A DNA stretch of 35,488 bases from a virus. The position numbers and the translations under genes were made by a program. The DNA is taken from positions 1 to 35,488 of IMG/VR virus record IMGVR_UViG_3300035698_008788; one strand, given 5' to 3'. Below are positions 1-35,488 of the stretch, in pieces. Position 1 is the stretch's first letter. The number at the start of each line of letters is the position of its first letter. Under the pieces are notes generated by a model that saw only the letters and a program-made list of their open reading frames with translations, was not told the DNA's origin and did not search any database.

Positions 1-204
1 CCGGTTACGGTTCCGGTTCCGGTTACGGTTCCGGTCCCGGGAACGGTTCCGGGAAAGGTGACGGTTACGGTGACGGTTCAGGTTCCGGTGACGGTTACGG
101 TTACAGTGACGGTGCCGGTTCCGGTTACGGTTCCGGTGACGGTTCAGGTGACGGTTTCGGAACCGGTTCCGGTTACGGTTCCGGTGACGGTTCAGGTGAC
201 GGTT
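1..204 (+). repeat. GC-rich tandem repeat built on GGTTMCGGT-like hexamers
   Basis: The first 204 bases are variants of a six-base unit (GGTTCC, GGTTAC, GGTGAC, GGTTCA). Two exact 42-base copies lie at 115-156 and 163-204, so a higher-order period of 48 bases is visible. The block is far richer in GC than the rest of the window and ends sharply at 204, after which ordinary AT-rich sequence begins. In the forward frame it reads as alternating Thr-Val and Pro-Val dipeptides. It touches the window edge, so its full length is unknown. Confidence 0.9.
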
Positions 205-306
205 GATGAAATCAATTTAGTTAAGTGGATGGATGATTCATATCATTATTTTATACAGAAGAACACAAAAATCCACGAAATTGACCAACGCATACAAATA
301 AACTAA
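1..306 (+). CDS. Partial open frame: TV/PV dipeptide-repeat protein, C-terminal part
   Basis: Frame 1 is open from the first base to the TAA at 304-306. It reads alternating Pro-Val and Thr-Val dipeptides over about 68 codons, then a non-repetitive tail with aromatic and charged residues (KWMDDSYHYFIQKN). A GTG at 58 could act as an internal start but has no convincing ribosome binding site, so a start outside the window is equally likely. An alternating beta-branched/proline repeat could form an extended stalk, but I recognise no family. It may instead be a chance open frame across a DNA repeat; the non-repeat tail of about 34 codons is the only argument for a real gene. Confidence 0.3.
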   Translation, partial: PVTVPVPVTVPVPGTVPGKVTVTVTVQVPVTVTVTVTVPVPVTVPVTVQVTVSEPVPVTVPVTVQVTVDEINLVKWMDDSYHYFIQKNTKIHEIDQRIQIN

Positions 307-339
307 TCTAACCTCATAAACGGAACACAGGGGCGAACC

Positions 340-771
340 ATGGACAAAGAACTCATAGAACAAATCAAGTTATCGGAAGGTTTGGAGCGTTCAGCCTATA
401 TGGACAGCTTAGGCTATATCACCATCGGTTGGGGAACTTGTCTTGATAAACGCCGAAGTTGTGAATTAACGCTTGAAGAATGCGAATACCTGCTTGCGAA
501 TCGCCTTGAATTAGCTAAAAAACAATGTGAAAAATACGACTGGTTTCATACACAAGATAAAGTGCGTCAAGGTGTTCTAATTGAGTTATGCTTTTCAATG
601 GGCATAGGGGGATTGCTTCAGTTTAGCTTGCCCGGCGGCATGATTGATTTAATGACACATCATCGTTATACCATCGCTTCTCAAAACTTACTTAATAGCC
701 TCTGGGCGCGTCAGGTTGGCACTAATCGTGCAAATCGTGTGGCGAATCGGTTACGCCTGGGGAAGTATTGA
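340..771 (+). CDS. Phage endolysin, T4-lysozyme type (glycoside hydrolase family 24)
   Basis: Predicted muramidase that cleaves the MurNAc-GlcNAc bond of peptidoglycan at lysis. The 143-residue protein has the family catalytic triad with the spacing of T4 lysozyme: Glu13 in LSEGLE, Asp22 and Thr28 in YITIGWG (9 and 6 residues apart, as E11/D20/T26 in T4). There is no signal peptide or N-terminal anchor, so it should need a holin for release. A purine-rich AGGGG lies 7 bases before the ATG. Its stop overlaps the TTG start of the next gene. No holin or spanin gene is adjacent; small membrane-protein genes at 5026, 6697 and 8800 are the only candidates seen. Confidence 0.95.
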   Translation: MDKELIEQIKLSEGLERSAYMDSLGYITIGWGTCLDKRRSCELTLEECEYLLANRLELAKKQCEKYDWFHTQDKVRQGVLIELCFSMGIGGLLQFSLPGGMIDLMTHHRYTIASQNLLNSLWARQVGTNRANRVANRLRLGKY

Positions 772-1163
772 AATCCAACGAAGCGCTAGAACAAATAGCA
801 GTTTTTGATTGGATTAGATTGCATCCCAACATTGAGCCATTCGCGTTTCATGTTGCTAATGAACGTCTTACCTCCCCTCAGGCGGGGGCAAAACTTAAAC
901 GCATGGGTGTAAAAGCAGGTGTTTCAGATATATTTATTGCAATCCCTACGTATGAGACAGATAAATCCATGCGTTATGCGGGACTTTGGATTGAGATGAA
1001 ATATGGAAATAATAAGCTCACCACGTTGCAAGCTGAGTTTTTACGAAACATGATGGAACAGCGTTATCGGTGTGAACTGTGTTATAGCGCAGATGAAGCT
1101 ATCATGGTGATTAAAGATTATCTTGCAACACAAAAGCCAATGGCGACGGTGGGAAAAATCTAG
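768..1163 (+). CDS. VRR-NUC domain nuclease
   Basis: Small single-domain nuclease of the PD-(D/E)XK superfamily, VRR-NUC type (131 residues). Visible signature: FHVANER near residue 27, a conserved KRMGVKAGVSD block with Asp54, the catalytic E-x-K at Glu76-Lys78 in LWIEMKYG, and Gln88 in TLQAEF. Stand-alone phage VRR-NUC proteins are thought to resolve branched DNA or assist recombination and packaging; the substrate here is inferred. The start is TTG at 768, whose bases overlap the endolysin stop (TTGA), so translation is probably coupled. The 3' end overlaps the oppositely oriented Rha-type gene by 53 bases. Confidence 0.88.
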   Translation: MKSNEALEQIAVFDWIRLHPNIEPFAFHVANERLTSPQAGAKLKRMGVKAGVSDIFIAIPTYETDKSMRYAGLWIEMKYGNNKLTTLQAEFLRNMMEQRYRCELCYSADEAIMVIKDYLATQKPMATVGKI

Positions 1164-1839
1164 CAAGCTCGATTACTATTTGTTTTGCGATCTGAAAAGA
1201 CTCTTTGTACATTATATTTTTAGCCATCGATTCTTTCAATGAGCAAGCTACCTTCTCGTCAGCTATCTCCATTGTTCGCAGTTCGCTTCTAGACATCAAG
1301 TCACGTACATTATTGTATTTTTTATCAATCATGAAAAGTAATTTTAATTTCATGCTTGGAATATTTATATAATACATTTCTGGATTTTTACTTCCTTGTG
1401 ATTTTGCGTAAGCTACAAACTCATGAGTAACCGCATTACATTCTTTTGATATTTCTTTTGATTCGGCTCGCTGTTCAATCCATCTCGTATTACTTAAATT
1501 ATTATTTTTTTTGTTAAATTCTTTTATAGCTACTTTTCTGTAGTAATCGAAGGCATTTATCAGTGCTTCTTTAAAGTCTAGAATTTTTGGCGTGTTATTC
1601 ATTAATGTTAAAATAAACATCGCTTGTTTTTCTGTTAAAAAATAGAACTCTCTATTACGACCTTTTGTTTTTAACCTTTGCATCTGAAACGCGGAAGTCT
1701 TTAAAATTTCTCTATCCTTGTATTTTTTAATTAGTACTAAAACTGCTCTATGTTCCACACCAATTTTTTCACTTAATATAATTGAGGTTGTAAACGGTTC
1801 ATTATTGCTTAGCACTATTATCCCATCCAATTTTTTCAT
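1111..1839 (-). CDS. Rha family phage regulatory protein
   Basis: The N-terminal ~100 residues match the Rha (phage regulatory protein) family: a start like VLSNNEPFTTSIILSEKIG, then HRAVLVLIKKY and the typical FYFLTEKQAMFILTLMNNTP segment. The C-terminal ~120 residues, after a lysine/asparagine-rich linker, form a second helical region that I do not assign to a family. Rha proteins act on phage regulation and, in some phages, interfere with growth when the host lacks IHF. An AAGGG lies 9 bases before the ATG. It is the last leftward gene of this arm, and a promoter with palindromes sits just upstream, so it may also be transcribed on its own. It overlaps the end of the VRR-NUC gene tail to tail. 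Confidence 0.85.
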   Translation of the reverse strand: MKKLDGIIVLSNNEPFTTSIILSEKIGVEHRAVLVLIKKYKDREILKTSAFQMQRLKTKGRNREFYFLTEKQAMFILTLMNNTPKILDFKEALINAFDYYRKVAIKEFNKKNNNLSNTRWIEQRAESKEISKECNAVTHEFVAYAKSQGSKNPEMYYINIPSMKLKLLFMIDKKYNNVRDLMSRSELRTMEIADEKVACSLKESMAKNIMYKESFQIAKQIVIELARFFPPSPLAFVLQDNL

Positions 1840-1851
1840 CTAGCAACGCCC

Positions 1852-1895
1852 TTACGTAAAAAGAATTATTCTAACGTAATTACGCAATAAGTCAA
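1852..1895 (-). promoter_or_regulatory. Likely promoter for the Rha gene with CGTAA palindromes
   Basis: On the minus strand TTGACT (1890-1895) and TAGAAT (1868-1873) are 16 bases apart, close to the sigma-70 consensus. The spacer holds a perfect 10-base palindrome CGTAATTACG (1875-1884), and just downstream is a second one, TTACGTAA (1852-1859), made of the same CGTAA half-sites. Placement over the spacer and start region is typical of repressor operators. Which protein binds is unknown; autoregulation by Rha or control by the Cro-like protein are both possible. Confidence 0.6.
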
Positions 1896-1896
1896 T

Positions 1897-2139
1897 TTAA
1901 TGCGTGATTGAGTCTGGCTCTTCAATATCGGGCAAAATCTGTTCAATTATTTCAAGAATAGAGTATCCCGACTCAAGACCTCTATGTATAGCTTGTGCCA
2001 GCAGTAAATCATGTTCAATTTTTTCCGCTATTTCTTCGTCCTGTTTTTTGTGTCTTTCCGAAATTTCAAATTGAACTTGTTTTACTAATAGATCTAGTTG
2101 TTTTTTGGTTAAGTTTCGTTCCAGACTTTTTGTGGTCAT
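1897..2139 (-). CDS. Hypothetical 80-residue charged helical protein
   Basis: Not recognised. The protein is rich in Lys, Glu and Gln (MTTKSLERNLTKKQL...) and looks entirely helical, ending in an acidic PDIEEPDSITH tail. I prefer the ATG at 2139 to the in-frame ATG at 2169 because GAGAT sits 6 bases before it and because the longer form would overlap the upstream small gene. The gene starts 7 bases after the stop of that gene, so the two are probably co-translated. It lies in the leftward recombination operon, between ssb-type and Rha-type genes. Confidence 0.6.
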   Translation of the reverse strand: MTTKSLERNLTKKQLDLLVKQVQFEISERHKKQDEEIAEKIEHDLLLAQAIHRGLESGYSILEIIEQILPDIEEPDSITH

Positions 2140-2146
2140 ATAAATC

Positions 2147-2311
2147 TCAATCCAATTCAAGACAAACACTTTCTAGCATATTCAAAATATCGCCGCTTAA
2201 GTCTTTAATGATTTTATCTATCATTTCTGACTGTAGTCCTGATAACACTAAATTACTTTTTACAATAGCTTTAATTTGTGAATCGACTATAACTAGTTTT
2301 AGCTTGTTCAT
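2147..2311 (-). CDS. Hypothetical 54-residue protein
   Basis: Small reading frame starting MNKLKLVIVDSQIKAIVK and ending MLESVCLELD. AAGGA lies about 9 bases before the ATG, and it fills the gap between the SSB gene and the 80-residue gene with the same orientation and short spacing. It appears amphipathic and helical; no family is recognised. Support comes from the ribosome binding site and operon continuity. Confidence 0.6.
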   Translation of the reverse strand: MNKLKLVIVDSQIKAIVKSNLVLSGLQSEMIDKIIKDLSGDILNMLESVCLELD

Positions 2312-2347
2312 TTAGTATCATCCTTGTTATTTTAAATAGTTTATTTT

Positions 2348-2758
2348 TTAAAATGGTATCGAGTCATCATCAAAATTATTATTTTGATGATTCATACTGT
2401 TTTCTTGTTTGTTTGAGGATGCGTTCTCTTTCTTAGCTCCCGTTGGAATTAATTTAAGTTCACTTCCTACGACTGAATAAATCCATTTTTCCACTCCATC
2501 ATTTCCCATTATCTTTTTATTTTGTATTTCACCTTCGATATAAATTAAATCACCCACCTTTGTGTATTTCTCGGCAATTTCCGCGAGCTTATTAAATAAG
2601 CTCACGTTATGCCATGTTGTTACTTCTTGTTTCTCACCGCTTTTATCTTTCCACTTTCTATTAGTTGCGATTGAAAGCACGGTCAGATGGTTGTCATTCT
2701 GTAATACCTTGCATTCTTTTTTACCAATGCGACCTAGTAGGATTGCTTTATTAATCAC
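2348..2758 (-). CDS. ssb: Single-stranded DNA-binding protein (SSB)
   Basis: Bacterial-type SSB that coats single-stranded DNA during replication and annealing. The 136-residue protein has the OB-fold core (N-terminal MINKAILLGRIGK, LSIATNRKWKDKSGEK, TTWHNVSLF, GDLIYIEGEIQNKK), a low-complexity Asn/Gln-rich linker, and the acidic tip DDDSIPF that recruits partner proteins in SSBs. It starts at GTG (2758) with AGGGG five bases upstream. It follows the Bet gene closely, so Exo, Bet and SSB form one recombination operon. Confidence 0.95.
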   Translation of the reverse strand: MINKAILLGRIGKKECKVLQNDNHLTVLSIATNRKWKDKSGEKQEVTTWHNVSLFNKLAEIAEKYTKVGDLIYIEGEIQNKKIMGNDGVEKWIYSVVGSELKLIPTGAKKENASSNKQENSMNHQNNNFDDDSIPF

Positions 2759-2767
2759 GGTATCCCC

Positions 2768-3646
2768 TTATTTTTTTAGTTGCAGCAAGAATACATTGGC
2801 TTGCGCGTCCGTCAACTCTTCAAGTGCGCTAATGTTAAAATAATTGAATGCTTTCTTTTTTCGTTCATCATCAAAGCCGAATTCTGTCATTAAAAAGTGT
2901 ATTTCATTGACTTGATCGATTGATATTTTTATCTCGTCACTTCCTGTGTTGTGTACAGTCAATGGTTCTTCTTCCGGCTCAACATCAATAATATCTTCAT
3001 TTTCTTTCAGTATATTTTTTAATTTTTCAGTTTGTGTTTTTCCTTGTGGCACATGGATTGGTTTATTTTGTGAATCGTCGTACATTTCAGCATCGCTGTA
3101 CGTACCTCCCAAAATATCTTGGAATGCAGCGCGTAGGCACTGAGCTTCGCTTACTTTGCGTATCATTGTTGCTTGTTTGCCGGTTTGCGCATTCCATAGG
3201 CTTTTGCCTGTTGAGTACTCTTTAAGTTCAACAAAAACATAAATAGGCCGAGAGGAGCTTTTGCGTTTAGCAATGCAATAAGCGCCAATTAATTGTCCTC
3301 TATTTGCTAGCGTGTAAGAGTGTTCAACCTCGCCGTGTATGACTTTGAATGAATCATTCTCATAAACCGCATCACATTGATGATAGTCATATTCTGCGTG
3401 AGCTTGAGCGGCTTTACGATAACCGTCACGTCCAACAAACACTTGAGCCGGTGTGTTTTCTGCGTATTTTATGCTCCATATTTCTCTTAAAAAGGGATTA
3501 AGATTAGTCGCTTTACCCAGACCAATGAAATATTGAAATTCAGAGTCTGATAATTTGGGCGCGAACAATTTACGTATTTCGGTAAGCCGTGAATCGTCCC
3601 ATACTGACAAATTAGTATTTGATGTTGTTGTTAATTCATTGCTCAT
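2768..3646 (-). CDS. bet: Bet-type single-strand annealing protein (RecT/Redbeta superfamily)
   Basis: Phage recombinase that anneals complementary single strands exposed by the partner exonuclease. The 292-residue protein carries the Bet-family core: FQYFIGLGKATNLNPFLREIW near residue 38, VFVGRDGYRKAAQAH, and ATMIRKVSEAQCLRAAF followed by SDAEMYD. The C-terminal third (from about residue 195) is acidic and Glu/Lys-rich, as usual for the variable partner-binding tail. An AAAGGGG six bases before its ATG lies inside the end of the exonuclease gene, one base separating that stop from this start. This indicates translational coupling. Confidence 0.94.
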   Translation of the reverse strand: MSNELTTTSNTNLSVWDDSRLTEIRKLFAPKLSDSEFQYFIGLGKATNLNPFLREIWSIKYAENTPAQVFVGRDGYRKAAQAHAEYDYHQCDAVYENDSFKVIHGEVEHSYTLANRGQLIGAYCIAKRKSSSRPIYVFVELKEYSTGKSLWNAQTGKQATMIRKVSEAQCLRAAFQDILGGTYSDAEMYDDSQNKPIHVPQGKTQTEKLKNILKENEDIIDVEPEEEPLTVHNTGSDEIKISIDQVNEIHFLMTEFGFDDERKKKAFNYFNISALEELTDAQANVFLLQLKK

Positions 3647-3647
3647 A

Positions 3648-4484
3648 TTAAACCCCTTTCAATAGAAATGACCGTGCGCCTCTTTTGTTTGTCTTCCAAG
3701 TGCACATTGGTTTGCCGTTCTCGTCTGTTAGACATTCAGCGTCTTGCATGTACTTCATGATGTTAAATTTGTTTTCAGTTTCGATTGTTTCGAGCGCTTT
3801 TATTTCAGCACGCACGTCATGTAATCGCGTTAATCTTTGAGATATGTCTTGATCGGCCACCAGCATTTTATCGGGATCGTGCTTAGGATAAAGCAATTTC
3901 AAATCAATTTGATTGATTGGTTCGGGCGGAATTCGACTCAGCACACAATTCCAAAATGTAGACGCAGATTGAATCAATGAGGCTTCAAGTTCTAAGTCTC
4001 TCGTATATTTGAATTGTCTGTATTCATTACCACCGATTAATACAGCAATATGCGCCGAATCTGCATCAAGACACGCACAATAATGCGCAACTTGAACAAG
4101 ATAAGGAAGAGGGATAACGTCCGTTCCATCTTCACCCCACATGTGAGCCATGAAGGAGGATGAGCATTTAACCTCTAAGACGCTATTCCATTCAGGTATG
4201 AAACCATCAACATTGCCGCGTAAAAAGTCATGTGTATCATGAATAATAGTATCCCGTGTTTCAATTTCAACTCCATTTCTAAGTGCGAATTCATTGACAA
4301 TAATTGGCTCTAATTTGTTGCCCCAGTATTGCAATTCCGTTTCTTCAAAATCAGTTAATGCCCCTGTTTTTTCTAAATAAAGCTCATAAGGTGTTTTGTA
4401 CGATGACAAACCTAGAATGATAGGCATATCCGATCCACCTATGCCCTTACTTCTATCTTGTTTCTGCTGTGTTGTTAATGTCAT
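3648..4484 (-). CDS. YqaJ-type viral recombinase (lambda-Exo-like exonuclease)
   Basis: 5'-3' double-strand exonuclease that would make the single-stranded tails used by Bet. From the ATG at 4484 the protein is 278 residues. Signatures are GIGGSDMPIILG (residues 14-25), Glu59, GNVDGF with Asp93, the catalytic E-x-K in SVLEVKC (Glu104-Lys106) and Gln131 in YLVQVAHY. An in-frame ATG at 4547 would add 21 residues that do not look like the family and would run into the divergent control region, so I prefer 4484; a GGGA lies 6 bases before it. First gene of the leftward operon. Confidence 0.92.
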   Translation of the reverse strand: MTLTTQQKQDRSKGIGGSDMPIILGLSSYKTPYELYLEKTGALTDFEETELQYWGNKLEPIIVNEFALRNGVEIETRDTIIHDTHDFLRGNVDGFIPEWNSVLEVKCSSSFMAHMWGEDGTDVIPLPYLVQVAHYCACLDADSAHIAVLIGGNEYRQFKYTRDLELEASLIQSASTFWNCVLSRIPPEPINQIDLKLLYPKHDPDKMLVADQDISQRLTRLHDVRAEIKALETIETENKFNIMKYMQDAECLTDENGKPMCTWKTNKRGARSFLLKGV

Positions 4485-4547
4485 ATATGATCCCGTCTTT
4501 TCTCTAGTTAATGAATTGAACACACACATAATAACAAACCATTTCAT

Positions 4548-4631
4548 GTCTGTAAACTATTTTATATAAATATAATTATATAATTATTATTTTATGTTAT
4601 GATGGTTTCACAGACTAGCAGCGAGGTTATT
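4548..4631. promoter_or_regulatory. Divergent early control region
   Basis: A very AT-rich stretch separates the leftward recombination operon from the rightward Cro-like gene. Rightward, an extended -10 element TGTTATGAT (4595-4603) precedes the Cro-like start at 4632 with GAGG at 4623-4626. A spaced, imperfect inverted repeat brackets the AT-rich core: GTCTGTAAAC (4548-4557) and GTTTCACAGAC (4605-4615), the same sequence apart from one inserted base. These fit operator half-sites flanking promoters in both directions. A leftward -10 (TATAAT on the minus strand, 4575-4580) is present, but its -35 is poor. Confidence 0.55.
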
Positions 4632-4826
4632 ATGAAATTTGAAGAATTAAAAGATAAATATAGGACTGGGTATAAGTTTCAGCAAGAAACGGGTATCAGT
4701 AACGTGAACTATGAGAATTGGAGAAAGCGCGGATATATTCCGATCAAATCACAAATGAAGATTGAATTTTTGACGAACGGGGAGTTAACTGCTGACTTAA
4801 ATCATGTGCCAGCGATTATAAAATGA
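4632..4826 (+). CDS. Cro-like DNA-binding regulator
   Basis: A 64-residue protein with the size and organisation of lambda Cro/YdaS-like repressors: a short helix-turn-helix (YKFQQETGISNVNYENWRKRGYIP, about residues 14-37) followed by a beta strand (KIEFLTNGELTADL). ATG at 4632 is chosen over an in-frame ATG at 4599 because GAGG lies 5 bases before it and the longer start overlaps the promoter. As the first rightward gene beside divergent promoters, it probably binds the inverted repeat here. No CI-type partner is visible on the other side. Confidence 0.75.
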   Translation: MKFEELKDKYRTGYKFQQETGISNVNYENWRKRGYIPIKSQMKIEFLTNGELTADLNHVPAIIK

Positions 4827-5029
4827 CCGAAAGCGATCTAAAGGAGCTAGAGGCATTACGAGAGTTTAAGCGATTGCACGAAGGAAGCGCTTTAAACAGG
4901 GCGTTTAATAAGCTTGAGATTATGCTTGATTCACCTTCGGCGGGTCAGAGTGATGGGGTTATGTCTGTCAAAGCATTTAAAGCGGTTGCGGAGGCTTTAA
5001 TTTTATTAAAAGAGGAATTAATTAAATGA
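4823..5029 (+). CDS. Hypothetical 68-residue helical protein
   Basis: Not recognised. It reads as two helical stretches (DLKELEALREFKRLHEG and VKAFKAVAEALILLKEELIK). Its ATG overlaps the Cro-like stop in an ATGA junction, and its own stop overlaps the next ATG in the same way, so it is one link in a translationally coupled chain of small early genes. Confidence 0.7.
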   Translation: MTESDLKELEALREFKRLHEGSALNRAFNKLEIMLDSPSAGQSDGVMSVKAFKAVAEALILLKEELIK

Positions 5030-5223
5030 GTTTGTCACGTTGGATAAGGCGAACACGTACAAAGATAAAAAGTTATTTAATTTTGAACGGATACACAAGC
5101 ATACCTCGAGCGATTAATAGCTCCATTCTATTGCTTGGTTTTTTATTTATTGCAAGCGCTCCCTTTTTTATGCGAATTTTGATTGTTTTTATTGTGATCC
5201 ATTTCATTTTCAAATGGTGGTGA
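5026..5223 (+). CDS. Small membrane protein (65 residues)
   Basis: The N-terminal ~28 residues are strongly basic (RWIRRTRTKIK), followed by a long hydrophobic stretch from about residue 32 to 62 ending in FKWW. This predicts one long or two short inner-membrane helices. AGAGGA lies 8 bases before the ATG, which overlaps the previous stop (ATGA). A holin-like or membrane-acting role is conceivable, but it is far from the endolysin and no family is recognised. Confidence 0.65.
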   Translation: MSLSRWIRRTRTKIKSYLILNGYTSIPRAINSSILLLGFLFIASAPFFMRILIVFIVIHFIFKWW

Positions 5224-5224
5224 C

Positions 5225-5404
5225 ATGAAAGATTCTGATATTTGTAAAGCACGCGTTTCAGATGGGATTAATGATCCAAATGTTTCAGCGATACGTTTGA
5301 TGCACGGCTGGAAGAAGTCCAGTAGATTTTTCGGACTGATACCGTGCTGGCGATGCATTTTTTGTAACATCACACAAAACATAAAGGAAAAACCAGATGA
5401 CTGA
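5225..5404 (+). CDS. Hypothetical 59-residue Cys-containing protein
   Basis: Reads MKDSDICKARVSDGINDPNV..., then a PCWRCIFCN motif near the end. GGTGG lies 4 bases before the ATG, which starts one base after the previous stop. Its end overlaps the next gene by 8 bases (ATGACTGA). The clustered cysteines (C41, C44, C47) could bind metal, but there are too few for a classical zinc finger. Not recognised. Confidence 0.55.
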   Translation: MKDSDICKARVSDGINDPNVSAIRLMHGWKKSSRFFGLIPCWRCIFCNITQNIKEKPDD

Positions 5405-5600
5405 AGATTGTATCAATTGGATTAACAAAAAACTTAATGACTGCCATCAGTACACGCCGGACTATAATAGCGAGGGAAATATTAGAATGATATTTTTTAA
5501 TGAAGGCGTAAAATTTGCTTTATTAGAAGCACTTGATTTTATAGAAAGGAGTCAATTAGATGATAGACGAATTGAAGAAATTCCTCATACGAGAGATTGA
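5397..5600 (+). CDS. Hypothetical 67-residue protein
   Basis: Not recognised. It begins MTEDCINWINKKLND and contains FFNEGVKFALLEALDFIER, a helical pattern shared by many short phage early proteins. AAAGGA lies 8 bases before the ATG. It overlaps both the previous gene (8 bases) and the next gene (41 bases). Confidence 0.6.
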   Translation: MTEDCINWINKKLNDCHQYTPDYNSEGNIRMIFFNEGVKFALLEALDFIERSQLDDRRIEEIPHTRD

Positions 5601-5739
5601 GCGCAATACGAAAGAGTATGAGCGTTATAGACAGATGCCGATGGCTGAAGAGAAGATTGCGATGTATTTTGGCGCCGCTCAGGCTTTAGAAGAAACAATT
5701 GAATGGATGGAAGAATATGAGTTACTTAAAAGAAGGTGA
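5560..5739 (+). CDS. Hypothetical 59-residue coiled-coil protein
   Basis: Reads MIDELKKFLIREIERNTKEY and ends EWMEEYELLKRR, almost entirely helical and charged with an AAQALEETIEWM segment. A strong AAAGGAG lies 8 bases before the ATG, which is better than most sites in this operon, and supports it despite a 41-base overlap with the preceding gene. Not recognised. Confidence 0.6.
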   Translation: MIDELKKFLIREIERNTKEYERYRQMPMAEEKIAMYFGAAQALEETIEWMEEYELLKRR

Positions 5740-5917
5740 TGAATTTTGGAAAATTTACATTGAAATTGAGCAGGGAACCTGTATCGAAGAAAGTTCGTTG
5801 GGATTAGCTTCTTTTGAAAATGATAGAGAAGAGATTAGTTTTGGTCATAAAGATAAAAATAAAAACTCTATGCTAGATGCTGTAATTGCAAAATTAGAGG
5901 GCATGAAAGATGAATGA
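5717..5917 (+). CDS. Hypothetical 66-residue acidic protein
   Basis: Begins MSYLKEGDEFWKIYIEIEQG and ends IAKLEGMKDE. I chose ATG 5717 (GGAAG just upstream) over an in-frame TTG at 5699. It overlaps the preceding gene by 23 bases and the following gene by 8 bases. The beta-rich start followed by an acidic helix resembles many short phage proteins, but no family can be named. Confidence 0.6.
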   Translation: MSYLKEGDEFWKIYIEIEQGTCIEESSLGLASFENDREEISFGHKDKNKNSMLDAVIAKLEGMKDE

Positions 5918-6356
5918 CTTCACGAAAGAAGAACTTATGACGATGGAATATGCAGTTGATGTTTGTATTTCTGAAGACGGAAGTGACGACGATTTAATGA
6001 AAAAATTAAACTCCATGATTAATAACTATTGTGACCATGAAAATAAAATAGAATGCGCAGACTGCGGGGTAGTAAGATGCGGTCGCTGTGAAGAAGAAAC
6101 CATGAATGACTTAAAAGTAGGCGATATAATTTGGCGTTTTGAAGACGATTACGACAACGGGATGCTAGATATTAGCGCTTTAAAACTTACTTATCGAACA
6201 ATTTTAAAAATAGAGGATGGTATTGTTTTAACAGATGCAAATAAATTCTGGGAAAACCTGCTATGGATTGATAAGAATTTTTATAGAACAAGAACAGAAG
6301 CAGTAAATGACTTAATGGCATTCGCTCAGTGGATGTATGAAGATGACGAAGATTAA
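5910..6356 (+). CDS. Hypothetical 148-residue protein with Cys-rich zinc-binding motif
   Basis: Two parts are visible. Residues 1-62 are acidic and end in a metal-binding pattern with Cys41, His43, Cys49, Cys52, Cys57 and Cys60 (CADCGVVRCGRC). Residues 65-148 start MNDLKVGDIIWRF and resemble short phage proteins that begin with a KVGD-IWRF strand. An in-frame ATG at 6102 could start this second part separately, so the gene may be a fusion. The start overlaps the upstream gene by 8 bases and the end overlaps the lipoprotein gene by 20. The function is unknown. Confidence 0.65.
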   Translation: MNDFTKEELMTMEYAVDVCISEDGSDDDLMKKLNSMINNYCDHENKIECADCGVVRCGRCEEETMNDLKVGDIIWRFEDDYDNGMLDISALKLTYRTILKIEDGIVLTDANKFWENLLWIDKNFYRTRTEAVNDLMAFAQWMYEDDED

Positions 6357-6624
6357 TTCATTATTAATTATTGTGTCTCTTATGTTGTTCGGTTGTGATT
6401 CACCCCCACCTCAAAACACGCAAAGACCACGCACTGACGAGCCACAAAACACGCAATCGGCTCCAGCACAGGGCATGAGCATGTTAGACCATGCGGCAAT
6501 AGCTGCTGTTTCGGGGCTCGCAGGAGGTGCGGCGGCTGGCGCTGGCCATGCGGCTGTCACACACGGGCTTAGAAGTTGGTCACGCAGACGAAATTCAGCA
6601 AGCATTATGCGAAGTAGGCGATGA
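6337..6624 (+). CDS. Putative phage lipoprotein (95 residues)
   Basis: N-terminal lipoprotein signal: MKMTKINSLLIIVSLMLFGC with a lipobox ending at Cys20. Asp21 follows; in enterobacteria Asp at +2 favours retention in the inner membrane. The mature part begins with a Pro/Gln/Thr-rich stretch, then a Gly/Ala-rich hydrophobic segment (about residues 52-76) that could be a second membrane contact, and a basic SWSRRR tail. The start may be 6337 or 6343. Candidate roles are an outer spanin-like or exclusion lipoprotein; neither is demonstrated, and it is not beside the endolysin. Confidence 0.65.
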   Translation: MKMTKINSLLIIVSLMLFGCDSPPPQNTQRPRTDEPQNTQSAPAQGMSMLDHAAIAAVSGLAGGAAAGAGHAAVTHGLRSWSRRRNSASIMRSRR

Positions 6625-6696
6625 GTCATTAAATTAAGTGACCTTTATAACACCTTCTAAAACAGTGGTTTTGAATAATAGTGGAGATATAAAAAA

Positions 6697-6825
6697 ATGA
6701 GCAACTTGTTATTTGTTTTTGTTTTAATATTTACTTTTTTTATTGGTTTTACTGTGGGTAAAATAGATTATTTTAGTAGTGAAATTCATGAACCGACAGC
6801 GTGTATACATGACGGTGGTTCATAG
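6697..6825 (+). CDS. Single-span membrane microprotein (42 residues)
   Basis: MSNLLFVFVLIFTFFIGFTVGK gives one clear transmembrane helix at residues 3-20, followed by a short hydrophilic tail. GGAG lies 10-11 bases before the ATG. The gap of 72 bases from the previous gene breaks the overlap pattern, so it may be the last gene of this operon. Small holin-like or regulatory membrane peptide is possible; not recognised. Confidence 0.5.
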   Translation: MSNLLFVFVLIFTFFIGFTVGKIDYFSSEIHEPTACIHDGGS

Positions 6826-6855
6826 TTGGAAGACGGGATGTATCAAGATTAACTA

Positions 6856-6922
6856 TTGATTTAAAACATATTTTATGTATGATGAATGACTGTTAACTGT
6901 CTCTAATTCAGTTAACAGTCAT
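6856..6922 (+). promoter_or_regulatory. Rightward promoter with a perfect 14-bp inverted repeat at the start point
   Basis: TTGATT (6856-6861) and TATGAT (6878-6883) are 16 bases apart. The predicted start point, near 6890, falls in a perfect inverted repeat: ATGACTGTTAACTG (6886-6899) and CAGTTAACAGTCAT (6909-6922), separated by 9 bases. No U-run follows, so it is not a standard terminator. It is best read as an operator over +1, or as a 5' hairpin on the replication transcript. Confidence 0.6.
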
Positions 6923-7058
6923 GGGCGTTGCCCGTAGACTACTTAACGCATACCCTAAAAGTTGCGCTAAATATGGACATGATTTTAATGAATTATTACA
7001 ACAAATGCAAGCGACATGTACTGTATTTTTTAATATGGGTAGGATTATTTGTTTTTAA
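6921..7058 (+). CDS. Possible 45-residue protein
   Basis: ATG at 6921 overlaps the right arm of the inverted repeat, followed by 45 codons reading MGVARRLLNAYPKSCAKYGHD and ending MGRIICF. The composition looks protein-like, but there is no ribosome binding site; if transcription begins near 6890 the start codon would sit at the base of the hairpin. Reported as a weak candidate only. Confidence 0.22.
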   Translation: MGVARRLLNAYPKSCAKYGHDFNELLQQMQATCTVFFNMGRIICF

Positions 7059-7191
7059 AATTTAACGGGATGAATAAATTGACATTAGAAATAATTAATA
7101 GTGAATAAACAGCTTCCATGCTTTTCCGGTGCGTTGACGCGCGATGGTCAAAATCATATTAATTTAACAAAGCTACACAACCCCAAGTCAC

Positions 7192-7252
7192 ATAACCAAG
7201 TTTGATGACAAAGTTAAATAACCGAGTTTGATGACAAAGTTAAATAACCGAG
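7192..7252 (+). repeat. 26-bp direct repeats upstream of the initiator gene
   Basis: Two copies of a 26-base unit (7192-7217 and 7218-7243; they differ at one base, ATAACCAAG versus ATAACCGAG) are followed by nine bases of a third (7244-7252). The unit contains GTTTGATGACAAAGTTAA. The array ends 12 bases before the initiator start. Such iterons commonly bind a replication or regulatory protein; here they may give autoregulation or belong to the origin. Confidence 0.85.
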
Positions 7253-7264
7253 GATTATTTTACC

Positions 7265-8248
7265 ATGAATTATACAGATAACAATCCATCACAACGATTT
7301 ACTGCATATCGCGCAATGATTCCATTTTACATTCTTTATGATTTAGATTTAAACGCCAATCATTTAAGGCTTTATGGCCAGATTGAACAAATGGAAAGTA
7401 ACCCTAATCCAAATGTATCCCCTACTTTTTCCTATAACTGGCTGGCTCAGCAATTAGGGATTAACAGAAGAAATACTATTAACACCGCAAATTTATTAAA
7501 AGAAAAAGGATACATTCAACATATTCAAACCTCAAAGGGTAATTGGGTATGGTTAACTGTAAAAAACCCAATATCTATTACAGACAATGGCATGGAATGC
7601 GACCCCCCTAGTGTCGCTGAGCGACACCCCCCTAGTGTCGCTCAGCGACACCCCCCCAGTGTCGCTGAGCGACACCCAAAGATCCTGGAAGTTAAAGTCC
7701 CAGAAGTTAAAAACCCTACTACTACTACTACTACTATTAATAATAGTGATAATAGTAGTAGTAGTAGTAACCATTTTTCAAAATACAAAAGCGACGAATT
7801 AAATGCCTTAATCAAAGCAAATACTGCATTCAACAAAGCAGAATCAGACGCAAAGACAAAACAATTTGCTTTAGATAACGACCGATGCAAAGAAAGTTTC
7901 GAGGCATTGTGGCAAGACACTGATGCAACGATTGATGAAGCATACGAGGCGTGCCAGTCGTACTGGCAAAATCTGGGAAAAGTAGCCGGCTGGGGAGCAT
8001 TCAATAAATTTTTGCAGAATCCTAAATCAGTTGAATCGTTTAAACGGCCTCAAAAAACAGAAAAACAAACAAATCAAAAAGAAAAGCCTAATTCTGAAAA
8101 GTTGGAGTATTTTGAATATCAAAAACAAGCGGACGCTGATATACGATTAAATCCCTTAGCAAAAAATGAAAAGACATTAAATTTTGAATCGTGGGTTGAA
8201 GCAGGAAAGCCAGATACTCATATGATTTATGTTAGATCTAAAAAATGA
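7265..8248 (+). CDS. Replication initiator, lambda O-like, with winged-helix N-terminus
   Basis: A 327-residue protein organised like phage O-type initiators. Residues ~10-100 form a winged helix-turn-helix (LRLYGQIEQ, YNWLAQQLGINRRNTINTA, LLKEKGYIQHIQTSKGNW). Residues ~114-137 are three octapeptides (PPSVAERH type) encoded by DNA iterons, then a Thr/Ile/Asn/Ser homopolymer linker (~150-169). The C-terminal part contains LWQDTDATIDEAYEACQSYW and GWGAFNKFLQNP, likely the partner-binding region. GAGGA lies 10 bases before the ATG. It starts the replication operon and its stop overlaps the next start by 4 bases. No helicase or DnaC-like loader is recognised downstream, so host helicase recruitment is inferred. 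Confidence 0.8.
   Translation: MNYTDNNPSQRFTAYRAMIPFYILYDLDLNANHLRLYGQIEQMESNPNPNVSPTFSYNWLAQQLGINRRNTINTANLLKEKGYIQHIQTSKGNWVWLTVKNPISITDNGMECDPPSVAERHPPSVAQRHPPSVAERHPKILEVKVPEVKNPTTTTTTINNSDNSSSSSNHFSKYKSDELNALIKANTAFNKAESDAKTKQFALDNDRCKESFEALWQDTDATIDEAYEACQSYWQNLGKVAGWGAFNKFLQNPKSVESFKRPQKTEKQTNQKEKPNSEKLEYFEYQKQADADIRLNPLAKNEKTLNFESWVEAGKPDTHMIYVRSKK
7604..7675 (+). repeat. Putative replication origin: three 24-bp iterons with internal dyads
   Basis: Inside the initiator gene there are three tandem 24-base units. Each contains a 17-base dyad GTGTCGCTSAGCGACAC (7611-7627, 7635-7651, 7659-7675), flanked by C-rich spacers. The dyads are perfect around a single central base (G, C, G). Lambda's origin has the same logic: symmetric iterons inside O, followed by an AT-rich segment. 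The GC-rich dyads stand out from the AT-rich surroundings. Confidence 0.8.
7716..7770 (+). repeat. CTA/TAG trinucleotide inverted repeat beside the iterons
   Basis: Seven CTA triplets (7716-7736) run into TTA, and a mirror set TAA plus five TAG triplets follows (7750-7767). This gives a perfect 18-bp stem (7722-7739 with 7750-7767) around a 10-base loop. It encodes runs of Thr and Ser. It lies about 40 bases after the iterons, the position of the unwinding region in lambda-type origins. Confidence 0.85.
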
Positions 8249-8490
8249 ATGAAATTATTTTTATAAAATATTTGGTTAATGAGATTGCGCGCAATCAAAT
8301 AAATGTAACAAAAGAAGTTTATCAAGAAATAAAGGATTATATCATCAGCCAGGATGGTCAATTAGCTTATGAAAGATTCTTAAGAAGCCAATGTTTTATA
8401 GATTTAGCCAATAAGAGAAATAAATACACAGGCTATCATTCCACTATGAAAAATTTATCCGATAGCGCTCGAGAAGAATTTAAAAAATGA
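8245..8490 (+). CDS. Hypothetical 81-residue protein in replication operon
   Basis: Not recognised. Helical and charged, beginning MNEIIFIKYLVNEIARNQINV and ending SDSAREEFKK. It is coupled by 4-base ATGA overlaps to the initiator before it and to the next gene after it. The position matches where lambdoid phages carry a helicase loader, but it is much shorter than lambda P or DnaC and has no Walker motif, so that role is not claimed. Confidence 0.7.
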   Translation: MNEIIFIKYLVNEIARNQINVTKEVYQEIKDYIISQDGQLAYERFLRSQCFIDLANKRNKYTGYHSTMKNLSDSAREEFKK

Positions 8491-8741
8491 ATATCATACC
8501 CATGATGTCCGAATTCTTATCAGCCGCCCAACGCGACAACGTACAACTGCTTCACGAAGACATCACTTTCATTAAAAAATGTTTAACTAGAATCCCAAGA
8601 GAACGCCATAGGGACGTTTTACGAGCTTATTTAAGTAAGTGGTATGAGTGTATATCTAATCATGAGAACGTCGTATCAACGCAAAATGAAGGGCGTAGAA
8701 TCGCCAATGCTTACATCAGGGAGAAACAAATAACTATTTGA
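8487..8741 (+). CDS. Hypothetical 84-residue protein in replication operon
   Basis: Not recognised. Basic and helical, with CLTRIPRERHRDVLRAYLSKWYECISNHE in the middle and a basic C-terminus (EGRRIANAYIREKQ). The start overlaps the preceding stop by 4 bases. The Arg-rich central helix could contact nucleic acid. Last gene of the replication block. Confidence 0.7.
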   Translation: MNIIPMMSEFLSAAQRDNVQLLHEDITFIKKCLTRIPRERHRDVLRAYLSKWYECISNHENVVSTQNEGRRIANAYIREKQITI

Positions 8742-8765
8742 GTAAATTAAAAAACGTGCTATGTT
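8738..8765 (+). promoter_or_regulatory. Possible promoter
   Basis: TTGAGT (8738-8743) and TATGTT (8760-8765) lie 16 bases apart, just after the replication block and 35 bases before the next start. Four of six bases match the consensus in each box, so activity is plausible but unproven. Confidence 0.4.
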
Positions 8766-8799
8766 GAAATTGTATACAAATCTTACAAAGGGGGTTTAT

Positions 8800-9165
8800 A
8801 TGCGATCTTCTATTCTGCAACGTCGAATACAACGCGCGAACGCCGTCACTGAGATTTTATCAAGTGCGATTGAAAACGCCCTTCCTGCTTCAGATATGCC
8901 GATTCGTCTCACGCAATTATCAACGTCTGCGATAATGTTCTTCAAGAAAGACGCAAAAGGCAGCGAGAAGGTCATTAACGGGCTTCAGGTGGCTATATCT
9001 CTGGCGGGGATAGGTTTAGCCTTGGCCGCTGTCATAACCGGTTCTTTAACGCTCTACGCGTCTTTAAAAGTTGTTGATTTGATTTACAGAGGGTTGTTAA
9101 CATTGTCTTTAATTCAAAGCGAATTGTTTAAAGATTATGACGAGCCACCTTCACCTCATTGTTAA
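8800..9165 (+). CDS. Hypothetical membrane protein (121 residues)
   Basis: Basic N-terminus (MRSSILQRRIQRANAVTEIL), then a hydrophobic region at about residues 60-86 (GLQVAISLAGIGLALAAVITGSL by description), a second moderately hydrophobic helix (~90-106), and an acidic Pro-rich tail. An AAAGGGGG five bases before the ATG makes 8800 the start; an upstream in-frame ATG at 8761 lacks one. A membrane role such as holin-like or superinfection protein is possible. No family recognised. Confidence 0.65.
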   Translation: MRSSILQRRIQRANAVTEILSSAIENALPASDMPIRLTQLSTSAIMFFKKDAKGSEKVINGLQVAISLAGIGLALAAVITGSLTLYASLKVVDLIYRGLLTLSLIQSELFKDYDEPPSPHC

Positions 9166-9301
9166 GTTGTGCGATAATCGTTGTGCGTACGATGCTGTTA
9201 AAGCGAGGTACTTGAAACCCATCTCGCGATGAATTCATTCGTCAAAAGTCTTGATCCCACATCACGAGCCAGCATCGAACGCATTTAAAAGGGAGTTGCG
9301 A

Positions 9302-9508
9302 GTGAAAGGCACTGTTCAATGGTTTGATGAAAAAAAAGGGATAGGTTTTATTGTCGGCGATGACGATCAAAGTTATTTTGTGCATTACAAAGAAATTCAG
9401 AGCAATAAGAGGTTTAAGACGCTTACAAAAGGGTCTGAAGTTACGTTTACGTGTGATAAAAGTCCAAAAGGTTTGTTTGCTACAAACATTCAAGAGCTTG
9501 AAGTTTAG
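9302..9508 (+). CDS. Cold-shock domain protein (CspA family)
   Basis: Small OB-fold RNA/ssDNA-binding protein acting as RNA chaperone. From the GTG at 9302 it is 68 residues, the usual Csp length, with TVQWF, RNP1 (KKGIGFI, residues 11-17) and RNP2 (YFVHY, 25-29). GGGAG lies 6 bases before the GTG; an in-frame ATG at 9251 would add an unlike extension. A leader of about 136 bases with a GCGAG/CTCGC inverted repeat (around 9204-9230) precedes it. It converges on csrA with a 29-base overlap of the 3' ends. Confidence 0.93.
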   Translation: MKGTVQWFDEKKGIGFIVGDDDQSYFVHYKEIQSNKRFKTLTKGSEVTFTCDKSPKGLFATNIQELEV

Positions 9509-9689
9509 CCAGTTCTTCTTCTTTTTTTATTATGTCGTAAATTTCACGACGATGCACTGAGATATTGTTTGGGGCTGTGATACCTAGTCTTGCTTGCGTT
9601 CCATAATATCCGTTATTTCTTAAGACTGTAATCATGATGTCGTCACCGAGCATGATCGATTCACCGGGTCTTCTTGATAGAATTAACAT
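9480..9689 (-). CDS. csrA: CsrA/RsmA-type translational regulator
   Basis: Homologue of the RNA-binding regulator CsrA, which binds GGA motifs in mRNA leaders and alters translation or stability. The 69-residue protein has MLILSRRPGESIMLGDDI, IMITVL, and the conserved binding strand SVHRREIY, where Arg47 corresponds to the key Arg44 of E. coli CsrA. A short insertion (RNNGYYG) lengthens the beta3-beta4 turn compared with the classical protein. It is the last gene of a leftward three-gene operon. Phage and mobile-element CsrA copies are known, notably in Legionella and Pseudomonas elements; targeting of host RNAs here is inference. Confidence 0.95.
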   Translation of the reverse strand: MLILSRRPGESIMLGDDIMITVLRNNGYYGTQARLGITAPNNISVHRREIYDIIKKEEELAKLQALECL

Positions 9690-9732
9690 AAAACTTTCAT
9701 CCTTAGTTGTGTTTTCCGTTAAAAATTACTGA

Positions 9733-9873
9733 TTAGTTTTCGTCGTTTTCGTCATACACTTCGCTCCATGGATTGTCCCACGCCAGCTCATGATTTGCAC
9801 GCTCTACAGCTTCAAAATAGTCTTCATCGCCATAAATGTTGTCGTTTCTTCCTTCGTCATCGTAATTAGTCAT
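9733..9873 (-). CDS. Hypothetical 46-residue acidic protein
   Basis: Reads MTNYDDEGRNDNIYGDEDYF and ends WSEVYDENDEN, highly acidic and rich in aromatic residues. The charge pattern resembles DNA-mimic or inhibitor proteins in a general way only. GGAT lies about 7 bases before the ATG, and the start overlaps the end of the upstream gene by 8 bases. It is followed by csrA after 43 bases. Confidence 0.6.
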   Translation of the reverse strand: MTNYDDEGRNDNIYGDEDYFEAVERANHELAWDNPWSEVYDENDEN

Positions 9874-10072
9874 GTATTTTATCCAATTGTTTTAATAGTC
9901 GTTTGCAATTTTGTTTCAGTAGAAGTCCTTCTTCTTTTGATAGTGATTGCATGTACTCGTAATCGTCTAAATTGTCTGCATTTAAAGCGCTTATTGTGTA
10001 GTAGAAATACTCATTCATTTCTCGTTTTACTTTAAATATAATTTTTGTGTCTGTTAAGTCATTGATGTTCAT
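9866..10072 (-). CDS. Hypothetical 68-residue protein, first gene of the csrA operon
   Basis: Not recognised. It begins MNINDLTDTKIIFKVKREMNEYFYY and ends KRLLKQLDKIHD: a beta-rich first third and helical remainder. AAGGA lies 9 bases before the ATG. It follows a strong leftward promoter by about 100 bases, and its stop overlaps the next start. Confidence 0.65.
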   Translation of the reverse strand: MNINDLTDTKIIFKVKREMNEYFYYTISALNADNLDDYEYMQSLSKEEGLLLKQNCKRLLKQLDKIHD

Positions 10073-10098
10073 TTTAACTTATCCTTTTATTTACCAAT

Positions 10099-10244
10099 AT
10101 TTGCAAATAAAATGCAAAGGAATATAGGTAATTATATATATCGCTACACCTACTTTTTTGTGTGTATGCCGCTATTATAATTACTTTGCATGTTTATGTA
10201 AAGCAGTTTATATAAAATAATTATAATATTTTATTGTTTGCATG
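10099..10244. repeat. Recurrent TTTGCAT motif in the csrA-operon control region
   Basis: The motif TTTGCAT or its complement recurs: ATTTGCAAAT palindrome (10099-10108), ATGCAAAG (10112-10119), CTTTGCAT (10184-10191) paired with ATGTAAAG (10196-10203), and TTTGCATG (10237-10244). The CTTTGCAT/ATGTAAAG pair forms a dyad over the leftward -35. The clustering around one promoter suggests operator sites. Confidence 0.5.
10174..10202 (-). promoter_or_regulatory. Strong leftward promoter for the csrA operon
   Basis: On the minus strand TTTACA (10197-10202) and TATAAT (10174-10179) are exactly 17 bases apart: 11 of 12 consensus bases. It points at the 68-residue gene, the 46-residue gene and csrA. 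A TTTGCAT dyad overlaps the -35. Confidence 0.7.
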
Positions 10245-10301
10245 CGAGCAAGTCATGAGCATCGATTAGATTGCAAGCTGTGCGCGAGATGTGTTAACTT
10301 T

Positions 10302-10338
10302 CCCACAGAGATATCCACAAACTCTGTGGGTATATAAT
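10302..10338 (+). promoter_or_regulatory. Candidate late promoter with dyad in place of a -35
   Basis: A perfect TATAAT (10333-10338) is preceded by a perfect 9-bp inverted repeat, CCCACAGAG (10302-10310) and CTCTGTGGG (10322-10330), with an 11-base loop. No -35 hexamer lies at 16-18 bases. It stands 36 bases before the first gene of a unidirectional run through terminase and head genes. An activator site or a repressor operator both fit. Confidence 0.5.
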
Positions 10339-10373
10339 GATAGATTTATTATTAAATTGTTTGGACTTTGATC

Positions 10374-10547
10374 ATGAGTAGTAAAAGATGTGAGCTTTGT
10401 AATGGTAAAAAGAAAATAATTGGATTGGGTATGATTGAAAAGGACTGCGATGAATGCAACGGTGTCGGTTATGTTCAGATTAAGACTGAAGTTGAAGTGA
10501 AAATTGGAAAGATTAGAGCTGTTAAAGATAAAATAATAGCTAATTAA
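10374..10547 (+). CDS. Small DnaJ-type zinc-finger protein (57 residues)
   Basis: Two Cys-X2-Cys knuckles, CELCNG at residues 6-11 and CDECNGVGY at 25-33, match the CxxCxGxG repeats of the DnaJ cysteine-rich domain, so one zinc ion is likely bound. The C-terminal ~25 residues are Lys/Val-rich. Such mini-zinc proteins are common between phage replication and packaging genes; their role is unknown. GGA lies 8 bases before the ATG. It is the first gene after the candidate late promoter. Confidence 0.7.
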   Translation: MSSKRCELCNGKKKIIGLGMIEKDCDECNGVGYVQIKTEVEVKIGKIRAVKDKIIAN

Positions 10548-10590
10548 ATTCATGCCAATTGTCTCTTATTAGAAGATGGATTGATAATTT

Positions 10591-10917
10591 ATGAAGGGAT
10601 CTATTGATAAGAAAAGAAAGCCTCATCGTCGTGCAGATTGTGGTACGTCTCAAAAAATAACCATTGCATATTACCTTTTGTCACAAAATAATTCGGATTC
10701 TGAAAAACTACAAGCGGCTATGGAGCACCCAAACTTATCTGCGATCGATAAAGCTTATTTTGATCAACGATATCTATTTATATTTAATGATAATAGCTTG
10801 CTTGGGTATGATGAAAAAAATGGTTTTTATGTCGCAGATTCCTGGGGTAGACGTGACATGGGCAAAAAGCCTACACTAAAAGGAATTAATTCAAGAAAGG
10901 AAATATTCGTATCATGA
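10591..10917 (+). CDS. Hypothetical 108-residue protein
   Basis: Not recognised. The N-terminus is very basic (MKGSIDKKRKPHRRADCG), followed by helical segments (KITIAYYLLSQ, DKAYFDQRYLF) and a YDEKNGFYVADSWGRRD stretch. Only a weak GGA precedes the ATG. Its stop overlaps the small terminase start in an ATGA junction, which supports it as part of the packaging operon. Confidence 0.65.
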   Translation: MKGSIDKKRKPHRRADCGTSQKITIAYYLLSQNNSDSEKLQAAMEHPNLSAIDKAYFDQRYLFIFNDNSLLGYDEKNGFYVADSWGRRDMGKKPTLKGINSRKEIFVS

Positions 10918-11390
10918 CGATTCCAAAAGGTCGCCCTACAAAATTTAATGACGAATTAGCAGCAAAAATATGTCAATTAGTTGCTATTAATCCCATCGGT
11001 TTGCGAAGGTTATGCGACAAATATCCCGAGTTGCCGGCAAGTGAAACTATCAATATTTGGAGATGGGAAAAGAGAGATTTTTCGACCCAATACGCTATCG
11101 CAAAACAGCATCAAGCGGAATTGATGGTCGAATCGTTCGAAGAAGTAATCGACGATACTTCTACTTATGTTTATCAAGATGATAACGGTGTAACACGAAT
11201 TGATACAGGCATGATAGCTCAAGCGCGTCTTGTAATTGATACTAGAAAATGGACTGCCTCTAAGCTTGCTCCCAAAATATACGGAGACAAAAAAGAGGTC
11301 GAACAATTGCAGGGCGAGAACGAGCGCGTAAAAGCTGAACTTGCGGAGCTGAGAGCCAAACTTGATAAAGCTAATGTGTCCGAGTATTGA
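10914..11390 (+). CDS. terS: Terminase small subunit (Sf6 gp1-like)
   Basis: DNA-recognition subunit of the packaging motor. The 158-residue protein matches the Sf6-type small terminase: GRPTKF at the start, a helix-turn-helix around residues 27-52 (LRRLCDKYPELPASETINIWRW in pattern), then the hallmark ARLVIDTRKW (104-113) and KIYGDK (121-126). The C-terminus is a predicted coiled coil (EVEQLQGENERVKAELAELRAKL in pattern). It should form a ring that loads DNA into the large subunit. The pac or cos site often lies in or near this gene; none is evident. Confidence 0.92.
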   Translation: MTIPKGRPTKFNDELAAKICQLVAINPIGLRRLCDKYPELPASETINIWRWEKRDFSTQYAIAKQHQAELMVESFEEVIDDTSTYVYQDDNGVTRIDTGMIAQARLVIDTRKWTASKLAPKIYGDKKEVEQLQGENERVKAELAELRAKLDKANVSEY

Positions 11391-11393
11391 TGT

Positions 11394-11633
11394 GTGATAA
11401 TTGAGCATAACGATGAAATAACTATTGATTATGATAAACTGAAATTCAGTTGTGCTAATTGCAATAAAAATGGTTGTGACTTAGTTGTCGATGGTTATGT
11501 ATATACAGATTTAGATGATAATGGACTATGCGTATCTTGTTACGAATCATTAAAGAAGCTCGGCTCATCAAGAAGGTTTTTGTCTAAATGGATCGGGGTT
11601 TCTCGTCCACTAACGATGAATATTTATGATTGA
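11394..11633 (+). CDS. Hypothetical 79-residue Cys-rich protein between terminase genes
   Basis: Possible zinc-binding protein with CANCNKNGC (Cys20, Cys23 and Cys28) and CVSC (Cys46, Cys49). It starts at GTG 11394, three bases after the small terminase stop, with no strong ribosome binding site, and overlaps the large terminase start by 8 bases. The four-cysteine arrangement suggests a single zinc site. Not recognised as a known terminase accessory or HNH protein. Confidence 0.55.
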   Translation: MIIEHNDEITIDYDKLKFSCANCNKNGCDLVVDGYVYTDLDDNGLCVSCYESLKKLGSSRRFLSKWIGVSRPLTMNIYD

Positions 11634-13173
11634 CCAAGATAAAGAGCAATTAGCCGCTGAGCTACGTGGATCATTGTTAAGATTTACTCAGTTTTTTTAT
11701 CCTCTTTTAACCGCTCGTGATTTTATTATTAGTAATCCACCCGGCCGCGAACCGCATCAAATAACAATTTGTCGTGCATTAACTCAAGCTTTTAGACTTG
11801 AGATACCCAACAATCGACTGATGATCAACATAGCACCTGGCTCGGGTAAATCCACGCTTTTAGCTGCATGGGTAGCGTGGTCAATGGCAAGCTATCCCGA
11901 CTCCCGTTTTTTGTATATCTCATATAGCAAAGTTTTAGCAACTAAACATAATGAGACAATTAAGCGCATTATACAGTTGCCGCACTATAAATATCTTTTT
12001 GATGTATCAATTAAACACGACAGCAAAGCAAAAGATAGCTGGCAGACTACGGCAGGCGGCTCGTGTGCAAGCTTTGGATCTGGCGGCGCTATCGTGGGAC
12101 AGGATGCCGGGTTGCCGGGTCTCGATAGATTTTCTGGAGGTGTGGTGGTTGACGATGCACACAAAGTCGACGAAGCACATAGTGATACTATAAGAGAGAG
12201 CGTGATAGAAAATTATCGAGAGACTATACAGCAACGTATGCGGGGTATACTTGTACCTATAATAAATATAGGGCAACGAGTGCATGAAGCAGACTTAGCA
12301 GCTTATTTATTAGAAGGCAAAGATGGGTACAAATGGCATAGCGTCATACTAAAATCGATAGATGAAGCAGGTAACGCGATGTATCCTGAAGCGTTTCCAC
12401 TTGAGATGCTGCGTATAAAACAAGCGCGTGACCCTTATGTTTTTGCATCCCAATTTCAACAAGACCCCATCCCTGCGGGTGGCGCATTATTCAAGCCCGA
12501 GTGGTTCGTGATGCTTGACGAAGAACCAGAACTTTTATGTACATTCATCACAGCAGACACAGCAGAAACTAGCAAGTCTTGGAATGACGCGACCGCATTT
12601 AGTTTTTTCGGTTTGTATGAGATAGAAAATCAGGGCGTTAAAACTGGCGAATTAGGATTACATTGGCTGGATTGCATAGAGCTTCGCATTGAACCAAAAG
12701 ACTTGAAAGCAGCATTTATTGAATTTTGGCAAGGTTGTATGATACATCCGAAGCCCCCCTTAATTGCAGCAATTGAAAAAAAATCCACAGGTGTCACTTT
12801 AGTCTCTGTACTGCAAGAATTGCGCGGCATACAGATTAGACAGATAGAGCGTACACGGGCATCAGGAAGCAAAACGCAGCGATTTTTAGAGATGCAACCC
12901 TACATCGCTTCACGATCAATATCATTTACAGACAATGCAAGACACGTTAAATTATGCCTGGATCACATGAGTAAGATAACGGCCAACAATGCTCATAGAT
13001 TTGACGATATGGCCGATACTCTATCAGACGCAATTCATATAGCACTAATCGATAAAACATTGCATTATATACCAAAGCAAAAAGACAATGTTTCTGCTAA
13101 GATATACGCAGATGAGCGCACTAATTTAGAACTACAGCGGGATGCGTACAATTATGACGAAAGTGGATTTTAA
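11626..13173 (+). CDS. terL: Terminase large subunit
   Basis: ATP-driven DNA packaging motor and headful or cos nuclease (515 residues). ATPase domain: Walker A APGSGKST at residues 70-77 and Walker B VVVDD at 173-177, followed by HKVDEAHS in place of the usual DDPxK..EAxS. RNase H-fold nuclease domain: Asp311 in ITADTAETS, Glu384 in AAIEKKSTG and Asp461/Asp464 in RFDDMADTLSDA, all three acidic sites present. The full length is normal for the family. It overlaps the preceding gene by 8 bases, and its end overlaps the portal gene. Confidence 0.97.
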   Translation: MIDQDKEQLAAELRGSLLRFTQFFYPLLTARDFIISNPPGREPHQITICRALTQAFRLEIPNNRLMINIAPGSGKSTLLAAWVAWSMASYPDSRFLYISYSKVLATKHNETIKRIIQLPHYKYLFDVSIKHDSKAKDSWQTTAGGSCASFGSGGAIVGQDAGLPGLDRFSGGVVVDDAHKVDEAHSDTIRESVIENYRETIQQRMRGILVPIINIGQRVHEADLAAYLLEGKDGYKWHSVILKSIDEAGNAMYPEAFPLEMLRIKQARDPYVFASQFQQDPIPAGGALFKPEWFVMLDEEPELLCTFITADTAETSKSWNDATAFSFFGLYEIENQGVKTGELGLHWLDCIELRIEPKDLKAAFIEFWQGCMIHPKPPLIAAIEKKSTGVTLVSVLQELRGIQIRQIERTRASGSKTQRFLEMQPYIASRSISFTDNARHVKLCLDHMSKITANNAHRFDDMADTLSDAIHIALIDKTLHYIPKQKDNVSAKIYADERTNLELQRDAYNYDESGF

Positions 13174-15400
13174 CGACGAAACCGGCGAAAGCAATGAAAA
13201 TCTTTGCAGAATAAAAGACAATATACAAACGTCTTACTTGTATTTTCAAGATAATTATCAACGCTTTCGATCTTTTAGAAATTATGTTTTTAAAACGTCT
13301 GTCTCAGAAAATCAAAGAGCTTATCTAAAAAAATTAGTTCACCCCATTATCGAATTTAACATTCTTGAATCGTACATAAGCCGATTATTAGGGGAGTTTT
13401 CAAAACATGAACCAAGCATTGACGTCTCACCCTCTGAGGGTGTTCCAATTCAACAGGAAGTAATTGATATAGTCGAGCAGCATTTTAGGCATCTATTATA
13501 TGAGTCTAATAAAAACTCATTTAGCTACGAAGTATATAAAGATTTACTGTCAGGTGGTTTTAGCGTAGCTAAAGTATATACAGATTACGCTGGCTCGATG
13601 AGTTTTAAGCAAGAAATCAAAATGAATCGTGTATTCGACCCCACTTTGTGTGGCTTCGATCCAATGTCTAGAGAAACACACAAAGCAGACGGCAACTATT
13701 GTTTTGAAATATATCCCATGACCGATAAAGACTTTGAACGCGAATTTCCATCAAAAGATATATCAAAACTTAAATATACCCTCGTTAAGAATACAAAAGA
13801 CATTGAAGGGTTTAAGTGGGCATACAAAGACATCAAAGACAATAAAATTGTATTAGTTGTCGATTATTTCGAGAAGAAAAAGAAACGAGCTCGTATTGTT
13901 GAGCTTGCAGACGGTACAACGATGACGCAAGACAAATATAAAAAAATGGAAATCGAGTGGGTTGAGCGCGGGATTATCGATCAGATCCCGATAATCAAAG
14001 GGAAGCCTCGCTGGACCATACTCGAAACAGTGTGTCGTTATCGCTTAATAGAGAATCAAATAATTGAGTACACAGAAACAGATTATAAATACCTACCTTT
14101 GGTTTTTATTGACGGAAATTCAATTATCTTAACTGAAGGGAAGAGCAACTCAACATATCAAATGACGCGGCCATACGTTTATCATGCGAAAGGCATTCAG
14201 GATTTAAAAAATTACTCAGGACAAAGTCTAGCGCATTATTTGCAAAATATGGTTCAGCACAAATTTATTATTAAAAAGGAAGCGGTGGTTCAAGAAGCTG
14301 ATTCAATCGAGGCTTTTAAAAACATTCAGCGCGCTAATAATATTTTGGTTAATGCTTATAGCGAAAACAATCCAGACAAACCAATTCCTGAACCTATAAT
14401 CCCCGTGGTTAATGTGCCAGCACCACCGGAAGTGATGGCCGCTTTCCAGATAACAGACCCCACTACACAAGCAATCTTAGGAAGTTTTGCCAGCAATTTA
14501 GGCAAAAATGACAACGACTTGTCAGGAAAAGCCGTAATTGAATCATCAACGGTCGGTAATGCGGCAGCAATGCCCTATGTTGTTGGCTATCTGGCAGGTC
14601 TGACGCAAATGGCCAATATTGCAGCGGATTTAATGCCCAAATATTTGATGGGTAAGCGCGTCTTGCCTCTTGTTGAGAAAAACGGGACGAAAGCTTACAA
14701 AGAAGTGAACACAAAAGGAAACCCAAACATAAACTACGAAGAAGGCGCACTTAATATTCAAGTTGAGGCAGGGGTTAACTTTCAAGTACAGAAAAATCAG
14801 GCGGTTCAACAAATTATTTCATTGTCTCAAGCCATGCCTAGCTTCGGTGAATTCATGAACTCTGCCGAAGGTATGCCAATCCTCATTAAAAATCTTAATA
14901 TTTATGGGGCAGATAGCCTCATGGACGCTGTAGAACCATGGCTTAAACAGAAATCAGAACAACAACAAATGATGATGCAACAACAGCAACAACAACAACA
15001 GCAGTTAACCGAAGCACAACAACAAGCATTGCAACCTCAAGTAATGCGTGCTCAAGCTGAGCTGATGAAAGTACAGCAGAAAGGCGAACAGCAACAAATT
15101 GAAAATGAAATATCGATAGCAAAAGTGTCGATAGACAAAGAATTAGCCGACGCTAAAATTTTGGAAGCAGAGGCTAGAATTTCACAATCTCAGATTGACT
15201 CAGCCGTTCAGCTTGAAAAATCTAATACATCGATGGAAATACATAGTTTGGAAGCAGCTACAAAAATGGCTGAAATTCAATCAAGACAGCATGATATGAA
15301 AGTAAAAACACATGACCAACATTTAAAGTCAATCGATTTACATCATAAAATATCAAAAGAATCTAATGAAAACGAAAAGGAGACTCCAGAAAATGAGTAA
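13142..15400 (+). CDS. Portal protein (P22 gp1-like)
   Basis: Forms the dodecameric ring through which DNA enters and leaves the head. At 752 residues it has the size and layout of P22 portal (725): conserved middle with GFDPMSRETHKADG and FEIYPMTDKDFEREFP, a DLSGKAVIESSTVGNAA loop, and a long C-terminal helical barrel from about residue 600 with poly-Gln (QQQMMMQQQQQQQQQ) and heptads. An in-frame ATG at 13154 is an equally good start, since neither has a clear ribosome binding site. It overlaps the large terminase gene by 20-32 bases, and its own end overlaps the next start by 8. Confidence 0.93.
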   Translation: MRTIMTKVDFNDETGESNENLCRIKDNIQTSYLYFQDNYQRFRSFRNYVFKTSVSENQRAYLKKLVHPIIEFNILESYISRLLGEFSKHEPSIDVSPSEGVPIQQEVIDIVEQHFRHLLYESNKNSFSYEVYKDLLSGGFSVAKVYTDYAGSMSFKQEIKMNRVFDPTLCGFDPMSRETHKADGNYCFEIYPMTDKDFEREFPSKDISKLKYTLVKNTKDIEGFKWAYKDIKDNKIVLVVDYFEKKKKRARIVELADGTTMTQDKYKKMEIEWVERGIIDQIPIIKGKPRWTILETVCRYRLIENQIIEYTETDYKYLPLVFIDGNSIILTEGKSNSTYQMTRPYVYHAKGIQDLKNYSGQSLAHYLQNMVQHKFIIKKEAVVQEADSIEAFKNIQRANNILVNAYSENNPDKPIPEPIIPVVNVPAPPEVMAAFQITDPTTQAILGSFASNLGKNDNDLSGKAVIESSTVGNAAAMPYVVGYLAGLTQMANIAADLMPKYLMGKRVLPLVEKNGTKAYKEVNTKGNPNINYEEGALNIQVEAGVNFQVQKNQAVQQIISLSQAMPSFGEFMNSAEGMPILIKNLNIYGADSLMDAVEPWLKQKSEQQQMMMQQQQQQQQQLTEAQQQALQPQVMRAQAELMKVQQKGEQQQIENEISIAKVSIDKELADAKILEAEARISQSQIDSAVQLEKSNTSMEIHSLEAATKMAEIQSRQHDMKVKTHDQHLKSIDLHHKISKESNENEKETPENE

Positions 15401-15590
15401 AAAAATACACATTAATGATCTAGAATCTGAAAGTGGATGCTATAAACTGGAAGGCGACGGACATAATAAAGAAACTATACATAAGCGCATGTATGATTTA
15501 ACCGACGGCATGAAAACACCGGAGCGTACTGCATTGATGACTAAGCTATATAAACGAGTCTATCCCGGCGAACCAGTGGAGCCAAGATAA
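15393..15590 (+). CDS. Hypothetical 65-residue protein
   Basis: Begins MSKKIHINDLESESGCYKLEG and ends KLYKRVYPGEPVEPR. AAGGAG lies 10 bases before the ATG, which overlaps the portal stop by 8 bases. Not recognised; one of four tiny genes between portal and scaffold. Confidence 0.65.
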   Translation: MSKKIHINDLESESGCYKLEGDGHNKETIHKRMYDLTDGMKTPERTALMTKLYKRVYPGEPVEPR

Positions 15591-15715
15591 TGTCCAAGGA
15601 AATGAAGCATAAAAAAGAAATAAAAAAACCGAAGAAAGCCGTAATGAAGCATAATGATAAAGCACAAGACATGGCAATTATGAAAAAAACAGTTAAAAAA
15701 GGATGTATGAAATAA
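15590..15715 (+). CDS. Lys-rich microprotein (41 residues)
   Basis: Reads MSKEMKHKKEIKKPKKAV and ends KKTVKKGCMK: almost half lysine or histidine with many methionines. Its ATG shares a base with the previous stop, and its stop shares a base with the next ATG. It could bind DNA or capsid interior by charge, but no family is known. Confidence 0.5.
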   Translation: MSKEMKHKKEIKKPKKAVMKHNDKAQDMAIMKKTVKKGCMK

Positions 15716-15936
15716 TGAGTGAGTTTGTAAAAAAATATCAATGTTTTATCAAGTCAAATGAGTCCAAAGCGGTGGGCGCTAAAGTTTTAAGAGAGAAAAC
15801 AGACGAACTTTTAGCCTACTTTTTAGAAGACATTACAAAAACAGTATTAAACGGAGAAAAAGAAACTTTTTTAATACAATGGGCAATTAGTCGATTAGAT
15901 GAAACCGAGGTGGAGAAATTAAATGCCGTTGAATAA
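15715..15936 (+). CDS. Hypothetical 73-residue protein
   Basis: Begins MSEFVKKYQCFIKSNESKAVG and ends DETEVEKLNAVE, all-helical in appearance. AAGGA lies 11 bases before ATG 15715, and the start shares one base with the previous stop. It overlaps the next gene by 14 bases. Not recognised. Confidence 0.6.
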   Translation: MSEFVKKYQCFIKSNESKAVGAKVLREKTDELLAYFLEDITKTVLNGEKETFLIQWAISRLDETEVEKLNAVE

Positions 15937-16075
15937 ATGGGCAAAGCCCGGAACTAAAAAGTTTGGCGATAATATTGCGACTGAAATAAAAGCTGGTAAA
16001 AAAAAATCTCAGGCGGTAGCTATTGCCTACTCTGAGTCAAAAGGAAATAAAAAAAGATCCAAAAGTAAGCTATAA
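15923..16075 (+). CDS. Small basic protein with KSQAVAIAYSE motif (50 residues)
   Basis: The sequence MPLNKWAKPGTKKFGDNIATE followed by KKKSQAVAIAYSESKG resembles a widespread group of tiny phage proteins with a K(K/S)QAVAIA helix near portal or head genes. The tail is Lys/Ser-rich. Its function is unknown. It overlaps the upstream gene by 14 bases and ends just before the HNH gene. Confidence 0.65.
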   Translation: MPLNKWAKPGTKKFGDNIATEIKAGKKKSQAVAIAYSESKGNKKRSKSKL

Positions 16076-16110
16076 ATGTTATAATGCTTGTTATTATCAA
16101 GGCATATAAT

Positions 16111-16671
16111 ATGTTTGAAAAAGACAAATTCAAGAACCATCCTTTTAGAAAAGGAAACCAAACTGAATTTGTTAAAAAGAAAGTAGAGCGTTTTAAATTG
16201 GGCTTGTCGATTGTATGTAAAAAACATGGCGACCATTTAAAATGGAGATTGCATTCAGATAATAACGTTCAGTGTCTATATTGTGCTGCTGAATGGCAAA
16301 TGAATATGCGAAGGCGAGATCCACTAAAATTTTTGCTAAGGGACGCAAAACGACATGCTAAAGCAAAAAATAGAGAATTTGATTTAACTTTACAGGAATT
16401 GCAGGAAATTTTAGAAACTCAAGATAATAAATGTAAATTTACTGGATTAGACTTTAATGAAAATCATCCTATATCTTTAGATAGAATTAATTCAGAGATA
16501 GGATATATAAAAGACAATATACAAATGATAAGTATTCGAGCAAATAAAATGAAATCTAATATGACTGATAAGGAATTCATAGATTATTGTTTTCTTATTT
16601 GCGCGTATAGCGAAGCAAAGGCAAAGAAAAAAAAAGAAAAAGTGAAAACATTGTCACTATTATACAAATAA
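16111..16671 (+). CDS. HNH endonuclease, probable free-standing homing nuclease
   Basis: A 186-residue protein with a putative N-terminal zinc site (Cys36, His39, Cys55, Cys58) and a C-terminal HNH-type core: CKFTGLDF (Cys108), ISLDRINSEIGY (Asp124), DNIQMIS (Asn136) and ANKMKSNMT. AAGG lies 8 bases before ATG 16111; an upstream ATG (16084) has no such site. It is more AT- and Lys-rich than its neighbours and is flanked by noncoding DNA, unlike the tightly packed genes around it. This fits a mobile selfish insertion between portal and scaffold genes. Confidence 0.8.
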   Translation: MFEKDKFKNHPFRKGNQTEFVKKKVERFKLGLSIVCKKHGDHLKWRLHSDNNVQCLYCAAEWQMNMRRRDPLKFLLRDAKRHAKAKNREFDLTLQELQEILETQDNKCKFTGLDFNENHPISLDRINSEIGYIKDNIQMISIRANKMKSNMTDKEFIDYCFLICAYSEAKAKKKKEKVKTLSLLYK

Positions 16672-16779
16672 TATACCATATGATTATCTTACGTCGCCAT
16701 ACGCTAACCTGGCCGAACCTTTACAGCGTTATGTATTGTTATCACGGTGACACCGCTAAAAGTCAAATAGAAGGGATAT

Positions 16780-17520
16780 ATGACTGACATAGAAGACACT
16801 AAGATTGAGGCGGCTGTTAGCCCCGAAGAAAGTGCTGAGGTAATCGATGATGACGTACAAAAACCTGTGTTTAATAAAATACAGATGCAAGACGTTGTAA
16901 ATCGAGAAAAACAAAAAGCATTCGAACGAGGCAAACGAGAGGCAATGATGGAATTACAGCAGAATCAGCAGCAACCAGACCCGCAGCAAGCAGGACAGAT
17001 ACAACAGCAATCACAGGGTCTAGGTGGTATGCAGCAAATGTCTGAGCAAGACATTGAGCGAATGATTATGCAGAAAGCTCCCGAAGCCTTGATGCATCAA
17101 ATAAACGAGATGAAATCAAAGAACATGATTGATTCTTTTGTTAACAAAATGCAAGCTGCTGAAGAACGTTACCCTGGTCTTGAGCAACGGTTAAATAAGT
17201 TAAATTATGAAGATCCACGTATGCATAAACTCGTAGAAATGAGCAACGGGTTAGAAAATACGGGAGACATAATTAACGAGTTAGTAATGAATCCGCATAA
17301 AATGGGACAAATACTTTCGAATATAGCCGACCAGCCTTATTTGGCTCAAGAGCAATTAATGGGGTTAAGTAACTCTATTAAAAGCAACCAGTCGGCGCAA
17401 GCAGAGAACGCTCAATCAAAAGACCCTATGTCACAATTAAAACCTTCGATAAGTGCAGGCTTAGCGGATAGCAATAACTTGTCAGTGCGTGATATACAAA
17501 AATTGCTTAGCAAGCGTTAA
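16780..17520 (+). CDS. Scaffolding protein (P22 gp8-like, by position and composition)
   Basis: A 246-residue protein immediately before the coat gene. It has an acidic N-terminus (TDIEDTKIEAAVSPEESAEVIDDD), a Gln/Met-rich middle (~residues 60-90), a helical body and a basic end (SVRDIQKLLSKR), where P22 scaffold carries its coat-binding helix. AAGGGA lies just before the ATG. Direct similarity is weak, so the assignment rests on order, length and composition. Confidence 0.8.
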   Translation: MTDIEDTKIEAAVSPEESAEVIDDDVQKPVFNKIQMQDVVNREKQKAFERGKREAMMELQQNQQQPDPQQAGQIQQQSQGLGGMQQMSEQDIERMIMQKAPEALMHQINEMKSKNMIDSFVNKMQAAEERYPGLEQRLNKLNYEDPRMHKLVEMSNGLENTGDIINELVMNPHKMGQILSNIADQPYLAQEQLMGLSNSIKSNQSAQAENAQSKDPMSQLKPSISAGLADSNNLSVRDIQKLLSKR

Positions 17521-17583
17521 GCGGTAACGCATCGTCATTGTGTATTGACTATCTCGATTTGAACATTTTCGAGGAATTATGCA

Positions 17584-18912
17584 ATGGCAACTCCATCAAA
17601 TACATTACAAACCGTCCAGCTATACATCAAAACTGAAATTGCGTACCTTTCAAACGAGTTTTGGGGTATTGCAAACTCTAATAAATCACTAGAAGAATTT
17701 AATGACCGCCCCGGCAACTTAGGCGATAGCATTACGTTTGATACATCACCACGCTTTACCGCCTATGACGGCTTGGTCATCACTCAACAACCATCCGTGC
17801 AACGCACACAAACTTTGATTTGCTCACAAGCAAAGAATGTTTCTATGGGCTATACCGACGAGCAATACATATTTCAAGCTAAAGACTATATGCGTGAATT
17901 TGGCGCTGCAGCGACGGAGCAATTAGGCTCCATGATTGAACAAGATATTCTTAAAAATATCGTATCGGGTGTGGTCGGTATTAACCCAAAAAGCAGTCAA
18001 TATGGAGTCCCACAAATCCATTCAGGTCCTTATCGTTTTTATGGTGATGGTGTTACGCCAATTAACTCATACGGTCAATTAGCTCAAGCATGGGCAAACT
18101 TTGTATCCTACGGCGCTGCAAAACATAAACGACGTGCTATTATTCCGGTGAATTTAGTTCCACCTATTGTTAATAGTGGATTAAATCAATTCTCACCCGC
18201 CAGAAATGACGAAATATCACGTAGCTGGGAATTGGGGAAATTTGCGGGAATGGACGTTGATTGGGGTGTTAGTAATTTGTTACCACTTCATGTGGCCGGA
18301 ACCATTGCTAATGCAGCAGCTCCTAACAATGTGATGACGGTTGTTTCTACGAATGACGCAACAGGCGCAAACATTACTCAAATTACCTTCACAGAACCTA
18401 CTGCGGGTACAGATGCAAACGCGATTAAAGCGGGCGATTTGTTGCAGTTCAATGATGGTGTGAGTGGTAAACCCAATATGCGCTTTTTGACCTTCATTGG
18501 ACAACATGTTACCTCATTACCTGTGCAGTTCAGAGCCACATCTGATGCAGCAACAGTAGCTGGAAGCGTAACAGTTAGCATTGAAACAATTAATGCAGTA
18601 GGTTTGGTATCTGCGGCTAATCAAAACCAAAATATCAACAACGTAATACAAGCTGGTATGACTGTTACCCCTGTTCCTTCTCATCAAGCAGGCTGGATGG
18701 ATGCAGGTGACTCGTTCTATCTTGCAATGCCTAAATTGCCGAATCAATCCCCGTTTGAAAGTGTTTATTATCGTGACCCAGAAAGCGGCGCGGGAATTAG
18801 ACACTATTGGGGGACTCAATTCGGTATGGATAATAAAGCTTATGCAAGGGATAGCGTTTGGGGATCAACACTAATCGCCGAAGATAGCATGAGGATGTGT
18901 TTCCCCATGTAA
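17584..18912 (+). CDS. Major capsid protein (P22 gp5-like coat)
   Basis: The 442-residue protein fits P22-type coat (430 residues). Conserved-looking segments include MATPSNTLQTVQLYIKTEIA, RPGNLGDSITFDTSPRF and, near the end, GIRHYWGTQFGMDNKAYARDS. A beta-rich Thr/Ala region near residues 240-350 corresponds to the inserted telokin-like domain of P22 coat. GAGGA lies 8 bases before the ATG. Confidence 0.9.
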   Translation: MATPSNTLQTVQLYIKTEIAYLSNEFWGIANSNKSLEEFNDRPGNLGDSITFDTSPRFTAYDGLVITQQPSVQRTQTLICSQAKNVSMGYTDEQYIFQAKDYMREFGAAATEQLGSMIEQDILKNIVSGVVGINPKSSQYGVPQIHSGPYRFYGDGVTPINSYGQLAQAWANFVSYGAAKHKRRAIIPVNLVPPIVNSGLNQFSPARNDEISRSWELGKFAGMDVDWGVSNLLPLHVAGTIANAAAPNNVMTVVSTNDATGANITQITFTEPTAGTDANAIKAGDLLQFNDGVSGKPNMRFLTFIGQHVTSLPVQFRATSDAATVAGSVTVSIETINAVGLVSAANQNQNINNVIQAGMTVTPVPSHQAGWMDAGDSFYLAMPKLPNQSPFESVYYRDPESGAGIRHYWGTQFGMDNKAYARDSVWGSTLIAEDSMRMCFPM

Positions 18913-18921
18913 GTCTTGTTA

Positions 18922-18961
18922 CCCACGTTAATAAACATTCAATTATGATTATTAATGTGGG
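18922..18961 (+). terminator. Long stem-loop after the capsid gene
   Basis: CCCACGTTAATAA (18922-18934) pairs with TTATTAATGTGGG (18949-18961): 13 pairs including one G-U, with a 14-base loop. No U-run follows, so it is more likely an RNA-stability or processing element, or an attenuator, than a full terminator. A second small hairpin (GGGTC/GACCC) follows. Confidence 0.5.
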
Positions 18962-19020
18962 GTCGTTATGAGCAGACCCAATCATAATGAACACCATAAA
19001 AACATAAAAGAGGATTAAAA

Positions 19021-19785
19021 ATGTCTACATATAATGTTTTCCCTTTCAAAAGTTTTATAGCGTCTTACGCCAATGGTCTTGGTTTAAGCAATAACGCAAC
19101 AACGCCGCTTACTAAACTAGATGTAGCAGCCGGGTCTATTTTAGATTCAACCGCTACATTCCAGATGGAATTAAGTGCATCTGTAACCATCGATGGTGCG
19201 GCTAATGGCCTGAATGGTTTAGATACAGGCTCATTGGCAGCAAGCAAAGTATATTCTGTATATTTAATTGCTGATCCAGTTAATTTATCCGATGTGGGCG
19301 CTATTATTTCATTGTCGGCTACCACGCCATTGTTGCCCTTCAACTACAGTATATTTGCAAAAATAGGTTACGTCGTAACAAGTGGTGCTTCTCAGTTCTT
19401 GAAAGGTTATTGGACAGCAGGAAATAGTTCATTGCGTAAATTTGCATTTGATGCGCCGCAAGCAAGCCCAATCACTGTAGGTGCTGCCACAACTGCCACG
19501 GCTGTAGTTTTAACAACATTAGTTCCAGCCGTTGACAATTTGCCCGTTATGTTAGCGGTTGATATGAATCCCTCTGCTGCTAGCCGTATATTGTCATTGA
19601 CACCAGGCAACGCGACAGGCATAGCCGCCAAGCTTACAAGTCAAGTAACAGGTGTTCATGTAACCGCCAATGTTGAGGTTTTATCTCAATTAGTCTCTGC
19701 CGTACCTACCGTTAATTATTTATGGTCGGCTGGTGGTGGGGATGCAGTTGCAATTAATGTTGCAGGGTATGAGTTTAACATCTAA
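19021..19785 (+). CDS. Virion structural protein, probable head decoration or fibre
   Basis: A 254-residue Ala/Thr/Val/Leu-rich beta protein with few charges. The region VAAGSILDSTATFQMELSASV...LDTGSLAASKVYSVYLIADP is a pattern I associate with phage surface proteins. GAGGA lies 6 bases before the ATG. Located between coat and gp4-like genes, it is best read as a head-surface protein; this is positional inference. Confidence 0.65.
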   Translation: MSTYNVFPFKSFIASYANGLGLSNNATTPLTKLDVAAGSILDSTATFQMELSASVTIDGAANGLNGLDTGSLAASKVYSVYLIADPVNLSDVGAIISLSATTPLLPFNYSIFAKIGYVVTSGASQFLKGYWTAGNSSLRKFAFDAPQASPITVGAATTATAVVLTTLVPAVDNLPVMLAVDMNPSAASRILSLTPGNATGIAAKLTSQVTGVHVTANVEVLSQLVSAVPTVNYLWSAGGGDAVAINVAGYEFNI

Positions 19786-19805
19786 ACAAATATGAGGTAG
19801 GTATT

Positions 19806-20507
19806 ATGGCATATACAGCTTTAGAGCTAATTACACGGGCTTATTATCTATCTCAAACTGTGTCACGTTTCACGCAAACAGTAACTGGAGACCAGGTATC
19901 TGATGGTCTCTATTTACTGAATGCATTGCTAGACTTCAAAGGAACGGACACGCGTTTAATCCCCTACTACAATCGAACTACATTTAATGCGGTAGCGGGA
20001 ACTGAAAGCTATTTTATTGATGGCTTGCTGATGGTTGATGTTTTAACTTTCAATGTGGGTCAAGTTCGTTACCATATGACTGAGATGACACGGCACGGAT
20101 ATTTTTCCAGTGCGCGAGTTGATGGTATTCAATCGTTACCTTTTAGTTATCGAGTAGAGCGCGTTAAAGGTGGTGCAGATATTTATTTATACTATGTTCC
20201 TGCTGATAACTACATCATGAATATGTCTGCAAAATACGCGTTAACCGACGTTGAAGTAACGACGGACATGATCTTAACGTACGACACTTATTATATAGAA
20301 TACCTACGTTATGCACTGGCACAATACATATGTTGCGAATATGGTGCAACTTTTCCAGACGCATCACAAATGAAATTTAAAGAAATCGAAAAGAAATTAA
20401 TGTCTGTGAGCCCACCGGACTTATCGATTGCAAGTATAAATTACTTTGATAATGATTATGGGATGGACTGGCAGACTGTGAATTTGACGACTGGTTATGT
20501 TCCCTGA
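19806..20507 (+). CDS. Head-tail adaptor (P22 gp4-like tail accessory factor)
   Basis: Extends the portal and closes the head after packaging in P22-like phages. The 233-residue protein begins with ALELITRAYYLSQTVS and has NALLDFKGTDTRLIPYY, then YLRYALAQYICCEYGATFPD near the end, in line with gp4 adaptors. GAGG lies about 10 bases before the ATG. It directly precedes the gp10-like gene, as in P22. Confidence 0.85.
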   Translation: MAYTALELITRAYYLSQTVSRFTQTVTGDQVSDGLYLLNALLDFKGTDTRLIPYYNRTTFNAVAGTESYFIDGLLMVDVLTFNVGQVRYHMTEMTRHGYFSSARVDGIQSLPFSYRVERVKGGADIYLYYVPADNYIMNMSAKYALTDVEVTTDMILTYDTYYIEYLRYALAQYICCEYGATFPDASQMKFKEIEKKLMSVSPPDLSIASINYFDNDYGMDWQTVNLTTGYVP

Positions 20508-20563
20508 TGGATATGTGCCAATATTAAAATCAGTATTAATTTATTCATATAAACAGGACACGA

Positions 20564-22069
20564 ATGCCAGCACCAAACGCACAACAGCAGATATCAACTA
20601 ACCAGCTTATTATGGTGGGCGGCAATAAATTTGGTCGTTATCCAAAAATTAGCTCTGAGCAGACATTTAATTTCATTGTGTCTGATGGATTTTTAGTGCC
20701 ATACGCCGGATACAAGTTTCAATTAGATACAGCCGGAACACAGAAAGGTAGAGCGTTATATGCAAGCTCAACTGCCAATATAATGCTGGCAGTATGGGGT
20801 TCAACCGTTTACGTGATTGACAAATACTTAGCAGCTATCCCTTTAACAACGTCGCTGGTGACAAGCTCTGGCAATGTTTATATGGCTGAAAACAACAATC
20901 AGGAAATATGCATAACAGACGGCCAAGGCGTATACGTCTATACAACGAATACCAATGCACTAATACAACTAACCTTTGCAGCAGGTCAAATTCCAGCGGA
21001 ACTTGATAGCCCGGGGTTTATATCATTTCAAAATGGGCGGCTCATTATAGCGAATGAAGGCACAACGAATTGGTATTTGTCTGAGTTAAATAATGCAAAA
21101 TTATGGCCAAACACATCATCTAATGTGGGCTCACTGCAATCAAAACCAGACAAAATAAAAGCGGCAGTGCCAATACCAGGGGGCGGTAATAACCTAATTA
21201 TCTTTGGTCACAATGTGGCCGAGATTTGGCAAGACGTGGGAAACGCTTTGTTTCCATATCAACGAAACCCGTCCTATAACTCAGACTTTGGTTGCCTGAA
21301 TGCGTCAAGTATTGCCTCATTAGATAAAATGATTGTATGGATAGGGGTCAATGAGCAATCAGGGCCGGTATTGTTGGTATACCAAGGGAATACAATCCAA
21401 CCCATTTCAACAGACGGAATTAATTTTGTATTAGGAAACTTAAGCAACCCAAGTAATTGCACTGGGTTTTTATACCAACAAGATGGGCATATTATTTATC
21501 AGTTCACTTTTCCAGATGATAATTTAAGTTACGCTTACGATTTTAATACAAAAATATTTTTTACAGTGACAGATGAGAATTTGAATTATCATATTGCTCG
21601 TGATGTCGTTTATTACAATCGTGAATATTACTTTGTGAGCCTCAAAGGTGGAAACTTATTTAATTTTAGCTCAAATTATTACACAGCGCAGTATGGTGAA
21701 ACTGATATACGAGAAATACCTAGAATACGCATCTGTCCTCCCATGCGTTTGGCTGATAGTCGATATTACATAGGTAAAAGCCTTACTTTCACAATAGAAC
21801 AGGGACAGCCAAACGCGCTCACCAATACGCTTCTACCTAACGGACTCACACAAATATCATCACAAAACGCGGTGGATTTATCTATTTCGTATGATGGCGG
21901 TGAAACCTTCGGTAGCAATTATCGACTCAATATGAATGCCACTGGAAACCGAAAAAGCCGATTTGATTATCAAAGGCTAGGCATCATGAATGATGCCACT
22001 TTTAAACTAAGATTTAATGGGATGGGTCGTTTTGTTTGCACAGACGGGGTTGTTGAGGTGTATCTATGA
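20564..22069 (+). CDS. Packaged-DNA stabilisation protein (P22 gp10-like tail hub)
   Basis: Tail nozzle protein that keeps DNA in the head. At 501 residues it is close to P22 gp10 (472). The sequence is a run of beta blades (RALYASSTANIMLAVWGSTVYV, ICITDGQGVYVYTTN, ISFQNGRLIIANEG in pattern), with SISYDGGETFGSNYRL and FKLRFNGMGRFVCTDG near the C-terminus. AGGA precedes the ATG. It overlaps the next gene by 4 bases. Confidence 0.88.
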   Translation: MPAPNAQQQISTNQLIMVGGNKFGRYPKISSEQTFNFIVSDGFLVPYAGYKFQLDTAGTQKGRALYASSTANIMLAVWGSTVYVIDKYLAAIPLTTSLVTSSGNVYMAENNNQEICITDGQGVYVYTTNTNALIQLTFAAGQIPAELDSPGFISFQNGRLIIANEGTTNWYLSELNNAKLWPNTSSNVGSLQSKPDKIKAAVPIPGGGNNLIIFGHNVAEIWQDVGNALFPYQRNPSYNSDFGCLNASSIASLDKMIVWIGVNEQSGPVLLVYQGNTIQPISTDGINFVLGNLSNPSNCTGFLYQQDGHIIYQFTFPDDNLSYAYDFNTKIFFTVTDENLNYHIARDVVYYNREYYFVSLKGGNLFNFSSNYYTAQYGETDIREIPRIRICPPMRLADSRYYIGKSLTFTIEQGQPNALTNTLLPNGLTQISSQNAVDLSISYDGGETFGSNYRLNMNATGNRKSRFDYQRLGIMNDATFKLRFNGMGRFVCTDGVVEVYL

Positions 22070-22446
22070 GTGTACCAACCACTTACGATAAAAACATACG
22101 AATTCCCACGATGCCGTCAGGAAAATTAATCGATGAAAATGGATATGCTACCACTGATTTCCAGTATTTTATGCAAACGCTGGTATCTCAATTACAATTA
22201 AATAGTGGGAATGAAGGGCTAGTTGTTCCTAGTCAAAATTCGGCCAATGTAACGACCATACAAGATAATACAGTACCCAACACAAGCGACCCTTTGAGTA
22301 CCGTTTATACTTGCCAGTTTGGTACATTGATTTATCAACCAAATACAGCAGCGATGCCAGGCGCTGGGAATGATAAACTGCTCGTGGCATTCAACAATGG
22401 GACTGATAACACAACTCCCATTTTTAAAACAATTACAGTGACTTGA
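22066..22446 (+). CDS. Hypothetical virion protein at the tail-needle position
   Basis: A 126-residue protein starting MSVPTTYDKNIRIPTMPSG with FQYFMQTLVSQLQLN, a short helix, then a Thr/Asn-rich beta end. It overlaps the gp10-like gene by 4 bases. P22 carries the gp26 needle here, but this protein lacks the long coiled coil, so it is not called a needle. Many podoviruses have a similar short gene at this place. Confidence 0.6.
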   Translation: MSVPTTYDKNIRIPTMPSGKLIDENGYATTDFQYFMQTLVSQLQLNSGNEGLVVPSQNSANVTTIQDNTVPNTSDPLSTVYTCQFGTLIYQPNTAAMPGAGNDKLLVAFNNGTDNTTPIFKTITVT

Positions 22447-22455
22447 GGAGTTATC

Positions 22456-23193
22456 ATGGCTGGTATGGATTTTAGTCCCGAACAAATGCAACAATTTATG
22501 GATTTTATGAATAAATCAAATAGATTTTCTGGGGCAGCCGGAATGGCTGGAGGTCTGGCCAACCTATTTGGAGGGGGCGGAAAAAATCCTGCCAACTCTG
22601 CCAATGATTATTATAATAAAATACCGGGCGAAACCGGGCAGTACATGAATGACTATATCAATCAAGGGAAACAAGCAGGGGCTCTGGGTCAAGGTGAGTA
22701 TGAAAAAGGGATAAACGACCCCAATGCAGTCTATGATAAATTAGCAGGTGGTTACAAAGAATCACCGGGGTATAAATATGCGCTTGAGCAAGCTATGCGA
22801 GGCGGAAATGCGGCGGCGGCTTCAGGCGGTAGTCTTGGTACACCGGCGAATCAAGAAGACATGATGAATCGTGCTGGCGATGTGGCCTCTAAAGACTTTA
22901 ATAATTATCTAAACAGCACAACAGGAATTTATAACAAAGGCCTTGAAGGAAACGAAAACACCACTAATCGAGGATTTGAATCCTCAAAACAAATGGCAGA
23001 CTACATGGCGCAGATTAGAGCCATGCAAGGACAAAATGCATATGCCGGACAAGCAGGACAGAATGCAAGACGTGGTTCAGCGTTTGGAGACTTTGCAAAA
23101 GGCTTAGGCCAATTTGGTGCTTCGTTCATCCCTGGCGGAAGTGCAGTATCGGGTGGACTAGGATGGCTTAGCAATCTGTTTGGAGGTAAATAA
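22456..23193 (+). CDS. Ejection/DNA-transfer protein 1
   Basis: A 245-residue Gly/Ala-rich protein. The segment ESPGYKYALEQAMRGGNAAAASGG followed by MNRAGDVASKDFNNYLN is a motif I associate with internal virion proteins of podoviruses. Two Gly-rich hydrophobic stretches at the ends (~25-42 and ~215-243) could insert in membrane. GAGG lies 8 bases before the ATG. It sits where P22 carries gp14/gp7. Confidence 0.7.
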   Translation: MAGMDFSPEQMQQFMDFMNKSNRFSGAAGMAGGLANLFGGGGKNPANSANDYYNKIPGETGQYMNDYINQGKQAGALGQGEYEKGINDPNAVYDKLAGGYKESPGYKYALEQAMRGGNAAAASGGSLGTPANQEDMMNRAGDVASKDFNNYLNSTTGIYNKGLEGNENTTNRGFESSKQMADYMAQIRAMQGQNAYAGQAGQNARRGSAFGDFAKGLGQFGASFIPGGSAVSGGLGWLSNLFGGK

Positions 23194-23194
23194 G

Positions 23195-24118
23195 ATGCCA
23201 TTTAGCGCGATGCCACCCCCTTTTAAACTCACTCCTGAAGACATGGGGCGTTTTAATTTAGGCGACCGAATAACCGAAGGGTTTACGAACTATGGAAAAG
23301 TAGCCGAAGGTTTAATGAAGCCTAAACAATTATCCGAAGACTTATTGAAAACCCAGTTAGCTAACAAGATTGCTTCCGGTAAAGCTAAATATAGCGAACA
23401 ACAAGCATTGGCCGATTTAATGCATACCCAAGCAGGAACAGGAAATATTCAAGCAAATACAGGATTAACGCCGTTCAGGCAACAACTACTTGAAGCGAAA
23501 ACGAGGGAAGCAAACAATAAAGCGAATGCACCTATTCTGACACCCTATGAAAAAGCAGAAATGGCCTCGCAAGCAGCTCAAAATGTTAAAACAAGAACTG
23601 AACTAGAAAACCAATTGCCTCAATCACAGCAATTAGAAAAAGACGTGCTAGAGGCTATTGAAATATCTAAAAAACATCCTGAATGGTATGGCGCTGGGAT
23701 TGCAGGATATGATTTTCGCGGACCATCTTACCGAAAAAGAAACACAAACGATCCAGATTATGGCAAGCTTGAAAGCACCATAGGGCGGCTGGTAGGACCG
23801 CAAGCCAAAGAGTTATCCGGCAATCGTATTTTAGCTACCTCGTTAGTATTGGCTCAAAACATAAAGCCCAGCTTTATGGAAAGGGACAAAATCGCCATAG
23901 GTAAACTTGAAAAAATAGCGGAAGAACTCCAAAAATCCAACGCGCGTCATTATGACATCTACAAATCGTCAGGTGGCAAAACTAATTTTGATACGAAAGT
24001 TGAAGATTTCGTTCCACGAAAATCCTTTTCATCAGAAAAAGATTTCAAGGACTATTTATCAAAACTATCCCCCTATCAAAAAAAGATAGTGAGAGAATTG
24101 CATTTAGGGGAGGAGTAA
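23195..24118 (+). CDS. Ejection/internal virion protein 2
   Basis: A 307-residue helical protein starting MPFSAMPPPFKLTPEDMGRF, with Ala/Gln-rich helices in the first half and a SSGGKTNFDTKVEDFVPRK stretch near the end. GGAGG lies 8 bases before ATG 23195, so this start is preferred. It occupies the position of P22 gp20; no direct similarity is claimed. The stop shares one base with the next ATG. Confidence 0.65.
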   Translation: MPFSAMPPPFKLTPEDMGRFNLGDRITEGFTNYGKVAEGLMKPKQLSEDLLKTQLANKIASGKAKYSEQQALADLMHTQAGTGNIQANTGLTPFRQQLLEAKTREANNKANAPILTPYEKAEMASQAAQNVKTRTELENQLPQSQQLEKDVLEAIEISKKHPEWYGAGIAGYDFRGPSYRKRNTNDPDYGKLESTIGRLVGPQAKELSGNRILATSLVLAQNIKPSFMERDKIAIGKLEKIAEELQKSNARHYDIYKSSGGKTNFDTKVEDFVPRKSFSSEKDFKDYLSKLSPYQKKIVRELHLGEE

Positions 24119-25896
24119 TGACCTACAAGCCTACGGCCAAAGATTTTGATGAGATCGAAACATCTAATCAATCAACCTACAAGCCTACCGCCAAAGATTT
24201 TGACGATCAAGCCGATGACAGTGGCGAAACAAGTGCATGGGGAGCATTCGCACGTTCGGCAGGAAGAGCACCTATCACAGGCATATATAATTTGTATAAA
24301 TTAGCCGGAATTCCTCTGATTCCTGAGGAACAAATAATACCAAAATCATTAAAACCAAAACAAGGCGATGTGGCTCACCCTCTAGCGCAACTGGCAGGCG
24401 AGTATGCATTACCAGCTACTGCACTTTTTAATAAGTTAGGCGTGGCCTCCAAAGGCTTATCAGCATTATCAAGAATGTATAACGCCTCCCGCGTTGGAGG
24501 TTTAGAAAAACAACAATTACAAGCCGAAGAAAAAAGCGACATATCAAACAGTGAACTAAAAACTTTTGAGGACTACTTAAAACGTGCTTATGGAAAGAGC
24601 GCCAATACTTCAAGCATGATAAGAGCAAAAGACCTGGCGGGAGAACAATTACAATCGCTAGGTGAAAAAGCATTAGAGCCTTCAGAAAACTTGCAAAACA
24701 GACTGCCAGGGGGAACGGGGGAAGGTCTTATATCAGAAGCCAACCAAAATATACAACAAACTGAACAGGGAATGCAGAATTATTTAGGGAAGGGTCAAAA
24801 TAATGATGTTGAATACCAAAACATCATGAACCCTATGATAAAACAAAATAGAGGAAAAATAAGTGAAGGATATAACCAACTAAAAGATGAGTTTTCAACT
24901 CAAAATATAGAATTACCAAAAACTCGCGACGTAAATGAAATTTATAGCGAGTTAAAAAATCTGGTCAAAGAAGGGAATCATGCTACCCCTGAAGCCAATC
25001 AATTATTAAAAGAGCTAGAATCAAATCAAGATAGTCAAGTTGTCCCCGCCTCCGAGTTGTTAACAAAGTTTAGAACGGCTGACAAACTGGCTAAGAATTT
25101 ATACAGAAAATCATACGAACGAAACAGTTCACTCACTGAAGAGCAACGTACAAATTATAGGAACCAGGGAGACCAATTCACAGAAAATGCAAACAAACTA
25201 GCGGACTATTTAGAAAAAAATATTGATGAAAATTTTAGAGACACATTGGGCGGCTTGAATTCTCAGTGGCGAGAATACGCGTCCCTATATAAAAATCCTT
25301 TAGCTCAAAAGATTGAAGCAGGTCGGGGGATTAGTGGCACTAATATCATGCATCAAATGCGCGGTAACGACATTGGACAAGGATTATTAAGACGACTAAC
25401 GCTGGGTCACCCAGAGGCCACCAGGACGGCTATTGGACACACTTACGCTAATAATCCACAAGATTTATTAGGTGCATCCAATTTAGAAGAAGAATTTATA
25501 TCACAATTAGAACCTTTGCAGAAACTTAGACAACAATTACAACAGGCTCATAAGCGTGCCGAACGAGCCACACAAGAAACGACAAGACGACAAGAAGAAG
25601 CCACGCGCGTCGAGGAGGCTTACAAGGAAGACGTAGGGCTTGAAAAAATAAAAAATGAAGCGCAAAAACTTCAAACAAAAATACAAAAATATGATGATGA
25701 AATAAATCAGCTTTCTATGCTGTCAAAACTAAAATCTAACTCATTAAAACAAAACCTGGAAATTGGAAATAAAATAAAACAAGCAAAAGACGATCGGAAA
25801 TTAGTCCTAAACAAACTAAAAGGATTGGCAAAAATTGGAATCGTGGCGACTGGGGTTGGATCAACGGCCTCCAAGATAGCGAGAAGATTTTTTTAA
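24118..25896 (+). CDS. Ejection/internal virion protein 3 (P22 gp16 position)
   Basis: A 592-residue protein that begins with a duplicated motif TYKPTAKDFD (residues 2-11 and 20-29). A Gly/Ala/Leu-rich region (~40-115) follows, then long Gln/Lys/Glu-rich coiled-coil stretches, and a hydrophobic end (~570-590: KIGIVATGVGSTASKI). Length, helical nature and place after two smaller ejection-type genes match P22 gp16. Its start is coupled to the previous stop. Three such genes before the fibres complete the ejection block. Confidence 0.7.
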   Translation: MTYKPTAKDFDEIETSNQSTYKPTAKDFDDQADDSGETSAWGAFARSAGRAPITGIYNLYKLAGIPLIPEEQIIPKSLKPKQGDVAHPLAQLAGEYALPATALFNKLGVASKGLSALSRMYNASRVGGLEKQQLQAEEKSDISNSELKTFEDYLKRAYGKSANTSSMIRAKDLAGEQLQSLGEKALEPSENLQNRLPGGTGEGLISEANQNIQQTEQGMQNYLGKGQNNDVEYQNIMNPMIKQNRGKISEGYNQLKDEFSTQNIELPKTRDVNEIYSELKNLVKEGNHATPEANQLLKELESNQDSQVVPASELLTKFRTADKLAKNLYRKSYERNSSLTEEQRTNYRNQGDQFTENANKLADYLEKNIDENFRDTLGGLNSQWREYASLYKNPLAQKIEAGRGISGTNIMHQMRGNDIGQGLLRRLTLGHPEATRTAIGHTYANNPQDLLGASNLEEEFISQLEPLQKLRQQLQQAHKRAERATQETTRRQEEATRVEEAYKEDVGLEKIKNEAQKLQTKIQKYDDEINQLSMLSKLKSNSLKQNLEIGNKIKQAKDDRKLVLNKLKGLAKIGIVATGVGSTASKIARRFF

Positions 25897-25952
25897 ACAC
25901 ACTGCTCTAATTTATGTTAACATGCTGTTTTAATTTAACGGTGGTTCATTTT

Positions 25953-26030
25953 ATGTCATTCATCCTGTTAATATTTTTTATATGGCTAGGCTTATCTGCA
26001 TTTGATGATTTGTTCGGCTCGAATAAATAA
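25953..26030 (+). CDS. Possible membrane microprotein (25 residues)
   Basis: MSFILLIFFIWLGLSAFDDLF is a single hydrophobic helix with a short tail. GGTGG lies 8 bases before the ATG. It is alone in a 207-base gap between the ejection and fibre blocks, which also holds a weak TTGACT (26047-26052) ahead of the fibre gene. It may be a leader peptide or chance. Confidence 0.3.
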   Translation: MSFILLIFFIWLGLSAFDDLFGSNK

Positions 26031-26103
26031 TGCGCCTGTAGACCGATTGACTCAATAAGAGTAATATTAATACCATTGCATTTCATGTTAGGGAATAACG
26101 TCA

Positions 26104-28032
26104 ATGGCATTGCCGGATACTCGATTTGTTGCGTGTTTTCCACTTCAACAAGTCATATTTGACAAAGATACAGGCTCTCAATTATCAGCCGGTATTGTCA
26201 CTTTTTATAGTGATGCAGCCCATACGATACGTAAAGACGTATATCAACAATCAAACACAGAAGAGGGCAGCTTTGTTAATGCTGGCTCTCAATTAACCCT
26301 GTCCGCAATTGGCTCATTCGTCGATGGTAGTGGAAACAATGCCACCTTCTTTCTCTTTCCTTTTGCAGGTACTCCTGCCGCACAAGGTGAGCAAGAACTA
26401 TACTATATTACGGTAGATAATTCCGCACTAATACCCCAATTTACCATCGACCAATGGCCACCTAATGCGTTTGTACAAAGCGGCGGCGCTAACAATGGTA
26501 TGACAAGCGAAAATCCTATTTCAAACCCACAGTTTGTTGAGACCTTATTCACCTCACCCATAGAAATAACCTACGCCGCCGACTCAAACAAATCAACCGA
26601 AATAGCAACCGATTGGTTTTTGGTAGTTAGTGGCACAGGAACCGTTACCGTTACCTTAATAGAAAACGCTGAAACAGGTATCCCAAGTCAGCCACCTTAT
26701 TTATTAAAAATAACCAGTACTGTTGATATAACACAAGTCTATTTAGAACAAACCTTAACAGGAAGTCCGCGCTTATTTGTAGGGCCTGATTTAACCTCCG
26801 GCATTATATCGGGATTTTTTATTGCGAAGTCAGTCATACCAACAACAGTTAATTTGGTCTGGTCATATATTCCATCATCAGGCACGGCTTACGAGGTAGT
26901 TGATCAATTCACGCCGTCCGACGGTAGCTACATAGCCATGACGGGTTCAGTCGTCATTGATGGCACAATCAACACAAATGCGGCTCCGTCGGGCAATGTA
27001 AAGATGAGGCTGAATATTCAGCCCAACAGCACAGTCACGGTTTCAAGCTTTCAATTGCTACCAATCGAAACACTGCTACCCGCATTGAGTCCTGATTTGC
27101 CTCAATTTTTGCAGCAATCTACCGAGCGACAGATTGACCATTTATATCATGCCGCTTATCCGATTGTACCTATTGCGACCATCATTGATTATTTTGGATT
27201 CTCAGTTCCTGAACACTATTTGTTGTGTAACTACGACACCTATAGCCGAATCGATTATGAAAGATTATTTGATACGATTACGATTATAGAAACGGTGACA
27301 ATAACAATCTCAGTCTCGACATTTACGGTGGTTTCTGCTGATGAATACCACATAGGAATGGGGGTTGAAGGCGATGGAATCCCAGCACTAACAACGATTA
27401 TCAATATTGCAGGAACCACGGTGACCATGTCGGCTGCCGGAACTGCTACAGACACGGTTCCCGTTAGATTCTTTGCTGTTTCTAAAATTCTTAAAGAAAC
27501 CGTGAGTTTAATAAATACCGGTGCTAACCAAAACAAGTTTACCGTAGCTGATGGCACGCTATATTATATTAATATGGCCATCACAGGAACAGGAATCCCA
27601 ACAGCCACTACGATCACAGGGATTGCTGTTAACACCATCACGATGTCTAACAACGCAACTATTACTGGAAGTTCGGTGGTGTCGTTCTATAAATCAGGTG
27701 TGGGCGATGGAACCACAACGTTTAATGTACCCGATTTGCGCGATTTTGTGACGGCAGGAGCGAAAGGCTCATTAGCCGCGTCGAATCTAAATGCGATTGG
27801 TGCGCCTGTTGGATCGGCGACTCATCTCTTAACTATTAGTGAAATGCCAGCCCATACGCACACAGGGAATAGTTCGCTGGGCAAAGGCACCGCGATGGCT
27901 ACTGGTGCTGGTGCTGGAACCCTTATATCTGGTTCCAATGTATCAATGAGTGTCGCCACGCAAGGGGGCGGTACCGCTCACAGCATCGTACAACAAACCA
28001 TGTTAGTTAAAAAATGCATTCGTTTTGAGTAA
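26104..28032 (+). CDS. Tail fibre with interrupted phage tail collar domain
   Basis: A 642-residue receptor-binding type protein. Residues 1-120 form a virion-attachment-like beta domain (DKDTGSQLSAGIVTFYSD, ending QFTIDQWPPNAF). The C-terminus carries a phage tail collar domain split in two: VPIATIIDYFGFSVPEHYLLC with YERLFDTI (~352-395), then GVGDGTTTFNVPDLRDF (~532-548) with EMPAHTHTG and a VKKCIRF end. Between the halves lie two related ~67-residue beta repeats. AGGGA lies about 10 bases before the ATG. It opens the fibre module. Confidence 0.85.
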   Translation: MALPDTRFVACFPLQQVIFDKDTGSQLSAGIVTFYSDAAHTIRKDVYQQSNTEEGSFVNAGSQLTLSAIGSFVDGSGNNATFFLFPFAGTPAAQGEQELYYITVDNSALIPQFTIDQWPPNAFVQSGGANNGMTSENPISNPQFVETLFTSPIEITYAADSNKSTEIATDWFLVVSGTGTVTVTLIENAETGIPSQPPYLLKITSTVDITQVYLEQTLTGSPRLFVGPDLTSGIISGFFIAKSVIPTTVNLVWSYIPSSGTAYEVVDQFTPSDGSYIAMTGSVVIDGTINTNAAPSGNVKMRLNIQPNSTVTVSSFQLLPIETLLPALSPDLPQFLQQSTERQIDHLYHAAYPIVPIATIIDYFGFSVPEHYLLCNYDTYSRIDYERLFDTITIIETVTITISVSTFTVVSADEYHIGMGVEGDGIPALTTIINIAGTTVTMSAAGTATDTVPVRFFAVSKILKETVSLINTGANQNKFTVADGTLYYINMAITGTGIPTATTITGIAVNTITMSNNATITGSSVVSFYKSGVGDGTTTFNVPDLRDFVTAGAKGSLAASNLNAIGAPVGSATHLLTISEMPAHTHTGNSSLGKGTAMATGAGAGTLISGSNVSMSVATQGGGTAHSIVQQTMLVKKCIRFE

Positions 28033-28057
28033 CGAATAAAACAGAAGGAATAATTGA

Positions 28058-28408
28058 ATGTCAACCAAATTTAATATGACACGAGACATAAACGGATACA
28101 ACGGCTTTGGCATTCAACCAACCTATGATATTGAAGGCTGTTTGTTGCCAACTGATACAGAAAAAGTATTTACCGTTCCAAGTAACTACGCTAATTGGAT
28201 GGTTATTTTTAGCTACACGCCGGGCGCTAATGTGTTTGTATCATTTACTGATACAGCGGCTGTACCTGACAACACGGTGAGTTCTGTTACCTCTGTTTTA
28301 AATCCAGCGGGACGCGCATTAAGTGCGGGTACATCTATAAGCGTGATTACCCCGGAGACAACCGATGTCTACATGACTGTTGAGTACCAAGTCATTACGC
28401 CTTATTAA
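28058..28408 (+). CDS. Hypothetical small virion-surface protein (116 residues)
   Basis: Beta-rich, low-charge protein (MSTKFNMTRDINGYNGFGI; FTVPSNYANWMVIFSYTPGANVFVS in pattern; MTVEYQVITPY at the end). This is the look of a small jelly-roll-like phage surface protein. AAGGA lies 8 bases before the ATG. Not assigned to a family. Confidence 0.65.
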   Translation: MSTKFNMTRDINGYNGFGIQPTYDIEGCLLPTDTEKVFTVPSNYANWMVIFSYTPGANVFVSFTDTAAVPDNTVSSVTSVLNPAGRALSAGTSISVITPETTDVYMTVEYQVITPY

Positions 28409-28410
28409 TT

Positions 28411-28599
28411 ATGAGTATATTTAACCAAGCTTTGGGGATGAATGTTGTAGACAATCCATTAGTTCAAAGCCCGTTTGTGTCTGGGTATAATGGGTTCATG
28501 CCATTAAACCCACCATTTTCTGGATTTTTTGCTTTATTAGACGATGGGACACATTTCTTGCTGTTAGATGACGGCTCCGATCTATTACTTTTGGACTAA
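28411..28599 (+). CDS. LLDDGS-repeat protein (62 residues)
   Basis: After a Pro/Phe-rich first half (SGYNGFMPLNPPFSGFF) the protein ends in ALLDDGTHFLLLDDGSDLLLLD: three LLDDG-like turns in tandem. Similar LLLDDGS ladders occur in other phage tail genes. It starts two bases after the preceding stop and ends three bases before the next start, without a strong ribosome binding site, so it probably relies on coupling. Confidence 0.55.
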   Translation: MSIFNQALGMNVVDNPLVQSPFVSGYNGFMPLNPPFSGFFALLDDGTHFLLLDDGSDLLLLD

Positions 28600-28602
28600 A
28601 TT

Positions 28603-30549
28603 ATGTCAGCCAATGTTCAGCAGGTTTATACAGCCAATCCAATCACGACGATCGGAGCCTCCGACCTTATCTATGTCGGTGTTGCTGGTATCGCCGATGG
28701 AGCCATTTTAGGCTCTGATTTTATCACGCAATTCGGCGATTCAGTCACGCAGCTTCAAGTACAGCAAAGCGCCTTTAACTATGCCACCGGTGGTGGGGCT
28801 GATGATGCTTTTGTCGTTGTCTTAGCGCCAGCGGTCACGACTTTAACAGATGGTTTGCTGATTAGCATGGTGCCTGGCTACACAAATTTAACGAACTCTC
28901 CCACATTAAAAGTTAATGCCCTCGCGCCTGTATCGATTGCGACTTTTTCCGGCTCGATTGCTCCGGGAGACATTCAACCAAGTGAAGCGTACATATTTAT
29001 CTATAATTTATCCGCCAATGAATTTCAATTAATTAACCCAAGCGTCACTACCGCCAATACGTTTTCAGTACAAGGAAATGAATACGTTTATTCTCTCGAT
29101 ACGGGAATAGTAAACGCCTATATTGCCAATGTTTTACCCGCTCAAGACGTAATTAATGGCGGATTTGAAATAATCATGCAGCCCATTAATACAAACACCG
29201 GGGCATCAACTCTGACGGTTAATGGCGCAACATCAGCGATTGTATTACAAAATGGAAACGCTTTGGTGGGCGGTGAAATACTGTTAAACGGCATGGCACT
29301 CTTTATTTATTCAGACCAGTATTCATCATTCGTATTGATTAATTCAGCGAGTAATTCAGGCACAGGAACGGTTAACTCAGGACTCATTAATCAGGTTGGA
29401 TACTACGCCGCCAATGGGACAACCATCAGCGGTTTGACGACAGGAAACAATGGATTATTAGCCACCTCTGCCACGGGTGTACCAAGCATTACCAACACCA
29501 TTGGCGCTGATATTGTGGTACATAGCCTGACGGTAGGACAAGGTAATTTTGAAGACGCATTTAATACAAACTGTGCGTTTGGTAAAGATGCATTAGTGAG
29601 CAATGTCAGTGGAACGGCTAACAATGCCATGGGGTACATTGCTCTGCAAGGCCTCACATCAGGAACCAATAATAATGCGATGGGTTCTGGTGCTTTATCC
29701 ACATTGACCACAGGAATTCAAGAAACGGCCATAGGCTCTAACGCAGGATTAGTTTCAAATGGATCGGATAGTACTTACGTAGGATTCAGCGCAGGGTCAG
29801 GTTTAGGCACCATGGGCGGCACCTATGCAAACAATGTTTTTATAGGCTCCATGTCCGGCGTGTTTGGCGCTAATCCATTAAGTTTTGATGTAAACACAGG
29901 CAGTAATTCAATATTTATAGGCTATAACTCGAATTCAGATAGCGCAACCGACGTTGATGATGTAATCGTTATCGGCGCAAATGGGTTAGGACACATAGCA
30001 ACGGGCGTTGGTTCTGGTGATTTTGGCGCAAGCATAACCATTGGTTCAACTACCAACAAAGTAGGTTTTCGGGGTGACGGAACCATCATACCCGCAGGGA
30101 ACGCCGGATATTGGCGCGTTAATGTTAACGGTACATTTTATGATGTTCCTTTGCTTCCCGACGGCTCAACAATCCAATGGCCAGCCACAGGCACACTAGC
30201 AACCACAGGCGGTTCAGTAGTATGGGTTTCAGCGCCGCTTGTGACACAATCGATGGTGGCGGGTGGTAGTTATTTAGCCGATTATGGCTCAGGAATTACC
30301 GAATTAGTTCTACCCGCTACGGCTACCTACGGTACTGAACTAAAAATAGCAACAGGGGTAGGCTCAGGCTGGAAGATTTCACAAAATGCGCTGCAATCTG
30401 TGGTTTTAGGTTCTGTTTCATCTACCGTCGGCGTGACAGGTTCCGTTAATTCCACCGATGTAGGTGATTCAATTTCACTGGTTTGTACCGTGGCAAACAC
30501 CACATGGCGTGCTTACGCCTCAATTGGTATCGATATAGACTTGCTATAG
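28603..30549 (+). CDS. Tail fibre with YadA-head-like repeats
   Basis: A 648-residue beta protein. Residues ~320-395 show trimeric-autotransporter head-type repeats (FGKDALVSNVSGTANNAMGYIAL, NNAMGSGALSTLTTG, TAIGSNAGLVSNGSD in pattern), where the AxGxxAL motif builds a left-handed beta roll. The last ~90 residues (LPATATYGTELKI, VTGSVNSTDVGDSISLVC, NTTWRAYASIG) recur in the next fibre gene. It probably forms a trimeric fibre for receptor contact. Confidence 0.8.
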   Translation: MSANVQQVYTANPITTIGASDLIYVGVAGIADGAILGSDFITQFGDSVTQLQVQQSAFNYATGGGADDAFVVVLAPAVTTLTDGLLISMVPGYTNLTNSPTLKVNALAPVSIATFSGSIAPGDIQPSEAYIFIYNLSANEFQLINPSVTTANTFSVQGNEYVYSLDTGIVNAYIANVLPAQDVINGGFEIIMQPINTNTGASTLTVNGATSAIVLQNGNALVGGEILLNGMALFIYSDQYSSFVLINSASNSGTGTVNSGLINQVGYYAANGTTISGLTTGNNGLLATSATGVPSITNTIGADIVVHSLTVGQGNFEDAFNTNCAFGKDALVSNVSGTANNAMGYIALQGLTSGTNNNAMGSGALSTLTTGIQETAIGSNAGLVSNGSDSTYVGFSAGSGLGTMGGTYANNVFIGSMSGVFGANPLSFDVNTGSNSIFIGYNSNSDSATDVDDVIVIGANGLGHIATGVGSGDFGASITIGSTTNKVGFRGDGTIIPAGNAGYWRVNVNGTFYDVPLLPDGSTIQWPATGTLATTGGSVVWVSAPLVTQSMVAGGSYLADYGSGITELVLPATATYGTELKIATGVGSGWKISQNALQSVVLGSVSSTVGVTGSVNSTDVGDSISLVCTVANTTWRAYASIGIDIDLL

Positions 30550-30585
30550 AAATAAAAGAGTGCAATGGATAGCAAAAATGAAAGG

Positions 30586-30613
30586 GTTCAATTGAACAGC
30601 CAGTTACGACTGG
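30586..30613 (+). other. Palindrome and UACG-loop hairpin between fibre genes
   Basis: A perfect 12-base palindrome GTTCAATTGAAC (30586-30597) is followed by CCAGT-TACG-ACTGG (30600-30613), a short stem with a stable UNCG-type tetraloop. Only a weak T-rich run (TTTAATG) follows. It may protect transcript ends or slow transcription. Confidence 0.4.
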
Positions 30614-30640
30614 TTTAATGTAATTTAGAGAGGTTAAATC

Positions 30641-31429
30641 ATGGCTAGTAATAATGCGCTAAATATTAATCCAACTACCCCCCTTGGTCTGCTAATCGGT
30701 GGTACTAACAACACTTTAACGGCTGATGTCGGCGGTATCGTTTTCTCAACAGCCACCAACATGGACATTTTAGCGGGAACTGCCACAGCGAACCAGCTAT
30801 TGATGTCTGGCGCATCCGCAGCTCCTGTTTGGTCAACAGCAACTTACCCAGCTACAACCACCGTTAATCAAATTTTATTCAGTTCTTCAGCGAACGTGGT
30901 CGCGGGTGTTGGTGCGGCTAATAGTGCAGGTCTTGTTTCTAATTCAACGGGTGTCCCTGTATTCACTTCCTCGTTAACAAACGGTCAAGTTATTATTGGG
31001 TCAACAGGCGCTACACCAGTAGCAGCCTCTATCACCGCTGGTTCAGGTATTACTATAACCCCGGGCGCTGGAACCTTATCTTTTGCAGCCACAGGCGGCG
31101 TAGACTGGGTTGGTTTGGCTGGAACAAGTCAAACAGCGGTTGTGGACACCGGATACATCATCGAAAACGCAACACAAACAACTGTCACGTTGCCAACAAC
31201 CGCCGCCGTAGGATCTATTGTAGGCGTTCAGGGTTTGGGTGCAGGTGGTTGGGTATTAACAGCCGGCGCAGGTCAAACCGTGCAAGTTGGACAAACTGCT
31301 ACAAGTTCAGGCGGTACAGTCACCAATGTTTCTAACTATGATGCAATCCAAGTGATTTGTATTGTTGCTGATACAACTTGGGCAATGGTCGGTAACGTCA
31401 GTTCAGGCGATGGTTACGCTGTAGTATAG
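30641..31429 (+). CDS. Tail fibre protein (262 residues)
   Basis: Low-charge Thr/Ala/Gly/Val beta repeat protein starting MASNNALNINPTTPLGLLIGGT. Internal repeats of TATANQLLMSGASAAPVW, VNQILFSSSANVVAGV and NGQVIIGSTGATPVAA type suggest a fibrous shaft. The C-terminal ~105 residues match the end of the previous fibre gene (LPTTAAVGSIVGVQG, TSSGGTVTNVSNYDAIQVICIV, TTWAMVG). AGAGAGG lies 7 bases before the ATG. Confidence 0.75.
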   Translation: MASNNALNINPTTPLGLLIGGTNNTLTADVGGIVFSTATNMDILAGTATANQLLMSGASAAPVWSTATYPATTTVNQILFSSSANVVAGVGAANSAGLVSNSTGVPVFTSSLTNGQVIIGSTGATPVAASITAGSGITITPGAGTLSFAATGGVDWVGLAGTSQTAVVDTGYIIENATQTTVTLPTTAAVGSIVGVQGLGAGGWVLTAGAGQTVQVGQTATSSGGTVTNVSNYDAIQVICIVADTTWAMVGNVSSGDGYAVV

Positions 31430-31453
31430 TTATAGTAGTTATTAAATTAATCT

Positions 31454-31475
31454 CAGGGTTACTTCGTGTAGCCCT
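31454..31475 (+). terminator. Hairpin between fibre genes
   Basis: CAGGGTTAC (31454-31462) pairs with GTGTAGCCCTG around a TTCGT loop, giving nine pairs with one G-U mismatch. It is followed only by CTCTTT, so termination would be partial. Confidence 0.4.
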
Positions 31476-31493
31476 GCTCTTTAGGATTAAATT

Positions 31494-32354
31494 ATGAGTA
31501 ACAACACGCTTAATGTGAATGGTTCCAACCCGCTCAGCGTGGCTATAGGTGGCACGGGAGTGACATCAAAAACGGGTACGGGTTCGGTTGTGTTGAGTAC
31601 ATCCCCTACATTAGTAACACCCTTATTAGGTACGCCGACATCAGGAGCACTGACAAATTGCACGTCTATTCCTGTTGCTCAAGCTACGGGTAATTTGCCT
31701 GTAGCGAATTTAAACTCAGGAACATCTGCTACAGCAACTACGTTTTGGCGTGGTGATGGTGCATGGGCTACGCCCGGCGCGGCTGGTGGCGGTCAGTTAT
31801 TAGACATACAAGTTTTTACATCCTCAGGAACCTATACCGCCAATGCATCGGCCACGAAGGCATTGTTTTATTTAAGCGGGGGTGGTGGCGCTGGAGGAAC
31901 TTACTCTACTAGGTCTTCAGGGGGTGGCGGCCAAGGAGGGTTAGTTATTGGATATGCGTCCGTAACAGGCAGTACTGGGTATACTTATACTCAGGGTGGT
32001 ACGGGCGCGAATAGTACGTTAGTTATCGGCGCTACAACTTATACGGGTGGAGGTGGGGGCACGGGAACTACAACTTCCTTTCAGGCGGTAGGAGGAGTTG
32101 GAGGAACGGCGACAAACGGAGAAGTTAGAAATATTATTGGGGCATCGGGAGGCTATGGTATAACCGGGGCTCCTTTTGGAGTTGGTGGAACGGGTGCGGG
32201 AGCTGGCGGTGGCTCGGGAGCCAATCAAAACACCGGACTTGCGGCTGTAGCTGGAAAAGCAAATAGTGGTGGTGGAGGGGGCGGTGGTGCTCCCGGCTTC
32301 GGAACAGGTGGCGCCGGTGGCTCAGGCTATCTTGTAGTCTACGAATACACCTAA
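31494..32354 (+). CDS. Glycine-rich tail fibre/adhesin (286 residues)
   Basis: The first ~95 residues are a typical fibre shaft ([49 protein letters not shown]). After that, [27 protein letters not shown] leads into glycine stretches ([37 protein letters not shown]), ending [11 protein letters not shown]. Glycine-rich runs separated by variable loops resemble the polyglycine sandwich of gp38-type adhesins, in which the loops bind the receptor. It is a candidate host-range determinant. Confidence 0.78.
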
Positions 32355-32378
32355 CAACAAATAGAAATAAGGAAAAAC

Positions 32379-32756
32379 ATGGAAACGCCTTTATGGTACA
32401 CCCTAAAATGTCAATATCCTGATGCCGTCATGGGGATAGATATTCGTGTCTTAAATTACAGCCCTGAGGTAGGTATCGTTGACTTCCAAATTGCAGAATG
32501 GAATTTAAAAAATGAACCGATTCCCACGGAGGCGCAATTGTCTGCTTGGGCTATTAAGTTTGCGCCTGAGTATGCTGCTGACCAAGCAATTGAACAATTA
32601 AAAGTGCGTGATGCCGAAATTGTCAAAGAATTAGACGACTTGGATATGAAGTCTATCCGATATCTACGAACCAATGACAATCAAAAAATAAAAGAGTTAG
32701 AAGATGAGGCCATCGTTTTACGTGGCAAGTTATCTAAAAATGTAAAAAATAAATAA
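32379..32756 (+). CDS. Tail fibre assembly-type protein (125 residues)
   Basis: Pattern of phage fibre-assembly or chaperone-like proteins. The N-terminal half is beta-rich (DIRVLNYSPEVGIVDFQIAEW); then PTEAQLSAWA; then a helix with EIVKELDDLDMKSIRYLRTND and EDEAIVLRGKL, the typical ELxxLDxKSIRxLR and ExEAxxLR ends. AAGGA lies just before the ATG. It follows the Gly-rich fibre, the usual place for such a partner. Confidence 0.7.
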   Translation: METPLWYTLKCQYPDAVMGIDIRVLNYSPEVGIVDFQIAEWNLKNEPIPTEAQLSAWAIKFAPEYAADQAIEQLKVRDAEIVKELDDLDMKSIRYLRTNDNQKIKELEDEAIVLRGKLSKNVKNK

Positions 32757-32782
32757 ATTTTTAAATTTGAAAAGGATATAAA

Positions 32783-33004
32783 ATGAATGCAGACCAAATT
32801 AACGCACGAATCAAACAGCTTGAAGAAGCAGTCGAGAAAAGTTTAGAAACTCACAAAGGTTTAGAAAAAGGTTTTCAGCAATCTCTGGCTAATCACAACG
32901 CACTTTTGGGCGCGTTGCAAGAAACGAAAAATTGGCTTGATGTTGTAAATAAAGCGGCAGGGATTTTATCCGAGGCTGTACCGGCCGAATTAGCCGTGGA
33001 TTAA
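32783..33004 (+). CDS. Hypothetical 73-residue coiled-coil protein
   Basis: Heptad-like helix over residues 4-45 (INARIKQLEEAVEKSLETHKG in pattern), then an Ala-rich end. AAAGGA lies 7 bases before the ATG. Its location after the fibre-assembly gene suggests a virion or assembly role; not recognised. Confidence 0.6.
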   Translation: MNADQINARIKQLEEAVEKSLETHKGLEKGFQQSLANHNALLGALQETKNWLDVVNKAAGILSEAVPAELAVD

Positions 33005-33027
33005 CTAACAACAACTAAGGAATAATA

Positions 33028-34623
33028 ATGGCAATATTAAATATTCAAACATCGCAGCCTGGCGAGTTAGGCGTATTGCCTAGTTATGCCTCGATTAATA
33101 CCACTGATACCGAAGGAACCGTACTAACCACGGGATACCTGAATCAAGCTGTACAAAATGGCGCTTCTTTTTCTATGCCCTGTATCGCCAAAGTATCAAC
33201 AAAAGCGAGTGCTAGCGCACAGCCACAAGTAGGCTGGTATCAGGTAGAGCACGTAGGAACAGATTGGTCTTTAGTGCCGAATGGTTCCCCAGGCGATGTA
33301 ACGCTGCCTACAACACTCAATCACATGGCAGTGTATTCCAATACAACGGGTACTTTGTATGAAGATGCGGCCACAGCCATCAATGGCGGAAACCTGCAAG
33401 CTGGTTTGTCTGGAACAGCGGGAACCTTAGCTTCTTTCCCCTCTACGGCGGCTAAAGGCTCACTAAAGATTGTTGGTGTGGCCAGTGTAGGCGATACAGT
33501 AACGACAATAAGCAATGCGTCTCAAGGCCAAGCGACGGTATATAGCATACCTGATGCAGGGCAAACCACAGCCGAATTCATTATTAGTGATTTTGCGAGT
33601 ACTCAGCACATTACAAGTGGTGGATTAGACGTTGATGCAGGTATTATTTCAAGCGGATTAGCAGCGGGTGGGTTTGTTGGTGAATTTGACGCATATCCCA
33701 CAACTACTGCCAGCGGTGTTCTTTCATTGAAAGCCGCAATTAATGCGACAGGTGACTTTGATACCGTGATAAGTAATGCGGTTGCAGTGGCTCAAGACCA
33801 AGTGATTAGCATTCCTGACTCAGGCGCGGCTACAGCTTCCTTCATGCTTTCCGGCAGTGGTGGAACTCAAAACATTACCTCAGGAAATTTACAAGTAGAT
33901 GCAGGATTTATAGCAAGCGGCTTAGCGGGTGGTGGTTTCGTCGGTTTAGTTGAAGCTTTCCCGACAACTGCTGCGAGTGGTTTTATTGCAATGCAGGGGG
34001 CTATAAACGCCACGGGTGATTTTGGCACAACAATAAGTAACTCGACTGCGCAAGCACAAGCACAGGTTGTAACGATTCCTGACTCAGGCGCAGCTACTTC
34101 AGCGTTTGTTTTAACAAGCAGCTCTGCATCAGCTCAAAGCATCAGCTCAGGATTAACTATCACTGGTTCTAATAACATCCAAGTGCTCGTGGGTAATGTA
34201 TTAGCTGGTTCCGACGCAAATGCAGGTTTCTTTGTATCGTACCCAACAACGACAGCCAATGGCCGTCTTTTAGTAACAGCCGTTGATGCAGGGGGCGCGT
34301 TTGACACCACTATCAGCAATGGCGTGATGGGGCAATCAAGTGTCTATACGATTCCTGACATTGAAGCGGCCACAGGTGGAATTGTCGTGTCAACTTCAGC
34401 GCTTAGAATGAAGTCTGTTGCGGCGGCTGCTGATGCAGGCGGAAGTGCATCAGTGACTATAACCGATGCCTTCTGTACAGCCGGCAGCATGGTGTTAGCT
34501 CAATTCAATACTTCAGCCAACGCGGTGACTGTTCAGAAAGTAACGCCAGGTGCTGGTTCTTTTGTGATGCTATGTAGTGGCGACCCCGGTGCATCCACTG
34601 TAAATTACATTATCACTAAGTAA
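33028..34623 (+). CDS. Repeat-containing virion protein (531 residues)
   Basis: After an N-terminal region of about 130 residues, four tandem units start near residues 137, 223, 311 and 405 (FPSTAAKGSL, YPTTTASGVL, FPTTAASGFI, YPTTTANGRL). Each carries a TTISN or TVISN motif and an IPD motif (174, 262, 350, 442). Units 2 and 3 are the most alike (AAINATGDF / GAINATGDF). This is a beta-repeat array suited to a trimeric virion fibre or spike. A C-terminal cap (SASVTITDAFCTAGSM...) follows. AAGGA lies 8 bases before the ATG, and a clear terminator follows the gene. Confidence 0.8.
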   Translation: MAILNIQTSQPGELGVLPSYASINTTDTEGTVLTTGYLNQAVQNGASFSMPCIAKVSTKASASAQPQVGWYQVEHVGTDWSLVPNGSPGDVTLPTTLNHMAVYSNTTGTLYEDAATAINGGNLQAGLSGTAGTLASFPSTAAKGSLKIVGVASVGDTVTTISNASQGQATVYSIPDAGQTTAEFIISDFASTQHITSGGLDVDAGIISSGLAAGGFVGEFDAYPTTTASGVLSLKAAINATGDFDTVISNAVAVAQDQVISIPDSGAATASFMLSGSGGTQNITSGNLQVDAGFIASGLAGGGFVGLVEAFPTTAASGFIAMQGAINATGDFGTTISNSTAQAQAQVVTIPDSGAATSAFVLTSSSASAQSISSGLTITGSNNIQVLVGNVLAGSDANAGFFVSYPTTTANGRLLVTAVDAGGAFDTTISNGVMGQSSVYTIPDIEAATGGIVVSTSALRMKSVAAAADAGGSASVTITDAFCTAGSMVLAQFNTSANAVTVQKVTPGAGSFVMLCSGDPGASTVNYIITK

Positions 34624-34629
34624 TTAAGT

Positions 34630-34661
34630 AAGCGCAGTCTTCGGGCTGCGCTTTATTTTTT
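34630..34661 (+). terminator. Rho-independent terminator of the structural operon
   Basis: AAGCGCAG (34630-34637) pairs with CTGCGCTT (34646-34653) around an 8-base loop, directly followed by TTATTTTTT. It starts 7 bases after the stop of the repeat-containing virion gene. Confidence 0.9.
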
Positions 34662-34679
34662 AAAAATTATTTTTAAAAG

Positions 34680-34758
34680 ATGGCATACAACGAAGAAGGC
34701 AGGGATGCCGCCGACCCCCTAGCCGGATTGCGTCTCTTAGCAGCAGGCGCGAGGGCGG
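34680..34758 (+). other. GC-rich scrap between terminator and RHH gene
   Basis: Noticeably richer in GC than its surroundings. A frame from 34680 reads MAYNEEGRDAADPLAGLRLL, then AAGARAVINHP, before running antisense through the RHH gene to a stop at 34836-34838. The first ~30 codons look protein-like with GC-rich codon choice. It may be a remnant of inserted DNA or the edge of the transposon; no ribosome binding site was seen. Confidence 0.3.
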
Positions 34759-34929
34759 TCATAAATCATCCGCGTTTGTTTTGCTTTCGTTTTTCAGCGA
34801 ATATTTCATTAAATCTTTTATCCACTCAGACAAATTGACACCTTTTTCTTTTGCAGCTTGCTGTGCACCAACCTTAAGCCATGTTGGCATATTCAAAGCA
34901 ACCCTTGATGAACCTTTGCTTATCTGCAT
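34759..34929 (-). CDS. Ribbon-helix-helix DNA-binding protein (56 residues)
   Basis: Small regulator of the Arc/CopG/MetJ type. A beta strand (SSRVALNMP) is followed by two helices (TWLKVGAQQAAKEKG and NLSEWIKDLMKYSLKN). ATG 34929 is preferred because the longer form from 34974 would overlap the divergent promoter and the tnpB-like start. It is divergent from the TnpB remnant, with an inverted repeat between, so it probably represses both promoters. It could also be an orphan antitoxin; no toxin gene is present. Confidence 0.7.
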   Translation of the reverse strand: MQISKGSSRVALNMPTWLKVGAQQAAKEKGVNLSEWIKDLMKYSLKNESKTNADDL

Positions 34930-34966
34930 AATTATACTTGCGCCTTTTGATAAATGAAGTATAATT
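34930..34966. promoter_or_regulatory. Divergent -10 boxes inside a perfect inverted repeat
   Basis: AATTATACTT (34930-34939) and AAGTATAATT (34957-34966) form a perfect 10-bp inverted repeat around 17 bases. Each arm contains a TATAAT on the strand facing outward, toward the RHH gene (34931-34936, minus) and toward the tnpB remnant (34960-34965, plus). One dimeric regulator could shut both promoters. Confidence 0.65.
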
Positions 34967-34972
34967 GTACCC

Positions 34973-35454
34973 ATGAAAACAAATAAAGCCTACAAGTTTC
35001 GCATTTATCCGACCGAGCCGCAGATCAAGCAATTAGCGGTTGAGTTTGGTAATGCGCGTTTTGTGTGGAATCATGCGCTTGGTATGCGAAAGAAGACTTA
35101 CAGCAGACGCAAAGAGAATATGAATTACATTAGTCTTAGTAAGCACGTAACTCAATTAAAGCGTACAACACGCTACCACTGGCTTAAACAGTCGACTGCT
35201 GGCGTACTGCTCAAACTGCCTAAACTTGGCGAAATTAATCTCAAGTGGTCGCAGTACCCAGAAGGCACACCCAAAATGGCTACTGTGAGCAAGACACCAA
35301 GCGGGATATGAAATTATCAGATCGTGTGTTTAATTGTACGTGCGGAATTAGCATGTGTCGCGATCTTAATGCCGCGCAAAATATTAAAATGGCGGGGAAC
35401 GTCATGCTTGGAGAATCATATCAACCTGTTAGTGTCGCTGAATTAGCGGCATAG
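34973..35454 (+). pseudogene. tnpB: Decayed TnpB (IS200/IS605-type OrfB)
   Basis: The first ~85 codons are a typical TnpB N-terminus: KAYKFRIYPTEPQIKQLA, NARFVWNHAL and a following helix. The frame then jumps to a later part of the protein (LPKLGEINLKWSQ, TPKMATVSKTPSG) and stops at 35309-35311. The true C-terminus continues in another frame: KLSDRVFNCTCG, then RDLNAAQNIK (the third RuvC motif), to the stop at 35452-35454. At least two deletions and a frameshift have removed RuvC motifs I-II, so an intact ~370-400-residue nuclease is impossible. No TnpA is present. The last 34 bases may hold part of an element end. Confidence 0.88.
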
Positions 35455-35488
35455 AACAGGGATTCGGTGAAGAGCGAAAGCAAAAATA

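Follow-up and report, generated by a model that had tools for sequence, protein, structure and literature searches.

A csrA gene of an uncultivated phage lineage occupies a conserved accessory slot beside the terminase genes. The most probable reading, to which a probability of about 0.6 is assigned, is that csrA is an interchangeable payload of this slot which acts mainly on host mRNAs, and that the csp gene facing it was acquired separately. The sequence analyzed (the window) is an IMG/VR virus record of 35,488 bases with genes of the kind expected for a tailed phage. In its left part are lysozyme, Rha, and SSB genes, along with RecT and YqaJ recombination genes, and rightward genes also continue past the terminase pair (10914-13173). 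A prophage-match search of genomes, made to identify a host, gave one match only, to a Bacteroidetes metagenome bin that is possibly misbinned.

Organization of the csrA locus in the window and its relatives

The features at and around the junction between csp and csrA are as follows.

7265..8248, + strand: DnaD/helicase-loader-like replication protein (weak match: phrog_7882 E=0.005, HTH_36 E=0.01), encoded upstream within the rightward early operon
8487..8741, + strand: 84-aa ORF in the rightward early operon; in relatives its homologues adjoin csp and/or face csrA
9302..9508, + strand: csp, 68-aa cold-shock-domain protein with a GTG start, final gene of the rightward early operon
9480..9508, convergent: 29-bp overlap of the csp and csrA 3′ ends, from coordinates
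9480..9689, − strand: csrA, predicted 69-aa RNA-binding translational regulator of the CsrA/RsmA family, final gene of the leftward operon
9733..9873, − strand: 46-aa very acidic ORF, second gene of the leftward operon
9866..10072, − strand: 68-aa ORF of the 'DLTDT' family, first gene of the leftward operon
10174..10202, − strand: putative sigma-70-type promoter of the leftward operon, TTTACA-17-TATAAT, 11/12 match
10374..10547, + strand: small CxxCxG zinc-ribbon-like protein, first gene of the rightward late operon; most relatives have a homologue immediately ahead of terS
10914..11390, + strand: terminase small subunit, terS (PF20901, E=4.7e-24)
11626..13173, + strand: terminase large subunit, terL (phrog_38, E=2.4e-81), which defined the relatives

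An earlier, sequence-only reading of this DNA had placed csrA in an operon with two small proteins, one very acidic, behind a near-consensus leftward promoter, and this layout was borne out. The promoter at 10202..10174 agrees with the consensus at 11 of 12 positions, a score reached in 2.6% of shuffles of that intergenic stretch. Of 13 phages examined, eight had a leftward promoter with a match of at least 11/12 in the corresponding intergenic region, and one had such a promoter in the rightward direction. Both small ORFs are co-directional with csrA, and the acidic ORF includes 16 Asp or Glu and two Arg residues among 46. The 9866-10072 ORF had no significant Pfam or PHROG match and its DLTDT protein was modeled with low confidence (pLDDT 66). 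The DLTDT family heads the leftward operon in nine other distinct phages that do not possess csrA, in which the following gene usually encodes a small, acidic, Cys-rich 'DGWHGDE' protein. The 9733-9873 ORF takes the place of this protein in the window, without a significant sequence match to the family. As the first gene of the operon is common to relatives that lack csrA, the latter is a payload inserted in an older operon.

The DGWHGDE family comprises 25 distinct members, encoded near the start of the leftward operon (L041, L035, L030, L056, L120, L116, and others). A further family, 'TLYDLM', has 20 distinct members in other leftward operons and no Pfam match above the cut-off; a relationship between it and the DLTDT family was considered, but was unsupported (hhalign probability 4%). 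Upstream of the late operon in the window, a perfect 9-bp inverted repeat, CCCACAGAG...CTCTGTGGG, at 10301-10329 is followed by TATAAT and is a candidate operator or hairpin. The zinc-ribbon protein encoded at 10374-10547 matches weakly to the DnaJ zinc domain and to Q-like antiterminators. At the contig end, a TnpB-like gene (34973-35454) apparently is broken, with HTH_OrfB_IS605 in one frame and the remainder in another, and a small ORF (34759-34974) diverges from it.

The relatives consisted of about 90 viral contigs (91 terminase records) from terminase searches, and 17 csrA-bearing records, the window included, were mapped. These genomes follow a common plan in which a rightward early operon, which contains a replication gene and sometimes has csp as its last gene, is followed by a leftward operon of small genes and then by a divergent late operon that encodes the zinc-ribbon protein, terS, and terL. 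In every one of the 17 records, csrA and the terminase genes were on opposite strands. Sixteen records had terS located, and in 14 of these csrA was upstream of it. In most of the 17, csrA was the last leftward gene and faced the early operon; in two near-identical phages csrA instead was positioned between terS and terL. The csrA/csp pair initially appeared unique to the window as a first survey had revealed neither csrA in terminase relatives nor a csp partner, a view that was overturned by the wider terminase search. The six csrA loci found first all lacked csp, and the same six were recovered when viral contigs were searched for csrA with an alignment. In the early region of one csrA-bearing relative (L005:8231-9442) an RtcB RNA ligase is encoded (PF01139, E=1e-125). 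No description of the slot or of its gene families was found in the literature searched, which was not exhaustive.

The CsrA protein and its RNA targets

The CsrA protein of the window matched PF02599 with E=9.8e-20 (70.7 bits vs. a 27-bit cut-off) across profile positions 1-52 of 53, and sequence matches in the PDB were obtained to RsmA of P. aeruginosa, CsrA of E. coli, and RsmE. The predicted structure had a pLDDT of 92.4 and its best PDB matches in Foldseek were CsrA, RsmA, and RsmE, with TM-scores by target mostly of 0.74-0.81. The claim that the homologue has kept its key arginine also was confirmed. Residue R47 is the counterpart of R44 in E. coli CsrA, and in an alignment of 16 distinct phage CsrA proteins of the lineage, which are 29-53% identical to that of the window, the R44 equivalent was invariant and R6 nearly so. 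Among the RNA-binding residues of the N-terminal MLIL-R motif and the R44 equivalent, L4, R6, R7, and R47 are retained. A three-residue insertion in the β2-β3 loop is peculiar to the window copy. Judged from its sequence, the window CsrA most likely still binds RNA. The dN/dS values for csrA were 0.36 and 0.15 in two close pairs in one sub-clade, within which the gene is under purifying selection. Overall, the phage CsrA is a genuine, conserved, and probably functional protein encoded in an operon.

ANGGA hairpins were sought in phage leaders as signs of viral targets. They were present in 33 of 191 leaders of csrA-bearing phages vs. 163 of 685 leaders of csrA-less relatives, and thus showed no excess where the regulator is encoded. 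Moreover, no Rfam match of note to a CsrB/RsmZ-like sponge RNA was evident between positions 6000 and 14000. The lack of a clade excess of ANGGA loops, together with the lack of a sponge-RNA family nearby, favors host mRNAs as the main targets of CsrA, although this is an argument from a negative. When the window alone was shuffled, five ANGGA motifs in leader loops were counted vs. 2.2 expected, a weak excess reached by one of 60 shuffles. The leader of csrA itself is among the five, and self-regulation or phage targets for CsrA are possible given this excess.

Regulation mainly of phage mRNAs, for example of its own operon or of a switch to late genes, nevertheless is an unlikely principal role for CsrA. 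The ribosome-binding site of csrA, AAGGATG, fits the core of the CsrA consensus and is predicted in a weak loop, and the operon is placed between the early and late genes, both of which, like the excess in the window, accord with viral targets. However, AAGGA-like sites are the ordinary Shine-Dalgarno sequences of these phages, ANGGA loops are no commoner in phages with csrA than in those without, and the gene is dispensable, with at least eight losses or gains. Action mainly on host mRNAs remains the preferred reading. The host sigma-70 RNA polymerase would start the leftward operon, which would carry small infection-stage genes with csrA as one interchangeable payload, usually the last, and CsrA probably would be expressed early in infection. 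The protein is expected to form the usual RNA-binding dimer and to bind GGA motifs at ribosome-binding sites, mainly those of host mRNAs, so that host translation, whether of physiology, motility, or defence genes, may be shifted in favor of the phage.

Csp and its pairing with csrA

The csp product matched PF00313 with E=1e-18 (67.4 bits vs. 27) across positions 1-65 of 66, and CspA, CspE, and CspC were matched in the PDB. The RNP1 motif is KGIGFI (vs. KGFGFI) and RNP2 is YFVHY (vs. VFVHF); one aromatic residue of RNP1 is replaced by Ile and the remainder are kept. An AGGGAG ribosome-binding site is located just 5′ of the GTG start at 9302, and csp in relatives is at the same place as in the window. 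On these sequence characteristics Csp is a genuine phage cold-shock protein. As described previously for this DNA, the csp gene (9302-9508, + strand) converges on csrA with 3′ ends that overlap by 29 bp. No terminator-like site was detected between the converging genes, and their transcripts presumably overlap.

The sequence-only reading had proposed further that the two genes form a control module and that their transcripts are mutually antisense. Both genes are authentic and their convergence recurs in five phages (the window, G102, G106, G107, and L211), but the two have been gained and lost separately and repeatedly, and most csrA phages do not possess csp and vice versa. Sixty-three of the 91 terminase records reach at least 3.5 kb upstream and so cover the spot: csrA was present in 14, csp in four, and both in three. 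At least eight gains or losses of csrA and at least four of csp were required on the terminase tree. Co-occurrence of the genes in the terminase clade exceeded the naive expectation (Fisher p=0.03, with the tree ignored), whereas a tree-aware independent-pairs test with few informative pairs gave a median p of 1. Antisense control was not supported by comparison with relatives: the spacing between csrA and csp is −29 bp in the window and 22, 37, and 1527 bp in G102, G106, and G107, respectively, so that the window is alone in having an overlap. The terminase of L211 is a different one, and a Fis-like gene sits between csrA and csp in this phage. This HTH gene is directly downstream of csrA and faces csp (L211:3564-4662; IMGVR_UViG_3300050821_005846), and the junction there brings three global bacterial regulators together.

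Co-selection of CsrA and Csp as one post-transcriptional control module, perhaps tuned by convergent antisense transcription, is distinctly improbable. The convergent arrangement in five phages, the presence of csrA in four of the five csp-bearing phages of the terminase clade, and the naive Fisher value leave room for some functional link. Against this, of roughly 38 viral records that carry csrA and 41 that carry csp, only about five of each include the partner; many of these records are fragments, and the last sets were searched within 6 kb only. In 16 records, representing about 10 distinct phages, csp occurs with a different terminase but at the same junction, with csrA absent in the 15 tested; further csp loci had no csrA within 6 kb, for a total of about 30 other csp phages without csrA nearby. 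When 60 GenBank csrA phages were compared to csp phages, no phage was in common among the matches listed. The overlap is not conserved in relatives, and the independent-pairs test, with its few informative pairs, was not significant. Convergence of csrA and csp instead follows from the genome plan, in which the rightward early operon and the leftward accessory operon end against each other, and the simplest account of the recurrent pair is that a single junction is shared by two optional genes. Csp would be an RNA chaperone acquired independently at the end of the replication operon, and the two genes would face each other through this plan and not as one circuit.

That csrA is a passenger or decaying gene without a present role is highly improbable: its patchy distribution and the loop insertion peculiar to the window copy accord with this view, but the frame is intact, a promoter and ribosome-binding site are present, the R44 equivalent is invariant, the CsrA fold is predicted confidently, and dN/dS is well below 1 in the sub-clade.

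Relation to known systems

A PAS-HisKA-HATPase kinase is encoded in one sub-clade of the lineage (G087, G089, G091, G097, G101, and G103), with a receiver domain too in G101 and G103. The kinase genes (loci L162/L163 in G101 and G103, L159 in G089, L160 in G097, L118/L161 in G087, and L123 in G091) are leftward and downstream of terS, in the interval from terS to terL but on the other strand, and are accompanied by a conserved partner protein of no known family. The csrA gene directly follows the kinase with a short overlap in G101 and G103, and is present at another position in the genomes of G087, G089, and G097. The combination of a viral sensor kinase and CsrA recalls the BarA/Gac-Csr/Rsm pathway. 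Speculatively, and with low likelihood, the lineage may keep a dedicated locus for taking over host post-transcriptional regulation, in which CsrA is mixed with Csp, a Fis-like protein or, in the one sub-clade, a hybrid sensor histidine kinase directly before csrA, as a viral counterpart of that pathway. If so, the window would be the CsrA plus Csp version.

The csrA and csp genes of the window both belong to kinds of phage gene that already are known. Sobrero and Valverde listed 30 csrA-bearing phages (PMC7366521), and Campa and colleagues identified many phage csrA genes in a survey of GenBank and IMG/VR, proposing that the proteins manipulate the host and act on host regulation including CRISPR-Cas, with an anti-CRISPR action (PMC8450108). 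The window CsrA matched 81 GenBank phage records. It shares family, key residues, and carriage by tailed phages with CsrA/RsmA proteins of Pseudomonas phages with RsmM, Vibrio phages, Burkholderia phage DC1, and Serratia phage Parlo (PMC7366521, PMC8450108), but is at most 60% identical to these proteins and has another genome context: its gene resides in a conserved leftward accessory operon beside terminase genes. In a CRISPRi-ART study, knockdown of gp28, the csrA homologue of phage PTXU04, led to smaller plaques (PMC11879866), which was the only phage csrA phenotype found in the literature searched. The gp28 protein likewise is described as a phage CsrA homologue, but belongs to a different phage with a known host (PMC11879866). 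Plasmids also carry csrA, as plasmid matches showed, and CsrT of Legionella integrative elements (named in PMC7366521), like plasmid csrA, is an example on mobile DNA that is thought to serve the element. However, CsrT is linked to conjugation genes, whereas csrA in the window accompanies genes for phage replication and the terminase. Cold-shock proteins also are common in phages, including Escherichia, Listeria, Enterococcus, and Lactococcus phages, and like the window Csp have a single cold-shock domain. The window Csp is at most 52% identical to these proteins and is distinguished by the position of its gene, which closes the replication operon and faces the accessory operon.

Phage CsrA homologues have been catalogued, yet almost none has a known role. 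The slot provides a natural series of phages with csrA, csp, both, or neither at the same place and with the neighboring operon genes named, which allows the benefit of a viral CsrA to be tested through comparison. Should phages employ CsrA to steer the translation or defence of the host, this would be a simple and widespread route of takeover.
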